Origin: Nodularia sp. LEGE 06071
GTDB lineage: Bacteria > Cyanobacteriota > Cyanobacteriia > Cyanobacteriales > Nostocaceae
Direction of reading: 5' to 3'
Assembly: GCF_015207755.1 (NCBI RefSeq)
Contig: NZ_JADEWH010000005.1
Location: 248,001 to 312,000 of the forward strand
Length of the DNA: 64,000 nt
The notes under the pieces were generated by a model that did not search any database, was not told the origin of the DNA, and saw only the letters and a list, made by a program, of their open reading frames with translations. A program made the translations under genes and the position numbers. This document shows positions 1-64,000 of this stretch, in pieces (position 1 is the stretch's first letter; each line of letters begins with the position of its first letter).

Positions 1-1
1 A

Positions 2-88
2 CAAAAAGGCATCCCCTGCGAAGATTTACAGCCTGTATTGCGAGATTTACTCATTCAGCACTTCGGGGCAGAACCGAATAATTCGTAA
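2..88 (+). CDS. C-terminal end of an upstream gene, possibly nirA
   Basis: An open frame enters from the left edge and ends at a TAA, giving 28 residues that finish in LLIQHFGAEPNNS. The other two frames on this strand read less like protein. Cyanobacterial nitrate operons often run nirA-nrtP-narB, so the tail of ferredoxin-nitrite reductase is the natural guess. The fragment is too short to prove it, because the iron-sulfur/siroheme ligands would lie outside the window. The identity is inferred mainly from position. Confidence 0.4.
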   Translation, partial: QKGIPCEDLQPVLRDLLIQHFGAEPNNS

Positions 89-237
89 TTAAGCCGATCA
101 AAATCTACCCAGTTTTCGCCCTAACTTCTTGTTTAGTTGATGCGCTGATTTGTGCATATTAAAAATGCAATTCATCGCGTTTTTACAAGCAGATGATTAA
201 TCGTCTGTTGTCTCCCCATTTAACAAAGGAATATTAA

Positions 238-1749
238 ATGTTTAGAGGATTATTTTCATTCAACGGTCGCTACCGCATCTTACATCTGACTTGGTTTGCA
301 TTCTTTTTATCATTTGTAGTCTGGTTTAACTTTGCACCTTTTCAAACAGCTATTAAAGAAGCACTGAGTTTAACAGAAGGACAAGTTAGAACGATCGCTA
401 TTTGTAACGTAGCTCTAACTGTGCCAGCCCGGATCATTATCGGTATGGTTCTAGATAAGTATGGACCAAGAATTACTTACTCAATCTTGCTGATGTATGC
501 GGCTATTCCCTGTCTGGCTTTTGCTTCAGCCCAAAACTTCAGCCAGTTGATTATCAGTCGTTTGGCGCTCAGTATAGTCGGTGCTGGGTTTGTAATTGGG
601 ATTCGCATGGTTGCTGAATGGTTCCCTCCCAAAGAAATCGGTATTGCAGAGGGAATTTATGGTGGTTGGGGGAATTTTGGTTCAGCAGCTGCGGCGTTTA
701 CTTTACCTTCACTAGCGGCGGCAACAGCTTTTTTCACTGTTGGTCAACTTAACTGGCGGTTAGCGATCGCCTTAACTGGGATAATAGCTGCTATCTATGG
801 AGTGGTCTATTTCTTCAACGTTGAAGATACTCCCTCTGGCAAAGTTTATCAGCGTCCCTCTCGTCACGGTGGCATAGAAGTTACTACCAAGAAAAGCTTT
901 TGGCTGCTGATGTTAACCAATATTCCCTTAGTGGGCATCTTAGCCGTATTAGCTTGGCGCATCTCTAAAATTGGTTTACTCTCTCCAACACAGCTATTTA
1001 TTGTCTACCTGTTGTTAATTGGTCTGTACCTCTTCCAAGCCTATAAATGCTGGGATGTGAATCAAGAATTGATGATTGGTAAAAAACAATATGCTGCTAA
1101 AGACCGTTATGAATTTTCACAGGTAGCAATTTTAGAACTAACTTATTTTGTCAACTTTGGTTCAGAGTTAGCAGTGGTTTCCATGCTACCGGCATTTTTT
1201 GAATCTACTTTCAGTCTCAGTAAAGTCTTAGCAGGGATGATTGCTGCTACTTACGCATTTATGAATTTAGTTGCACGTCCCGGTGGCGGTTGGGTTTCAG
1301 ATACAGTTGGCAGTCGTAAATGGACAATGACCATACTAACTGGTGGTATGGGTATTACTTATCTATTCATGAGTAGTGTCAGTAGTAATTGGTGGTTACC
1401 CATAGCAATTATATTGACTATGACTTGTTCATTCTTCGTCCAAGCTGGAGAAGGTTCTACTTTTGCGATTGTGCCTTTAGTAAAGCGGCGAATTACTGGT
1501 CAAATTGCTGGGAACGTCGGCGCATACGGCAATGTTGGCGCTGTGGCTTACCTGACTTTATACAGTCTTTTACCAGCAGGTGATGTTGGGAACCGAATCT
1601 TTTTTCAGACTCTTGGTGTTACCGCGTTGATTGTAACTTTCCTTTGTGCCTTTTTGCTGAAAGAACCTCAAGGCTCATTTGCTGAACACCATGAGGGTGA
1701 TGAACCAGAACTGACACCAGAAGAGTTCCCTGCTTTTACTAAGGATTAA
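238..1749 (+). CDS. nrtP: NrtP-type nitrate/nitrite permease (MFS, NNP family)
   Basis: A 503-residue inner-membrane protein with about twelve hydrophobic segments. It imports nitrate and nitrite as a single polypeptide, instead of the four-gene NrtABCD ABC transporter found in many freshwater cyanobacteria. The nitrate-signature glycine motif (GGWGNFGSA, about residues 138-146) and a second glycine-rich copy (GNVGAYGNVGA, about 425-435) are visible. AAAGGA lies seven bases before the ATG, which supports this start. It lies between a possible nirA tail and narB, the usual nirA-nrtP-narB order for this permease type. Regulation by NtcA is expected in such operons, but I saw no convincing GTA-N8-TAC box here; it would probably lie upstream of nirA. 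Confidence 0.93.
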   Translation: MFRGLFSFNGRYRILHLTWFAFFLSFVVWFNFAPFQTAIKEALSLTEGQVRTIAICNVALTVPARIIIGMVLDKYGPRITYSILLMYAAIPCLAFASAQNFSQLIISRLALSIVGAGFVIGIRMVAEWFPPKEIGIAEGIYGGWGNFGSAAAAFTLPSLAAATAFFTVGQLNWRLAIALTGIIAAIYGVVYFFNVEDTPSGKVYQRPSRHGGIEVTTKKSFWLLMLTNIPLVGILAVLAWRISKIGLLSPTQLFIVYLLLIGLYLFQAYKCWDVNQELMIGKKQYAAKDRYEFSQVAILELTYFVNFGSELAVVSMLPAFFESTFSLSKVLAGMIAATYAFMNLVARPGGGWVSDTVGSRKWTMTILTGGMGITYLFMSSVSSNWWLPIAIILTMTCSFFVQAGEGSTFAIVPLVKRRITGQIAGNVGAYGNVGAVAYLTLYSLLPAGDVGNRIFFQTLGVTALIVTFLCAFLLKEPQGSFAEHHEGDEPELTPEEFPAFTKD

Positions 1750-1807
1750 AAGTAGTCTTTGGGCTTTAGGGACTTCCAAATAAAAAATATCCCAAAAGTT
1801 ATTGTAG

Positions 1808-1826
1808 AGCGGGCATCTTGCCCGCT
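1808..1826. repeat. GC-rich hairpin between nrtP and narB
   Basis: AGCGGGC, a five-base loop ATCTT, then GCCCGCT form a perfect seven-base-pair stem. No T-run follows, so it is not a standard terminator. It could protect or process the nrtP-narB transcript, or be a dispersed palindrome of the kind common in cyanobacterial spacers. Confidence 0.6.
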
Positions 1827-1853
1827 AATGACTGTAAGAATTATTAACGAACC

Positions 1854-1923
1854 GCATTGGCGCTAGCCTCTCCCTTTGGGAGAAGGACGCATTGGCGTTA
1901 GCCTCTCCCTTTGGGAGAAGGAC
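1854..1923. repeat. Two tandem 35-bp repeats with a CTCCCTTTGGGAG core
   Basis: Two adjacent 35-base units (1854-1888 and 1889-1923) differ at one position (GGCGCTAG versus GGCGTTAG). Each carries the palindrome CTCCCTTTGGGAG. The same core appears in degenerate form near 59275-59450, so this is a dispersed repeat family rather than a local slippage product. Confidence 0.85.
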
Positions 1924-2025
1924 ACAAAGAAAGAAGGAAGAGTTTTAGAGAGTTTTTGCGTAAGTCCGTACTAATTAAAAAATTCTTCCCTTCCCATTTC
2001 CGACTCCCACTCAAAGCAATCTACC

Positions 2026-4206
2026 ATGACTGAATTTACTAAAACTCTTTGTCCTTACTGTGGTGTGGGCTGTGGACTGGAAGTTTCACCGCCGGCGCAA
2101 TTGGCAAAAGCAACTAATCGAGATAGTCAGGGAAATCCAATTTGGCGGGTACGGGGTGATAAAGCTCATCCTTCAAGTAAAGGGATGGTTTGTGTTAAGG
2201 GTGCAACTATCGCTGAATCTTTAGATAAGAATAGATTACATTACCCAATGGTGCGAGATTCTTTAGATCAGGAGTTTCGCCGGGTGAGTTGGGATGAAGT
2301 TTTTAATATTATTACGCAACGTATCCAAACAATTCGCAGCACCCAAGGATCAGAAGCTATTTGTATGTATGGTTCTGGTCAGTTTCAAACTGAAGATTAC
2401 TATATAGCTCAGAAACTTCTCAAAGGATGTCTGGGTACTAATAATTTTGATGCCAATTCACGTTTATGTATGTCTAGTGCTGTGTCTGGATATATTCAAA
2501 GTTTTGGCTCAGATGGACCACCTTGCTGTTATGAAGATTTAGACTTAACTGATTGTGCATTTTTAATTGGTACGAATACGGCGGAATGTCACCCCATTGT
2601 TTTTAACAGGTTGGTAAAACATCATAAAAAGAATCGCCACGTCAAAATTATTGTGGTCGATCCTCGGCGGACTCCGACGGCTGAAGCTGCTGATTTACAT
2701 TTAGCTATTCGTCCAGGTACAGATATTGATTTGATGAATGGGATGGCTCATTTATTGATGCGTTGGAATTATATTGATATCGGTTTTATTGATGAGTGTA
2801 CGAGCAATTTCTCGGAATACGCTGAGGTGATTCGTCATTACACCCCAGATGTGGCGGCGCGTCAATGTGGTATCAGTATTGAAGATTTAGAAACCGCAGC
2901 CCGCTACTGGGGAGAATCTCAACGGGTTTTATCTCTGTGGTCAATGGGTGTCAATCAATCCAGTGAAGGTACGGCGAAGGTCAGAACTATCATTAATCTG
3001 CATTTAATGACTGGACAAGTTGGTAAGCCTGGGGCGGGACCTTTTTCTCTGACTGGTCAGCCGAATGCGATGGGAGGACGGGAAGGTGGGGGTTTGGCGC
3101 ATTTGTTACCCGGTTATCGTTTGGTGAAAAATCCCCAACATCGTGCGGAAGTTGAGCAGTTTTGGGGATTAAAACCAGGGCAAATTTCAGCTAATCCCGG
3201 TTTAACTGCTTGGGATATGATTACTGGTTTGGAAAATGATGCTGTAGGTTTACTGTGGATTGCAGCGACTAATCCGGCTGTGAGTATGCCAGATTTAGAA
3301 CGAACTAAGAAGGCTTTATGGCGATCGCCTTTAACAATTTACCAAGACGCATATTATCCCACAGAAACCTCTGCTTACGCTCACATTCTTTTACCCGCAG
3401 CCCAGTGGGGTGAGAAAACTGGCGTGATGACTAATTCCGAAAGAACGGTGACTTTGTGTCAAGCCTTCCGCCAACCGCCCAGAGAAGCCAAAGCCGATTG
3501 GGAAATTTTTGCTGAGGTGGGGCGCAGGTTGGGTTTTGAGAAAGAGTTTGCCTTTGCTAATTCATCTCAAGTTTATGCTGAGTTTGTGCAATTGACAGGC
3601 GATCGCCTCTGCGATATGACTGGTATTAGTCATGAACAATTACAAATAGACGGAGCGACTCAATGGCCTCATCCAAACAAGGGGAGTGGGGAATCTAAAC
3701 GTCTTTATACAGATTTACGCTTCCAAACCCCAGACGGACGAGCGCGTTTTGGCGCATATTATTCTAAAGGTTTGGCAGAACCACCCGATCCTGATTATCC
3801 TTTTGTCTTGACAACTGGGCGACTTTATGGGCATTGGCACACGCAAACGCGCACGGGACACATTGAAAAAATCCGCAAAATGCACCCGGAACCGTTTATT
3901 GAAATTCATCCCCGTGATGCTGCTAGGTTAGAAATTACAGAAAATCAAATAGTGGAAGTGCGATCGCGTCGGGGTCAAACGAAATTTCCTGCTAAAATTA
4001 CGAAAGCGATCGCACCTGGGACAGTATTTATCCCCATGCACTGGGGGGCTTTATGGGCAGACAATGCCGAAGCTAACACTCTTACCCATCCTGAATCTTG
4101 CCCAGATTCACTGCAACCAGAATTAAAAGCCTGTGCTGTACAGCTAGCCCCAGTCAATGCAGAGTTACTAGTGGAACAACATCAACTACAAAGTTTACAT
4201 TCTTAG
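2026..4206 (+). CDS. narB: Ferredoxin-dependent assimilatory nitrate reductase NarB
   Basis: A 726-residue molybdopterin oxidoreductase that reduces nitrate to nitrite in the cytoplasm with electrons from reduced ferredoxin. The N-terminal [4Fe-4S] ligands are Cys9, Cys12, Cys16 and Cys56. The likely molybdenum ligand is Cys148 in SRLCMSS. The C-terminal molydopterin-dinucleotide-binding domain is recognisable from [16 protein letters not shown] onward. Length is typical for cyanobacterial NarB. It lies 276 bases after nrtP with repeats between, and a terminator follows about 80 bases after the stop, so it probably closes the nitrate operon. Its partner narM lies 1.5 kb downstream. Confidence 0.96.
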
Positions 4207-4287
4207 AAATGCGATCGCATCAGTGACACCACTTTAAAACACGAATGCGGCAGAGACCAAACTGACTTTCTGAATTACGAATTGTAT

Positions 4288-4318
4288 AGCCCCAGGATTC
4301 CAGCCTGTGGGCTTTTTT
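4288..4318 (+). terminator. Rho-independent terminator after narB
   Basis: AGCCC plus CAGG pair with CCTG and GGGCT, with one bulged T, and a run of six T residues follows directly. The position, about 80 bases after the narB stop, fits the end of the nitrate operon. Confidence 0.8.
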
Positions 4319-4494
4319 GAGCTATCACAGTTGACTTTGATTGACTCTACAGTGCTAAACTGCTATGGAGTAGCTGAGTTCACCAGAGAAAATTATCTGT
4401 CTCTACGTTGATTGCATGACTGGTGATTCCAAATTTATATTTACAGTTGACACCAAAGAATTAAAATTATTTTTAATCTCTTAAATTATGGCAA

Positions 4495-4947
4495 ATGAGG
4501 CATCTATTCAGAAAAATTGGGAATCTTGCTAGGGACGACAACTTTATGCACCTGATAGAAAACTTTGAGGTGCTTGTCTCGAAAGTATTGTCACTAGCAA
4601 TGGTATTGGTAATCATCGTCGCAGTTTTTGATTTACTAATTTACCTAATTAATGAACTCTTTACTAGTTCTTATGGTCAATTTAATAAAATATTATTTAC
4701 AATTTTTGGATTATTTTTAAACATTTTAATTGCTTTAGAAATTTTAGAAAATATCACAGCTTATCTCCGGAAACACGTTGTTCAAGTTGAGTTAGTTATT
4801 GTTACTTCCTTAATTGCAGTTGCGCGTAAAATTATTATCCTTGATTTAACCAAAATAACAGGTATTGATATCATTGGGTTAGGAGTTGCAGTTTTAGCCC
4901 TATCCATTAGTTATTGGATTATTCGTAGCAGCAATATCCGACATTAA
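4495..4947 (+). CDS. PsiE-like four-helix membrane protein
   Basis: A 150-residue protein with four hydrophobic helices (about residues 32-55, 62-85, 96-112 and 120-143). The layout and the sequence ALEILENITAYLRKHVVQVELVIVTSLIAVARKIII match the phosphate-starvation-inducible PsiE family. The biochemical function of this family is unknown. The ATG used gives an 18-residue leader; Met18 (MHLIENFEVL) is a credible alternative start. It follows the narB terminator and precedes the CRISPR repeats, so it is probably transcribed alone. I saw no clear Pho box upstream. Confidence 0.75.
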   Translation: MRHLFRKIGNLARDDNFMHLIENFEVLVSKVLSLAMVLVIIVAVFDLLIYLINELFTSSYGQFNKILFTIFGLFLNILIALEILENITAYLRKHVVQVELVIVTSLIAVARKIIILDLTKITGIDIIGLGVAVLALSISYWIIRSSNIRH

Positions 4948-4961
4948 ATAAAGTTGCTTCC

Positions 4962-5141
4962 GTTTCAATCCCTGATAGGGATTATTGGTAATTTCAACGC
5001 ACTTGATTAATCATTGCTGCTAAAGATGAATTGTTTCAATCCCTGATAGGGATTATTGGTAATTTCAACGATAGTGCAATTGCCCAGCGCTCTGGGCTTA
5101 TTTGGTTTCAATCCCTGATAGGGATTATTGGTAATTTCAAC
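4962..5141 (-). CRISPR. Mini CRISPR array: three 37-nt repeats, two spacers
   Basis: Three identical 37-base repeats lie at 4962-4998, 5033-5069 and 5105-5141, with spacers of 34 and 35 bases. On the plus strand the repeat begins GTTTCAATCCCTGATAGGG; its AATCCCT/AGGGATT arms form a seven-base-pair stem. Read on the minus strand it ends in ATTGAAAC, the usual 5' handle of cyanobacterial type I-D/III arrays, so transcription is probably leftward with the leader beyond 5142. No cas gene is in this window, so the array must depend on Cas proteins encoded elsewhere, or be a relic. Confidence 0.95.
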
Positions 5142-5664
5142 AGCCCGGACTTGAAAGCGTTGATATATTTGGTTTTCAAGGTACAGTTTCGTCAACCTCT
5201 ACTTAAACTAGCTTTTCAGGACTTGCATTGTCAAGGGTGATATCTGAGAAATTAACTAAAATCTTCTCCTGGTAAGGCTTTGGGCTGTTAGCGTCAACCT
5301 CAATTTTAGTTGAGAGGCTTCAAACCCATAATAGGTAAGCTTTTGAAGGCTAAAATTTCCACCTCTTTGAAAAACACCTACTGGTTGACGCAAAACTCAT
5401 TTTAAGGATGTCTGAAAAATGGCGATCGCTTTTAGCGGACACTCCGCGCCATCGCCGCAGGAAAAGCGGGGCTTTGCCCATCGCTAGGATTCTAACCAAT
5501 AATTCATTAAACTCAGACAAAGATAAACTGAGAAAATATAGGCGCATTTTTGGTATAGGTTTTGTGATGGGAGACTTAGAAAACCAACTTCCATTGCTGG
5601 GGTGATGTTTTCCATACCTATGGCACAATGCGCGAACCTCAATTTTATTCAGGCTTCTCAAATT
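5142..5664. other. Probable CRISPR leader plus spacer before narM
   Basis: No convincing gene lies here. The first 250 bases are AT-rich and on the presumed leader side of the array. The motif CGTCAACCTC occurs at 5190-5199 and 5292-5301, and GCGTCAACC at 5291-5299 has an exact reverse complement at 5383-5391. These may be leader elements for Cas1-Cas2 or transcription, but that is inference. The right part holds a dispersed palindromic repeat. Confidence 0.4.
5422..5485. repeat. Dispersed HIP1-associated palindromic repeat
   Basis: The stretch starts with GCGATCGC and ends with GCGGGGCTTTGCCCATCGCT. The latter 20 bases recur exactly at 36212-36231, inside a glycosyltransferase gene. The GGGC-TTT-GCCC core folds as a hairpin. 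This is a small dispersed element of the kind seen across Nostoc genomes. Confidence 0.7.
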
Positions 5665-6120
5665 ATGGCAGATTTCTTTGAATTTGAAGCAGATTTCGTA
5701 GACTCTCTGCGCTGCATACCTATGCAGGTGCGCTACAAATTAGATACATCTGGTATCAAGCTAAAATTATCTCATTGGCATCAAATGACTCCAGATGAGC
5801 GTGCAACTTTAGTAGAATTACCTTGCACGACGGAAACAGAAATTCAAGCTTACCAAGTTTATCTCCAGCAGCTGATTTTAGAACGCACCGGTAGCCCAGC
5901 TGCAAAACTCCCCATCGAACCTGATCCATTATGGATGGATTCTGGCATCGTCCCAGCGAGTATCCAGGAAAAAGCTCAAGAAATGGGTGTTACCCTCACA
6001 TTGCGACAATGGTCAAGTTTAACGCCCTTACAGCGCTTTGCTTTGATTAAACTCAGTCGTTCAGGACATGAAAACAAAAACTTTTCTAGAGCGATCGCAG
6101 AATTTCATCTGGCAGCATGA
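5665..6120 (+). CDS. narM: Nitrate reductase-associated protein NarM
   Basis: A cyanobacterial protein needed for active NarB, probably in cofactor insertion or maturation; its exact role is unresolved. The sequence FFEFEADFVDSLRCIPMQVR, followed by KLKLSHWHQMTPDERATLVELPC, is typical of the nitrate-reductase-associated family. I chose the ATG at 5665 because it begins MADFFEFEADF and gives 151 residues, the usual family length. In-frame ATGs at 5602, 5605 and 5620 would add up to 21 non-conserved residues. narM usually sits close to narB; here psiE-like DNA and a CRISPR array lie between them. Confidence 0.88.
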   Translation: MADFFEFEADFVDSLRCIPMQVRYKLDTSGIKLKLSHWHQMTPDERATLVELPCTTETEIQAYQVYLQQLILERTGSPAAKLPIEPDPLWMDSGIVPASIQEKAQEMGVTLTLRQWSSLTPLQRFALIKLSRSGHENKNFSRAIAEFHLAA

Positions 6121-6680
6121 CTAGATTGTATTTGTCAAGAATAAATTAAAATATGTAGTCAGAGTTACAGACTTTATCTGAAATTACTGGCAAAGAAGCT
6201 TGAGCATCTAGAGATTACCGCAGTCGGATCAGCAATAAAATTTTTCGGCACAGGATAGGACAGCTAAAATATTTTTAGTGCTGTGCCTCTACAACACTTT
6301 GCCTAAAATTTAGAAAAAATTCCTAATAAAAAACATCTGATCGCGAATAATTAACAATTTTATAAGTTTTGAAGTGAAGTAAATGTGGCGTATACTACTA
6401 ATATTTAATAATTTGTTGTGTATGGGATTGTCTAGACTATCTCATCCATAGACTCAAACTTATATAATTGACAAACAAAGCACAGAAAATTATTTTCTAA
6501 GCTAGAATGCTTGTCACTAAAGAGTTAGGCAATTTTAAATTTAAAATCAGGAAATTTAAAATTTCTTCGCAGTAAGTAAAGCTATAGTGTATTTAGCAAT
6601 GCTGCTGTTGGCGTGGTTCAAGTTAAGTCCTACTGCCACAGTATTTTTTATGAATTTGTTTGGAAAGACACTCTAACTAG
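6121..6680. other. 560-base AT-rich spacer
   Basis: The spacer separates narM from the FHA-PrsW gene. I see stop-rich frames, no tRNA-like fold and no strong terminator. It probably contains the promoter of the downstream gene, but I could not place it. Confidence 0.4.
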
Positions 6681-8048
6681 ATGACAGGCAAAAACACAAG
6701 ACATAATGCATTTCTGCGGCTAGTGTCTGGTAATGTGGCAGCTTTTGGAACAGAATCTCGCTACTCGCTGCTCACCAGTAAAGAGGTAGTAATTGGACGC
6801 GACCCCACCTGCCAAGTTGTCTTGGATGCCATGATGTATCGGATGGTATCTCGCCGTCATGCTGTGGTTCGTCCCCTCTCCTCATCCACCGATAACAAAT
6901 TTAGCTGGGTACTTTGTGATTTAAATAGTGCTAATGGCACTTTTTTGAACGGAAAAATTTTGTCTGAATGTCAGGAATTACACGCAGGCGATCGCATTTC
7001 TCTGGGTGCTGATGGGCCGCAATTTATCTTTGAGTATGACTTGATATCTCAGCCGACAGTGATGACAAAACAAGTCAAACCACTACCCCCAGCTTCCAAA
7101 AATCACGGTCATACCTATTTAAAACAGCCAGATTCGGTCAGCTTCACCCAACTGTTTCCGATTATTTCCACTGGTAAGGATTTAACTCGCAAAGCTTACT
7201 TGATACCGGGAATACTCACCGTCATCTTTGTAGTGCTGATGTTTGCTACCGTTGGTAATCCCCAAGCTAATCAAGTAATAGTCGCAACTTATATCGCATC
7301 AGCTGCTTACTATTTTGTCTACCAACTTTGTGGTAAAGAAAAGCCTTGGTGGGTGCTAATGGGGGCTGCATTGAGTACAACGTTGATTTTACTCAGTCCC
7401 CTGTTGGATTTATTTATCTTCGTGTTTCGCGTCATCTTACCTGGTAGCTTACCTTCGCCTCTAGAACCTACCACCTTTACAGAATTGCTGGTGCGAATGT
7501 TCTTTGGTGCGGGTTTGATGGAAGAATTGCTCAAGGCCTTACCGTTAATCGGGGCATATTTCATGGGTCGGGGCTTACCTTCTCCTTGGCGGGAACGCAT
7601 CGGGATTTGGGAACCTTTAGATGGTATTCTCCTGGGAACGGCTTCGGCGATAGGTTTTACTCTGTTGGAAACTCTGGGACAATATGTGCCACAAATTACC
7701 CAACAGGTGGGCATAGGGGCTGCTGGGCAATTGGCGGGGTTTCAACTGCTCATTCCGCGAATTTTAGGCTCTGTAGCCGGACATATGGCTTACAGTGGCT
7801 ACCTGGGGTATTTTATCGGTTTGGCTGTCCTCAAGCCCCGAATGAGTTGGCAAATTCTCTCTATTGGTTATCTGAGTGCCTCTGCACTCCACGCTTTATG
7901 GAATGCCACAGGATCTATTAATGCTTTACTTTTAGTGGTGGTTGGGGTATTATCTTATGCTTTTTTGATGGCAGCAATTCTCAAAGCACGGGTGTTGTCA
8001 CCAACGCGATCGCAAAATTTTGCCACTCGCTTTATCGGACCAAAATAA
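6681..8048 (+). CDS. FHA domain fused to PrsW-type intramembrane protease
   Basis: 455 residues. An N-terminal FHA domain (about 20-118), which binds phosphothreonine peptides, shows GR at 39-40, SRRH at 57-60 and NGT at 85-87. After a linker, about seven or eight membrane helices form a PrsW/CAAX-protease-like core (about 172-445). It has EExxK (Glu281, Glu282, Lys285), FxxxE (Phe326-Glu330), His368 in HMAYSG, and a later HALWN. These are the motifs of the glutamic-type PrsW family, whose founder cleaves an anti-sigma factor in Bacillus. The fusion suggests intramembrane proteolysis guided by Ser/Thr phosphorylation; the substrate is unknown. It is the first gene of a local cluster that also encodes CHAT-FHA and PP2C proteins. 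Confidence 0.88.
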   Translation: MTGKNTRHNAFLRLVSGNVAAFGTESRYSLLTSKEVVIGRDPTCQVVLDAMMYRMVSRRHAVVRPLSSSTDNKFSWVLCDLNSANGTFLNGKILSECQELHAGDRISLGADGPQFIFEYDLISQPTVMTKQVKPLPPASKNHGHTYLKQPDSVSFTQLFPIISTGKDLTRKAYLIPGILTVIFVVLMFATVGNPQANQVIVATYIASAAYYFVYQLCGKEKPWWVLMGAALSTTLILLSPLLDLFIFVFRVILPGSLPSPLEPTTFTELLVRMFFGAGLMEELLKALPLIGAYFMGRGLPSPWRERIGIWEPLDGILLGTASAIGFTLLETLGQYVPQITQQVGIGAAGQLAGFQLLIPRILGSVAGHMAYSGYLGYFIGLAVLKPRMSWQILSIGYLSASALHALWNATGSINALLLVVVGVLSYAFLMAAILKARVLSPTRSQNFATRFIGPK

Positions 8049-8245
8049 GGAATAAAACTTGATTTTATGTCTGGGGATAGATGACTTTAGTGACTTAAGC
8101 AAAATATGGTTGAATTTATCCTCGATTATCTCTACCTAAGTAAAGTTGAAACATTTTCCAACTTAGGCAATGAGCATCATCTGCAAGCAAAACTGTTTGC
8201 AGTCTCAATTCAACCAAAGCTTTGAGATCCGAGAAAAATCAAAAA

Positions 8246-8899
8246 CTAGGGTGAGTCTTCAGATGTAAAATCGTTTAATTGCCGGAAAGCATAATCAGCG
8301 ATCGCTACACTAATCTTTGCTTGCTCAATTTCTGATAACGTTAACCAATCTCGATTTTGCAGTTTACTCATAATCGAGGTCACGTCAGGGGATTCGCTAC
8401 TACGCATAGCATAAGTAAAAGGACGTGCTAAAACCAGCAGATCATCTATATCCCAAGCCGGTAATACAGATTGAACACACTGCACCAGTTGATCGCCCAT
8501 TGATTGTTGAGAAGCAAAAATTTCCGCAGCTTTGGCGGCGATCGCATTCAGCCAGCCTGGGGGTACACTATGAGCAAAGGCTGAATTTAAAGTCACTTGC
8601 AGACTCTGTAAAACAGAGTGATTTGGCTGAAATTGGTAATTTGAGTGCGTTGAAATCTCAGACCAAAGGCTATCTAGTTTGCCATAAAATTCTGGCGATT
8701 TTGCCGTTAGTTCCTCATCTAGCCAATCCTGCGTCGCCAACTGTTGTTCTAATTCGTTAAAATAAGCTTCAGACTCATCATCAGTCGGATTCCAAGGATA
8801 AGTAGCATCCTCTGGTTCGAGTAAGGTCTGCAATAATTCTAATTCCACTGGAGACGGTAAGGCGTTGAAACTGTCTGAGCCGTTAATCTGGTGAATCAT
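8246..8899 (-). CDS. Conserved hypothetical acidic protein
   Basis: A 217-residue soluble protein without membrane helices or signal peptide, acidic at the N-terminus and predicted to be largely helical. AGGAGGT lies just before the ATG on the minus strand, a near-perfect ribosome-binding site, which supports both the gene and its start. I recognise no domain. It is transcribed in the same direction as the CHAT-FHA and PP2C genes upstream, after a gap of about 200 bases, so it could be the last gene of that unit. No function is proposed. Confidence 0.7.
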   Translation of the reverse strand: MIHQINGSDSFNALPSPVELELLQTLLEPEDATYPWNPTDDESEAYFNELEQQLATQDWLDEELTAKSPEFYGKLDSLWSEISTHSNYQFQPNHSVLQSLQVTLNSAFAHSVPPGWLNAIAAKAAEIFASQQSMGDQLVQCVQSVLPAWDIDDLLVLARPFTYAMRSSESPDVTSIMSKLQNRDWLTLSEIEQAKISVAIADYAFRQLNDFTSEDSP

Positions 8900-9102
8900 T
8901 TGTTACCTCCTGATGAATTATTTAGCAATATTCACAGCTACAACCGCTTAAATTAGATTTCCGCAAAACGGTTAATTTCATCTAAAGTTGAAACTAAGTT
9001 TTTGCAGCTAGACTAGCCAATAAAATTTAATTTTTACTAATAATTGGTTATTGTTCAAAAAGACAAAGAACAAATACCGTTTATTTTCCCAATCCCTAGT
9101 CA

Positions 9103-10671
9103 CTAGGAATCTTCAATCATAAACTGCCAAATTTCACCTCTAGAACTCCCAAACTTTAACTGTATTCCCGATACGAGGGGAACTTCCTCACGGAGGATTT
9201 GTTGCCAACCGTTAGGGCCTAAACACCAAGTTGTGCCGTAGGTAGATAAATCTTGCAGGTAATAAGTTCTGACTGGAGTAGTACCAGTCAAAGTAATCCG
9301 GCATAAAATTTCGGCGTGACGCTTAGAAACAGAAGGTTCTGGGATCACAATATCATTCTCTTTCGTGCGGCCGATGCGGGTAACTCCAGATTGTAGTGGC
9401 CAAGTTTGCCCTCCCGATGAAAGCGATCGCAAAAAAGCTGTGGAAATTGGAGAATTTAGATGGGAAATTACACTGTCTGGTAATTCGGTAATTCCTTCAT
9501 CAGAAGTTTTAATCAGTTCACCATCAAAATCTGGATGTAAATAAAGAACAGGCAAAGTCCAAGCCAGTTGGTTGAACTTATATAGTGTTAACAGTTCTTG
9601 CCTAGCTTCAGCAACTGCCTCATCAATAGGCTTGCGCGATCGCAAAGCCTGAGTAAAAGCTTGAATAAAACTGTGGCTTTCGTGGTCAGCAATTTGATCA
9701 CGCATTCCCAAAACCGCAGGTACACCATGACGGATCAACACTTCCGCCAAACTGCTGGCTGGGATAGCTTGGTGATCAATAGCGGCGGGTTGTGCGCCCC
9801 AACAAGCATTAAACACCGCTAGTTTCAAACCACTCCGAGTTAATACTTGTGCCAATTCAATACCATTGAGAGTCATCCCCGAACGCAAAAAGAATAATCC
9901 TCCATCTGGGCCTGGTAGCCCATGACCCGCGTAAAAGAAAACATTGTATGCTCCGGTTTCTAACTCTTGAATTAACTCTTGTGGTGTTGGTTGCAGGAGT
10001 GACTTGACTGTACAGGGGGCGTATTTCTGAGAATTATTGCTACTTGCCAGAATTTTTTCTAAGATAGTGGCTTCTTGTGCCAATTGTAAGTTTTCATCAT
10101 GTCCTAAAACCAACAAAATCTTTAAAGCCTGATCGCTTCGCAAATACGGCAGCGGTTCAACTTCACTGGTAGTGCGACTAAATAGCAAATCTGGCGAGAG
10201 AGACATTGCTGATTGCCCAGGTTGGCGCTGCATAATTTCCCAAGGCAAGGCAATCAGATCCGGGTCACGAATTTCTAATCGAAAACGTAAACGTGTATAC
10301 CTCCCCATAGCTATACCCCGACTGCGTTCAAGACTACCAAGAATTGGCCCATCGAATATCCAGCGCCAGAGATTAATCCCTAAGTGTTGCATCAGACGAC
10401 TACTGTAACCAGCTGTCTGTCCTGAAGGGGGTGAAACGAAGTCGATGGAAAGTGGTTTAACTGATTGCGGCTTTAAACCTGGGGAAATATATAAACCACT
10501 ATGTCCAGCAAACATCTGCTGCCATTCTTGCCAAACTTGAGTAAGTTCATCTGGCCATACACAATCATGTAAGACATAACCACTGGGATAGGGAGCTTTA
10601 ACCACCCAAATGGCGAAGTTATCGGTGCCAGTGTTGGTGAGACGGGCGATCGCCAAGTTCAAGGATGGCAT
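9103..10671 (-). CDS. CHAT-FHA protein (caspase-like protease fold plus FHA)
   Basis: 522 residues. The CHAT caspase-like core (about 180-385) carries the expected dyad: His250 in FYAGHG and Cys290 in FNACWGAQ. It also has the downstream VLGMRDQIAD and WTLPVLYLHP motifs. A C-terminal FHA domain (about 428-515) shows RIGR at 432-435, SVSKRH at 447-452 and DLSTYGT near 474-480. The N-terminal 180 residues include an ALPWE motif common before CHAT cores. It is probably a cytoplasmic protease or a scaffold recruited to phosphothreonine partners. It lies 84 bases downstream of the PP2C phosphatase gene on the same strand, so phosphorylation and removal of phosphate may control its docking. The substrate is unknown. 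Confidence 0.87.
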   Translation of the reverse strand: MPSLNLAIARLTNTGTDNFAIWVVKAPYPSGYVLHDCVWPDELTQVWQEWQQMFAGHSGLYISPGLKPQSVKPLSIDFVSPPSGQTAGYSSRLMQHLGINLWRWIFDGPILGSLERSRGIAMGRYTRLRFRLEIRDPDLIALPWEIMQRQPGQSAMSLSPDLLFSRTTSEVEPLPYLRSDQALKILLVLGHDENLQLAQEATILEKILASSNNSQKYAPCTVKSLLQPTPQELIQELETGAYNVFFYAGHGLPGPDGGLFFLRSGMTLNGIELAQVLTRSGLKLAVFNACWGAQPAAIDHQAIPASSLAEVLIRHGVPAVLGMRDQIADHESHSFIQAFTQALRSRKPIDEAVAEARQELLTLYKFNQLAWTLPVLYLHPDFDGELIKTSDEGITELPDSVISHLNSPISTAFLRSLSSGGQTWPLQSGVTRIGRTKENDIVIPEPSVSKRHAEILCRITLTGTTPVRTYYLQDLSTYGTTWCLGPNGWQQILREEVPLVSGIQLKFGSSRGEIWQFMIEDS

Positions 10672-10755
10672 GGATTCATCAAACTAAAAGGTCAAAACAA
10701 GTAATTTCCAATAACAACTTTTTTTTTGGTGTTTTTTGTGTGGTTATTACCTGTA

Positions 10756-13014
10756 TTATTCCAGGTTTTTGCCAGTTGATCGAGGTTCTGGCTCAGTTAA
10801 AATCGGATCATTGGGCGCTGATGTTGGACTGGAAACCGGATCGCAAGGATTTTCAGAGTCGAATGGCAAGACCGAGACTCCAAAAGTTTTCAGTTGAGAT
10901 AATTGTATTTGTGTCTCTGTTGTCGTCAAAGATTCCGTGGGGAATGAATTTGTCGTGCTGAGAGAACAGAGTCGCAGATGTACTAATAAGTCACCAGTCC
11001 CCGGTTGGGGATTTGGTTCGATTTTAATAACTTGCAAAAAACTTTCTGGAGGCAATATCTCTAGATTACTCAAAGGAATTTCAGTTTTGCTTTGAATTAC
11101 CCACCCAGGAGCGAGGTTATCAAGCGATCGCTCTATGACTGGAGTCGTAGGAGTAGGAGTTGGCTGTCCTGTGAGAGTCGGCAAAATCTCTGATAGCGGT
11201 TGGAATCGCATGATCCAGTATCCGACTGAACCAGCCAAGATCACCAACAAGAAGGGAACTATGAAACTTAAGGGCAGTTTAGCAATTGCGGTGAGCTGAT
11301 CTTCTGGTATGACTTTCGTTTTTTGGTTAGGACTCCCATCTAGTAGTGTTGGTTGTAACCCTTTCGTCACAGAACTTGCAGATGGAAGCGAGGAAATATT
11401 GGGAATTACCGCTTTTAGGGCTAACTCTGGTTCGCAGTATTTAACTTTATGGTGTATTAATGCCAACGTCACATTATCATGTCCGTTTCTGGTGTTAGCC
11501 AGTTCCACCAAATTTTCAGCAACCTGAACTATATCAGCTTCACCATGAAGAATTGGTAAAATTTCTGTTTCCCAATAATCTTCCACGCGGTCAAAATCAG
11601 TCAATCCATCTGATGTCAGCAAAAAAATCGCATCTTCATCCAGAATAAACCTCTGGGAAGTAGGATGTAACGAGTTACTAGGACTCATTCCTAAAGCTTG
11701 CACCAGAGAACCAGCACCGCCCTGTTGCACAGCTTCACGATAGATAGCATAGCCAAGTCTTACCTCACGAGAAGCCACATCATCGTCCAGGGTAACTTGA
11801 TAACAACCTTGGCGTGTAATCCAGTAGGCACGACTATCGCCGACGTGAGTAATGTACATTTCGTGGGCAATAGGCAACGCCATGACTAAGGTTGTACCCA
11901 TACGTTGACGCGCTTGGCGATGTTCGCTGTCATTGCGTTGGCTAATCTTGTCGTTGGCAATTGCTGCGGCATTATCTAAATCAGCCAGCAGTAATGAAGG
12001 TTCAATGTGATCATAAGGAACCTTTGTTAGTTGCTGTACCTGCTGATGAATGGTTTCAATCGCTAAATTAGAGGCGACATTGCCTCCTTGATGTCCGCCA
12101 ATGCCGTCACAAACAATAGCTAAGGCTGATACCTGTGGTGGTTTGTTGACAACCGTCCCACTGGCAGGGTAGCAGGCATCTTCGTTACGTTGACGACTCG
12201 GCCCAGTGTCTGTTTTCGTGACAATTTTAATGGTGGGAGTTTGTGAGCTTCCTAATTCTGCCAAACCTTGATCTAAAACTGCAATTAGGACTTCGGGGGA
12301 ATTAATCTTTCCTTGAATGAGAAAGTTACTAATTTCGTGAATAAATTCCGCTATGGCTGGTTTGGAATCTGACTGTAATTGTTGCCAAAATGCACCTAAT
12401 TCGGGTAATCCTGGTGATTTTGCTGCGTCAAAACGCAATTCTAACAAGCGGACTAATGGTCCTTCTACCCGCAGTACATAAGGATCGATTAAGCTAGTAG
12501 CCACTCCTTCACTCTTCAAAGGTTGCCACAAATTAGCTATCTGCCATAGCCAATTAAGTTGACGCATTGATGTTGCATCGCGCCAAGCAATGTTTAACTG
12601 GTTACATAGCTGCACTTGTAGTCCTGAAACATCTGCGGACAAAGGCGGCTGTTCTAAAAGCAAGATTTCTTGGTGAGACTGTCCCTCAGATAGAGGAAGT
12701 ATGCCATATACCTGTGGTACGTTTAGGCTGTAGGGAATTAACCTCAGATAAGCTTTGATACCCTGTAAATTATCTAATTCAGGTGATTGGGGTAGTAATC
12801 TCGGCTTCGTATCCAAAACAACAGATTTACTAATTACCAAATAGCGATCGGCTAATACATCTCCAGGGCTACCCACAATCAAACAATCCCCTACAGCCCA
12901 CAGGTAACGTTTGGGTAGGGGTGTAGAGCATCGCTGGCAAAACTTGTGAGTTAAGGGGTTTGCAGCCAGACAAGCTTCATTTGGGCAGTAGAGCGTTGCC
13001 GCATCATTTTCCAT
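10756..13014 (-). CDS. Zinc-ribbon / pseudokinase-like / PP2C phosphatase with one membrane span
   Basis: 752 residues from the ATG at 13014 (MENDAATLYC); an in-frame ATG at 13068 would add 18 residues. Residue numbers here count from 13068. Cys28, Cys33, Cys44 and Cys47 form a short zinc ribbon. Residues about 70-255 resemble a degenerate Hanks-kinase fold (DRYLVI, ILLLEQPPL) with no catalytic Lys, HRD or DFG; this part is inference. A PP2C domain (about 285-545) shows RNEDA (Asp297), CDGIGGHQGG (Asp321), HVGDSRAY, LTSDGLTD and GHDNVTLALI, the metal-binding motifs of an active Ser/Thr phosphatase. One membrane helix follows (about 600-622), then a Pro/Thr-rich exported tail. It probably opposes Ser/Thr kinases that create ligands for the neighbouring FHA proteins. 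Confidence 0.88.
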   Translation of the reverse strand: MENDAATLYCPNEACLAANPLTHKFCQRCSTPLPKRYLWAVGDCLIVGSPGDVLADRYLVISKSVVLDTKPRLLPQSPELDNLQGIKAYLRLIPYSLNVPQVYGILPLSEGQSHQEILLLEQPPLSADVSGLQVQLCNQLNIAWRDATSMRQLNWLWQIANLWQPLKSEGVATSLIDPYVLRVEGPLVRLLELRFDAAKSPGLPELGAFWQQLQSDSKPAIAEFIHEISNFLIQGKINSPEVLIAVLDQGLAELGSSQTPTIKIVTKTDTGPSRQRNEDACYPASGTVVNKPPQVSALAIVCDGIGGHQGGNVASNLAIETIHQQVQQLTKVPYDHIEPSLLLADLDNAAAIANDKISQRNDSEHRQARQRMGTTLVMALPIAHEMYITHVGDSRAYWITRQGCYQVTLDDDVASREVRLGYAIYREAVQQGGAGSLVQALGMSPSNSLHPTSQRFILDEDAIFLLTSDGLTDFDRVEDYWETEILPILHGEADIVQVAENLVELANTRNGHDNVTLALIHHKVKYCEPELALKAVIPNISSLPSASSVTKGLQPTLLDGSPNQKTKVIPEDQLTAIAKLPLSFIVPFLLVILAGSVGYWIMRFQPLSEILPTLTGQPTPTPTTPVIERSLDNLAPGWVIQSKTEIPLSNLEILPPESFLQVIKIEPNPQPGTGDLLVHLRLCSLSTTNSFPTESLTTTETQIQLSQLKTFGVSVLPFDSENPCDPVSSPTSAPNDPILTEPEPRSTGKNLE

Positions 13015-13560
13015 AGTGTTCGCAGTGATCAGCGATTGGCAATTTTCAATTGGCATTGGTAGCGGCAATGTAGACCGCTCATGTTTATTTAACTCGACAT
13101 ATCCAATTTTGGATCATGATTCTAGCTGACAAATCCCAGCAGATGTTAATAATTAATTTACCTATGCCAATAACTTACTCCTTAATCAACTCTACAGCCT
13201 CATCATAGCTTCTATTCTTATTTGACTATCTATTCTCAGAGCAGCCAACTCTCGATCTGTCACCAAAGTATAACTCAAGCAAATTTATCAAAACGTGAAA
13301 ATTTAGGGAAGCTATAGAACTCTGTAGGCTTGATCCTATTAAGTCGGTAGGCTCGAATATATTTACAACTATGTAAAGAAAAATGAAGTTTAGGGTGTGT
13401 TGTCGCGTAGCGCACCGCACCGTCAACAATTCTAGATAGGTGATAGCTTGAAGCAACTAACTAGCCTAGACAAAACCCCAAATATCAAAAATAGCCAATT
13501 GCTAATTTTCAATCCAACTAGCAATTAGCTATTTATCACTACTAAACAATGAGCGATTCC
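13015..13560. other. Spacer between the PP2C gene and the ATP synthase operon
   Basis: No supported gene. It should hold the promoter of the PP2C/CHAT unit on its left side and the 3' end of the atp operon on its right. The minus-strand frame at 13226-13456 has no recognisable similarity and atypical composition. A short GC-rich motif, GTCGCGTAGCGCACCGCACC, near 13402 resembles dispersed repeats. Confidence 0.4.
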
Positions 13561-14508
13561 CTAAGTTAGTGCTTCAGCACCACCCACAACCTCTAACAGT
13601 TCTTGGGTAATAGCTGCTTGTCTAGCTTTGTTGTAAGACAACGAAAGACTCTTAATCAAATCACCGGCGTTGTCGCTGGCGTTGTTCATCGCTGTCATCC
13701 GTGCTGCTAGTTCACTCGCTGCTGACTCTTGTAACGCCCGCAATAGCTGATTACTCAGATACAGGGGTAGTAAAGAATCCAGAATTTGCACAGGATCTTG
13801 CTCAAAAATCATGTCACGAGGAAAAGGGCGGACTTGGTTAGACACTTTTTGCCGTTCCACTTCAAATTGACCGCCACGGGTTGTCAGGCGGAAAATTTCG
13901 TCATCTGCTGCTTCTAAACCTTGAGGATCTAAAGGAAGCAGGGTTTGCACCACGGGACGAGAACTAACCAAGGAGACGAATTTGGTATAAATTAGCTCAA
14001 TACGATCCACACTTTCCGAGAGGAACAAAGAAAGGAGTTGATCGGCAATTTCTGTGGCTTCCGTAGCTGTAGGAATTTGCTCTAAGCCAGTGTAAGTACC
14101 GTCAATGGGTTGTTCACGACGTTGGAAATACTGGATGGCTTTGCGTCCTACCAGCACGTATTTGTAATTTACGCCTTCTGCTTGCAGTTCTTTGGCGCGA
14201 TTTTCTGCCCGACGGATGACGTTAGTGTTGTAACCGCCACACAAACCCCGGTCGCCGGAAATTACCAACAGCCCAACTGTTTTAACTTCCCGTTTTTTCA
14301 GTAATGCTAGGTCTACATCTTCAAACCGGAGACGAGTTTGTAAACCATACAGTACTTGTGCCAAGCGGTCGGCAAAGGGACGAGTCGCAGTTACCTGTTC
14401 TTGGGCGCGACGTACTCTAGCAGCCGCTACTAGCCGCATGGCTTCTGTGATTTTTTTGGTGTTTTTGACCGACTGAATGCGATCGCGAATTGCTTTAAGA
14501 TTGGCCAT
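13561..14508 (-). CDS. atpG: ATP synthase gamma subunit
   Basis: The central rotor shaft of F1, called atpC in cyanobacterial nomenclature. The ATG at 14508 gives [20 protein letters not shown] and 315 residues, the family length; an upstream in-frame ATG at 14535 adds nine unconserved residues. The cyanobacterial/chloroplast regulatory insertion is visible around residues 195-235 ([22 protein letters not shown]); it lacks the chloroplast redox cysteines, as expected for cyanobacteria. The C-terminus ([28 protein letters not shown]) is classic. It is the last gene of the operon; beta and epsilon are absent, since in cyanobacteria they form a separate operon. Confidence 0.97.
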
Positions 14509-14530
14509 ATTCTTAACTTCTGAGTCCTTA

Positions 14531-14603
14531 GTCAATTGTCAACTGTCAACAGTCAATAGCCATTAAGTGTTTCCCAATGACTAATGACTAATGACTAATG
14601 ACT
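14531..14603. repeat. Two heptanucleotide arrays in the atpA-atpG spacer
   Basis: Four degenerate heptamers GTCAATT/GTCAACT/GTCAACA/GTCAATA (14531-14558) are followed by four perfect AATGACT heptamers (14576-14603) that abut the atpA stop codon. These belong to the short tandemly repeated repetitive (STRR) class known from heterocystous cyanobacteria. They make up most of the spacer. Confidence 0.9.
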
Positions 14604-14605
14604 AA

Positions 14606-16126
14606 TTACGCTGTTGCTTTGAAGGTCTGTTTGAATTCAGTTAGCGCTTCCTTCAATGCTTTTTCTTCTTCGTCACCGAGTACCTTTTTGGTTTTCACGG
14701 AGTCGGTGTATTCAGGTTTGCCGGTTTTTAAGAATTCCCGCAGACCTTTGGTGAAGGTAGTTACTTTTTCTACTGGTACATCATCCAAGTAACCGTTAAT
14801 CCCCGCATACAGAATTGCTACTTGCTCGTATACTGCCAAAGGCGCATTTTGTGGCTGCTTGAGTAGTTCCCGTAACCGTTGACCCCGTGCCAATTGGTCT
14901 TGAGTACTTTTATCTAAGTCAGAAGCAAATTGGGCGAAGGCTTGCAGGTCGTCAAATTGTGCCAGTTCCAATTTAATCTTACCGGCAACTTTTTTCATCG
15001 CCTTGGTTTGCGCCGCTGAACCCACACGTGATACCGAAATACCGGGGTTTACTGCGGGACGAATACCAGCGTTGAACAGGTCAGAAGACAGGAAGATTTG
15101 ACCGTCGGTAATGGAAATTACGTTGGTGGGGATGTATGCCGAAACGTCACCAGCTTGGGTTTCGATGATTGGTAGGGCAGTCATGCTACCTTTACCCAAT
15201 TCGTCACTTAATTTAGCGGCGCGTTCCAATAAGCGGGAGTGAATGTAGAATACATCTCCAGGATATGCTTCCCGTCCTGGTGGACGACGTAGCAGCAAGG
15301 ACATTTGGCGATAAGCTTGGGCTTGCTTGGAAAGGTCATCATAAATTACCAAAGTCGCTTTGCCTTTGTACATAAAGTACTCAGCGATGCTGGCTCCGGT
15401 GTAAGGTGCGAGGAATTGTAGGGTTGCTGGTTCACTGGCACTAGCGGCGACGACTACGGTGTAGTCCATTGCGCCTTTTTCTTGCAGGGTTTGCACCACG
15501 TTAGCAACGGTGGATGCTTTTTGACCAATGGCAACGTAGACACAAACGACATCTTCACCTTTTTGGTTGATGATGGTGTCAATAGCGATCGCAGTTTTAC
15601 CGGTTTGACGGTCACCAATGATCAATTCCCGTTGACCACGACCTACAGGAATCATGGAGTCAATCGCTGTAATCCCCGTTTGCATGGGTTCGTGTACAGA
15701 TCGACGAGCGATGATCCCAGGTGCCGCAGATTCAATCAAACGACTTTCGGTAGTGTTAATATCGCCTTTACCGTCAATGGGACGACCCAAAGCATCTACT
15801 ACCCGTCCAATCATGGCTTCACCCACAGGAACCTGGGCAATTCTACCAGTAGCAGTAACCGAGCTACCTTCTTGAATTTCCAGACCTTGACCCATAAGCA
15901 CTGCGCCTACGTTGTCTTCTTCTAAGTTCTGGGCGATGCCAATTGTGCCATCTTCAAATTCTAATAGTTCCCCAGCCATAGCCTTTTCTAGACCATAGAT
16001 CCGGGCGATACCGTCACCCACTTGGAGAACTGTACCAACGTTAGCAACTTTGACTTCTTGGTCGTATTGCTCGATTTGCTGCTGAATAATGCTGCTGATT
16101 TCGTCAGGTCTAATTGAAATACTCAT
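14606..16126 (-). CDS. atpA: ATP synthase alpha subunit
   Basis: A 506-residue non-catalytic nucleotide-binding subunit of F1. The P-loop GDRQTGKT is at residues 171-178, followed by the [12 protein letters not shown] region and the signature [17 protein letters not shown] near 365. Length and N-terminus ([21 protein letters not shown]) match cyanobacterial AtpA. A 154-base spacer separates it from atpH upstream. Confidence 0.98.
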
Positions 16127-16280
16127 GTGTCTATGTTTTTTGCTTTCGAGACGGAAGAAGTAATCGCTTCAGAGTCAGGAGTGGGGAAGAAGTTTTCCCG
16201 GATGCTCCTATTATTTCATCCCCTGCCCAGTTACCTTGCCAGACTATCCGCACAGCAAGGAAACTTTAGCAGTATGGCAA

Positions 16281-16838
16281 TTACGAATTACTAGTTAAGC
16301 GCAAGGAAAGGCGGCGCAACTGACCACGTAAACTAGCATCAATTACCTGGGAGCCGACTTTAATGATCACACCACCAATTAACTCGCTATCTATTTTAGT
16401 TTGCAGCTCGACCTGGCGAGCATTAGTCATAGCGAGAACTTTTTCTACTACAGCTTGCTGTTGAGCTTCTGAGAGAGGAACTGCTGAAACTACTTCCGCT
16501 AATACGGTTTGGTTCAGCTGCCGCAACAAAGCCAAATATTGCTGTAAAACTGGTTCTAGAAAAACGATCCGCCGTTTATCTACCAACAACAATAAAAAAC
16601 TGCGTAAGTAGGCGTTGCCACTTTCACCCAGTATTTGTCGGATCAGAGCCTTTTTGTTCTCACCCTTAATAAAAGGGTTGCCGATAAAGTTCTGTAGATC
16701 CTGATTTTCTGAGAGCAGGGCTAACAAACTCCGGGCATCTTCGCCAAACTCTTCTGTCAAGTTTTTTGATTGCGCGAGTGATAACAGTGCCTGTGAATAA
16801 GGCTGGGCTATTTCAGCTGCTGCTATTTTACTTGTCAT
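16281..16838 (-). CDS. atpH: ATP synthase delta subunit
   Basis: A 185-residue OSCP/delta stator subunit (atpD in cyanobacterial nomenclature) that ties F1 to the b/b' stalk. [14 protein letters not shown] at the N-terminus and [29 protein letters not shown] at the C-terminus are family signatures. Its ATG overlaps the atpF stop codon by four bases, which suggests translational coupling. Confidence 0.96.
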
Positions 16839-17398
16839 ACCTCGCCTCCCAGTTGTGCGATGCTGCGTTCAATTAAAATTTGTTGAGCATCGTCGGCTAT
16901 GCCGCTTTGTAGTTCCGATTCGACCTTTTGCAATGCCTGAGCAACTACTCGTTGCTGCAACTGCGCGATCGCTTTATTCAGGTCTGCATTTAAGTCAGCC
17001 GCACCTGCTGCTTGCAAGCGTTCAATATCTACAGCAGCCTGCGCCAAGATAGCTTCGCTGGCCACTTGGGCGTTGTCTTGCGCTGCTTTTTTGATTCTTT
17101 CAGCTTCTGCTTGAGCTTGCTGTAAGTTTTGCTGTGCTTCTTTTAATTGCTGTGCAGCTTGAGAAGCACGTTGCTCTGCATTCTTAATTGCTGTTTGAAT
17201 CGTATCCCGGCGAGTTGTCAAGGTTTTACCCAGGACTTTCCGCCCGAAAACAAACAGCACAGTAATAATAATGGCCAGGTTAATCAGGTTGGTGTCAAAT
17301 ATATCTGTATTTAGACTAAAACCACCATGTCCCGCTTCCTCGGCCAAGTCACTTCCGACGGCGCTGGCTTCCGCCATCAACAGTAAAAAAGTCCCCAT
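16835..17398 (-). CDS. atpF: ATP synthase b subunit
   Basis: A membrane-anchored peripheral-stalk subunit. I chose the ATG at 17398 ([15 protein letters not shown]), which gives the usual 187 residues; an upstream ATG at 17443 would add 15 unconserved residues. One membrane helix ([21 protein letters not shown]) is followed by a long Ala/Gln-rich coiled coil. It forms a heterodimer with b' encoded just upstream and overlaps atpH by four bases. Confidence 0.96.
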
Positions 17399-17513
17399 GA
17401 TTTTTCGTCCACAATTGCGCTGCCAAGGCTGAACACGACCCACGCCGCCAACAAATGTTACTTGGCGAGTGCGTCTTTACAATGTCACTTAATGATTCCA
17501 AGCTAAATTTTCA

Positions 17514-18005
17514 TTAGCGCCGACTTACTACATCTGCTCCTAAAAGCTTTTCTAGTATTTGGCGACTGAGGGAATCTACTTGTTGCTCCAATGAAGCAAA
17601 AGCTGCTTGTTTTTGCTGCTCAATTTCACTAGCAGTCTTTTCTTTTTCTGCCTGGGCTTGTTTCTGCACTGCTGCTATTTTCTCAGCCGCAATTTTTTGA
17701 GCCTCGGCTTGAGCGTCAGCAATAATTGTTTGAGCTTGTCGTCTAGCGCCTGCTAGAGATTGCTCATATTCCTCTGCCAATTTTTCGGTTTTTGACAAGC
17801 GTTCCTGTGCTTCTAATTGATTGCTCCGGATATAATCATTCCGTCCATCAATCGCATTGCCCAGTGGCTTGTATAGTGTTGCATTCAACACTAGAGCTAA
17901 AACTAGAAACTGAATTGCCATTAAGGGCAGGGTAGCATCTAGATCGAACAGCCCCCCTTCCTTGGCAACCTCTTCTACTGCTAATAAGGTAATCCAGTGT
18001 GTCAT
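17514..18005 (-). CDS. atpF2: ATP synthase b' subunit
   Basis: The 163-residue second peripheral-stalk subunit, specific to photosynthetic bacteria and chloroplasts (also called atpG in cyanobacteria). The N-terminal helix [24 protein letters not shown] is followed by a charged coiled coil ([19 protein letters not shown]). It sits between the c and b genes in the conserved order. Confidence 0.96.
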
Positions 18006-18020
18006 GGTTGCTATTTTCTA

Positions 18021-18105
18021 TCTAATATATTAGTCCTGAGTCCTGAGTCGGTGAGTTATGAGTTATGAGTTAAATTTCTAACTCCTAACTCCTAACTCCT
18101 AACTT
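18021..18105. repeat. Complementary heptamer arrays between atpE and atpF2
   Basis: GAGTTAT heptamers (18052-18072) face four CTAACTC heptamers (about 18078-18104). The two arrays are largely complementary, so the operon transcript can fold into a long imperfect hairpin here. Degenerate GAGTCCT units precede them from about 18031. Confidence 0.85.
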
Positions 18106-18129
18106 TTTGTACTCAGCACTCAGTACTGA

Positions 18130-18387
<258 letters not shown>

Positions 18388-18506
18388 TTAATTTACTGAG
18401 TTGAGTGGATTTAGACGTTGTTGTGTGTCAGTTGCCATTTGCCCTTGATCATTGTTAAATAACCAATGACTCACGACTAATGACTTTTGAGGGTATTTAA
18501 TGCCCC

Positions 18507-19253
18507 TCATTCATGATGCTCTTCGCCATGATCTTCCATCGCTTCACCGATGTAAGCGGCGGCTAAAGTCGCAAAAATTAGTGCTTGAATGGCGCTGGTA
18601 AATAGTCCCAAAGCCATTACTGGCAGAGGTACAAACAAGGGTACTAGCAATACAAGTACACCTACTACAAGTTCGTCAGCCAAGATGTTGCCGAATAAAC
18701 GGAAGCTTAGGGAAAGAGGCTTGGTGAAGTCTTCAATAATCTTGAAGGGCAACATAAACGACACTGGTTGGACGTAGTTGCCAAAATACCCTAAACCCTT
18801 TTTGCTGAAACCAGCGTAAAAATACGCCAGCGATGTCAGCAACGCTAAGGCAACTGTTGTATTGATGTCGCTTGTAGGTGCTGTTAGTTCACCTTCTGGC
18901 AAATGTATCAGCTTGAAAGGAACCAGCGCCCCTGACCAATTTGACACAAAAATGAACAAAAACAAAGTGCCAACGAAAGGCACCCAAGGGCGATATTCTT
19001 TTTCGCCAATTTGGTTTTTAGCCAAATCCCGAATGAATTCCAGGGCATACTCCATGAGGTTCTGTAACCCACTGGGAATTCTTTTGATGTTACTACTGGC
19101 TGCTAAGGAAACTAGCACTAGTACACCAATAACAAACCAGGATGTGAGAAACACCTGACCGTGCAGCTTGAAGTTGCCTATTTGCCAGTACAGATGTTTA
19201 CCCACTTCCAATTCGGCAAGTGGAAGAGAGTAGAAGTTCAGAAAATTCAGCAT
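18507..19253 (-). CDS. atpB: ATP synthase a subunit
   Basis: A 248-residue membrane subunit (atpI in cyanobacterial nomenclature) that forms the proton half-channels against the c ring. The essential arginine is in [15 protein letters not shown] near residue 188, and the C-terminal helix [20 protein letters not shown] is intact. Confidence 0.97.
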
Positions 19254-19369
19254 TTTCTTTCCATATCAATCGTTTCTCCAATATTACCTGGAGAATAGGC
19301 GCAAATTTGCAGTGTGGATATTCCTCACGCAAAGCTTATGTTAGCTTTTTCAGGTTATCCGAGCTTTGG

Positions 19370-19855
19370 CTAGTCGTCAGAGACAAAAGATATCCTAATT
19401 ACGTAGAAGATGAGTGTGGCTTTGTATGTGAGAAATCCCAAGAATATGGGTAAAATTTGTAGTTGATTCCACCGCGATGCTAGGAAAATCAGAGCTACTA
19501 ATAAGGCTAACCGAGTTTTACTCAGCGCCTGTTTTTCTCTACCTAAACCCTCAACATCTTTTGCCAACAGCCTCAAATAAAGCACACCTGCACAGGCCCC
19601 TAATAGATAATTGAGGGCAATGTTCAGCGAGTAAGCGATCCACACAGAGATAAAAACAGTCACTGTCAAGGCAAGTGTAATTATCAACAACTCCTGGTAG
19701 AGTTGATAGAACTCCTGCATGGAAGCGTTCACTGGTTCTGTGTCTTCAGAACCAGATTGAGTATCTTGTTGTGTTGTCGGAGTGGGGTCAATTGAATCTT
19801 CTGACAAGCTCACGAGACTTGAAACCGGTACAGCTAACTTATAATGACTGCACAT
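19370..19855 (-). CDS. atp1: ATP synthase subunit I (atp1), assembly protein
   Basis: A 161-residue membrane protein with four hydrophobic helices after a Ser/Thr/Gln-rich N-terminus. It heads the ATP synthase operon, where cyanobacteria carry atp1/uncI-like genes involved in c-ring assembly. The motif [25 protein letters not shown] is typical. The next gene, atpB, starts about 116 bases downstream. Confidence 0.88.
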
Positions 19856-20110
19856 TCAGTCAGCTGAATCATATCATGATCAGGTAACAATACTTTAGAA
19901 AAAAACAATTAACTTCTTGCCAGGATCAGACTCAGGGTAGAAGCCTGCCCTGTAACGGAAAATCGTAGGCGAGGGAGTGAGGGAGAACGGGGATAAAAAG
20001 CCGAAATTCAGGCTAATCAAATTCCAACTTTCTTCAAATTTCGCCTTTTTATCGTTATTGCCTGCTCTGTTAATAATTGTATAAGCAGCTTGCTGGTCTT
20101 TGTAATTTAA

Positions 20111-21292
20111 TTAACTCGGTGACAATAAAATTATCTGCTGTTCAAGGAGTGACCGGATTTGATTCAAGTCGATTTGCACCGTTGCCAAAATCTCAGACAT
20201 GGTTAAATGCCCATCACATTTTTGTAAAAATTGCAACTCTAATTCTGATAAGTTGACAATTTGATAATTGTAATTAAATACACATTGGCTGGGAAAACCA
20301 TCAATACAGGGGTTAAGTTCGGGAATAGCTTGCAATAGGACTTTTTCCTCTGACCAGTTGGATTTAATGAGGGGAAGACGACCGAGGAAAAACTCATAAT
20401 GAGTAACTTCGGGATTTAGTAATTCTATCAGGCGGTAACGCTGGCGATCGCTCAATTCATGCGATCGTGCAATTAACTCCGGTGCTTTCTCTAATAGTCT
20501 TCCTAACTGCCAAAAATCAGGATTAGAAAAATTAATAAACTCCAAGCCAGAAGCATCAATTAATTCAAACAGCGTCTCAATGTTGTAATCAGTCTCCTGG
20601 GGATGAACGTACATATCAGCAAAACATTCATCCTTGTGGTTTTCTAAAGACCAAAGTTCTTTTTCTCGCTTGACAATTCGGTTGTTTTCTGGTAAAGATG
20701 CGAATATTTTTCGTCCGACTTGTACCCCATCACGATAATCGCCTTTTTTGTCACCTTGGAGAAGTGCGATCGCCTTTTGCATGAGTTGAATTTCCCAGCG
20801 TCCCAGTTCGCCATAGACAAAAATGTGCATTAGTCCACCAGGGGCTAACTTCTTGGCTAAGGCTTGAATACCACGTATGGGGTCAGGTAAGTGATGCAAC
20901 ACACCCACGCAATTAATTAAATCAAACTCCCCTGGTAGCTGTTCCACATCGTACAAACTCAGGTGATGAAACTCCACCCTATCAGCACCCGAACGTTTAC
21001 AGCGTTCTTTGGCTACCTCTAAAGTTCCAGCACTTAAATCAATTCCTACCACCTGGGCTTGGGGGTTGAGATGTACCAAATATTCAGTACTCACACCGGA
21101 ACCACAACCAGCATCTAAAACGCGGATATCTTGCTTTGCTGGTTTGCGTCCCGTGCAGAAATTGTAAGCGGCTGACCAATTCCAGCGCCAATTGTACCCA
21201 GGGGGGGCTTCATCTAGTAGAGGTTCTGGGGGGAAGGGATAGGTATCGTAGAGTTTCGCAACAGCAGCACTAACAGTTTGGGAGTCTGACAT
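20111..21292 (-). CDS. SAM-dependent methyltransferase with C-terminal extension
   Basis: 393 residues. The class I Rossmann methyltransferase core (about 50-170) has motif I VLDAGCGSGVSTEYL, acidic motif VVGIDLSAG and NCVGVLHHLPDP. The C-terminal half (about 230-393) is unassigned; its end (DGHLTMSEILATVQIDLNQI) looks like a small winged-helix or helical module. The substrate is unknown. The gene is read in the same direction as the atp operon, but the 255-base gap before atp1 suggests separate transcription. Confidence 0.85.
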   Translation of the reverse strand: MSDSQTVSAAVAKLYDTYPFPPEPLLDEAPPGYNWRWNWSAAYNFCTGRKPAKQDIRVLDAGCGSGVSTEYLVHLNPQAQVVGIDLSAGTLEVAKERCKRSGADRVEFHHLSLYDVEQLPGEFDLINCVGVLHHLPDPIRGIQALAKKLAPGGLMHIFVYGELGRWEIQLMQKAIALLQGDKKGDYRDGVQVGRKIFASLPENNRIVKREKELWSLENHKDECFADMYVHPQETDYNIETLFELIDASGLEFINFSNPDFWQLGRLLEKAPELIARSHELSDRQRYRLIELLNPEVTHYEFFLGRLPLIKSNWSEEKVLLQAIPELNPCIDGFPSQCVFNYNYQIVNLSELELQFLQKCDGHLTMSEILATVQIDLNQIRSLLEQQIILLSPS

Positions 21293-21337
21293 GATCAGGA
21301 AGAACGCAGCATTTTAGAGTTTAGCGGATTGGGAGAA

Positions 21338-22096
21338 TTATTCACCATTTGGTAAACTGATTCCTTGTTCAAGTAACAATTGCCGCAACTTAGCATTTTC
21401 TAACTCGGCAGAATCAGCCCGTTTTTTCTCCTGTTCTACGGGTGTGAGTAACCAATTATTGTCTCGATCATACCAACGCAGCCACAGTCTTTTTAATCCT
21501 TGATATTCTCCATCCCATAACCCTAAACCTAACTCTGCTGACTCTAACCACACCCCCAGGCCATTCACAGACAGAGGTTGATAGCGGTTCATCATTAAAC
21601 CAAAACAGTGAAGCTCATTAGTGTAACGGTTGAAGGCAAAATAATAGGGAACTCTCAAAATTCGCTCATACACTGACCATTTATTAGGCGGTTGATTAAC
21701 CTCCCGTAAACTTCGCCCTAAATCTTCTGCTTCTGTACCTGGTGATATTAGTTCAACTGCTACAAAAGGATTAATTCCCTCTTGCCAAGTAACATAACTT
21801 AATCGCAATTCTGTTTGGTTATAAAAACGCGATGCTCCCAACACTGCAAACCAATCGGGGCGCTTATACCATTGGGGATGATGAGGATCATAGTATAAGT
21901 TTAAGTCACTAGCTGTGAAAATATTATCTTCAGCATAACTAGGCGGGCGAAAAGTGATGCGAAGTAATTCCGGTTGGAGAAGATGAAATTCATCCGGCAA
22001 ACCTGGTTCCTCCTGATTTTCGCTGGGCAAGTCATACATAGTTGGCAGTGTTTCTGTAGGAGGTAAGGGCGGGTCTACTTGATACATTTTGCTCAA
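21338..22096 (-). CDS. Uma2 family (DUF820) PD-(D/E)XK nuclease-like protein
   Basis: 252 residues. The central block PDWFAVLGASRF, then SYVTWQEGINPFVAVELISPGTEAEDLG, matches the Uma2/DUF820 family: a restriction-endonuclease-like fold that is hugely expanded in cyanobacteria and of unknown cellular role. The glutamate in VAVELISP is a likely catalytic residue. A C-terminal helix (VEQEKKRADSAELENAKLRQLL) is probably a coiled coil. It is divergent from the HEPN-motif gene, with 83 bases between the starts. Confidence 0.85.
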   Translation of the reverse strand: MSKMYQVDPPLPPTETLPTMYDLPSENQEEPGLPDEFHLLQPELLRITFRPPSYAEDNIFTASDLNLYYDPHHPQWYKRPDWFAVLGASRFYNQTELRLSYVTWQEGINPFVAVELISPGTEAEDLGRSLREVNQPPNKWSVYERILRVPYYFAFNRYTNELHCFGLMMNRYQPLSVNGLGVWLESAELGLGLWDGEYQGLKRLWLRWYDRDNNWLLTPVEQEKKRADSAELENAKLRQLLLEQGISLPNGE

Positions 22097-22179
22097 CTCT
22101 CCTGTTTTACTTAAGAAAATAAGTGAGAAATATTCAATGTATATGAAGAAGTATAAATTACCTATAGGGTGTATATAGT

Positions 22180-22875
22180 ATGTTAATTTATACTATATAT
22201 TTTACTGTAAACGCTAAGAAGATAGAACCAGTTCAAGGGTTTATTGTAGATTCCTATCGCTTCTATCAAATTGCAAAGGATGGATATTCTAAAGCAAACC
22301 AAGGTTTTGAAGATAGCACACAAAATGATGCTTTAGTAGCTATAGTTTTTTCCGCACTAGCACTAGAGGCTTTTATTAATGAAATTCTATCCCTTGCTAA
22401 ATGTGAAAAGCAAACTGGAGAAACAGAAGCTTTTTTGGACAAGTTGATTGATGCTATTGATGAATCTGCCTCTAACAGGAAACAGACACAAGAAAAGTTT
22501 ATGCTGGCTAGCAATGCCTTAGATAGTGGCTTTAATAAGGGAGAGAAACCTTATCAAGACTTTGCAGACCTATTCAGGTTACGTGATTGTTTAGTTCATT
22601 TAAAGCCCGAAGATGTCATTGAAGAAGGAGAAAATGGTGAAATTAAATACTTTGGAAGAAAGCTAACTGAACGTCTTTGCAGCAAAGGGATATTTCTAAA
22701 AGATACCTCAGTTGAATCAATAATATTGAAAATTAGCACTGCTAAAGCTGCTTTATGGGCTTGCAATACAGCTTCAGAAATGGTTAACGCAATTCTAGAC
22801 AAACTTCCTGCATCTTTTCGTGATAACAATCTACAAATAGATTTGTATAGAAATAGGTTTCAGCCTCCAGAATAA
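22180..22875 (+). CDS. HEPN-like protein with an R-D-x3-H motif
   Basis: A 231-residue, mostly helical protein. The sequence LFRLRDCLVHLKPED contains Arg135-Asp136-x3-His140, the RNase motif of HEPN superfamily proteins (R, a polar residue, three to four residues, then H). An N-terminal helix ALEAFINEILSLAK also fits HEPN proteins, in which ALEAFIN is common. HEPN proteins act as RNases in toxin-antitoxin, abortive-infection and other conflict systems. No nucleotidyltransferase partner is adjacent, so it may be solitary. The family call is from motif and context only. Confidence 0.6.
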   Translation: MLIYTIYFTVNAKKIEPVQGFIVDSYRFYQIAKDGYSKANQGFEDSTQNDALVAIVFSALALEAFINEILSLAKCEKQTGETEAFLDKLIDAIDESASNRKQTQEKFMLASNALDSGFNKGEKPYQDFADLFRLRDCLVHLKPEDVIEEGENGEIKYFGRKLTERLCSKGIFLKDTSVESIILKISTAKAALWACNTASEMVNAILDKLPASFRDNNLQIDLYRNRFQPPE

Positions 22876-22893
22876 TGATTTTGTGATTGGGTA

Positions 22894-23001
22894 ATAAGTA
22901 GCTCAAACTTAAAAAACGTAATACCCAGATCCCCGACTTCTCGAAGAAGTCGGGGATCTATATCGTCAAGGTTTTATGTTTAATTATGTTGACCTACTTA
23001 T
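22894..23001. mobile_element. MITE-like element, family 1, copy 1
   Basis: A 108-base non-coding element with 13-base terminal inverted repeats (ATAAGTAGCTCAA and its partner ATAAGTAGGTCAA, one mismatch). A central near-perfect hairpin (22928-22958) is built on GATCCCCGACTTCT. A second copy lies at 52765-52871, about 90% alike. Confidence 0.85.
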
Positions 23002-23093
23002 TGTCTAACCAAGGTTGCACCCAGACCTAAATATACATTGTCTGTTGTTTTGTAAACTTAATTTACTTTTTACTTTTTTAAGGATGGAGAACA

Positions 23094-23189
23094 ATGCAAA
23101 GAATAACTGTGGCATCATCAAACATCGCCTCTATAGGTTACGATGCAGACAATCAAATACGTTGTGTTACTATTGGGTCTTTATTTTGA
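23094..23189 (+). pseudogene. Truncated KTSC-domain small protein
   Basis: A 31-codon frame beginning MQRITVASSNIASIGYDADN, preceded by a good GGAGA site, matches the N-terminal half of KTSC-domain proteins (usually about 65-70 residues, with SSNI then IGYD). After DNQI the expected LEVEF-type strand is replaced by unrelated residues and a stop. It is therefore a broken gene or a very short derivative. It lies just after the MITE-like element. Confidence 0.5.
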
Positions 23190-23232
23190 AAAAGTGATAA
23201 ATGATCTGTATCTAATATATATAAGTTAGCCA

Positions 23233-23382
23233 CTAGAAATTATTCTCTACATTATTTTTTGTGCTGGCTCGATGACGCTGACGAAGATGAAAGGCTTTCG
23301 TGACATCGTTAGCATCAGTCAGTCCTAATTCTTCAAGCTCATTATCAATTTCATTAATGAAGTTTTGATGATATTCCTCCAT
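23233..23382 (-). pseudogene. Frameshifted tail of the HicB-like gene, or separate 49-codon gene
   Basis: A 49-residue frame, MEEYHQNFINEIDNELEELG onward, overlaps the 3' part of the IS-split HicB-like gene in another frame. Many HicB-like proteins end in a segment resembling MEEYHxxxD, so this could be their true C-terminus displaced by a one-base frameshift near 23380. It could also be an independent small gene. I favour the frameshift reading but not strongly. Confidence 0.4.
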
Positions 23383-23415
23383 TTGTAAATCAATTTACTT
23401 TCGGCTTCTTCTATA
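23325..23415 (-). pseudogene. 3' fragment of IS-interrupted HicB-like gene
   Basis: It begins with the TATA target duplication at 23412-23415 and continues EEAESKLIYKWRNIIKTS to a stop. If the insertion sequence and one TATA copy are removed, it joins in frame to the fragment at 24813-25127. Together they give a 133-residue HicB-like protein. As it stands it has no start codon of its own in this frame outside the IS. Confidence 0.75.
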
Positions 23416-24812
23416 CTCACATCTTGCACCTTCCAAAGAAACACGGTAAAAGCAAATAAATGGTGAAAAAATGTAACACAAAAAAGAAGGACAGCCCTAA
23501 GTAATATGTAGTAATTAATAAAACTAGCTTTGGATAAAATTACATACATATATACTGAATTTAAACTAAGCACAAAATGTCAGGATGAGGCTCCACCTCC
23601 TTACACCAGTGGCAGGTTTTCAAATTTCTTAGCGTTTAGGGTCAAAAATATGAGAAAAAGGGCGTTAAATATACTTTACTAACAAAGCAAGAACAATGCT
23701 TGCCCACGCCCAAGAACTAGTCTACACTCTCAAAGAATTGATGCCTACCCAGTACCAGAAACAAAACCTAGAAGCAATGCTAGGATTATTTTTGGAAGCA
23801 AAAGGACATCCATTGCCAGAACACTGTAAATCTAAGTCTGCCAGTGCGTTAAGTCGGTTTTTAAATATCAATGCCTGGTCAACACGAGAAATGATTCGTA
23901 CTGTTCGCCGCCAAGTATTGGAGGTAGTTCTCAAGACTTTATCTGAATCAAGTCCAGGACGTAGACCTTTTTTACAGGTAATTGTTGACCTGACAACTCT
24001 AGAAAAGCGCGGAAAATTCACAGAGTTTGAACATTTAATTTCTGTTTATAACGGAAAACGGGGTTTACATCTGGTGGTACTGTATTTGGTAGTTGGAAGA
24101 TGGCGAATACCTTGGAGTTTCCGTGTATGGAGGGGTAAAGGGACTCCATCACAAGCGCAGTTAGGGCTGAGGCTAATCAAGGGTTTACCAAAATTACTGA
24201 CAAAGTATTTTCGGGTAAACATTTTAGCTGATACAGCTTTTGGTAGTATAGAGTTTCTTGAGGGTATACGTAAACTTCAATATCATGCAATTACGGGTTT
24301 AGCTGTTAATCGTAAATTAGTCGATGGTAGAGTTTTAAGACATTTACACAAACAAGGACAACAGGTACGTTTAGTTGGATTAAAGTTCCCTGTGACCGTA
24401 GCTTGGTATTATCTTAAGCGTGATAAAGGAAAGCTAGAAAAGCGTTTTGTTTTGTCCACTAGACCCATTAAAGCTTCTACTCTTAAGTGGTGGGGTAAAC
24501 GACGCTGGCAAATAGAAGGATGGTTTAAAACTGCAAAGCACCGTTTCGGTTTACATCGTTTTGGTCAAAGCACGATCTTAGGAATGTATCGCTGGCTTAT
24601 CCTTTCTTTTCTTGCCTATCTTATCACCCATTGGATCTATCTTGACACTCAATTAGCATTACCACTTGATTGGGGAGATGCTGCACAAACAGCAAGAGAA
24701 TTACTTTTTCCACAAATAGTTGTGTCGCTTATTTTACTTGATATTGAGCGTTTAATTCCCCTTGCTCGTAGTTGCGGTTTTGACATCCATGTTTCCAGGT
24801 GCAAGATGTGAG
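23416..24812 (+). mobile_element. Complete insertion sequence, about 1.4 kb, IS4-superfamily type
   Basis: The ends carry a 16-base perfect inverted repeat: CTCACATCTTGCACCT at 23416-23431 and its complement at 24797-24812. Both are flanked by TATA, the apparent four-base target duplication (23412-23415 and 24813-24816). The element holds one transposase gene whose stop codon lies inside the right repeat. About 280 bases separate the left end from that gene. It is inserted in a HicB-like gene. Confidence 0.9.
23696..24811 (+). CDS. DDE transposase (IS4 superfamily)
   Basis: 371 residues with an RNase H-like DDE core. The first Asp is in VIVDLTTLEK (about 102), the second in NILADTAFGS (about 183), and the Glu lies in the WQIEGWFKTAKHRFGLHRFG block (about 273), the Y/W-x2-E-x3-K arrangement of IS4-like enzymes. 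The frame is intact, so the element may still be active. The stop TGA sits one base before the IS boundary. The exact IS family (for example IS701-like) cannot be settled without a database comparison. Confidence 0.9.
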   Translation: MLAHAQELVYTLKELMPTQYQKQNLEAMLGLFLEAKGHPLPEHCKSKSASALSRFLNINAWSTREMIRTVRRQVLEVVLKTLSESSPGRRPFLQVIVDLTTLEKRGKFTEFEHLISVYNGKRGLHLVVLYLVVGRWRIPWSFRVWRGKGTPSQAQLGLRLIKGLPKLLTKYFRVNILADTAFGSIEFLEGIRKLQYHAITGLAVNRKLVDGRVLRHLHKQGQQVRLVGLKFPVTVAWYYLKRDKGKLEKRFVLSTRPIKASTLKWWGKRRWQIEGWFKTAKHRFGLHRFGQSTILGMYRWLILSFLAYLITHWIYLDTQLALPLDWGDAAQTARELLFPQIVVSLILLDIERLIPLARSCGFDIHVSRCKM

Positions 24813-25127
24813 TATATAGCTAATTACTTCATCAAAAAGAGGATTATCTTTGTGCATTCCTGCAAATTTTATCCAAGGATTTTCTGATGGAGGCGCTGCA
24901 ATTTCTAGAGTAACTATCTTGGCGGTTTCTAACCGAGTTTGCAAACTTTGGCTGAGTTTTTCTATAGCTTCTGTTTCTGTATTTCCTGAACCTTGACAGT
25001 CTGGTAAACCTAACAATGTGGCTTTAACTGTATTATCTGGGTGATTTTCAATCAGCACATCATGAGTTAACTTAGGCGCAATTGTGGAAAGAGAATTTTT
25101 TACAGATAAAATCATAAGATTTTTCAT
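24813..25127 (-). pseudogene. 5' fragment of IS-interrupted HicB-like gene
   Basis: 105 codons beginning MKNLMILSVKNS, with the HicB-like/UPF0150 pattern: NTVKATLLGLPDCQGSGNTETEAIEKL followed by RLETAKIVTLEI. The fold is that of partner proteins in HicAB-type toxin-antitoxin pairs, but no HicA gene is adjacent. Reading into the IS adds foreign residues (LTSCTWKHG...). An upstream in-frame ATG at 25163 would add 12 residues; Met5 is another possible start. Confidence 0.8.
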
Positions 25128-28960
<3,833 letters not shown>

Positions 28961-29314
28961 AAACTAGAAACTAGGGACTAGGGACTAGGGACTAGGAAAT
29001 TTTTTTCCCTGCTCCCTGCTCCCTCTAATAACCCTAATTCCCTTGTTTAATAACCCTTTCAGGCAAAAAATGGCTGTTAAATCTGAAAATTAATATTACA
29101 AAGTATTAAGAACAGTCATAAATGCTCAACAGAATGCCGGAAAATGTTTTGCGGAAGGTAGTTGAGTTTTCTCACAAACTCGTCAGGCGATAGCTATAGC
29201 AATTATGCAATTGTTGTCTCTAAAACGGCGAAAAAACAAAGCTACTGCCAAACAAATTTAAAACGCACCAGTTTCTTCAAATTCTGGTTTCATTAGTACT
29301 GGAGGAATCCATTA
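28961..29314. other. apcE-apcA spacer with heptamer repeats and apcA promoter
   Basis: It starts with ACTAGGG heptamers (about 28970-28996) and TCCCTGC heptamers (about 29006-29024), then 270 bases of AT-rich sequence ending in GGAGGA before apcA. In Anabaena-type operons a strong promoter lies here, which lets apcA-apcB exceed apcE in expression. I cannot place its exact start. Confidence 0.6.
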
Positions 29315-29800
29315 ATGAGTATCGTCACGAAGTCCATCGTGAATGCTGATGCAGAAGCCCGCTACCTTAGCCCCGGCGAACTGGATCGGATCAAAAGCTT
29401 TGTTTCCGGTGGTGAACGTCGCCTCCGCATCGCGCAAATTTTGACCGAAAACCGCGAACGCATTGTTAAGCAAGCTGGTGATCAGTTGTTCCAAAAGCGC
29501 CCTGATGTTGTTTCTCCTGGTGGAAACGCTTACGGCCAAGAAATGACCGCTACTTGTCTGCGCGACCTAGACTACTACCTCCGCCTTGTCACCTACGGAA
29601 TTGTTTCCGGTGATGTTACCCCCATCGAAGAAATCGGTGTTGTGGGTGTGCGTGAAATGTACAAGTCCCTCGGCACTCCTATTGATGCTGTGGCTGGTGG
29701 CGTTAACGCGATGAAGAATGTTGCTGCTACCTTGCTGTCTGCTGAAGACTCTGGTGAAGCTGGCGCTTACTTCGATTACCTAGTCGGTGCGATGCAGTAA
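29315..29800 (+). CDS. apcA: Allophycocyanin alpha subunit
   Basis: A 161-residue phycobiliprotein of the phycobilisome core. The phycocyanobilin is carried on Cys81 in [13 protein letters not shown]. Length and sequence match cyanobacterial ApcA. GGAGGA lies eight bases before the ATG. It forms alpha-beta monomers and trimers with ApcB encoded 69 bases downstream. Confidence 0.99.
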
Positions 29801-29869
29801 GCTGAAGCTCTTTTTACTTCTGCTGAAACATAAGTATTGCAAAAAGGTTGGAAATAAGGAAATAACGAC

Positions 29870-30355
29870 ATGCAAGACGCAATTACCTCTGTCATTAACG
29901 CTTCAGACGTTCAAGGTAAATACTTGGATACTGCGGCTCTAGAAAAGCTCAAAGGCTACTTCGTAACTGGTGAACTACGCGTGCGCGCTGCTACAGCTAT
30001 TAGTGCTAACGCAGCTGCGATCGTCAAAGAAGCAGTAGCTAAGTCTTTGTTATACTCTGACATCACTCGTCCCGGTGGTAATATGTACACCACCCGTCGC
30101 TATGCTGCTTGCATCCGCGATTTGGACTACTACCTACGTTATTCTACCTACGCTATGCTAGCTGGTGATCCTTCGATCCTAGACGAGCGCGTATTGAATG
30201 GCTTGAAAGAAACCTACAACTCCTTGGGTGTTCCCGTAGGCGCTACTGTACAAGCTATCCAAGCTATCAAAGAAGTAACCGCTAGCTTAGTTGGCCCTGA
30301 TGCCGGCAAAGAAATGGGCGTTTACCTAGACTATATCTCCTCTGGCTTGAGCTAA
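29870..30355 (+). CDS. apcB: Allophycocyanin beta subunit
   Basis: A 161-residue phycobiliprotein. The chromophore is on Cys81 in [14 protein letters not shown], and Asn71 in GGNMY is the site normally N-methylated by CpcM. It partners with ApcA. An 8-bp hairpin follows the stop and may favour accumulation of the apcAB message over apcABC. Confidence 0.99.
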
Positions 30356-30365
30356 GAGTTAGTTT

Positions 30366-30385
30366 GCACTGAATACATTCGGTGC
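30366..30385 (+). terminator. Hairpin between apcB and apcC, possible attenuator
   Basis: GCACTGAA, loop TACA, TTCGGTGC gives an eight-base-pair stem (one T-G pair) beginning 11 bases after the apcB stop. It is followed by a weak, interrupted T-rich stretch (GGCTTTATT). It fits partial termination or RNA processing, leaving apcC at lower dosage. Confidence 0.6.
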
Positions 30386-30579
30386 GGCTTTATTAAGGTC
30401 TGGAAATCAATTATGAGTGTTAGAACGTTCTATTGCTTATATTGTGAGTGTGAGCGGTCTAGTATTGATAGTCGATTTCCAGACTTGGAGTGATTAATTT
30501 AAATATTTGCATAGAATATACACTCCCACTTTTGTTTGTAATAAAAAACTTTTCACAATCACCGTAGGAGATTTAAGAT

Positions 30580-30786
30580 ATGGCTCGTTTGTTTAAAGTT
30601 ACTGCTTGTGTCCCCAGTCAGTCCCGCATTCGTACTCAAAGAGAGTTGCAAAATACTTACTTCACCAAGCTAGTTCCTTACGAAAATTGGTTTCGCGAAC
30701 AGCAACGCATTCAAAAAATGGGTGGCAAAATTGTGAAGGTAGAACTAGCAACTGGTAAGCAAGGTACTAATGCTGGGTTGTCGTAA
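30580..30786 (+). CDS. apcC: Allophycocyanin core linker LC7.8
   Basis: A 68-residue small linker (MARLFKVTACVPSQSRIRTQ at the start) that caps allophycocyanin trimers in the core cylinders. TAGGAG precedes the ATG at useful spacing. It is the last gene of the apc operon; a strong terminator follows. Confidence 0.98.
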   Translation: MARLFKVTACVPSQSRIRTQRELQNTYFTKLVPYENWFREQQRIQKMGGKIVKVELATGKQGTNAGLS

Positions 30787-30821
30787 TTAATATATAACGA
30801 ACATCATTCTAGGGAGTTGTC

Positions 30822-30847
30822 AAGAGGTCAGGGTAGACCTCTTTTTT
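30822..30847 (+). terminator. Rho-independent terminator of the apc operon
   Basis: AAGAGGTC, loop AGGGTA, GACCTCTT: an eight-base-pair perfect stem running into a T-tract, 35 bases after the apcC stop. Confidence 0.93.
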
Positions 30848-30875
30848 GTTGGCTTTATATTGGATAGGAATAATT

Positions 30876-30905
30876 AAACGCGGATAAACGCGGATAAACG
30901 CGGAT
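30876..30905. repeat. Three tandem copies of AAACGCGGAT
   Basis: A perfect 10-base unit is repeated three times, between the apc terminator and the start of a glycosyltransferase gene. Confidence 0.85.
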
Positions 30906-30933
30906 AAATTAAAATTGTAAAATCGAAATTTGC

Positions 30934-32088
30934 ATGAAGCGTCTTTTATTAATTACAGAACGGTTTGCACCAGATTTAGGAGGTTTGGCTAGTAGTGCTA
31001 CACGTCTTGTAACTACGCTTTGCCAATTAGATATAGAAGTTGATGTTGTTACTTGGAGTCGTTATTTACAACCAGGGGAAGTTTTACCCCCGGAAATTTT
31101 AGGGGCTAAATATCGAGTGTATCGTATAGGGTTGTACCGTCATTGGGATATGACGATGCCTCATACTTTGAATTTTTTGGATTGGTTGCAGCAGACTCGT
31201 GGGTATGATGCTGTTTGGGGTCATTATCTTTTTCCTAGTGGTTTTTTGGCTAGCTGGTTTGCTGGACTGCAAAAAATCCCCTCTACTGTTAGTGCTAGAG
31301 GTAATGATATCGACCGCGAAATGTTTCCCCCTGGAGATTTTGCCCGTCTGCAATGGACGTTACAACACGCTAATGTGATTACGGCTGTAAGTGCTGAGAT
31401 GTCTCGCAAAATTCAGTTACTGAGTGGGCGAGATGATGTGTTGGTACTAAAGAATGCGGTAGATACAAATATATTTTGTTTGTCGAAGTCAGGTGATATT
31501 ACACGGGAGAAGTTAGGAATTGCGCCTGATGAGGTTGTTTTGGGGTTTTGTGGGGAGTTGCGGGAAAAGAAAGGACAGCAATTTCTGTTAAATGCTTTGA
31601 CAACGGTTCGCAGTCAGCGTCCAGCTTGTTTGTTAATTATCGGTGAGGTTCGGGCTTCTCAGGAATCTATACTACAAGTTTATAAAACTCAGCAGCCAGA
31701 AAATGCCCAGCGAATTATAGTTACTGGACATTTATCTAATTCTGGGTTGGTGGCTGAATATCTCCGGTTGTGCGATATTTATCTCCAGCCTTCCCTGTGG
31801 GAGGGAATGCCAAATGCGCTACTAGAGGCTATGGCTTGTGGTTGTTGCTGTATTGCTAGTGATGCTGGTGGAATTCCAGAGGTGATTTTACATGGTGAAA
31901 ATGGTTTTCTGTTGCCTCGTTCTCAGTTACATAAGCTAGGTGAGGCGGTGTTGGAATGTTTGACTATGCCGGGAGAACAGAAAAATGGCATTGTTCAAGC
32001 AGCAGGCGATCGCATTCTCAATGAATATTCTATAGCTCAAGAGCAACAACGACTTCAAATTTTACTTAATCGTTTGATGCCCAATTGA
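30934..32088 (+). CDS. Glycosyltransferase family 4
   Basis: A 384-residue GT-B enzyme. The N-terminal PDLGGLASSATRLVTTL loop binds acceptor. The C-terminal domain has LGFCGELREKKG and the E-x7-E donor-binding motif EGMPNALLE followed by AMACG and ASDAGGIPEVI, typical of retaining GT4 enzymes using nucleotide sugars. The substrate is unknown; polysaccharide, glycolipid or cell-surface glycan synthesis is likely. Its 3' end overlaps the convergent GT4 gene by 34 bases. Confidence 0.85.
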   Translation: MKRLLLITERFAPDLGGLASSATRLVTTLCQLDIEVDVVTWSRYLQPGEVLPPEILGAKYRVYRIGLYRHWDMTMPHTLNFLDWLQQTRGYDAVWGHYLFPSGFLASWFAGLQKIPSTVSARGNDIDREMFPPGDFARLQWTLQHANVITAVSAEMSRKIQLLSGRDDVLVLKNAVDTNIFCLSKSGDITREKLGIAPDEVVLGFCGELREKKGQQFLLNALTTVRSQRPACLLIIGEVRASQESILQVYKTQQPENAQRIIVTGHLSNSGLVAEYLRLCDIYLQPSLWEGMPNALLEAMACGCCCIASDAGGIPEVILHGENGFLLPRSQLHKLGEAVLECLTMPGEQKNGIVQAAGDRILNEYSIAQEQQRLQILLNRLMPN

Positions 32089-33281
32089 GCATAAGCAGCC
32101 GTTAAAGCTGCACCAGCAAATTTCCAAGTATATTTCTCTTCAATGCGCTGGCGGGCATTTTGGGCGAGTTGGGTAGCTAATTTCGGGTCATGGTGTAACT
32201 GCAATACGGCATCTTTAATTGCTTTAGCTGAACCTGGTTTGACTAATAAAAAATGTACTTTGTCTTCGCCTAGTTCGCCGACTACAGGCAAATCACTAGC
32301 AATTACTGGGATTCCCGTAGCCATACCTTCTAAAATCTTTAGGGGACAACAACCTTGAACTAAGTTGCGATCGCTAGGCATTAATGGTGCCAAAATAATA
32401 TCTGAAGCGTGGATATGTTGAACTAACTGTGTTTGTGATGTGGGTTCTAAAATAGTTAGTTTATTTTCTACCCCTAACTTTAACGCCAGCTGCTTTAATT
32501 TTTTAATTTGATCCTCTCTAGCTTGTCCAATCACTGTTAAACAAGCAGGAATATCTTTATTTACTAATTCTAAAGCTTCTATTGCTAAATTTACACCTTG
32601 CCAGGGCGAAAGCGTACCAAAATAGATCATTTGTAAACAGCTATCCTGATTCATCACAGGTAAGATATTCAGTTCACAATGATGATTATAGGTAAACACA
32701 TCTAAATCTACACCGTTGGGAATCACGCGAATTTTATGGGGTGAGACATTCCGACTTTGCAAATATTCAGAGGTGGTACTACTAGGTGTGATAATTAAAT
32801 CGGCTGCTGTTAAACAAATTTGTTCTTGGGTATGTAATTTGTGCAGTAGTTCTCGATCATCGATAACACCAGGATAACGATATTTTAGTTCTATGGAAGG
32901 TAAACCATTGACTTCAAAAACTAATTGCTCACAATATTGCTGTTTATTAAGTGCTATGACAAAACCTTCATAAATTGAACGAATATGAATGGCTGTAAAT
33001 TGGCGACCTTGCAACCATCCCCGCAGCGACGTTTGAAAATACAAAACTCTAGAAATCAAATTACCACCGACAGCCGGTAACATTGTCTGCATCACTTGCG
33101 GGAATATTTGATCATTATCTATCTGTTCTGCTGTAGGAGAAACAGTGACTAATTGGATATTGCCAAAAGCTGCGGCTAAAGCCTGAGAAAATGCGGCAAT
33201 ATGAATGGACGCACCCTTTGGTGCTGGTACAACATCAAAGGATATATAGGCTAATTGGGGTTTATTGATAACTTGATTCAT
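32055..33281 (-). CDS. Glycosyltransferase family 4
   Basis: A 408-residue GT-B enzyme with PAPKGASIHIAAFSQALA near the N-terminus, VIPNGVDLDVFTY in the middle and QGCCPLKILEGMATGIPVIAS in the donor-binding domain. It is convergent with and overlaps the other GT4 gene, and probably belongs to the same glycan pathway. The divergent neighbour at 33423 starts 141 bases away. Confidence 0.83.
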   Translation of the reverse strand: MNQVINKPQLAYISFDVVPAPKGASIHIAAFSQALAAAFGNIQLVTVSPTAEQIDNDQIFPQVMQTMLPAVGGNLISRVLYFQTSLRGWLQGRQFTAIHIRSIYEGFVIALNKQQYCEQLVFEVNGLPSIELKYRYPGVIDDRELLHKLHTQEQICLTAADLIITPSSTTSEYLQSRNVSPHKIRVIPNGVDLDVFTYNHHCELNILPVMNQDSCLQMIYFGTLSPWQGVNLAIEALELVNKDIPACLTVIGQAREDQIKKLKQLALKLGVENKLTILEPTSQTQLVQHIHASDIILAPLMPSDRNLVQGCCPLKILEGMATGIPVIASDLPVVGELGEDKVHFLLVKPGSAKAIKDAVLQLHHDPKLATQLAQNARQRIEEKYTWKFAGAALTAAYAQLGIKRLSKI

Positions 33282-33422
33282 ATATATGTAAATACCTCAT
33301 TGACACTGGATTTTTTACTTTGTTATACTGACAACAATTTATATTGGTCTATCTCATATATTTTTTGTTGAAAAATAATTTAACTAAACTTAATTAAATG
33401 AATTGAAGGAGCGCAGATTGAA

Positions 33423-34328
33423 ATGCCTATTGAATTACAGAAGCTACGCAAACATTCAATTTATGAAGACACAGCACTTTTGGACAGTGTTACAACTGAT
33501 TTAGATGATATAGTAGCACTTTCTCAATTAGCAGAAATCAAGCAAAATAAATTTGGCAAACAAGCAATTTATTATTTTGCAGGAGCCGCAATTGTAGGTA
33601 TTATCAGCTTTGGTCTATCTGGTATAGCATCTGGGTTACTAAATGTAGTAGCTTTTTTGTTCAATCTGGGTTTAGTTGGTTTAGTTATAGCCTGGATTTA
33701 TGCGTTAGTAATGATGCTTAAATTTAGGAGATTAAATGTAATTAATTATCGATATCATCTCACGCGGCAACTTATAGAAATGCTGGCTAGAGATTTAGAC
33801 GTAAAAGAATTATTTCATTTACAATTATCTTTTAAAAAAGGTGAAAGTAATGAGAATAAAACCAATACTATAGATCATCCCTATAAGAGTGGATGGAAGA
33901 TAGATATTTATGAAAATCAGTGGTTAAACATGAGAGGACGATTTTTAGATAAAACTCGCTTTGTGTTAACTATTACTGGATTATCTAAAAAACAATATGG
34001 TTGGAAACGAGGCAGCAGTGGCAAAAATAAATACAAATCTAAAGTTAAATCAGGGGGATTAGATATCAATCTCAATTTAATATATCCTCAGCGCCGCTAT
34101 GGAGCTATAAAAGTTTTACAAAATGAGGTTAAGGAGGCGATAAACATTCCAACATTCTCTTTTCTGCGAGGGTTAAAAGTGACAGATAAATCTATGAATT
34201 TGACTGTGAGACTTGATCCACAGCTTGCAGAAAGTCAAGAAAAAATATATCAAACAATTGTCGCCATGTTTTTAAGTCTTTATCAAGTCTTGAATTTGGC
34301 AAAAATGCTTTCTAAAGAAACTGTATGA
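33423..34328 (+). CDS. Unknown membrane protein with two transmembrane helices
   Basis: 301 residues. Two hydrophobic helices (about 48-72 and 78-103) lie between a short acidic N-terminal cytoplasmic part and a basic C-terminal domain of about 195 residues that contains a Lys-rich stretch (KRGSSGKNKYKSKVKSGG). I recognise no family. A GAAGGAG site stands about 10 bases before the ATG. Its stop overlaps the lipoprotein gene start by four bases (ATGA), so the two are translationally coupled and probably act together. Confidence 0.72.
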   Translation: MPIELQKLRKHSIYEDTALLDSVTTDLDDIVALSQLAEIKQNKFGKQAIYYFAGAAIVGIISFGLSGIASGLLNVVAFLFNLGLVGLVIAWIYALVMMLKFRRLNVINYRYHLTRQLIEMLARDLDVKELFHLQLSFKKGESNENKTNTIDHPYKSGWKIDIYENQWLNMRGRFLDKTRFVLTITGLSKKQYGWKRGSSGKNKYKSKVKSGGLDINLNLIYPQRRYGAIKVLQNEVKEAINIPTFSFLRGLKVTDKSMNLTVRLDPQLAESQEKIYQTIVAMFLSLYQVLNLAKMLSKETV

Positions 34329-34996
34329 AGCATATAATTGGTAAAATATTAACTCTAGGATTGTTAATTACTGCACTTTTAAGCTGTAGTAGCAACCCCA
34401 CAAAAGATGAAATTTCTCAACAAAATACTCAACCAACAGCCGTTACGACAACTAATGTTGCTAACCGAACTGAAAAAATTAAGTTTAAAACAGAGTTTGG
34501 CGCAGACTTATTTTCTCTCAAACAACAAGCTAATGGTGCAAAATTAGTTGATGGTAATGATCAAGAATTAGCCAGAATAAGAGAAAATACTCCGGAAAAA
34601 CTGAAAATCGAAAATGCTTCTGAGAAAGTTTTGGGTTATGTATTTAGGGAAAAAAGCCAGTGGAAGCTAGAAAATTCCGAAGAAAGTCAAGTTTTATATA
34701 CTCTCAAACGGCAGAATGATGGTCACTATATCCTAGAGGATGGTACTAATAAAGAAATTTATCAAATTAAGTTGCAAAATAATGGTTGGGAGATTAATGC
34801 ACCAGACCAAAGCTTGCTTTATCATATCAGGATTCGAGATGGTAAAACTTCTTTGAGAGGTTCATCTGCAACTACGGTTTTTTCTACAAGGTCTGAGATT
34901 TCACCCATTGCATTTGCTTGTTTTGGTTTGGATGTTCTCACTCGCGAACAACAAGCTGCTTTAGCTTATGCTGTAAATTTAACAGGAGGAAAGTAA
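34325..34996 (+). CDS. Putative lipoprotein
   Basis: 223 residues. A signal peptide with lipobox LLSC (Cys20) predicts a lipid-anchored periplasmic protein. The mature part is built of several short repeated strand motifs (LYTLKRQNDGHYILEDG, IYQIKLQNNGWEINAPD, LYHIRIRDGKTSLRG) that suggest a small beta-propeller or beta-sheet repeat. No family was recognised. It is the middle gene of a three-gene unit with a membrane protein and an FHA-like protein. Confidence 0.75.
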   Translation: MKHIIGKILTLGLLITALLSCSSNPTKDEISQQNTQPTAVTTTNVANRTEKIKFKTEFGADLFSLKQQANGAKLVDGNDQELARIRENTPEKLKIENASEKVLGYVFREKSQWKLENSEESQVLYTLKRQNDGHYILEDGTNKEIYQIKLQNNGWEINAPDQSLLYHIRIRDGKTSLRGSSATTVFSTRSEISPIAFACFGLDVLTREQQAALAYAVNLTGGK

Positions 34997-34999
34997 AAG

Positions 35000-35608
35000 T
35001 TGCAAATTCAGCTTTCTTGGATAGACCCAAATACAGAAGAACGCCGAGAACCATTATTCACAACTCCAGTGGCTATTGGCAGAAAATTCGAGGAAATGCC
35101 AGCAGAAATCAATGGGGAACTAGTTTCGAGACTGGTGATTCCAGATGATTTAGTGGCAGATTATCATGTTTTAATTACCAGTAAAAATCAGCAGTTAATT
35201 GTAATTGCCCAAAATCAAAATATGGGGATGAAAATTAATGGGTTACAGAAAAATAATGGTAGTTTGAACGATGGCGATCGCCTGCAAATTGGTAGCTGTG
35301 AAATTGTGGTAAACTTGGCAGCAACAACTGTCTGCGATCGCATGGTAGGATTTCTGTTTAAACGCCGCTGCGATCGCACTGATCATACTGGTTGTCCCTA
35401 CTGTGATCAGTCTTATGAAGAGGACTATGCCTTTTATGCCGATTATGGCAATTATCGCTCTGGAGGCTGGGGTAATACCTACTATGATCAGCGTGATTGC
35501 TATTTCTATGACCACTACACTGGCAATGTCAACTTTACAGAAGCTGATGCTGTTAGTTTTGAACGGGAAAGTGATGCTGATTTTGAATATGATATGGGGG
35601 CAAGTTGA
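35000..35608 (+). CDS. FHA-like protein with Cys/Tyr-rich tail (TTG start)
   Basis: 202 residues. The N-terminal 110 residues follow an FHA pattern (VAIGRKF, then DYHVLIT, then NGLQKNNGSLNDGDRLQIG) but are degenerate at the usual SxxH site. The tail (about 115-202) has CDRTDHTGCPYCDQ, a possible metal-binding knuckle, then an acidic Tyr/Asp-rich stretch. No ATG fits; TTG at 35000, preceded by AGGAGGAA at 34985-34992, is the best start and lies three bases after the lipoprotein stop. This is a third FHA-type protein in the window. Confidence 0.68.
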   Translation: MQIQLSWIDPNTEERREPLFTTPVAIGRKFEEMPAEINGELVSRLVIPDDLVADYHVLITSKNQQLIVIAQNQNMGMKINGLQKNNGSLNDGDRLQIGSCEIVVNLAATTVCDRMVGFLFKRRCDRTDHTGCPYCDQSYEEDYAFYADYGNYRSGGWGNTYYDQRDCYFYDHYTGNVNFTEADAVSFERESDADFEYDMGAS

Positions 35609-35689
35609 AGCAATGAGTTAAGATAATTAACCACAGATAAACAGGGATTTTATCTAATTGAAAATTTTTAACTTATTTACTTTTGACTA

Positions 35690-36709
35690 TTGAATAAAAC
35701 TTGGTTAATTTATGCCCTCGGTGGCGGTTGGGGACATTTAACTCGTGCTTTATCTTTGGGTAGAATTGCCGCAAAATATAGAAAGGTCAGGGTTATTACA
35801 AATAGTCCTTATGCACAGCAAGTCAGTAATGAGGGATGTTTAATAGATTGGATTCCCGATGACGCTGGTTTTTCGGCAACTTGTATAAAGGTACGAGAAA
35901 TTTTACTCAGCATAGACTATGATTGCTTAATTGTTGATACCTTTCCCAGAGGTTTAGGCGGTGAGTTAGCAGATATTCTGCCGCAGTTACACTCTATTCC
36001 CCGAATTTTAATTCATCGGGATATTAATCCCCAATATATTATTGCCAAGAATTTACGGGATTTTGTAGCGGCTAATTTTGATTTGGTGATTGTACCGGGA
36101 GAAGGTACAGATTTAGGTTTGTGTGATTTGCCTACTGTACAGTACACAGCACCTTGGTTGATTCGCAATGCTGAGGAATTACCTGAGAGAGATACCACGC
36201 GATCGCCGGAGGCGGGGCTTTGCCCATCGCTTATCCTCAGAGTGGATAAATTTGTGAAAATCATCCTAGTCTGTGCAGCCGGCACAGCATCAGAGTTAGA
36301 TATTTTTAGTCAACTAGCGCTGCGACTGCATGAAGCTTTTCCCGAATGTGCTGTGAGAATTTTAGCCGCTAATTGTCCGGTAAATTGTCCGGAAAGCTTA
36401 TGGATATCTCACCATCCGGGTATTGAATGCCTCGCTGCGGCTGATGTAGTTGTAGGTGGGGGGGGATACAATACAGTTTATGAATGTGCCGCTGTGGGTG
36501 TACCTTTAGTAGCATTAGCTTTTCCACGATTGTACGATCGCCAAGAAAAGAGAGCTAGTAAAAGTTATTATGTTCAAAATATTGAACAAGCGATCGCTAC
36601 TGTGAGAATTTTGCTAAACCCAGTAAAAACAGCAAAAAAGCAGTCTGCGTCAGCTTATATTAACGGTGCTGTGCAAGCAGTGCATCAAATTATGAGTTAT
36701 AAGTTGTGA
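35690..36709 (+). CDS. GT28/MurG-like glycosyltransferase with an in-frame repeat insertion
   Basis: 339 residues. GGGWGHLTRALSLGRIA at the N-terminus and VVGGGGYNTVYECAAVGVPLVALAF in the C-terminal domain are the GT-B motifs of MurG/UGT-like enzymes. A stop codon lies two codons upstream and no early ATG exists, so TTG at 35690 is the likely start. Residues about 171-181 (RSPEAGLCPSL) are encoded by a 33-base dispersed repeat (36199-36231) inserted in frame. A true murG is at 49751, so this gene has another acceptor. It precedes the SEDS gene. Confidence 0.75.
   Translation: MNKTWLIYALGGGWGHLTRALSLGRIAAKYRKVRVITNSPYAQQVSNEGCLIDWIPDDAGFSATCIKVREILLSIDYDCLIVDTFPRGLGGELADILPQLHSIPRILIHRDINPQYIIAKNLRDFVAANFDLVIVPGEGTDLGLCDLPTVQYTAPWLIRNAEELPERDTTRSPEAGLCPSLILRVDKFVKIILVCAAGTASELDIFSQLALRLHEAFPECAVRILAANCPVNCPESLWISHHPGIECLAAADVVVGGGGYNTVYECAAVGVPLVALAFPRLYDRQEKRASKSYYVQNIEQAIATVRILLNPVKTAKKQSASAYINGAVQAVHQIMSYKL
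36199..36231. repeat. 33-bp dispersed repeat inside a coding sequence
   Basis: It starts with GCGATCGCCGGAG and ends with GCGGGGCTTTGCCCATCGCT. The last 20 bases match 5466-5485 exactly. Its length is a multiple of three and it leaves the glycosyltransferase frame open. Confidence 0.75.
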
Positions 36710-36755
36710 GTTATGAGTTTTACTTCTAACTTTGAATTTATTACTGTACCGAATC

Positions 36756-37952
36756 GTGAATCTACGTCGCCTGATTCCAATTTTTGATGATTCCGTCTCC
36801 ACCTGGGCCTTAGAGGCGCGGTTGTTACGCTGGTTAACATTCGTTTGGCTGTTTGTCGGATTAATTATGCTGTTTTCAGCATCCTATCCCGTGGCTGAAG
36901 CCCGTCAAGCAGATGGATTGTATTATTTTAAGCGCCAACTTGCTTGGGTTTTCTTTGCCCTGATTGGATTCAACATAATTGTAAATCTTCCCTTACGGAA
37001 AATTTTGGGTAAGACTCATTGGTTTATCGCGCTGTTTTTGCTGTTAATCTTCGGAACATTGATACCAGGAGTCGGTAGAAAAGCTTTTGATGCAGCACGT
37101 TGGATAGCCATTGGGCCAATTCCCCTACAACCTTCAGAATTAATTAAACCCTTTTTGGTGCTGCAAAGTGCGCGGCTGTTTGGACAGTGGGAAGGTTTGA
37201 GTTGGCCAGTTCGCTTCGCTTGGTTAGGTATTTTTGGTTTAGTAATTTTAGGAATTTTGGTACAGCCTAACTTAAGTACAGCCGCACTCTGCGGTATGAC
37301 TATTTGGTTAATTGCCTTAGCCGCTGGATTACCTTACAAATATTTGGGAGGAACAGCATTCGGGGGGCTAATGTTAGCAGTAATCAGTATTAGCCTCAAA
37401 GAGTATCAACGCAAGCGTGTAATGTCATTTCTCAATCCTTGGGCTGACTCTACAGGTGATGGCTACCAGTTAGTACAAAGTTTGCTAGCAGTAGGTTCTG
37501 GTCAAACTTGGGGGGCTGGGTTTGGACTTTCTCAACAAAAGCTGTTTTATTTACCAATTCAGGACACCGATTTTATTTTTGCCGTGTTCGCTGAAGAATT
37601 TGGCTTTGTTGGCAGTATGATCATGTTGATTATTTTAGCTTTATTCGCCACACTAGGATTAATCGTGGCATTAAAGGCTAAGAATATAGTCTATCGACTA
37701 GTAGCCATTGGGATCACCACTGTGATTATCGGACAATCATTGCTACATATTGCCGTTGCCACAGGTGCATTACCCACCACAGGCTTACCCTTACCCATGT
37801 TTAGTTATGGTGGTAATTCCATGATTTCCAGCCTAGTGAGTATGGCTTTGCTGATTCGGGTAGCCCGCGAAAGTAGTGAAGCGGAGGTAGTACCATTGCG
37901 AAAACCCCAGTCTGAGAAATTTCGTCAGCGCCGGATGTTGCAGAAAAAGTAA
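36756..37952 (+). CDS. ftsW: SEDS-family peptidoglycan polymerase (FtsW/RodA)
   Basis: 398 residues with about ten membrane helices. GTG at 36756 gives MNLRRLIPIFDDSVSTWALE, the conserved cyanobacterial start; a TTG at 36732 would add eight residues. SEDS motifs include FSASYPVA (helix 1), GRKAFDAARWIAIGPIPLQPSELIK, and the loop DSTGDGYQLVQSLLAVGSGQTWGAGFGLSQQK with the PIQDTDFIFAVFAEEFG segment. It polymerises lipid II at the septum with a class b PBP. RodA cannot be excluded, but the N-terminus favours FtsW. It converges with a GNAT gene five bases away. Confidence 0.88.
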   Translation: MNLRRLIPIFDDSVSTWALEARLLRWLTFVWLFVGLIMLFSASYPVAEARQADGLYYFKRQLAWVFFALIGFNIIVNLPLRKILGKTHWFIALFLLLIFGTLIPGVGRKAFDAARWIAIGPIPLQPSELIKPFLVLQSARLFGQWEGLSWPVRFAWLGIFGLVILGILVQPNLSTAALCGMTIWLIALAAGLPYKYLGGTAFGGLMLAVISISLKEYQRKRVMSFLNPWADSTGDGYQLVQSLLAVGSGQTWGAGFGLSQQKLFYLPIQDTDFIFAVFAEEFGFVGSMIMLIILALFATLGLIVALKAKNIVYRLVAIGITTVIIGQSLLHIAVATGALPTTGLPLPMFSYGGNSMISSLVSMALLIRVARESSEAEVVPLRKPQSEKFRQRRMLQKK

Positions 37953-37957
37953 AAACC

Positions 37958-38446
37958 CTAGATTCGCAGTCCCATAATTATTAAATCCCGTTCTACACCA
38001 TCAAGTTCTGCAACTTGCGGTAAATATCCCCACTGTTGAAATTCAAATTTGGCAAACAGGTTTAAACTGGGTTGATTGTGGGCAAAAATAAAGCCCAAAA
38101 GCGTTTTTATTCCTAAATTTGGACTTTCGCTAATTGCTTGGGCTAGGAGTTGTCCGCCTAAACCACATCGATGAACAGATGAGGCAATATAAATACTTAT
38201 TTCGGCAGTAGAATCATAAGCTGGCCGCCCATAAAATGATTTAAAACTCAGCCACCCCACAACTATACATTCTTTTTCTATCACCCAGAGTGGTCGTTGT
38301 AAAGGCGATCGCCCTTGAAACCAAGCAAGGCGACTTTGTACAGAAACTGGTTCTAAATCAGCTGTCGCCTTGCGGCTGGGAATGGCTGCATTATAAATTG
38401 CCACTATTGCAGGTAAATCAGTTTCATTCGCATGGCGGATAGTCAT
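37958..38446 (-). CDS. GNAT N-acetyltransferase (phosphinothricin acetyltransferase-like)
   Basis: 162 residues from the ATG at 38446 (MTIRHANETDLPAIVAIYNA); an upstream ATG at 38515 would add 23 unconserved residues. The acetyl-CoA loop is in HRCGLGGQLLAQAI. The pattern IYNAAI, then EISIYIA and LLGFIFAHNQPSLNLFAKF, matches the PAT/MnaT group, which acetylates small amines such as methionine sulfone or phosphinothricin. The real substrate is unknown. Confidence 0.85.
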   Translation of the reverse strand: MTIRHANETDLPAIVAIYNAAIPSRKATADLEPVSVQSRLAWFQGRSPLQRPLWVIEKECIVVGWLSFKSFYGRPAYDSTAEISIYIASSVHRCGLGGQLLAQAISESPNLGIKTLLGFIFAHNQPSLNLFAKFEFQQWGYLPQVAELDGVERDLIIMGLRI

Positions 38447-39014
38447 TGCTGCCGTTTGGGAGAAAATACTTAAAATAATAGCAAAGGAATCAAATTTACG
38501 GTTAATCTTGCACAAATACAGTCAGTTTGTTTATTTATCTCTATTTTTAATGATGCCACAGCACCAAACACCCTGATTTGTTTATCCTCTTTCCCAATTT
38601 AGTCAGTATGCATTTATCTGTGTTCATCTGTGTACCCTGTGGGTAGCCGCTAACGCCTCTACATCTGTGGATGATTCAACCGGAGTTTTGATTTATTCAC
38701 AGTTCATCCTAGAGAAACAGATAGATATCTGATATTAGGAATAATCAATTAAATATTTTTTCAAATTATATATAACTCTGCCATCAGGTTTCCTAGTTTT
38801 CTCGGTACAAATTTAGCTGCGTCCATCTTGGTATTCGTAAATTGTTGACGATTTTAGCAGAATAAATATATTGGCGAAAATTTGTAGCCATCACTACAAA
38901 AAAATGTTGTTAATTTCAACCTATTCAATATCTGATTTGCACTAAAGATAGAGGTCGTTTCTATTAGCTATATCTAGGATTAATGTAGCCTAGAACATTC
39001 AAGCCTAGATTTTT
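38447..39014. other. 570-base spacer
   Basis: No supported gene. A short GC-rich repeat fragment (CCCTGTGGGTAGCCGCTAACGC, about 38635-38656) is visible; the rest is AT-rich. The right end should hold the promoter for the gene at 39015. Confidence 0.4.
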
Positions 39015-39932
39015 ATGTCTAATAATTTAGTTGAAAATCCGGAAATTTCTGAAGACAACAGTGAGCAAGATTCGACTTTAGAATTAGAATTTGCCGTGTT
39101 TATCAGTAAATTTAAAACTGGTATTTGGCTGTTAGGCATTCCCGCTTGGATTTACGGAATATGCGATAGGAGTTTGGACGCATTTACTGATGGTTATTTA
39201 TCTAGTCTAGAATTTTTCCATCTCTTGACTACAACCTTGTTTTTTTGCAGTTGGCTGTATTTAAAACCTGATGTTAAAGATAAGCAATTCCAGGAAAATT
39301 TATGTCCAATGCAAACAAATAAGTTTGCCTTAAAAAAGCGACATATGATTAGCCAAGAGTATATTTTACCTTTTCCTTACCTTTGCCAAATTTATCATCT
39401 GTTGAACTTAAAACATTTAGAAACAGTTCATAACTTCAGCTTAAATAACTTGAAGATTCTCAATGTTAGCCATTTTCAGCCCACAAATATCGGTGGAATC
39501 ATCAAATTTCAAACAATTTTAGATTCTCCAGCTAATCCTTTGAGAATTTGGAGAAAACCCATTGTAGAGGTGGATTTAATCTTACACACTCCCCATACAA
39601 TTGAATTGAGTATTCCAGTTTACAATCAAAAAAGAATAATTGTTATATTTCAAGCTTTTCCATTGACGGATAAGGAACATCAGTTATTTATAGATATTTA
39701 TAGTGATCTAAATTGGCCGAAACCCTTACTGCAAATCTTGTTGCATTTTGCTTCTTGTTTGACATTGTTTGAAGATTTACCCTATTTACGCAACTTAGCT
39801 GACACGAATATTGAGCGTTTATTCAAATTAAGTAAATTTTCTAATAATGCAAGTACGCTACTCTTTAAAAGATTTGTTGAGCTTTATGGAACCAGTGGAA
39901 ACACAGCTAAATTAATTGAAGGAAATAATTAA
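39015..39932 (+). CDS. Hypothetical protein with a short hydrophobic region
   Basis: 305 residues, preceded by two possible membrane segments (about 34-52 and 67-83) after an acidic N-terminus. The remaining 220 residues look globular with alternating strands and helices and no recognisable motif. Codon use looks like the neighbours. No operon partner: repeats flank it on the right and a long spacer lies to the left. Confidence 0.6.
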   Translation: MSNNLVENPEISEDNSEQDSTLELEFAVFISKFKTGIWLLGIPAWIYGICDRSLDAFTDGYLSSLEFFHLLTTTLFFCSWLYLKPDVKDKQFQENLCPMQTNKFALKKRHMISQEYILPFPYLCQIYHLLNLKHLETVHNFSLNNLKILNVSHFQPTNIGGIIKFQTILDSPANPLRIWRKPIVEVDLILHTPHTIELSIPVYNQKRIIVIFQAFPLTDKEHQLFIDIYSDLNWPKPLLQILLHFASCLTLFEDLPYLRNLADTNIERLFKLSKFSNNASTLLFKRFVELYGTSGNTAKLIEGNN

Positions 39933-39972
39933 ATCTGTGAAACCTCACCCCAACCTTCTTCTGAATAAGGAG

Positions 39973-40127
39973 CTACGGTTTACACAGAAGTCGGTAAATT
40001 CTCGTTTGTGTCATAAGATCCCACCCCTAGCCCCTCCCCGCAAGCGAGGAGGGGAACCGGATTTACAGTGAAATTCGGTTTTTAGGCCTGGAAACCCTTT
40101 TTGGATCAGGATGTGTGTACACGGTAG
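39973..40127. mobile_element. MITE-like element, family 2, copy A
   Basis: A 155-base non-coding element. Ends are CTACGGTTTACACA and the complement of CTACCGTGTACACA (14 bases, two mismatches). It matches 59287-59438 almost throughout and the inverted partial copy at 41935-42024. Confidence 0.85.
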
Positions 40128-40153
40128 GAACAAGGAGAGGGAGGATGAATATT

Positions 40154-41788
40154 CTAAGCACGCGCTAGTAAAGGTGCGGCTGCTAGTAAAGTTTTAGTGT
40201 AGGTATGTTGAGGATTGCTAAAAATCTGCTTTGTCGTACCCAGTTCTACAATTTGACCACTATGCATCACGGCAATGCGATCGCACAAAAACCGCGCTAA
40301 CCACAAATCATGAGTAATAAACAAGTACGTTAATTCAAATTCTACTTTCAATTCTAACATTAAATCTAGCACTTGTGTCTGGACACTGGCATCTAACATA
40401 CTCACAGGTTCATCACAGATTAACAGTTTAGGACGAGTAATCAAAGCACGAGCGATCGCCACTCGTTGCTGCTGTCCCCCAGACAAATCCGCTGGATAAC
40501 GTTGATAATAAAGTTCTGGTGGCGTTAATCCCACTTTTTCCAACATCCATAAAACTTGTGATTTCGCCTTGTCTGCATCAGCCAAATTGTGGATAAATAA
40601 TGGATCAGCGATACTTTGTCCCACTGTCATCACCGGATTCAGACAAGCATGGGGGTCTTGAAAAATCATTTGCATTTGTCGCCGGGAAGCGCGAATTGCT
40701 TGGGGCGATAAAGTCGTTAATTCCTGTCCTAAAAATTCAACTTTGCCAGCCGTAGGACGAATCAGTTGTAATATTGTCCTAGATAGAGTACTTTTACCAC
40801 AACCTGATTCCCCAACTAATCCGAAAATCTCCCCTTGATAGAGTTCTAAATTAATTCCATCTACCGCTTTAATTGTTTCCCCTGGCTTTTTCCATAGTTT
40901 TTCGATAAAATTTGGTTCTATAGTGTAATGTTGCTGCAATTCGGTAATCCGCAATATGGGTGATTGGGAAGTTTCTTCCCTAGTTCCCTCATCCACGGCT
41001 TGAATATGCAAAGCTGCTTTTAATAGCGATCGCGTATATTCATGTTGAGGTTCTCTCAATACAGTTTCAGTCGCACCCATTTCTACCATTTTGCCCTGAT
41101 ACATCACACCGATGCGATCGCAATATTCTCCCACCATCGCTAAATCGTGAGAAATCAATAACAACGCCATATTTTCTTCACTACATAGGCGGGTTAATTC
41201 TTGTAAAATCTGCGCGGAGACAGTGACATCTAAACTGGTGGTGGGTTCATCAGCCACAATTAACTTAGGATTGAGAAGTAAAGCCAAAGCGATCGCTACC
41301 CGTTGACGCATTCCACCGCTAAACTCATGAGGATACTGAGACCAACGACTTGCTGGAATATTCACTTTTTCCAAAGTTGCGATCGCTATTTCCTTCGCTT
41401 CTTTGGTGGATAATTTTGGTGAATGGGCTTGAAGAGTTTCAATGCAATGCTTACCAATAGTCATCAACGGATCAAGCCGTGTCATGGGATCTTGAAAAAT
41501 GAGTGCGATCGCCTCTCCCCGAAATTTCCGCAACTGCCCAGGCATCAAATCAAACACCGATTCACCCTGAAATGTCACCCGCCCCTCAACGCGACTAGAA
41601 GGGGGTAACAAGCGCATTGCAGCCCTTCCTAGAGTTGATTTACCACAACCCGACTCACCCACCAAACCCATTCTTTCCCCAGGTTGTAAAGTCAAAGATA
41701 CATCATCAACTGCCCAACTTACCGCTTCTTCTTGAGGCTGAGGATAAGCAACACGCAGATTTTCTATACAAAATAAAGCTTCATTCAT
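40154..41788 (-). CDS. Double ABC ATPase of the oligopeptide/dipeptide (DppD-DppF) type
   Basis: 544 residues from the ATG at 41788 (MNEALFCIENLRVAYP); the frame extends upstream to 41890 without conservation. Two ABC domains are fused. Each has a Walker A GESGCGKST and a signature: FSGGMRQRVAIA in the first, LSGGQQQRVAIARAL in the second. The C-terminal oligopeptide extension (YTRSLL, YTKTLL) follows each. It would energise uptake or export of peptides, nickel or similar solutes. No permease or binding protein is nearby, so partners are encoded elsewhere. Family 2 MITE copies lie on both sides. Confidence 0.9.
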   Translation of the reverse strand: MNEALFCIENLRVAYPQPQEEAVSWAVDDVSLTLQPGERMGLVGESGCGKSTLGRAAMRLLPPSSRVEGRVTFQGESVFDLMPGQLRKFRGEAIALIFQDPMTRLDPLMTIGKHCIETLQAHSPKLSTKEAKEIAIATLEKVNIPASRWSQYPHEFSGGMRQRVAIALALLLNPKLIVADEPTTSLDVTVSAQILQELTRLCSEENMALLLISHDLAMVGEYCDRIGVMYQGKMVEMGATETVLREPQHEYTRSLLKAALHIQAVDEGTREETSQSPILRITELQQHYTIEPNFIEKLWKKPGETIKAVDGINLELYQGEIFGLVGESGCGKSTLSRTILQLIRPTAGKVEFLGQELTTLSPQAIRASRRQMQMIFQDPHACLNPVMTVGQSIADPLFIHNLADADKAKSQVLWMLEKVGLTPPELYYQRYPADLSGGQQQRVAIARALITRPKLLICDEPVSMLDASVQTQVLDLMLELKVEFELTYLFITHDLWLARFLCDRIAVMHSGQIVELGTTKQIFSNPQHTYTKTLLAAAPLLARA

Positions 41789-41934
41789 ATATTTATTAGT
41801 TGTCAGCCGTGAGATACCATTTGGGATAATCAGTTTAAATTTCCGCCAGTCTATTAGATTAACTCCCCAATGCGGATTAGGGACATCCAAAGAAAAATAC
41901 TCAACTACCTAACGCAAAAAAACTCTCAAAACAT

Positions 41935-42024
41935 CCAGTTCCCCTCCTCGCTTGCGGGGAGGGGCTAGGGGTGGGGTTTTATGACACAAAAGAAAGAGAA
42001 TTTCCCGACTTTTGTCTACCGTAG
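41935..42024. mobile_element. MITE-like element, family 2, partial inverted copy
   Basis: Read on the minus strand, it begins CTACGGTAGACAAAAGTCGG and follows the family through the CCCCACCCCTAGCCCCTCC block, then stops matching. The other end is missing. It is inverted relative to the copy at 39973, with the ABC ATPase gene between them. Confidence 0.75.
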
Positions 42025-42053
42025 CCAGCAAAGGGGACAGTGAAAAACGAAAT

Positions 42054-42839
42054 TTAAGAATTGTCTCCCAAAGCCTTTCTAATTGTTTCAGTATCCAATT
42101 CTAATAATTCTGCTATCTCCTGAATGCTGAGTCCCCGTTGCACAAGCTTGGGCAAAATATTTAATTTGGCTTTTATTTCCCCTTCTTCTTTTGCTTCTTG
42201 ATAAACTCTAGTTTCTTTCAGCAAGTTTAAATTCAGCATGGATTCTATTTCCTCGCGGCTTAAATTAGGAAACTTGTAGACAACGATTGTCTCTATAAAT
42301 TCTATAACTTTTTTTTGGATGAGAGTATCTGTCAATTCCTCCCTAGCTTTTTCAATGAGAGTTTTGGCGAGTTCTTCAGCTTTGTTTTCATTCTCTACAA
42401 CTAAGCGAACAATTCCTACTCCCAGAGAATTATTTGGTAAATCTTCGAGTTCGTCCAGGTAAAAGCGACGCAGATGAGGTGACAACAAAGAACGATAACG
42501 CAGGGGATAGCTACGTTCATTACTGCGTTTGTCATAGATAACTATTGCCAACCAATCAGGGTTAAGTGGTTGATACTGGGTGAAATAAAGGAAAATACTG
42601 GTAAAAAGTCGATCATAAAATTCCTCGTCTTTGTAAAACTGAATTTCTACAAAGTACAGTGGTTGATTAGGGAATGTTTCCAGGGGAGAAAATAACCCAT
42701 CTAATCGAAAGCTTTTTTGTTTAATTTCTGGTGCGCTAAACTCATAGGTATTAGTGTTCGTATCAGGCGCACCAATAATTTCAAAGAAAATATGGGGGAA
42801 TTCTTTAAATATTTCGTAGAAAATTGCATCTGTTTTCAT
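42054..42839 (-). CDS. DUF2887 / Rpn-type PD-(D/E)XK nuclease-like protein
   Basis: 261 residues. MKTDAIFYEIFKEFPHIFFE at the N-terminus and FSPLETFPNQPLYFVEIQFYKDEEFYDRLF, with the catalytic-type E-x-Q motif, are typical of the DUF2887/Rpn group that is abundant in cyanobacteria. The C-terminal LPKLVQRGLSIQEIAELLELD is the helix-turn-helix-like tail seen in these proteins. Rpn proteins in E. coli promote recombination and cleave DNA; the role here is unknown. Confidence 0.85.
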   Translation of the reverse strand: MKTDAIFYEIFKEFPHIFFEIIGAPDTNTNTYEFSAPEIKQKSFRLDGLFSPLETFPNQPLYFVEIQFYKDEEFYDRLFTSIFLYFTQYQPLNPDWLAIVIYDKRSNERSYPLRYRSLLSPHLRRFYLDELEDLPNNSLGVGIVRLVVENENKAEELAKTLIEKAREELTDTLIQKKVIEFIETIVVYKFPNLSREEIESMLNLNLLKETRVYQEAKEEGEIKAKLNILPKLVQRGLSIQEIAELLELDTETIRKALGDNS

Positions 42840-42981
42840 GATTAAGAATTCCTAAATATCCCCACATTTTATCTCCCAAACTCTTCCCCACTCCCCATTC
42901 CCCAACTTGTTACAAAAATAACTGTCAATTGCCAGTCGAAAATGAGATGATGTAAGAACTCAAGCAAAAGGTAAAGAATTG

Positions 42982-43335
42982 TTATTTTTCCTCCTCCGGT
43001 TCTTGTTGGAGAATAGCTTCACAGTATTGAATGAGAGTAGTCAGGCGATCGCTGATCGTCTTCAGCCTCCCTTCGGCCGTCGATGCTTGCCGCGATCCTT
43101 GGAAAAACATGACATCAATTTCCAACAAGCGCAACTGCTTACTAATTTCCGTCCGATAGGATTGTACCCGCGAACTTCCTTCAGGCAAAGGAATAATCTG
43201 CTGCCGAAACATTTGCTGCAACAAGGATACACCCTTTCGCAGATTAGGTGCGGTTACTTCGGTAGCGGTGGTATCAGAACGTACTTGCTCTAGCAAAGTT
43301 GCTAGTGTCTGATATTTCTCAAGATTTAGAGACAT
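42982..43335 (-). CDS. patD: PatD-like protein (heterocyst frequency control)
   Basis: A 117-residue helical protein. YRTEISKQLRLLEIDVMFFQGSRQ and RLTTLIQYCEAIL agree with my memory of the PatD family, a Nostocales regulator reported to affect FtsZ assembly and heterocyst frequency. It is monocistronic and divergent from rsh. The assignment rests on motif memory and length; without a database match it should be treated as probable. Confidence 0.6.
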   Translation of the reverse strand: MSLNLEKYQTLATLLEQVRSDTTATEVTAPNLRKGVSLLQQMFRQQIIPLPEGSSRVQSYRTEISKQLRLLEIDVMFFQGSRQASTAEGRLKTISDRLTTLIQYCEAILQQEPEEEK

Positions 43336-43416
43336 TCAGTGCTAGTTAAGATAGTATTAATGTCAAGAAAATTATCTTTTACAATAAAGTTTCTCAACTT
43401 CTTATTAAAAAGCATA

Positions 43417-43445
43417 AGCCTCAAATTACTCTTTGAGGTTTTATT
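43417..43445 (+). terminator. Terminator-like hairpin upstream of rsh
   Basis: CCTCAAA, loop TTACTC, TTTGAGG, then TTTTATTT. It points toward rsh on the plus strand, but no plus-strand gene lies upstream. It could end a small RNA or act as a leader attenuator for rsh. Confidence 0.6.
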
Positions 43446-43494
43446 TGCCATAAATGGAATTTTCAACCTATGATTTTTTAATCCCGGTATGGAT

Positions 43495-43511
43495 AATTAC
43501 CATAGGTAATT
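43495..43511. promoter_or_regulatory. 17-bp palindrome upstream of rsh
   Basis: AATTACC-ATA-GGTAATT is a perfect inverted repeat 106 bases before the rsh ATG. Outer arms TGATTTT (43471) and AAAATCA (43514) extend the symmetry. It looks like a dimeric-regulator operator, but no regulator can be named. Confidence 0.5.
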
Positions 43512-43617
43512 AGAAAATCATTTTCATTTCTGCTTGCAGATAGCATTTTCTGTCCATAATGCTATCCATTGCGTTCATTTCTCACTTAATCTACCGATCA
43601 CCTTTAATTCTTATTGT

Positions 43618-45888
43618 ATGAGCAGCATACTGATAAATTCCACAACCGATCTCGCTCTTCCGGAATGGCTGATCAAATGCTTAAGAGAATCTTCAGCATA
43701 TAAGGGCGAAGCCGAAGAACACCGAAAATATAGTGATGCCGTCTTAATTGGTCAGGCATTTGAATTTGCTTATCAACTGCATGAGGGACAGTACCGCAAA
43801 TCGGGTGAACTATATATTAGTCATCCCGTTGCTGTAGCTGGATTGCTGCGAGATTTGGGGGGCAGTCCTGCTATGATAGCAGCTGGATTTCTTCATGATG
43901 TAGTTGAAGATACAGATGTCACAAGCGAAGATATAGAATCACGCTTTGGGCCAGAAGTCCGGCAATTGGTAGAAGGTGTCACCAAGCTGTCTAAAATAAA
44001 TTTCACCAGCAAAACCGAAAGCCAAGCGGAAAACTTCCGGCGGATGTTTTTGGCTATGGCGCAGGATATCCGGGTAATTGTGGTGAAACTGGCAGACCGT
44101 TTGCATAATATGCGAACTTTACAATATATGTCAGAATCCAGCCGCCGTCGCAGCGCTCAAGAAACCAGAGATATATTTGCCCCCTTAGCAAATCGCTTGG
44201 GAATGTGGCGGATAAAATGGGAATTGGAAGACTTGTCTTTCAAATATCTGGAACCAGAAGCTTTTCGCCAAATGCAGGAACACGTTTCCGAAAAACGGAC
44301 GGCGCGAGAAGAGAAACTGGCGAAAACTACAGATATGTTGCGAGAGCGTTTGCAGCAAGCCGGCATTCACTGTCATGATATTAGTGGTCGTCCCAAGCAC
44401 CTTTATAGCATTTATCAAAAAATGCAAAGGCAGCAAAAAGAATTTCATGAAATTTACGATTTGGCTGCCCTGCGGATTATAGTCCAGACCAATGAAGAAT
44501 GCTATCGGGCTTTGGCAGTAGTTCATGATGCTTTTCGCCCGATTCCCTCTCGATTTAAGGATTACATTGGATTGCCCAAGCCTAACCGATACCAGTCGTT
44601 GCATACTGGAGTGATTGGACTGACTGGCCGTCCTTTGGAGATTCAAATTCGGACTGTAGAAATGCATCATGTCGCTGAATATGGGATTGCAGCCCATTGG
44701 AAGTACAAAGAAACAGGTGGTTCTACTAGCCAGTTGACAAATGCAGATGAAAAGTTTACTTGGTTAAGACATCTGCTGGAATGGCAAAGTGATCTCAAGG
44801 ACGCTCAAGAATATCTTGATAGTGTCAAAGACAATCTATTTGAAGATGATGTCTATGTCTTCACCCCAAAGGGGGATGTTGTACCTTTAAGCCCTGGTGC
44901 TACGTGTATAGATTTTGCTTATCATATTCATACGGAAGTCGGCAACCACTGTGCAGGGGCGCGGGTGAATGGTCGCATGGTACCTTTGTCAACGGGGTTG
45001 CAAAATGGCGCGATTGTCGAGATTATTACCCAAAAGAACAGCCATCCCAGTTTGGATTGGTTGAACTTTGCCAGGAGTTCGGCTGCGAAGTATCGGATTA
45101 AACAATGGTACAAGCGATCGCGCCGCGATGAAAATGTAGCTCGTGGACGAGAATTATTAGAAAAGGAACTGGGTAAAACAGGTTTTGATAACTTGCTGAA
45201 ATCAGAAGCCATGCATATCGTGGCGGAAAAGTGTAATTACCACAGCACGGAAGATTTACTCGCAGGTTTGGGTTACGGTGAAATTACTCTCAACCTAGTG
45301 CTAAATCGCTGGCGAGAAGTAGCTAAAGGACAACAACCTGCTAACGTTATTCCTTTATTTCCCGGAAAAGAACTACCAACCACATCAAAAACTGTCCGCG
45401 ATGCGCCTCCCCACAGCACACGTCCTTGTGATTCACCCATTATCGGCGTAGAAGGTTTGGTGTATCACTTAGCTGGGTGTTGTACCCCAATAGCTGGTGA
45501 ACCAATTATTGGTGTGGTAACAAGAGGTAGAGGAATTTCTGTCCATCGCCAAGGGTGCAATAATTTAGAGACTGTGGAGTATGAGCGCTTAGTACCAGTA
45601 AGTTGGAACTCAGCCACCGAACATATCAGCCGTCCCCACACTTACCCAGTGAATGTGCAAATCGAAGCCCTTGACCGTGTGGGAGTATTGAAGGATATTT
45701 TATCCCGGTTGAGTGACCAGGGGATCAATGTGCGTCATGCACAGGTGAAAACTTCCATTGGTCAACCAGCGTTGATTGATTTAGGAATAGATATACGCGA
45801 TCGCTTACAACTAGAGCAAGTATTTACTCAAATCAAGAAAATGAGCGACATTTTAAACATCCGTCGCCTTGGTCAAATTGACGAATAG
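43618..45888 (+). CDS. Bifunctional (p)ppGpp synthetase/hydrolase (Rel/SpoT)
   Basis: 756 residues from the ATG at 43618 (MSSILINSTTDLALPEW); a further upstream ATG at 43534 adds 28 unconserved residues. Domain order: HD hydrolase (HPVAVAGLL, then FLHDVVEDTD), synthetase (RPKHLYSIYQKM, YDLAALRIIV, NRYQSLHT), TGS (DVYVFTPKGDVVPLSPGAT), a zinc-finger/helical region with CCTPIAGE, and a C-terminal ACT domain (IEALDRVGVLKDIL). The synthetase carries RFKDYI, the RxKD motif of bifunctional enzymes, and HD is intact, so both making and breaking of ppGpp are expected. Confidence 0.96.
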   Translation: MSSILINSTTDLALPEWLIKCLRESSAYKGEAEEHRKYSDAVLIGQAFEFAYQLHEGQYRKSGELYISHPVAVAGLLRDLGGSPAMIAAGFLHDVVEDTDVTSEDIESRFGPEVRQLVEGVTKLSKINFTSKTESQAENFRRMFLAMAQDIRVIVVKLADRLHNMRTLQYMSESSRRRSAQETRDIFAPLANRLGMWRIKWELEDLSFKYLEPEAFRQMQEHVSEKRTAREEKLAKTTDMLRERLQQAGIHCHDISGRPKHLYSIYQKMQRQQKEFHEIYDLAALRIIVQTNEECYRALAVVHDAFRPIPSRFKDYIGLPKPNRYQSLHTGVIGLTGRPLEIQIRTVEMHHVAEYGIAAHWKYKETGGSTSQLTNADEKFTWLRHLLEWQSDLKDAQEYLDSVKDNLFEDDVYVFTPKGDVVPLSPGATCIDFAYHIHTEVGNHCAGARVNGRMVPLSTGLQNGAIVEIITQKNSHPSLDWLNFARSSAAKYRIKQWYKRSRRDENVARGRELLEKELGKTGFDNLLKSEAMHIVAEKCNYHSTEDLLAGLGYGEITLNLVLNRWREVAKGQQPANVIPLFPGKELPTTSKTVRDAPPHSTRPCDSPIIGVEGLVYHLAGCCTPIAGEPIIGVVTRGRGISVHRQGCNNLETVEYERLVPVSWNSATEHISRPHTYPVNVQIEALDRVGVLKDILSRLSDQGINVRHAQVKTSIGQPALIDLGIDIRDRLQLEQVFTQIKKMSDILNIRRLGQIDE

Positions 45889-46030
45889 TAGGGAAACAAA
45901 AAACACAGTGTTTCTTACTTGGGAGGGTGTGTTATGGGCTAATGTCCTAACGCACCTAGATTTAACTGTGGAGCCAATCCAAAATCCAAAATTCAAAATC
46001 TAAAATTCTCTGACCAGGAGAGCCGAAAAT

Positions 46031-47077
46031 TTAGTTGGGGTGACTAACATTAATAGACTGCAACATTTTTTCTCGCTTCTTCCGGGCAATTTCTTGTAAA
46101 TCTACTGTTCTATCAGTCTCATCGACAATTTCACCGGTGATTACTTCCAGCACATCTTCCAAAGTGACCACACCAGCCACACCTCCATATTCATCAACAA
46201 CCACAGCCAGATGTTCACGCGCTGCGATGAAATTTTTCATCAGTTTATCGGCTGGAATTATTTCAGGAACGAAGTTAACTTTTCGAGCTAAATTAGCAAT
46301 GTTTTCCTGATTATTTCCTTCAACCATCGCTGTGAGTAAATTCTCCTTTAAAGCAAATCCAATTACTTGATCAATAAACTCATCAACTACAATAATCCGG
46401 GTATGTTGAGAAGCAATAATATCTTTTTTGGCTTCCTCAAGAGTTAGATGACCTAGGATATATGTCAACATAATTCGCGGTGTCATCAAATCTGCGGCTG
46501 TGACATCATTTAATCTAAACACCCGTTGGATCATTTCTGCTTCATCGCTTTGAATAATCCCCTCTTGTTGACCAATATTCGCCAGCAGCTTAATTTCCGC
46601 CTCATTTGTAGTTGGTCGTTTTTTGGTTTTAAAAAAGCGTGCCGTCAGATTTTCGATAATCCACACTAAGGGTGTGAAAGCTATAGAAAGTCCAGTCACA
46701 GGTAAAGCTGTGAGCATGGCAATTTGTTCAGAATAGCGCTCTCCAATTGTCTTCGGAATGATTTCAGCAAAGATGATAATCAAGAAGGTAAACATTCCCG
46801 AAAATATCCCCAGCCAAGTATCTCCTAATACTTGACTCGCAATGCTACCTGTAATAATACTGCCAACAATATTAAAAATATTATTCATTATAACAATGGT
46901 TGCAATCGGTCGATTCATATTTTCTCGAATCGCCAAAAGTGCAACGGCTGAAGGATTATTTGATTGTGCTAATTGTCTGACTCTGAGGGTAGAAACAGAA
47001 AACAGCGCTGTTTCTGTACTAGAACAAAGCGCTGAACCTAAAATAACAACCAACACAATGATTACAAGCTGTAGCAT
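46031..47077 (-). CDS. CNNM/CorC-type hemolysin-family membrane protein
   Basis: 348 residues from the ATG at 47077 (MLQLVIIVLVVILGSALCSS); an ATG at 47134 would add 19. The DUF21 membrane domain (four helices, SSTETALFSVS, FAEIIPKTIGERYSE) is followed by two CBS domains (VTAADLMTPRIML; LAVVVDEYGGVAGVVTLEDVLE). The family handles Mg2+ or Co2+ homeostasis. Confidence 0.92.
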   Translation of the reverse strand: MLQLVIIVLVVILGSALCSSTETALFSVSTLRVRQLAQSNNPSAVALLAIRENMNRPIATIVIMNNIFNIVGSIITGSIASQVLGDTWLGIFSGMFTFLIIIFAEIIPKTIGERYSEQIAMLTALPVTGLSIAFTPLVWIIENLTARFFKTKKRPTTNEAEIKLLANIGQQEGIIQSDEAEMIQRVFRLNDVTAADLMTPRIMLTYILGHLTLEEAKKDIIASQHTRIIVVDEFIDQVIGFALKENLLTAMVEGNNQENIANLARKVNFVPEIIPADKLMKNFIAAREHLAVVVDEYGGVAGVVTLEDVLEVITGEIVDETDRTVDLQEIARKKREKMLQSINVSHPN

Positions 47078-47383
47078 AAAGATTCCCAAGTATGGGAAGA
47101 AAATTTTGGGTTGAGTACCGCAAAGGGGAAGCAAAAATTCAAAAAAACCTTATTCTCGGCTGTTTGGCGGTTTTTTTTGGTGCTTGATTTCCTCTGTGCT
47201 GCATTAGCGATAGCTAACCATTTTAGCTGATTTTTTTGATTTTATCAATCAAACCTACCCTTGGTCTTCCCTCTTCTGCTTGTCTACCGTATACATAGGA
47301 AGGCTGGGATTCTGAGTAGTTCACCTCAGCCACATATACGTCATGATAAATAGTAGTGCATCTATTTATCTGTTTAAATTCTT
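47078..47383. other. Divergent spacer
   Basis: 306 bases between divergent genes. A T-run (47168-47178) after GGCTGTTTGGCGG is seen, but no good stem. No gene supported. Confidence 0.35.
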
Positions 47384-48100
47384 ATGCCACAAATATTTCC
47401 CGGAGAAGTATTCGCCAAGACTGCGGATTTTGATCATGGTATTCGCCAACTCTTACCCCGATATGATGAAATGTTGGAGGTAATTACTCGGTGTCTCCCT
47501 ACTACAAGTCGCCGCATTTTAGAACTAGGTTGCGGTACAGGGGAACTGACTCTGAAAATCTTGCAGCGCTTTCCCGATGCGGAAATCATTGCTCTAGATT
47601 ACTCACCGCGAATGTTGCAATGTGCCGGTGATAAAATCACATCTGCTGGATATCAACAACAATGGACTGGGATACAAGCAGATTTTGGCGAATGGGCAGA
47701 AAATCCCGAAAAGCTGGATATTGGTAGCGAATTTGATGCTTGTGTGTCATCTTTGGCAATTCACCATCTCGATGATCAGATGAAGCTGAAGTTATTTCAA
47801 CGAATTGCGGCAAGTCTTAGCCAAGGCGGATATTTTGGCAATGCAGACCCAACATTACCAGAATCACCTGTCCTAGCAGAAGTTTACCAGGCAGCACGAG
47901 AGGAATGGGCAGCTGCACAGGGAATTAATTTAACAGAGGTGCGGGCTAAAGTTGGTAGTAGCAGTCAGCAAGGATACTCTAGTCAAGACCAACTCGCTAC
48001 TGTAGATACGCAATTACAAATGCTGGCTACATCTGGGTTTAAGACCGTAACAGTACCTTGGAAATATTACGGTTTAGCTGTGTTTGCTGCTTGGATCTAA
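47384..48100 (+). CDS. SAM-dependent methyltransferase
   Basis: A 238-residue class I methyltransferase. Motif I is ILELGCGTGELTLKIL, the acidic loop EIIALDYSPRML, and then VSSLAIHHLDDQ. The C-terminal QDQLATVDTQLQMLATSGFKTVTVPWKYYGLAVFAA is typical of small-molecule methyltransferases. Substrate unknown. It ends next to a convergent gene, with a palindromic hairpin between. Confidence 0.87.
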   Translation: MPQIFPGEVFAKTADFDHGIRQLLPRYDEMLEVITRCLPTTSRRILELGCGTGELTLKILQRFPDAEIIALDYSPRMLQCAGDKITSAGYQQQWTGIQADFGEWAENPEKLDIGSEFDACVSSLAIHHLDDQMKLKLFQRIAASLSQGGYFGNADPTLPESPVLAEVYQAAREEWAAAQGINLTEVRAKVGSSSQQGYSSQDQLATVDTQLQMLATSGFKTVTVPWKYYGLAVFAAWI

Positions 48101-48115
48101 AAAATGCACTTCTAG

Positions 48116-48135
48116 AGACGCGATAAATCGCGTCT
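48116..48135. repeat. Perfect hairpin between convergent genes
   Basis: AGACGCGAT-AA-ATCGCGTCT is a perfect nine-base-pair inverted repeat. It has no T-tract on either side. It may block read-through between convergent transcripts or be a dispersed palindrome. Confidence 0.6.
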
Positions 48136-48146
48136 GAGTGCTGAGT

Positions 48147-49073
48147 TTATATAGCATCCCAGGCGGTTCCTTTATAGCCATAATCGAAAATTTCTGGATG
48201 CAAAATTTCTGCCAAAATTTCGAGAGAATCTGCTAGGCGTGGCCCTGGACGATTGAAGAAGGCATTACCATCAGTAATATAAACTCTGCCACTGTGGCTA
48301 GCGTGAAGTTTTTGCCAATCTGGACGTTGAGTTAATAATTTGGCTTCTTGACGAGTCCGATTTAAATCAAAGCCACAGGGCATAAAAATGATAATATCTG
48401 GATTGCTCTGTAACAATGTTTCCCAAGGCACACAAGCAGAGGGCTGACCTGTAAGACTAAACTGTGACTGACCTCCTGCTAAGTTCACTAGTTCAGGAAT
48501 CCAATTGGCGGCGGTCATTAAAGGATCTGTCCACTCAATACAGGCGACTGTGGGTACTTCTGTTAAAGAAAGCCCTTGGAGTTTGCTCTGACAAATTGTG
48601 ACGCGAGCTGCTAAATTTTCTAATACGTGAACTGAGTCTACGCCAAATATATTTCCTACGCGCTCAATATCTTGCCAAACATCTTCCAGAAGATTAGGTT
48701 TTAAGGAAATAATCTGAGGTGAGCTGTGGACGAGACTAGCAACAGCTTTTTCTACATCTGCAAGGCTGACTGCACAGACATCACACTGGTCTTGAGTGAT
48801 AATGTGGGTGGGTTGTAATTTCTCTAAAATATCTGTTTTGATTTGATAGATGCTTAAAGCCGATTGTAATAAATCATTGACATCATCGTGAATTTTGCGG
48901 CTAGGATCATCGGAGCTTAAGCGTGCTTGGGTACAAACGGGAAGATTTTGAATTTCTGGAGGGTAATCACATTCATGCGATCGCCCGACAATTTTATCTG
49001 TCAATCCCAGGGCGGCCAAAATCTCGGTTCCACCGGGAATCAGAGAAACAATCCTCACACTGTCATTTGCCAT
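48147..49073 (-). CDS. BtuF-like cobalamin-binding protein
   Basis: 308 residues with the class III periplasmic-binding fold. RIVSLIPGGTEILAALGLTDKIVGRSHECDYP and HIITQDQCDVCAVS are hallmarks of the BtuF/YvrC group. No signal peptide is present, as in many cyanobacterial homologues, so it may be cytoplasmic. No transporter gene is adjacent and no B12-riboswitch motif was seen upstream. Confidence 0.83.
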   Translation of the reverse strand: MANDSVRIVSLIPGGTEILAALGLTDKIVGRSHECDYPPEIQNLPVCTQARLSSDDPSRKIHDDVNDLLQSALSIYQIKTDILEKLQPTHIITQDQCDVCAVSLADVEKAVASLVHSSPQIISLKPNLLEDVWQDIERVGNIFGVDSVHVLENLAARVTICQSKLQGLSLTEVPTVACIEWTDPLMTAANWIPELVNLAGGQSQFSLTGQPSACVPWETLLQSNPDIIIFMPCGFDLNRTRQEAKLLTQRPDWQKLHASHSGRVYITDGNAFFNRPGPRLADSLEILAEILHPEIFDYGYKGTAWDAI

Positions 49074-49379
49074 TGAACTACCTCTAGAACATCTGCTATT
49101 ATTTCAATTCTTGCAAACTTTCAGCATCAGGGTATCTTTCTTTAGGTGAATACGCGATCGCTCTAGTAGTAAGTATTTATACGATTAATTAGTAATTATT
49201 TATTCTGAGATATCCATCTAATTTTTTGGCTCATCAGTTTTAGCCGCTAGTTTTTTGCGCTCTTCTGGGAGCAAGCCGCTTGATAGGTAAGCAGTCTGAG
49301 GGTTGGAAATTTACTATTATATGGTATTCATACAAAAGTTATATCCTCAGTAAAATGTGATATTCAATACTAATCTTTA
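49074..49379. other. 306-base spacer
   Basis: A spacer with one HIP1-type site (49152). I see no cobalamin riboswitch core and no gene. Confidence 0.35.
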
Positions 49380-49622
49380 TTACTGTATGGAGTCAGGTTG
49401 AGATGATTCTAAAACGCCACTGCGAATCATCAGTTTTGGCCAAATCAACAGAAAAAATCCCATCCATGTGAAGACAGGGATGCAAACTAGGACGGTTAGC
49501 CAAATAGTTTGGAATAATAACCAACTACCGCTCATCAGTGTTACACCTGTCAGCATAATCGACCAGGGCTGACACCACCAAGGTTTGTAGTGCCAGGGAC
49601 TTAAAGGTTTCTGTTCAGACAT
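49380..49622 (-). CDS. Small membrane protein (DUF6737-like)
   Basis: 80 residues from the ATG at 49622 (MSEQKPLSPWHYKPWWCQPW), with two hydrophobic helices. The Trp-rich PWHYKPWWCQPWSIMLTG start is typical of a small conserved cyanobacterial membrane protein. A longer frame from 49754 would overlap the murG stop by four bases and add 44 residues of lower conservation. It lies directly downstream of murG and may be co-transcribed. The function is unknown. Confidence 0.65.
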   Translation of the reverse strand: MSEQKPLSPWHYKPWWCQPWSIMLTGVTLMSGSWLLFQTIWLTVLVCIPVFTWMGFFLLIWPKLMIRSGVLESSQPDSIQ

Positions 49623-49750
49623 TGGTCTTATTTGATCAGGGACTTGCAATTCCCAAATTATCCCATCTGGAGATGGAATGACACAATTACTTTTTGCGCG
49701 GATTTTATTTTTTGCCGCTATTCTGCCCAGGAGATGTATTTGTTCATAGT

Positions 49751-50827
49751 TCACTGCTCAACTATTTCACGGACTAAAGAAGCTAACTTTTCGGCACTAT
49801 CAGGAACTGCGATCGCCTTAGCATTTTCTGCCATCTTGGCTAATTCGGTTGGTGATTGTAATAAATTTAAAACCTGAGTTTGCAATATCTCTGTGGTTAA
49901 CTCTGATTGCTTAAAAGTTAAGGCTGCACCAGATTGAGTAAATACATCTGCATTGTAAGTTTGATGGTCTTCCGCCGCAAAGGGGTAAGGAATCAAGATC
50001 GCTGGGGTTCCACATATCCCTAATTCTGTCAAACTACCAGCACCAGCCCGACTAATGGCTAAATTGGCTCGTCTTAATAATGCCGCCATATTATCGTAAA
50101 ACGGTAATGCTATGTATTGTGAATGCTTGAGGCGATCGGCTTCCGGATCGCGATCGCCTGTCAAATGTACCACATAAGCACCTGCATCAAACCAAGCAGC
50201 AGCTGACTGGCGCACTAACTGATTCACCGCCACCGCCCCCTGACTTCCCCCAAAGACCACAATTAAAGGAACACCATCCGGAATTGGTAAATCCAGTGAT
50301 GTATCAAGTCCTGCATCCAGAAATTGAGACCGCACAGGAGTACCCACCCAGACATTTTTCGCACGAGGTAAATACTTACTAGCCTCGGCAAATCCTAAAG
50401 CCACCACACTGCACCAAGGGCCAAAAAATCGGGTGACTTTACCTGGGAAAGCGTTAGATTCATGAAAAATTACAGGTAATCCCAGGGAACACGCCGCAAT
50501 GACACTTGGTCCAGCGATATAACCCCCTGTAGTGACTACACCTTGAAAATTACCTTGTTTGAGGATGCGCCGTACTTCCAGAATCGCCGCCATCAGCTGA
50601 CCCAAGATGCGTAGTGTGGATAATCCAAATCCTTGCTGGAACCCTTCAACTGCAATAGTATTCAAAGGATACTGTTTGGGGACAAGTTGAGTTTCTAAAC
50701 GATTGGGGACACCCAGCCATTCTATTTGATAATCTGGCAATTTCTCGGCCAGTGCGATCGCCGGAAACAAGTGTCCACCTGTCCCACTGGCAGCTATTAA
50801 TAATTTTATCGGTGCGTTTGCCATCAA
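49751..50827 (-). CDS. murG: MurG, UDP-GlcNAc transferase (lipid II synthesis)
   Basis: 358 residues (or 357 from Met2). It adds GlcNAc to lipid I at the inner face of the membrane. Motifs: SGTGGHLFPAIALAE, VTTGGYIAGPSVIAAC, VIFHESNAFPGKVTRF, VFGGSQGAVAVNQLV and ISRAGAGSLTELGICGTPAILIPYP. All are intact. It is the true peptidoglycan MurG, in contrast to the GT28 relative at 35690. Confidence 0.96.
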   Translation of the reverse strand: MMANAPIKLLIAASGTGGHLFPAIALAEKLPDYQIEWLGVPNRLETQLVPKQYPLNTIAVEGFQQGFGLSTLRILGQLMAAILEVRRILKQGNFQGVVTTGGYIAGPSVIAACSLGLPVIFHESNAFPGKVTRFFGPWCSVVALGFAEASKYLPRAKNVWVGTPVRSQFLDAGLDTSLDLPIPDGVPLIVVFGGSQGAVAVNQLVRQSAAAWFDAGAYVVHLTGDRDPEADRLKHSQYIALPFYDNMAALLRRANLAISRAGAGSLTELGICGTPAILIPYPFAAEDHQTYNADVFTQSGAALTFKQSELTTEILQTQVLNLLQSPTELAKMAENAKAIAVPDSAEKLASLVREIVEQ

Positions 50828-50909
50828 AACTCTACCGTTTAGCGCTTAGGTTATCTAAGATAAAACAATTTCCTGACGTTCTCTACTCAAATCAGTAAAC
50901 TCTTACTAA

Positions 50910-51839
50910 ATGAATAACATTACTACCTTGTTACTGAAACACCAACAGAAATTTCCTCATAGTATTGGGTTGATTTTATCTCTGCTGATACTTGGTGTCA
51001 CGAGTAATTCGTCACCAGTTCAAGCCCAGACACCAGAACAAATGCAATCCGTCTCTGCTGCTGTCAAAGAATCTCAGATGTCTCTCAGACAACAGCTGCG
51101 CGAATCCCGCACAGCTAACAATTTGGCTCAAGTACAAATCAGGGAAACTGTCCCCAGCAATGCGCCCACTGAGTTAAAAAACTTGTTAACGCAAATGGAT
51201 GCAGCCGCCAGCCAAGGCAATATCAAAGGAGTCATGCAATTATACAGTCCCAATTTTACACATGGAGATGGATTAAATTCCCAATCTCTGGAAAAATCCT
51301 TGCTCGCACTTTGGAAACGATATCCCCAGTTGCGATACAGTACACAGTTGCAAACTTGGAAAGCTGAAGGCAATGCTATTGTCGCCGAAACGGTAACGAA
51401 TATCACTGGCTTACCTTCTGCTAATAGTAACAATTTGGCTCTCAATGCCACAATTAAATCTCGCCAACGGATTCAAGGTACAAAAATAGTCAATCAAGAA
51501 ATTTTATCAGAACGTAGCCTATTGACCTCTGGTAACAAGCCACCCCAAATTGATGTTAATTTACCACAGCAAGTAAAAGTGGGACAGCAATATAGTTTTG
51601 ATGCCATTGTCCAAGAACCACTGGGCGATGATTTTCTTTTGGGAACCGCACTAGAAGAACCAGTCCAAGTCAGTAAATATCTCAATCCCACATCTGTAGA
51701 GTTGGAATTGCTGACATCTGGTGGACTTTTTAAAGTGGGACGCGCACCATCTACCCCTGGTAACCGTTGGGTTTCTGCGGTAATTCTTCGGGGTGGTGGG
51801 ATGACTATGGTCACTCAGCGTCTACAAGTTGTGAGATAG
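50910..51839 (+). CDS. Exported NTF2-like protein
   Basis: 309 residues. A signal peptide (about 1-40, ending PVQAQ) exports the protein. Residues about 85-195 (AASQGNIKGVMQLYSPNFTHGDGL..., LLALWKRYPQLRYSTQLQTW) resemble an NTF2/SnoaL-like alpha-beta cone. The C-terminal 110 residues (QIDVNLPQQVKVGQQYSFDAIVQEPLGDDFLLG) form a beta-rich domain of unknown type. Divergent from murG with 82 bases between starts. No function assigned. Confidence 0.72.
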   Translation: MNNITTLLLKHQQKFPHSIGLILSLLILGVTSNSSPVQAQTPEQMQSVSAAVKESQMSLRQQLRESRTANNLAQVQIRETVPSNAPTELKNLLTQMDAAASQGNIKGVMQLYSPNFTHGDGLNSQSLEKSLLALWKRYPQLRYSTQLQTWKAEGNAIVAETVTNITGLPSANSNNLALNATIKSRQRIQGTKIVNQEILSERSLLTSGNKPPQIDVNLPQQVKVGQQYSFDAIVQEPLGDDFLLGTALEEPVQVSKYLNPTSVELELLTSGGLFKVGRAPSTPGNRWVSAVILRGGGMTMVTQRLQVVR

Positions 51840-51928
51840 AAAATGGGGTTAAGGGAATGGGAAGTGGTTCTTGTCCCCTTGTCCCTATTGTCTTTAGAGT
51901 ATTATTGACGATTAAATCTTAATTAATC

Positions 51929-52708
51929 ATGATTTCCCTCGAAAATCACATCATTCTCATTACTGGTGCGAGTAGTGGTATCGGTACTGCTTGTGCCAGA
52001 ATCTTTGCAGGTGCTGGGGCAAAATTAATTTTAGCGGCGCGACGATGGGAACGCTTGCAGGAACTAGGAGAGACACTCAATCAGGAATTTGGCGCTGAGA
52101 TTCATTTATTACAGTTAGATGTGCGCGATCGCGCGGCTGTGGAATCTGCCATTTCCAGCTTACCTCCTGCCTGGTCTGATATCGATATTCTGATTAATAA
52201 TGCTGGTTTGAGTCGCGGTTTAGACAAGTTGCATGAAGGCGACTTTCAAGATTGGGATGAAATGATTGATACTAATATTAAGGGATTGCTTTACCTCACC
52301 CGCTATGTTGTGCCGGGGATGGTGAAACGCGATCGCGGCCATATTGTGAATTTAGGTTCCATAGCCGGACATCAAACTTATCCCGGTGGTAACGTCTACT
52401 GTGCGACTAAAGCTGCTGTCAAGGCAATTTCTGAAGGTTTAAAACAAGACTTGTTGGGAACTCCTGTGAGGGTGACTTCCGTTGACCCTGGGATGGTGGA
52501 AACTGAATTTAGCAATGTGCGTTTTCATGGTGATCATGCACGCGCTGACAAAGTTTACCAAGGAGTGACCCCCCTGACACCCGATGATGTCGCTGATGTG
52601 ATCTTTTTCTGCGTCACGCGATCGCCCCATGTCAATATCAACGAATTGATACTTATGCCTGTTGATCAAGCCAGCGCCACCCTAGTTCATCGACAAACAT
52701 CAACATAA
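51929..52708 (+). CDS. Short-chain dehydrogenase/reductase (YdfG-like)
   Basis: A 259-residue classical SDR. TGASSGIGTACA binds NADP(H). The catalytic Ser is in LGSIAGHQTYPGG and the YxxxK motif in VYCATKAAVK. PGMVETEFSNVRFHGD and NINELILMPVDQASA match the 3-hydroxy acid dehydrogenase (YdfG) group. Substrate not known. Confidence 0.9.
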   Translation: MISLENHIILITGASSGIGTACARIFAGAGAKLILAARRWERLQELGETLNQEFGAEIHLLQLDVRDRAAVESAISSLPPAWSDIDILINNAGLSRGLDKLHEGDFQDWDEMIDTNIKGLLYLTRYVVPGMVKRDRGHIVNLGSIAGHQTYPGGNVYCATKAAVKAISEGLKQDLLGTPVRVTSVDPGMVETEFSNVRFHGDHARADKVYQGVTPLTPDDVADVIFFCVTRSPHVNINELILMPVDQASATLVHRQTST

Positions 52709-53285
52709 TTAAACTCAGAAACCCGCCAAATCGACGCTTGTTGGCGCAGCCTCACAAAAAATGGTAAGTAGCTCAAACTTAAAAAACGTAATACCCAGAT
52801 CCCCGACTTCTTAGAGAAGTCGGGGATCTATATCCTCAATGTTTTATGTTTAATTATGTTGACTTACTCATAACATCCATAATTGACTACAGATAAATCC
52901 GCACCTCACAGATTATAAAACCATATATTCAAAGTTTATTAGTATTAAATAAAACTACAACTATAGATAGAGAAAATAGACATCTTCTTTAAATATGATT
53001 TTGATTAATTCAGGGATTTGCAAAAATATTTTTTTACTACAATAGCCAATACCAATTGTTCCCGTTGCCTAAGTTCAAGTATTTCCTTTTGGTTGTAAAA
53101 AGATGACTTGGTATTGTTAGCAAACAGATGTTTATATTTTTGCAAGCATATTTTTCCATAAAAATCACACTATCAAGATAATATTTGCAACCTAGATTTG
53201 TGAGCAGAAATTGCACTACACATTCTAGAAACATCTGTATTTACGCTGTCAAAAAACTTGATCACACTAGTCAAGAGGTTGATAG
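52709..53285. other. Spacer before the rhodopsin gene
   Basis: It holds a MITE-like element (52765-52871) and then about 410 AT-rich bases with no gene. AAGAGG lies 7-12 bases before the rhodopsin ATG. The rhodopsin promoter is probably here. Confidence 0.45.
52765..52871. mobile_element. MITE-like element, family 1, copy 2
   Basis: It matches the element at 22894-23001 over its full length: same TAAGTAGCTCAAACTTAAAA start, same GATCCCCGACTTCTT hairpin, same TTTTATGTTTAATTATGTTG end. Its right terminal repeat is more degenerate. Confidence 0.85.
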
Positions 53286-54206
53286 ATGCACTTGATCAAA
53301 AGACTGATTCCCGTAGCCGGGATCTCATTCATAATCCTCATACTAGCCACTCAAGTACAGGCTTTTACTGTATTTGAAGCTGGGAGATTCCCTGAAGGAA
53401 TCAACATTGAAAACTTATTTACTTATACCCCGTTGCAGTATGCCATTGTGGTAAACGTTTTTACCCTTGGTTTTGCGGCGCAAGCAGCAGGCCTGATCTA
53501 TTTTCTGGCTACACTCAGAAATGTTTCTCCCTGTTATCGAATGGTTTCAGTCTTGTCTGCTGTCGTCATGGTATCGGCATTCCTCGAACTTTTCCAGCTA
53601 GAACAGAACTGGCGGGATGCATTTGTGTTTACCGATGGTTTCTGGCGACTCGGTACTGATGTATTCGCCAACGGCTTCCGGTATATAAACTGGTCTATTG
53701 ACGTTCCTATGCTACTGCTCCAGCTAGTCATTGTCGTGGGTTTAACACAAAATCGTGCTATTTCCTACGGTAGCCAGTTGATTATTGGTGGATTGTTGAT
53801 GATCTGGACTGGATACATTGGACAGTTTTATGAAATAACAAATCTGGCTTTGTTTTGCTTCTGGGGTATCGTCAGCACCGTGTTTTATATCTATATTCTC
53901 GTTGTACTTTGGGAATTGATTTCCAGAACAGTTGGTAATTTGCCCAGTCACGTACAGGGAATAATGCGGAATATTCGCTGGTATATTCTGATAACTTGGA
54001 CTCTTTACCCCATTGCCTACGTATTGCCAGTATTATGGAGTACAGAATGGAGTATAGTAACTAGGCAGATTATTTTTATCTTTGCAGGTATAACCACCAA
54101 GGTAATCTACGGGGCTATTCTCACCTACATTGCTCGCCAGCGTAGTCAAGCAGACAATTATCAAGAGGCGATCGCTACTGTCGCTCTCCGTTCATCTATA
54201 TCTTAG
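53286..54206 (+). CDS. Microbial rhodopsin, NDQ (sodium-pump) type, helix-G Asp missing
   Basis: A 306-residue seven-helix retinal protein preceded by a cleavable-looking N-terminal segment (about 1-26, ATQVQA). Helix C reads FRYINWSIDVPMLLLQ: Arg132, Asn135, Asp139 and Gln146 fit the N-D-Q motif of light-driven sodium pumps such as KR2. The retinal Schiff-base lysine is Lys272 in GITTKVIYG. Other pump positions agree by my alignment from memory: Asp125, Ser97, Glu183, Trp238, Tyr241 and Arg260. The position four before the lysine, aspartate in KR2 (Asp251) and bacteriorhodopsin (Asp212), is Gly268. Gly194 in helix E could leave a carotenoid opening. No retinal-forming oxygenase lies nearby. 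Confidence 0.9.
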   Translation: MHLIKRLIPVAGISFIILILATQVQAFTVFEAGRFPEGINIENLFTYTPLQYAIVVNVFTLGFAAQAAGLIYFLATLRNVSPCYRMVSVLSAVVMVSAFLELFQLEQNWRDAFVFTDGFWRLGTDVFANGFRYINWSIDVPMLLLQLVIVVGLTQNRAISYGSQLIIGGLLMIWTGYIGQFYEITNLALFCFWGIVSTVFYIYILVVLWELISRTVGNLPSHVQGIMRNIRWYILITWTLYPIAYVLPVLWSTEWSIVTRQIIFIFAGITTKVIYGAILTYIARQRSQADNYQEAIATVALRSSIS

Positions 54207-54692
54207 AAGCTTGCACCGAACAGAAAGCTTTCGACTATCCTGATTAACAACAGCAAAAACAGTCAATAACCCTACCCTGTACAAGGGTGGGGCGGCAAGA
54301 TAGATCAACTCAAAAAGTAGCAATTGTAACTGGTGGAAATCGTGGTTTGGGATATGAAAGCGATCGCCAATTAGCAAAACAGGGTCAAAATTGGCTATGC
54401 CACGCAATCTATCACAGAAAATTGCTATAACTTCCTGAAATCACCAATAAAATGTGTGGGCTGATACAATATTTTCTAAATAACTATTATAGGCTTTTAA
54501 AACCCTTTACTTATACCCTTACGGCGGATATTTCCGCTAAAGAAGCACCAGAGCGATCGGGAATTACCCTAACAGGTGTCATGCACTTGTGAAATTATAT
54601 GAGTAATTTTCTTCGCCCTGGTGATTTACTTATTTTTACTTGATTAAAATAAATCGCTCTGAAGCTGCAAAAATTAATATTTTGCCATCTTT
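54207..54692. other. Spacer containing gene debris
   Basis: A 486-base stretch between rhodopsin and the convergent mscS gene. It contains an SDR remnant (54314-54394) and otherwise stop-rich sequence. A second short open stretch near 54522-54590 reads LTADISAKEAPERSGITLTG before a stop and may be part of the same decayed region. Confidence 0.45.
54314..54394 (+). pseudogene. Remnant of an SDR gene N-terminus
   Basis: 27 codons read KVAIVTGGNRGLGYE then QLAKQGQNW, the beta1-alphaB nucleotide-binding start of a carbonyl-reductase-like SDR (TGGNRGxG). There is no start codon and the frame ends soon after. It is a fragment only. Confidence 0.65.
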
Positions 54693-56321
54693 TTATAAAT
54701 TTTCACCTTTTTTACTATTACTAGGATTTTGAGATAATTTCCGTAGGCTTGCTTCCAACTCCGGCGATAACTCTAGAGGTAAATTTCCAGTACGGATATG
54801 CAAATCTCTCTGAGGAAAAGGAATTTGTATGTGATACTGCCTAAAAAGTTCTTCAATTCGGAAGTACAAATTGCTTTTAATTAAATATTGTTGACTAGGG
54901 TTCGCAGTCCAAACCATGAGTACGAAATTTAAGGAACTATCGCCAAACCCAATGAAAAAGATCGTCGGGGTGGGAATTGACAAAATTCCATTCTGCTCTT
55001 GAGCCGCTTCTAACAATGCCATTTTGACTGTAGTGACATTAGAACCGTAAGCCACACCAACCGGAATTCGGAGCCGCGAAACCGGATTCTTATAGCTCCA
55101 ATTAATCACCTTATCTTCCAGAAAGCGGGAGTTGGGTACAATAATTGAAATTTGATCTAGCGTTCGTAATAGAGTACTCCGACCACCAATGCGCTCCACC
55201 GTACCTTCTATGTCACCAACTTCCACAAAATCGCCTACCTGAATTGGGCGCTCAAACAACAAAATCACACCACTACCAAAATTTTTAGCGATATCCTGAA
55301 AGCCAAAACCGATCCCTACCCCCAAAGCACTTGCCAGAATCGTGAGTGAACTTAAATCTAATCCCCAGACCTGTAATAATACAATTGCGCCAACGATAAT
55401 AATTGTATATTTAGTGATAATTGCGATCGCTTCTTGAACACCCCTATCTATTCCCGTAAATTGTAAAATTCGAGTTCTCAAAAGGTTTGTTGCTGCACCA
55501 GCTAAAATCATTAGTCCTAATAACAGCGCTATCAAGACCAGCAAATAAATAACTGAATATTTACTTTGACCTAAAGTTAATATGGGAGATGTCAAAGTTT
55601 GAATCAATTGATTAGTAAAACGGTAGCTCCAAATGCGACTAATAGGTAATAAATTGGTAATGTAGAGAGTTACACTCACCCAAAGCCACATCCGCGCCGC
55701 CAGCAAGGTAAAATTAAATAATAAATTCAAAGCTGTGGACGAACTAGAATCTACTTCCGCCGCTTCCGGAGATAGGGGTAATCGTTGCAAAACTTCCTGT
55801 CGGGAACGTTTCCATAACCATCCTAAGAGCCTATGACCGACAAATGCTATGATCAAAAAGCTAATACTCAACAACAGGGAATTGCGAATAAACTCAATAC
55901 TTCGCTCTTTCTGAGCTTGCTGTAATCCTTCATCCAATTGTATGCTCCAAGCTTCTGCTTGTTGTTGCGGAGAGTTATTATCCACTACATCTGCCTGGGT
56001 AACAGTCAGCAGATATTGTTGATTCACAATAATTATGGGCGATTTGTTAAGTTCCTCAATTCCTACCTCAACTGGTTCCTGAGATAAGACAATCTGACGC
56101 AGCCGGAAGTTAATCAAATCTGCCCTTTGTGCGGCCGTAAATTGCTCTGCGCTACCCACTTGAAACAGCAAACGACCGTCAATACTAACAGGTGCTTGCT
56201 CTGTTGCTAAAGCCGGCGCAACTATCAACAACAGGCTGAGAAGAATCAAAATCAGAATTTTAATTTTGGTAATCCATGAACGAATGAGGTTTGATGGTTG
56301 TCGAATACGTTTTCGAGTCAT
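54693..56321 (-). CDS. MscS-type mechanosensitive channel
   Basis: 542 residues. A signal-like N-terminus and periplasmic domain (about 40-140) precede five hydrophobic helices. The pore helix region LASALGVGIGFGFQDIAKNFGSGVILLFERPIQVGDFVEVGDIEGTVERI is the MscS signature. The cytoplasmic beta and alpha-beta domains follow (LLRTLDQISIIVPNSRFLEDKVINWS). It releases solutes under hypo-osmotic stress. It is a larger member than E. coli MscS. Confidence 0.92.
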   Translation of the reverse strand: MTRKRIRQPSNLIRSWITKIKILILILLSLLLIVAPALATEQAPVSIDGRLLFQVGSAEQFTAAQRADLINFRLRQIVLSQEPVEVGIEELNKSPIIIVNQQYLLTVTQADVVDNNSPQQQAEAWSIQLDEGLQQAQKERSIEFIRNSLLLSISFLIIAFVGHRLLGWLWKRSRQEVLQRLPLSPEAAEVDSSSSTALNLLFNFTLLAARMWLWVSVTLYITNLLPISRIWSYRFTNQLIQTLTSPILTLGQSKYSVIYLLVLIALLLGLMILAGAATNLLRTRILQFTGIDRGVQEAIAIITKYTIIIVGAIVLLQVWGLDLSSLTILASALGVGIGFGFQDIAKNFGSGVILLFERPIQVGDFVEVGDIEGTVERIGGRSTLLRTLDQISIIVPNSRFLEDKVINWSYKNPVSRLRIPVGVAYGSNVTTVKMALLEAAQEQNGILSIPTPTIFFIGFGDSSLNFVLMVWTANPSQQYLIKSNLYFRIEELFRQYHIQIPFPQRDLHIRTGNLPLELSPELEASLRKLSQNPSNSKKGENL

Positions 56322-56518
56322 TGACTTTATTGGCTGAGTACAGATGCTTTAAGTGATAGCCCAGTTCATGAGCAGTCTCATTTCCAAAAAATGTGACTAC
56401 GGTTTAACCGCAATCCACAATCAAGTTTTAGATTATTTGATTTGCACCCATCAAGATTACCTTAATTTATTAAAACTGGTTTCATACCTATTTGATTTAC
56501 AAACGCCCAGAAGCTCAG

Positions 56519-56554
56519 ATCCCCGACTTCTTCAAGAAGTCGGGGATCTTTTTG
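56519..56554. terminator. Hairpin terminator derived from family 1 element core
   Basis: GATCCCCGACTTCTT and AAGAAGTCGGGGATC around a single central C, followed by TTTTT. The same hairpin lies in the centre of both family 1 elements. Here it stands alone, without the element ends. Confidence 0.75.
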
Positions 56555-56592
56555 TTCGTAACTAATTTAGGATTGCTATAGCTAATGATGCA

Positions 56593-57933
56593 TTAGCGAT
56601 CATCGCGTTTAGTCCAACGACGTGAACCAGAGGGACGAGCATCAGACTTTTTGCCACCTGTCACCGTTCGCGGTGGTGATTGTTTACCTGATTTTTGTGG
56701 TAACGGTTTAGCAGTAGAGCGAGCCGGACTTTTGCTACCTTTAGCTGTGTGCTTGCGTCCATCTGGAATTGATTCGGGCTTACTAGGAAAGTTGGTTCCA
56801 AAGCCAGCAACCACTTCAAAAGGCAAGCGCTGTTCAATAAGTTTTTCGATATCTGCCAGCAGATGGTATTCATCAACGCACACCAGCGATACAGCTTCGC
56901 CTGATGCACCAGCGCGACCAGTGCGACCAATGCGATGAACATAATCTTCTGGGACATTGGGCAGATCAAAATTGACTACATGGGGCAGTTCGCTAATGTC
57001 GAGACCTCGCGCTGCAATGTCAGTTGCCACCAATACCTGTAAACTGCCGTTTTTGAACTTTGCCAGAGCGTTGGTACGAGCCGCCTGGCTTTTATTACCG
57101 TGGATGGCTAATGCTTGAATACGCTCCTCAGCCAACTGCTTCACCAGACGGTCAGCACCATGCTTAGTACGGGTGAAAACTAGGACTTGATACCAATTAT
57201 CTTCCCGAATCAGGTGAGCCAGCAATTGGCGTTTCCGGTCACGGTCTACTTTGTAAACTTTCTGTGCCACAGTCTCGGCGGTAACGTTGCGGCGTGCCAC
57301 CTCGATCATCTTCGGGTGATGCAGCAGCCCTGTGGCGAGTGCTTTGATTTTATCGGAGAAAGTGGCGAAGAACAGCAAATTTTGGCGCTGTTTGGGCAAA
57401 AGCGAGAGAATGCGACGGATATCACGAATAAAACCCATGTCTAACATCCGGTCGGCTTCATCCAGCACCAAAACCTCAACGTGTGAAAGGTTTACAGTCC
57501 CCTGCTGCACGTGGTCTAGTAATCGTCCTGGGGTAGAGACTAGAATATCCACACGACCCTTTAAAAGGCGTTTCTGGGGATTAATGCTGACCCCACCGAA
57601 CATCGCCATTGTGTTCAAATTCAGGTACTTACCGTAATCACGCACGCTTGATTCCACCTGTGCGGCCAGTTCACGTGTCGGGGTGAGAATCAGCGCCCGG
57701 ATTGCTGGGTATCCATTAGACCTGCTTTTAACGCTTTCGTCCGACAAGCGATGCAGAAGCGGCAGGGTGAAGCTAGCAGTCTTTCCCGTACCAGTTTGGG
57801 CCCCAGCTAGCAGATCGCAACCTGACAAGACAGCAGGGATGGCCTGGATCTGGATTGGCGTGGGTTTGGTGTACCCCCGCTCGGTGACAGCACGGATAAT
57901 TTCATTGGACAAGCCGAGATTGGAAAAAGACAT
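56593..57933 (-). CDS. DEAD-box RNA helicase (RhlE/CrhR-like)
   Basis: 446 residues from the ATG at 57933 ([16 protein letters not shown]), with GGAG upstream; a frame start at 57996 would add 21. Q motif [13 protein letters not shown], Walker [37 protein letters not shown] and [10 protein letters not shown] are present. Motif III reads FAT instead of SAT (LLFFATFSD). The C-terminal tail is basic and Ser/Pro-rich. It remodels RNA in the cytoplasm; cyanobacterial relatives are often cold-induced. Confidence 0.93.
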
Positions 57934-58217
57934 AGAACTCCGAAAATAACATCGGCCTGTCGCCACTGGCGACATCAGTCTTAGGCTGACGGACAAAAGT
58001 TTGAAAGGCTGAATGGGCAGTAGCGCTAAGACTGAGAGCGAATGCCGCCGTTCTGCATTTTAACAGAGTGCAGTCGTTACTTGTAAATATCTTGGGCATG
58101 AATAATTCTTGAAATTCTTCTGGGAGCAAAACCTTGCCCTGTCCGTTACTGTAGATTTTAATTTTGACTATGGAGTAGGGCGTTACACCTCATTAAATTA
58201 CTACTGCTGATTTCTAT

Positions 58218-58247
58218 AAAAAAAGCCCTCATAAAATCTCTGAGGGC
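58218..58247 (-). terminator. Terminator of the rbp-rpsU unit
   Basis: Read on the minus strand: GCCCTCA, loop, TGAGGGC, then seven T residues. It lies 24 bases after the rpsU stop. Confidence 0.9.
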
Positions 58248-58271
58248 ATTAACTAATATCTATGTCACTTA

Positions 58272-58460
58272 TCAAGTACGGAAACGTCGTTTACCCTGCC
58301 TGTGCTTGGCAACTTCTTTACGCTTGCGTTTTTCAATAGGCGTTTCAAAGTGACGATGCTTCCTCATATCTGGAAAAATCCCAGCTTTGGAAACTTCTCG
58401 CTTAAATCGGCGTAAGGCTGACTCAATGTGTTCATTGTCACCCACGATTATTTGGGTCAT
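58272..58460 (-). CDS. rpsU: 30S ribosomal protein S21
   Basis: A 62-residue basic protein starting [20 protein letters not shown], a typical cyanobacterial S21. It sits downstream of an RRM protein gene, the rbp-rpsU arrangement known from Anabaena, and is followed by a strong terminator. Confidence 0.97.
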
Positions 58461-58587
58461 TATCTCTCCTGTGAATTTGAGGTACTTAATGGCTTCTAAT
58501 GTAAGCGGTTCAATTGAATAAAGTGCAACAAAAGACAGATTTTTTGTTTAACCTGAAAATTCGCTGAAAAATTTTAGGTTTCAAAAC

Positions 58588-58896
58588 TTAGTAGCGGTTA
58601 CGAGAGCCGCCACCACCGTATCCTCCCCGGTTACCACCAGAAGAACCTCTGTCTTCCCTAGGCTTGGCTTTGTTAACTTTGAGGTCACGACCCATCCATT
58701 CAGCACCATCAAGGGCTTCAATGGCGGCAGCTTCTTCAGCTTCAGTGCCCATTTCCACAAATCCAAAACCGCGTAGTTGTCCTGTTTCGCGGTCAGTAGG
58801 TAGTTGAACACGCCTTACAGTACCATATTCTGCAAAAACTGCGCTCAAGGTGTCTTGGGTAACTTCATAAGAGAGGTTGCCTACGTAAATTGACAT
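58588..58896 (-). CDS. RRM-type RNA-binding protein (Rbp)
   Basis: 102 residues. One RRM (about 1-80) with RNP2 IYVGNL and RNP1 RGFGFVEM, followed by a short Gly-rich tail. This is the cyanobacterial cold-inducible Rbp family, which can bind RNA and act in mRNA localisation or cold adaptation. rpsU follows 127 bases downstream. Confidence 0.95.
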   Translation of the reverse strand: MSIYVGNLSYEVTQDTLSAVFAEYGTVRRVQLPTDRETGQLRGFGFVEMGTEAEEAAAIEALDGAEWMGRDLKVNKAKPREDRGSSGGNRGGYGGGGSRNRY

Positions 58897-59496
58897 TGAT
58901 TATCTCCAAAATTATCACTGTGTAGAGATTTTAATTTCGGAGATAAGTCTGTAAATACTAAAAGGAAAAAGCCTGTCAATACTAAAAACAAAGACGCTCA
59001 CCGAATTAATTCTCTTAGTTTAAGATGACATACCTGGCAACTATTTAACAATAGCAAAAATTAGAATGGTTTAACGATGAAGCTAAACCCTTCACTACAT
59101 CTGTGTTCTAGGTTTAAGGCAATGCCTGTTGCTGCCTGTGATCGGTGGCTTCAACGGATTAAGGAACAACCTATTCACATATTCACACACTTGGAGCCAG
59201 CTGTAAAGGAGACGCTACACGGTAAGCGCAGCTATGCCGTAGGCTTTACGGGCATCCTACGGCAGGCGCTAGTCTCTTCCTTTGGGCTACGGTGTACACA
59301 GAAGTCGGTAAATTCTCGTTTGTGTCATAAGACCCCACCCCTAGCCCCCCGCAAGCGAGGATGGGAACCGGATTTACAGTGAAATTCGGTTTGTAAGGCT
59401 GGAAACCCTTTTTGGATCAGGATGTGTGTACACTGTAGCCCTTTGGGAGAAGAGGAAGACGCTATGGGAAGGTAAGGAAAGGGAGACTTTGAGAAG
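58897..59496. other. 600-base repeat-rich spacer
   Basis: The left part should hold the rbp promoter and leader on the minus strand. From about 59210 it consists of dispersed palindromic repeats (GCCGTAGGCTTTACGGGC and similar) and a complete family 2 MITE-like element. No coding gene supported. Confidence 0.6.
59287..59438. mobile_element. MITE-like element, family 2, copy B
   Basis: 152 bases; ends CTACGGTGTACACA and the complement of CTACAGTGTACACA. Matches copy A at 39973 apart from small indels. Both flanks read CTTTGGG-like, so it sits inside a CCCTTTGGGAG-type palindromic repeat. Confidence 0.85.
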
Positions 59497-59592
59497 TTAA
59501 ATTATCTTGACAGCACGCAAACCAAACAGCAGTCCTACGGCTACACCCATGAATAATGCCAAAAAGGCAATATAAGCGATGATTCCAAACAT
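59497..59592 (-). CDS. petL: Cytochrome b6f subunit VI, PetL (31 residues)
   Basis: A short frame reading [20 protein letters not shown] then [11 protein letters not shown], one membrane helix with a short positive tail. Length and pattern (AYIxFLALFxG, LLFGLR) match cyanobacterial PetL, which stabilises the cytochrome b6f dimer in thylakoids. GGAG lies nine bases before the ATG. It is divergent from aroB. Confidence 0.82.
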
Positions 59593-59781
59593 TGATTTTT
59601 CTCCACAATACTTGACTAATCTATTGAATCACGGGGAATGGGGTTAAAGGAATGGGGCTTTATTCATGGGGAGTAGAAAAATGCTTCTTCATCTCCCTGA
59701 TTTTCACCATATCCTTGCTCGCCTCGATCGCCCCACATTACGATAGAATACAGCCCACGGGCGCTTATTTGGGTTTGGGCA

Positions 59782-60873
59782 ATGACTTCTGTAATTAATG
59801 TAAATCTACCGCAGCAGTCTTATGAGATTGCGATCGCACCTTCAAGCTTAGATCAACTGGGTCAACAAATGGCTACTCTGAATCTAGGCAAAAAAGTTTT
59901 GGTTGTTTCTAATCCCAGTATTTTTAAACATTACGGCGAAAGAGCGATAAAATCTCTGACATCGGCTGGTTTTGAAGTAGCCAGTTACAACCTACCACCA
60001 GGGGAACGCTACAAAACCCTCAACTCCATCCAGAAACTTTACGATATTGCTTTAGAAAACCGCCTAGAACGTTCTTCGACAATGGTGGCGTTAGGAGGAG
60101 GCGTAATTGGCGATATGACAGGTTTTGCTGCCGCAACCTGGCTACGAGGCATTAATGTAGTGCAAGTACCTACCACTTTATTAGCAATGGTAGATTCGGC
60201 CATTGGTGGCAAAACAGGTGTGAATCATCCCCACGGCAAAAATTTGATAGGGGCTTTTCATCAACCGCGTTTGGTCTTAATTAGCCCAGAAACGCTAAAA
60301 ACTCTGCCGATGCGTGAATTCCGCGCCGGAATGGCAGAAGTAATTAAATACGGTGTGATTTGGGATGCCGAATTATTTTCCCAGATGGAAGCGAGTAAAC
60401 ATTTAAATCAACTCCGCTACATTCAGCCGGAATTTATCGAACACATATTAACCCGTTCTTGTCAAGCCAAAGCCGATGTTGTCGGGAAGGATGAAAAAGA
60501 AGGCGGACTCAGGGCAATTCTCAACTATGGCCACACCATTGGTCACGCCGTAGAAAGCTTAACAGGTTATCGTTTACTCAAGCATGGCGAAGCTGTAGCT
60601 ATTGGCATGGTAGCAGCAGGACAGATTGCCGTGGAACTAGGAATGTGGCAACAGGAAGATACTGAACGGCAAAATGCCCTCATTCAAAAAGCGGGTTTAC
60701 CAACTCGGCTACCAGAAGGTGTAGATATTGAAGCGATTATTGATGCATTGCAACTAGATAAAAAAGTCAAAGCCGGGAAAGTCAGGTTTGTTTTACCAAC
60801 GACAATTGGTGCAGTGATAGTTACCGATGAAGTGCCAACTGAGACTATCCGGCGGGTGTTACAGAGTATGTAA
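59782..60873 (+). CDS. aroB: 3-dehydroquinate synthase
   Basis: A 363-residue cytosolic enzyme of the shikimate pathway; it converts DAHP to 3-dehydroquinate using NAD+ and a divalent metal. [41 protein letters not shown] and the metal-binding motifs [11 protein letters not shown] and HGEAVAIGM are intact. No other aro gene is adjacent. Confidence 0.97.
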
Positions 60874-60898
60874 TTCGTCATGTATCAAAAGCTGTAAA

Positions 60899-61681
60899 TT
60901 ACTTCATTTTTTGCCCGACAATAATCAATGAGTAGGAACCATCTACATCTTCAACTGTTGGGTAAGCAATGAGGTAAGAGAGGTGACGAATAATTTCCCG
61001 GAAACTTAAGCAAGAATATGCTCCTAATCGTTGTTGAATTGAGCGATTTCGTAAAAGCTGAGTTTCCCGCTTAAATAAAATGTTTGACCAAGCTTGACCG
61101 ACTCGAAAATTCACTTTCAACCCATTCTGTTCAAGTAAGCGAGAAAGCGATTGATAGCTAAAGAACTGTTTATGACAAGAATTCGTGGGTAATCCGGCAT
61201 TGTCGCGAGGTTCGTATAAAACATTAGGAACCGAGCAAATGAGAAATCCACCAGGTGACAAAAGTTGAGAAAACTGCTCTAAAACACTGGTAGGATTAAT
61301 CAGATGTTCCAAAGTTTCAAAACTGACGATCGCATCAATATTTGGATAAGTTTTATCTGCTAACAAACCAGGCTGCTCTAAGTTGTGTTGAATCAATCGG
61401 GTTTGAGAATTATTATCCTGCTGTGCTGCCTGTTTTAGCAGTTCCGAATTTCCGTCTACACCAATTACTAAATCAGCAACTTTTTCTAGTTCGCGTATTC
61501 CATAGCCCACGCCACAAGCAATATCAGCAATGCAGGTTAATTTAAATTGGCGGAGGTAATCGGCGGCAAATAAATAACGTCCTAAATGCTCAATTTTAAC
61601 CCATAAATTATCGTCTGTTTCATCAAATGGATCGATACAATCTTCGCCAAAATGGATGTTAGTGTTGATTTTTCCTGGCAA
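60899..61681 (-). CDS. SAM-dependent methyltransferase
   Basis: 260 residues, class I fold. CIADIACGVGYGIRELEK is motif I, then LVIGVDGNSELL and IVSFETLEHLINP. The family includes ubiquinone/sterol and glycan-modifying methyltransferases; the substrate cannot be told. It converges on aroB with 25 bases between stops. Confidence 0.85.
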   Translation of the reverse strand: MPGKINTNIHFGEDCIDPFDETDDNLWVKIEHLGRYLFAADYLRQFKLTCIADIACGVGYGIRELEKVADLVIGVDGNSELLKQAAQQDNNSQTRLIQHNLEQPGLLADKTYPNIDAIVSFETLEHLINPTSVLEQFSQLLSPGGFLICSVPNVLYEPRDNAGLPTNSCHKQFFSYQSLSRLLEQNGLKVNFRVGQAWSNILFKRETQLLRNRSIQQRLGAYSCLSFREIIRHLSYLIAYPTVEDVDGSYSLIIVGQKMK

Positions 61682-62026
61682 AATATTTTCCTTGATGTGG
61701 ACACCGAATGAAAAACTTTAGGAACTCTGTCCCATAACCGAAACTTGATGCGCTTGTTGATTAGCTTTCATGAGCAAGAGGCAATTTTGGTTGAGCTTCT
61801 ATTTGGTACTCAGATTCAGTAAAAGTTCGCATAGGGTAAGTGAACAACTGTGATCACGTTTTTTAGTCTTCTGGATAGGGATTTATCTGCGTTTAATTCT
61901 TTTTTAATATCTGCAAATCTGGGAATCGCTATATTTCAATTCTACTGAAGGCAAAGCCCAATGTTTGAAATAATTTGGCATAACAGGTAGTGAAGAGCCA
62001 TAAAATTTTACTTCTGACATATACTT
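61682..62026. other. 345-base spacer
   Basis: AT-rich, stop-rich in all frames checked by eye; nothing recognised. Confidence 0.35.
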
Positions 62027-62443
62027 TTAGAATACAGGACTATGTTCTAAATCCCAACACTGACCATTATTCCAGATTCGATAAGTACGTTCACAGTCAA
62101 ATTGGTTATTAATCCACGGAATCGATGTAGGATGGGGCAAGGTGGGTATAGAATAAATTGAAGACCATACAAAGGTTAAGATAGCGAAACTAGAAATCAA
62201 GAATATAATTACAAGTCCTAAGAGCAATAAGATATTAACAGGGTTACGCAAAGGAAATACACCTTTTGCGTATCGCCAGCGCCGTTTTGTACGACGTTGC
62301 TTACCGACTAATAAAACTATATATAACCTGATTGCAGGAATAGGTAACGAAACACTTATGTCTAAGAAATGACGATTCCAATCATTAGTTTCCCAAACCA
62401 TTTTGATGGCTTGTAGTTGCTCATGAGTTATGGTTTCTTTCAC
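62027..62443 (-). CDS. Hypothetical single-span membrane protein
   Basis: 138 residues. A soluble N-terminal part with a Lys/Arg-rich stretch (GKQRRTKRRWRYAKG, about 47-61) precedes one strong hydrophobic helix (about 70-92) and a short outside tail with two cysteines (FDCERTYRIWNNGQCWDLE), which could form a disulfide. No family recognised. The frame is plausible in composition; it stands alone. Confidence 0.5.
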   Translation of the reverse strand: MKETITHEQLQAIKMVWETNDWNRHFLDISVSLPIPAIRLYIVLLVGKQRRTKRRWRYAKGVFPLRNPVNILLLLGLVIIFLISSFAILTFVWSSIYSIPTLPHPTSIPWINNQFDCERTYRIWNNGQCWDLEHSPVF

Positions 62444-62904
62444 ATCTGGGTAAATTTCATGATAAAGTTGTTAGTTGTTGAAAATTAAATAAGATGCTGT
62501 GAAAATGATATTCTGCTAGTAATTTATGAGGATTAAGAAAAGATGTCTTGGTAAACGCATGGCAAAGAAACAATCTTATTTAAGAGTTGTTTAGAGCTTT
62601 AATATGAGAGGTTTTGGCTAGCTTGTATTCTATATTGCTAGTGTATATTTCATAAATTATTAGAGTTTATTCCATAAATTTTGTTCCCTGAATATGAACA
62701 TGAAACATTAGTGAATGTGTATGCTTCATCAAGCGAAACTGTAATTCTTATCTTGCACCACTGGCTTATTGCCGAAATTGCCGCCTCAAAAGGCTCTGAT
62801 TTCCTCAGTTTTGTAGTGCAACTCTAACTTTTTTGAGCAGGTGCAAAATCCTAGGTAAGCAACTCAGATGGAGACAGTAGTTTTTAGATAAATTATACAC
62901 CTGT
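62444..62904. other. 461-base spacer
   Basis: AT-rich, no supported gene, no terminator with a convincing stem. Confidence 0.35.
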
Positions 62905-63825
62905 TTATAGTCGCTTCTCCATACCGATATTACCCTGCAAGCCACCAGTGTGTACTAGTAACAAGCGATCGCCTTTGGGAAAAATTCCCCCCTTGAGTAA
63001 ATCCATGACACCAGCAAACATTTTTGCGGTATATACGTAGTCGAGAGGTATACCCTGCTCTTGCTCAAATTCCTGGCTGAATATTAGCAGCTGCTCATTA
63101 ACCTTGGCATAACCGCCAAAGTGATAATCACAGAACAACTTCCAAGGTGCTGAAGAATAATTTGGTGCAGGTAGCCCAGAATCCAGATAATTCCTCAGCA
63201 AATTGCCGATTTCCTGGGCGAGAAATTCCCCCTTTTTCAGCACTGGAAAACCAATCACTCTTTGCCCTTGATGGAGCGAAAGTGCAATACCAGCTAGTGT
63301 CGTACCTGTGCCACAAGCCAAGCAGATGGTATCAAATGCGCCGACATCGCTAACTATTTCTGTACAGCCGCGCACGCCATTTAAGTTGCTACCACCTTCA
63401 GGAATAATGAACACGTTACCGAAACGTTGTTTTAAATTTTCCTGTAATTCTCTGGTGTGCTTTTGTCGGTAAGTCTCACGATTCAGGTAGACAAGCTGCA
63501 TACCTTGCTGAACAGCAAAATTTAGCGTCGGGTTGAGTGGTAATCTTTCCTCTCCACGAATCACTCCAATGGTGCGGAAACCGAAAAGATTACCTGCGGC
63601 GGCTGTAGCAAAGATATGGTTAGAATAAGCACCCCCAAAGGTCAGCAAAGTTGTCAAATTTTGCTGCTTGGCTTCCAAGAGGTTGTATTTCAACTTGTAC
63701 CATTTATTACCGTTAACCAATGGGTGCATAGAATCGAGGCGTAGCACGGATAATTCCACACCAGCGCGGCGGGTAATCTCGTTGTCTATGGGCTGGGTAA
63801 AAGGCGGAAGGAAGGGTGATGACAT
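62905..63825 (-). CDS. PLP-dependent D-cysteine desulfhydrase / ACC deaminase-like enzyme
   Basis: 306 residues, fold type II PLP enzyme. NGNKWYKLKYNLLEA holds the likely PLP lysine (Lys41); TFGGAYSNHIFATAAAG and ACGTGTTLAGIALSL are the cofactor phosphate loops. The group includes D-cysteine desulfhydrase and 1-aminocyclopropane-1-carboxylate deaminase; most bacterial annotations as ACC deaminase are in fact D-cysteine desulfhydrases, and active-site residues cannot settle this by eye. It would release sulfide and ammonia from D-cysteine. Confidence 0.85.
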   Translation of the reverse strand: MSSPFLPPFTQPIDNEITRRAGVELSVLRLDSMHPLVNGNKWYKLKYNLLEAKQQNLTTLLTFGGAYSNHIFATAAAGNLFGFRTIGVIRGEERLPLNPTLNFAVQQGMQLVYLNRETYRQKHTRELQENLKQRFGNVFIIPEGGSNLNGVRGCTEIVSDVGAFDTICLACGTGTTLAGIALSLHQGQRVIGFPVLKKGEFLAQEIGNLLRNYLDSGLPAPNYSSAPWKLFCDYHFGGYAKVNEQLLIFSQEFEQEQGIPLDYVYTAKMFAGVMDLLKGGIFPKGDRLLLVHTGGLQGNIGMEKRL

Positions 63826-64000
63826 AGGGAAAAATTTACGCAGAGGCGCACCAGGCGGGGAGGATGAATATTTTTACTTCATAGCCTTGCTTGATTGTCA
63901 GCTAAGAAATAGGCTGAGAATATACAGTCGTTTTCTTTTAGATCAAGTACAGATTCATCTGTGGTTCATGATTATTTGTACTACAATCACTGGCAAACTG

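What the first reader, a model, noticed from the sequence alone, without database searches (positions are those of the whole stretch)
53286..54206. NDQ-motif rhodopsin in a cyanobacterium, with Gly in place of the helix-G Asp
Seen: helix C carries Asn135, Asp139, Gln146 after Arg132; retinal lysine Lys272; residue four before it is glycine (GGT codon). Known: N-D-Q marks outward sodium pumps, best known from Bacteroidetes (KR2), where the helix-G Asp251 pairs with the Schiff base and Arg109. Inference: this is a sodium-pump relative whose counterion network has changed, so it may pump differently, pump another ion, or act as a sensor. An extra N-terminal signal-like segment is also unusual.
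Basis: partly seen in the sequence, partly recalled or inferred. Interest (0 to 1): 0.9.

Follow-up and report, generated by a model that had tools for sequence, protein, structure and literature searches.

The report
Sodium-pump rhodopsin missing one key residue
A cyanobacterium carries a light-driven sodium-pump gene that has lost an otherwise invariant acidic residue, in a genome that has also lost the gene for making the pump's pigment, so the pump is probably being switched off, although a neighbouring acidic residue could conceivably stand in.

Summary
The 306-aa protein at 53286-54206 has Arg132, Asn135, Asp139, Gln146 and Lys272, with Gly268 (GGT) in the KR2 Asp251 column. It lies inside the NDQ sodium-pump clade, in a seven-row cyanobacterial branch with 100/99 support. 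It has the helix-B Glu (Glu101, KR2 Leu74) that marks the ErNaR-like "Subgroup 2". Sodium-pump rhodopsins in cyanobacteria are already in print.

The Gly was found in this genome only. Both same-genus orthologs (87%, 82%) have Asp, as do 100 of 102 matched rows. It is the only break among 45 near-invariant columns. Published changes of this Asp in KR2 abolish pumping.

New here: the genome also lacks the retinal-forming oxygenase diox1. Its two flanking genes adjoin, whereas they enclose diox1 in 4 of 4 other Nodularia. All 16 other sampled genomes of the order that match this rhodopsin keep diox1. I favour a pump that recently lost function. Against this, dN/dS shows no window-specific relaxation, and diox1 is missing in 35 of 388 genomes anyway. 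Glu101 as substitute counterion, and a sequence error, remain open.

The parts
53286..54206 (+). NDQ-clade rhodopsin, 306 aa
   Evidence: ORF; Pfam Bac_rhodopsin PF01036 E 1.2e-34; KR2 E 2.5e-56; tree
53286..53363 (+). signal-like N-terminal segment, residues 1-26 (basic start, hydrophobic stretch, AQA); boundary judged by eye
   Evidence: sequence; similar starts in the 7 rows printed; low model confidence here
53586..53588 (+). Glu101, helix B, equivalent to KR2 Leu74 and ErNaR Glu64 (Subgroup 2 marker)
   Evidence: KR2 mapping; columns; paper passages
53679..53681 (+). Arg132 (KR2 Arg109)
53688..53723 (+). Asn135 / Asp139 / Gln146, the NDQ motif of helix C
54078..54080 (+). Ile265 (KR2 Thr248); Ser in L023, Thr in L024
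54087..54089 (+). Gly268, GGT, where KR2 has Asp251; GAT in L023, GAC in L024
54099..54101 (+). Lys272, retinal Schiff-base lysine (KR2 Lys255)
52870..53285 (+). upstream region that visibly aligns with the same-genus ortholog L023; start approximate
   Evidence: alignment; no strong promoter match
51929..52708 (+). short-chain dehydrogenase, left flank of the rhodopsin site in all 5 Nodularia genomes
54693..56321 (-). MscS-type mechanosensitive channel, right flank of the rhodopsin site in all 5 Nodularia genomes

Best explanation
The gene encodes a light-driven sodium-pump opsin of the NDQ clade, of the type with an extra helix-B Glu (ErNaR-like Subgroup 2), inherited within a small cyanobacterial branch. 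In this one Nodularia genome the invariant helix-G Asp has become Gly by a single-base change (GAT to GGT), and the enzyme that makes retinal from apocarotenoids (Diox1/ACO) has been deleted at another locus. I infer that without retinal the opsin no longer works, that selection on it has only recently ended, and that Asp268Gly is an early loss-of-function change. Shown: clade, Glu101, uniqueness of Gly among the sequences examined, absence of diox1 at its usual site and in the genome search. Inferred: that no retinal is available, that pumping is lost, and the order of the two events.
For: Asp in both same-genus orthologs, in 8 of 8 other rows of A1 and in 100 of 102 rows. Sole break among 45 near-invariant columns. 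KR2 D251A, D251N and D251E abolish pumping, as does D230N in BeNaR (PMC10608830 table, passage). Diox1 type, 667 bits to PDB 2biw, is in 4 of 4 other Nodularia at 93-100% identity to the G671 query and absent from G000, searched at E up to 10. In G000 its neighbours BT1 and gdhA lie together on one contig, 66 bp between matched pieces against 1636 bp in G671, with no diox1-like remnant nearby; the order BT1-diox1-gdhA holds in the other 4. The one oxygenase G000 keeps scores best to carotenoid 9,10-dioxygenases (370 bits, against 198 for ACO), a kind reported to give beta-ionone (PMC5133782 passages). The 16 other genomes of the order with a rhodopsin match all have a diox1 match.
Against: Window-branch dN/dS is 0.37, no higher than the sister branches (2dlnL 0.04) and below 1 (2dlnL 5.81); parsimony gives the window only 6 replacements to 15 silent changes, against 18 to 14 for L023. 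The frame is intact and the other 44 near-invariant columns hold. diox1 matches are missing in 35 of 388 genomes of the order (27 of 338 good ones) and, by my count of the listing, in 10 of 71 of its own family, so the coincidence has perhaps an 8-14% chance. Relatives with broken NDQ genes (G017, G102, G119, G148, G161) still have diox1, so decay does not need its loss. Retinal could come from outside, and a search for the other retinal-forming family, PF15461, is uninformative because no control rang.
Confidence: 0.58

Rival explanations
1. Working pump with a moved counterion: Glu101 on helix B takes over the role of the helix-G Asp, pairing with Arg132 and the Schiff-base region, so the Gly268 protein still pumps Na+ (or H+), with changed colour or pH response.
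For: In ErNaR the equivalent Glu64 bonds directly to the NDQ Asp and is linked through water to the helix-G Asp242 (PMC11006869 passages). Window has this Glu. dN/dS below 1 on the window branch and an otherwise intact gene. KR2 R109Q/D251N is listed as 'pump activity restored', and also as leaky, so loss of this Asp can be offset in some settings.
Against: All other Glu-bearing rows keep Asp. Arg132 is kept, unlike in the R109Q rescue. KR2 D251 mutants do not pump. diox1 is missing. I found no second change that looks compensating.
Confidence: 0.17
2. Sequence or assembly error at one base: the organism has GAT at codon 268 and a normal sodium pump.
For: It is a single-base difference in one assembly (54 contigs), and the nearest ortholog has GAT. 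The rest of the gene looks constrained.
Against: The base is inside an intact frame on a long contig, and the diox1 absence is an independent, larger change that fits real loss. No reads or second assembly of the species were available to me.
Confidence: 0.12
3. A switch to a sensor or another transport mode, comparable with rhodopsins that lack an Asp at this place (recalled: xenorhodopsins with Pro, heliorhodopsins with Ser).
For: Loss of this Asp is known in other, distant families (recalled, no call).
Against: No transducer, kinase or regulator gene adjoins: the neighbours are a short-chain dehydrogenase and an MscS channel that also adjoin in genomes without the rhodopsin. The change is a single private substitution, with Asp in the sister species.
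Confidence: 0.06

Closest known systems
ErNaR (Erythrobacter sp. HL-111), Subgroup 2 of NDQ sodium pumps (PMC11006869; abstract and passages)
   Same: NDQ motif, Glu at the KR2 Leu74 position, Leu at the KR2 Gln78 position, Arg and retinal Lys conserved
   Different: ErNaR has the helix-G Asp242; the window has Gly268. The window has a signal-like N-terminal segment. Function of the window protein is untested.
KR2 (Krokinobacter eikastus), Subgroup 1
   Same: NDQ, Arg109, Ser70, Glu160, Arg243 and Lys255 equivalents present
   Different: Asp251 is Gly268, Leu74 is Glu101, Asn61 is Ser88, His30 is Asn57, Thr248 is Ile265
Same-genus orthologs L023 (G671) and L024 (G670, Nodularia sp. LCM1.Bin15)
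   Same: 87% and 82% identity, same flanking genes, Glu101, similar N-terminus
   Different: Both have Asp at 268, and both genomes have diox1
Cyanobacterial NaRs reported in PMC7541481 (1 gene) and PMC11528372 (6 genes); passages
   Same: sodium-pump-clade rhodopsins in cyanobacteria
   Different: The passages I saw give counts only; I could not tell whether any of them is one of the loci used here

Membership tests
NDQ sodium-pumping rhodopsins (NaR) | Asn-Asp-Gln motif in helix C | tested here: met
   N135, D139, Q146
NDQ sodium-pumping rhodopsins (NaR) | retinal-binding Lys in helix G | tested here: met
   K272
NDQ sodium-pumping rhodopsins (NaR) | place inside the NDQ clade in a tree with other rhodopsins | tested here: met
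   80 NDQ rows against 8 DTE rows, branch 100/100; window in a 7-row cyanobacterial clade 100/99. NTQ chloride pumps were not in the tree.
NDQ sodium-pumping rhodopsins (NaR) | second central Asp, on helix G, described as essential for sodium transport | tested here: not met
   Gly268. Hence a member of the clade by descent, not filed as a sodium pump by function.
NDQ sodium-pumping rhodopsins (NaR) | light-driven outward Na+ transport; pentamer | not testable with these tools
   needs expression with retinal and measurement
Subgroup 2 of NDQ rhodopsins (ErNaR-like) | Glu at the KR2 Leu74 position (the criterion used in PMC11006869) | tested here: met
   E101
Subgroup 2 of NDQ rhodopsins (ErNaR-like) | KR2 Asp102 absent or substituted (a secondary trait in that paper) | tested here: inconclusive
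   D125 aligns with KR2 D102, but next to a four-residue gap
Xenorhodopsin or other sensory rhodopsin | sequence closer to that family than to NDQ pumps, or an adjoining transducer gene | tested here: not met
   best solved relatives are 8jh0 and KR2; neighbours are an SDR and an MscS channel. No xenorhodopsin was put in the tree.

The most novel reading that the evidence does not exclude
A natural sodium-pump rhodopsin that works without the helix-G Asp, because the Subgroup 2 Glu on helix B (Glu101) has taken over as the second counterion; it would show that the counterion network of these pumps can be rewired in nature and that Subgroup 2 is one base change away from it.
Probability: 0.15. 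Interest if true: 0.72.

Novelty: new variant of a known kind. Interest (0 to 1): 0.45.

Why it matters
If the favoured reading holds, this is a sodium-pump rhodopsin seen at the start of its loss: the first visible lesion is the counterion Asp, in a genome that has also deleted its retinal-forming gene, while sister species keep both. That links opsin upkeep to chromophore supply and can be tested with natural orthologs that differ little. If the bolder reading holds, the protein is a natural test of whether the extra helix-B Glu of ErNaR-like pumps can replace the helix-G Asp. Either way a direct comparison of the window protein with L023 would tell what that Asp does in Subgroup 2.

Tried and rejected
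Clade-wide loss of the Asp: rejected, since 8 of 8 other rows in A1 and 100 of 102 rows have Asp. Two-gene or sensory operon: rejected, the neighbours are an SDR and an MscS channel that also adjoin in the two Nodularia genomes without rhodopsin. A second rhodopsin in the genome that could do the pumping: none found with PF01036, 1 match in G000. diox1 missing because of a contig gap: rejected, both flanking genes are on contig C8 of G000. Other retinal source by PF15461: 0 of 5 Nodularia, but no control genome rang, so it says nothing. Window-specific relaxed selection over the whole branch: not found; the seven-taxon test that seemed to show it (omega 0.60 against 0.15, 2dlnL 9.8) lost its point when the L023 branch proved as high (0.43 and 0.49 when both are free). 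Plasmid copies: no match in the plasmid collection. A 51-base exact pattern around codon 268 gave 0 matches in viral contigs, which is no test of the question. A search for papers on rhodopsin in Nodularia gave no listed paper with the word Nodularia among the 15 shown of 175 that held two of three terms, which does not show that none exists.

Full report
What is there. The ORF at 53286-54206 (+) encodes 306 aa. Pfam gives Bac_rhodopsin, PF01036, E 1.2e-34; NCBIfam gives nothing. Against solved structures the best is 8jh0 (E 1.7e-60), then KR2 (E 2.5e-56). Read through the KR2 alignment, the window has S97, E101, R132, N135, D139, Q146, E183, R260 and K272 where KR2 has S70, L74, R109, N112, D116, Q123, E160, R243 and K255; KR2 D251 is G268 and T248 is I265. 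Codon 268 is GGT at 54087-54089.

Where it sits. The window lies on contig C5 of a 5,579,503-base genome of 54 contigs, completeness 99.86. A same-genus genome, G670, appears to be Nodularia sp. LCM1.Bin15: the match is 82% in both and the contig length 21600 in both. Of 5 genomes of the genus 3 have the rhodopsin and 2 do not. In all 5 the short-chain dehydrogenase and the MscS channel that flank the window gene lie side by side; in the two without rhodopsin I found no remnant at the site. In the order, 17 of 388 sampled genomes, the window's included, match at E 1e-8 or better; in a phylum-wide sample 7 of 386 match at E 1e-30 or better.

The Asp column. The same-genus orthologs L023 (87%) and L024 (82%) both read FADITTK or VADITTK where the window has FAGITTK, with codons GAT and GAC. 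In alignment A1, 8 of 8 other rows have Asp. Of 102 rows matched with tblastn, 100 have Asp, 1 has Gly (the window), 1 is not covered in its best segment; 94 rows are NDQ, 8 DTE, and duplicates are included. The genome-contig scan kept the best 80 of 201 relatives, so 121 weaker ones were not seen. After dropping 11 named duplicates or fragments, the 8 DTE rows and any under 240 aa, 83 NDQ rows remain; among 45 columns that are at least 98% uniform in the others, the window breaks one, D268G, while L023, L024, L002, L026, L028 and L029 break none, L042 two and L036 one of 46.

Clade and subgroup. A tree of 88 rows puts the window with L023 (100/98) and L024 (100/100), inside a seven-row branch with Oculatella, Leptolyngbya, a filamentous cyanobacterium and G017 (100/99), within 80 NDQ rows set apart from 8 DTE rows (100/100). 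Other cyanobacterial NDQ proteins form a second branch with Ile at position 101, and one from Nodosilinea lies near the Actinomycetota. Glu at 101 occurs in 44 of 102 rows, Leu in 33, Ile in 14, His in 8, 3 not covered. Glu here is the criterion for Subgroup 2 in PMC11006869, where ErNaR Glu64 bonds to the NDQ Asp105 and through water to the helix-G Asp242 (abstract and passages). The window therefore keeps two of that three-carboxylate group. NaR genes in cyanobacteria were counted before, 1 in PMC7541481 and 6 in PMC11528372 (passages).

What loss of the Asp should do. In a review table KR2 D251A, D251N and D251E are listed as without pump activity (D251E also as leaky), BeNaR D230N likewise, and NdR2 D251N as slowed and without the O-like state; R109Q/D251N is listed both as restored and as leaky (PMC10608830, passages). 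The window keeps the Arg. So by analogy it should not pump Na+ normally, but no D251G and no Subgroup 2 variant appeared in the passages I saw.

The missing chromophore gene. Carotenoid oxygenases of family PF03055 number 1 in the window genome and 2, 3, 4 and 4 in the other four Nodularia. One type, 492-494 aa, 93-95% alike between genomes, matches Synechocystis apocarotenoid-15,15'-oxygenase 2biw with 667 bits; such enzymes form retinal (PMC5133782, passages; PMC7541481 calls diox1 the retinal biosynthetic gene and found it in 152 of 154 genomes, passages). It is present in 4 of 4 other Nodularia and not in the window genome, where the only match at E up to 10 is the other type (36%). The order BT1 transporter, diox1, gdhA holds in those 4. 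In the window genome BT1 and gdhA are next to each other on contig C8, ORFs ending at 6012 and starting at 6160, with no diox1 remnant in the first 12 kb of that contig. The oxygenase it keeps is nearest to carotenoid 9,10-dioxygenases. A third type, nearest to ACO at only 200 bits, is in G671, G670 and G295; a related Nostoc enzyme, NSC3, is reported to give some retinal in vitro, and the window genome lacks this type too.

How telling is that? The 16 other genomes of the order sample that match this rhodopsin all have a diox1 match at E 1e-110 or better; several of the 16 carry broken rhodopsins. But 35 of 388 genomes lack such a match (27 of 338 of the better ones), and in the window's family my count of the listing is 10 of 71. 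The coincidence in one genome is thus worth a factor of about ten, not a proof. Broken NDQ genes in G017, G102, G119, G148 and G161 occur beside an intact diox1, and where their helix G can be read they keep Asp.

Selection. The flanking MscS gene gives 0.21 and the SDR 0.08. With distant outgroups the window branch rises to 0.60 against 0.15 (2dlnL 9.8) but L023 is then as high. So the gene evolves fast in Nodularia, has been under constraint for most of the window branch, and shows no window-specific relaxation. That fits a recent loss, a working Gly variant, or a sequence error alike.

Judgement. I put 0.58 on a sodium-pump opsin that has recently lost function, 0.17 on a working pump with Glu101 as counterion, 0.12 on a sequence or assembly error, 0.06 on a switch to a sensor or other mode. 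By descent the protein belongs to the NDQ clade; since the helix-G Asp was tested and not met, I do not file it as a functioning sodium pump. The structure model (pLDDT 80.5) adds only that the helices are where they are expected.

Noticed in passing
L018/L047, L009/L019, L015, L016, L017: Broken NDQ rhodopsin copies (stops, split frames or short fragments) in five other cyanobacterial genomes of the order, G017, G119, G102, G161 and G148; these genomes still match diox1.
   Followed up: partly
G000:C4 and PF03055 matches in G289, G295, G670, G671: Carotenoid oxygenase number varies from 1 to 4 between Nodularia genomes.
   Followed up: partly
window 54318-54480: Downstream of the rhodopsin the text reads like a short-chain dehydrogenase start (VAIVTGGNRGLGYES) without an ORF; read by eye. 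Part of this tract (about 54305-54638) also aligns with the rhodopsin-free sites of G289 and G295.
   Followed up: no
L042 (Nodosilinea sp. LEGE 07298): A cyanobacterial Glu-type NDQ rhodopsin that falls next to the Actinomycetota in the tree, support 89/62 with a long branch; possible transfer.
   Followed up: no
L033-L058 and others: The helix-B Glu type of NDQ rhodopsin is common in Micromonospora, Modestobacter, Blastococcus and Acidimicrobiia.
   Followed up: no
L023 (G671): The sister-species rhodopsin has more replacements than silent changes on its branch by parsimony (18 to 14), so the whole gene evolves fast in this genus.
   Followed up: partly
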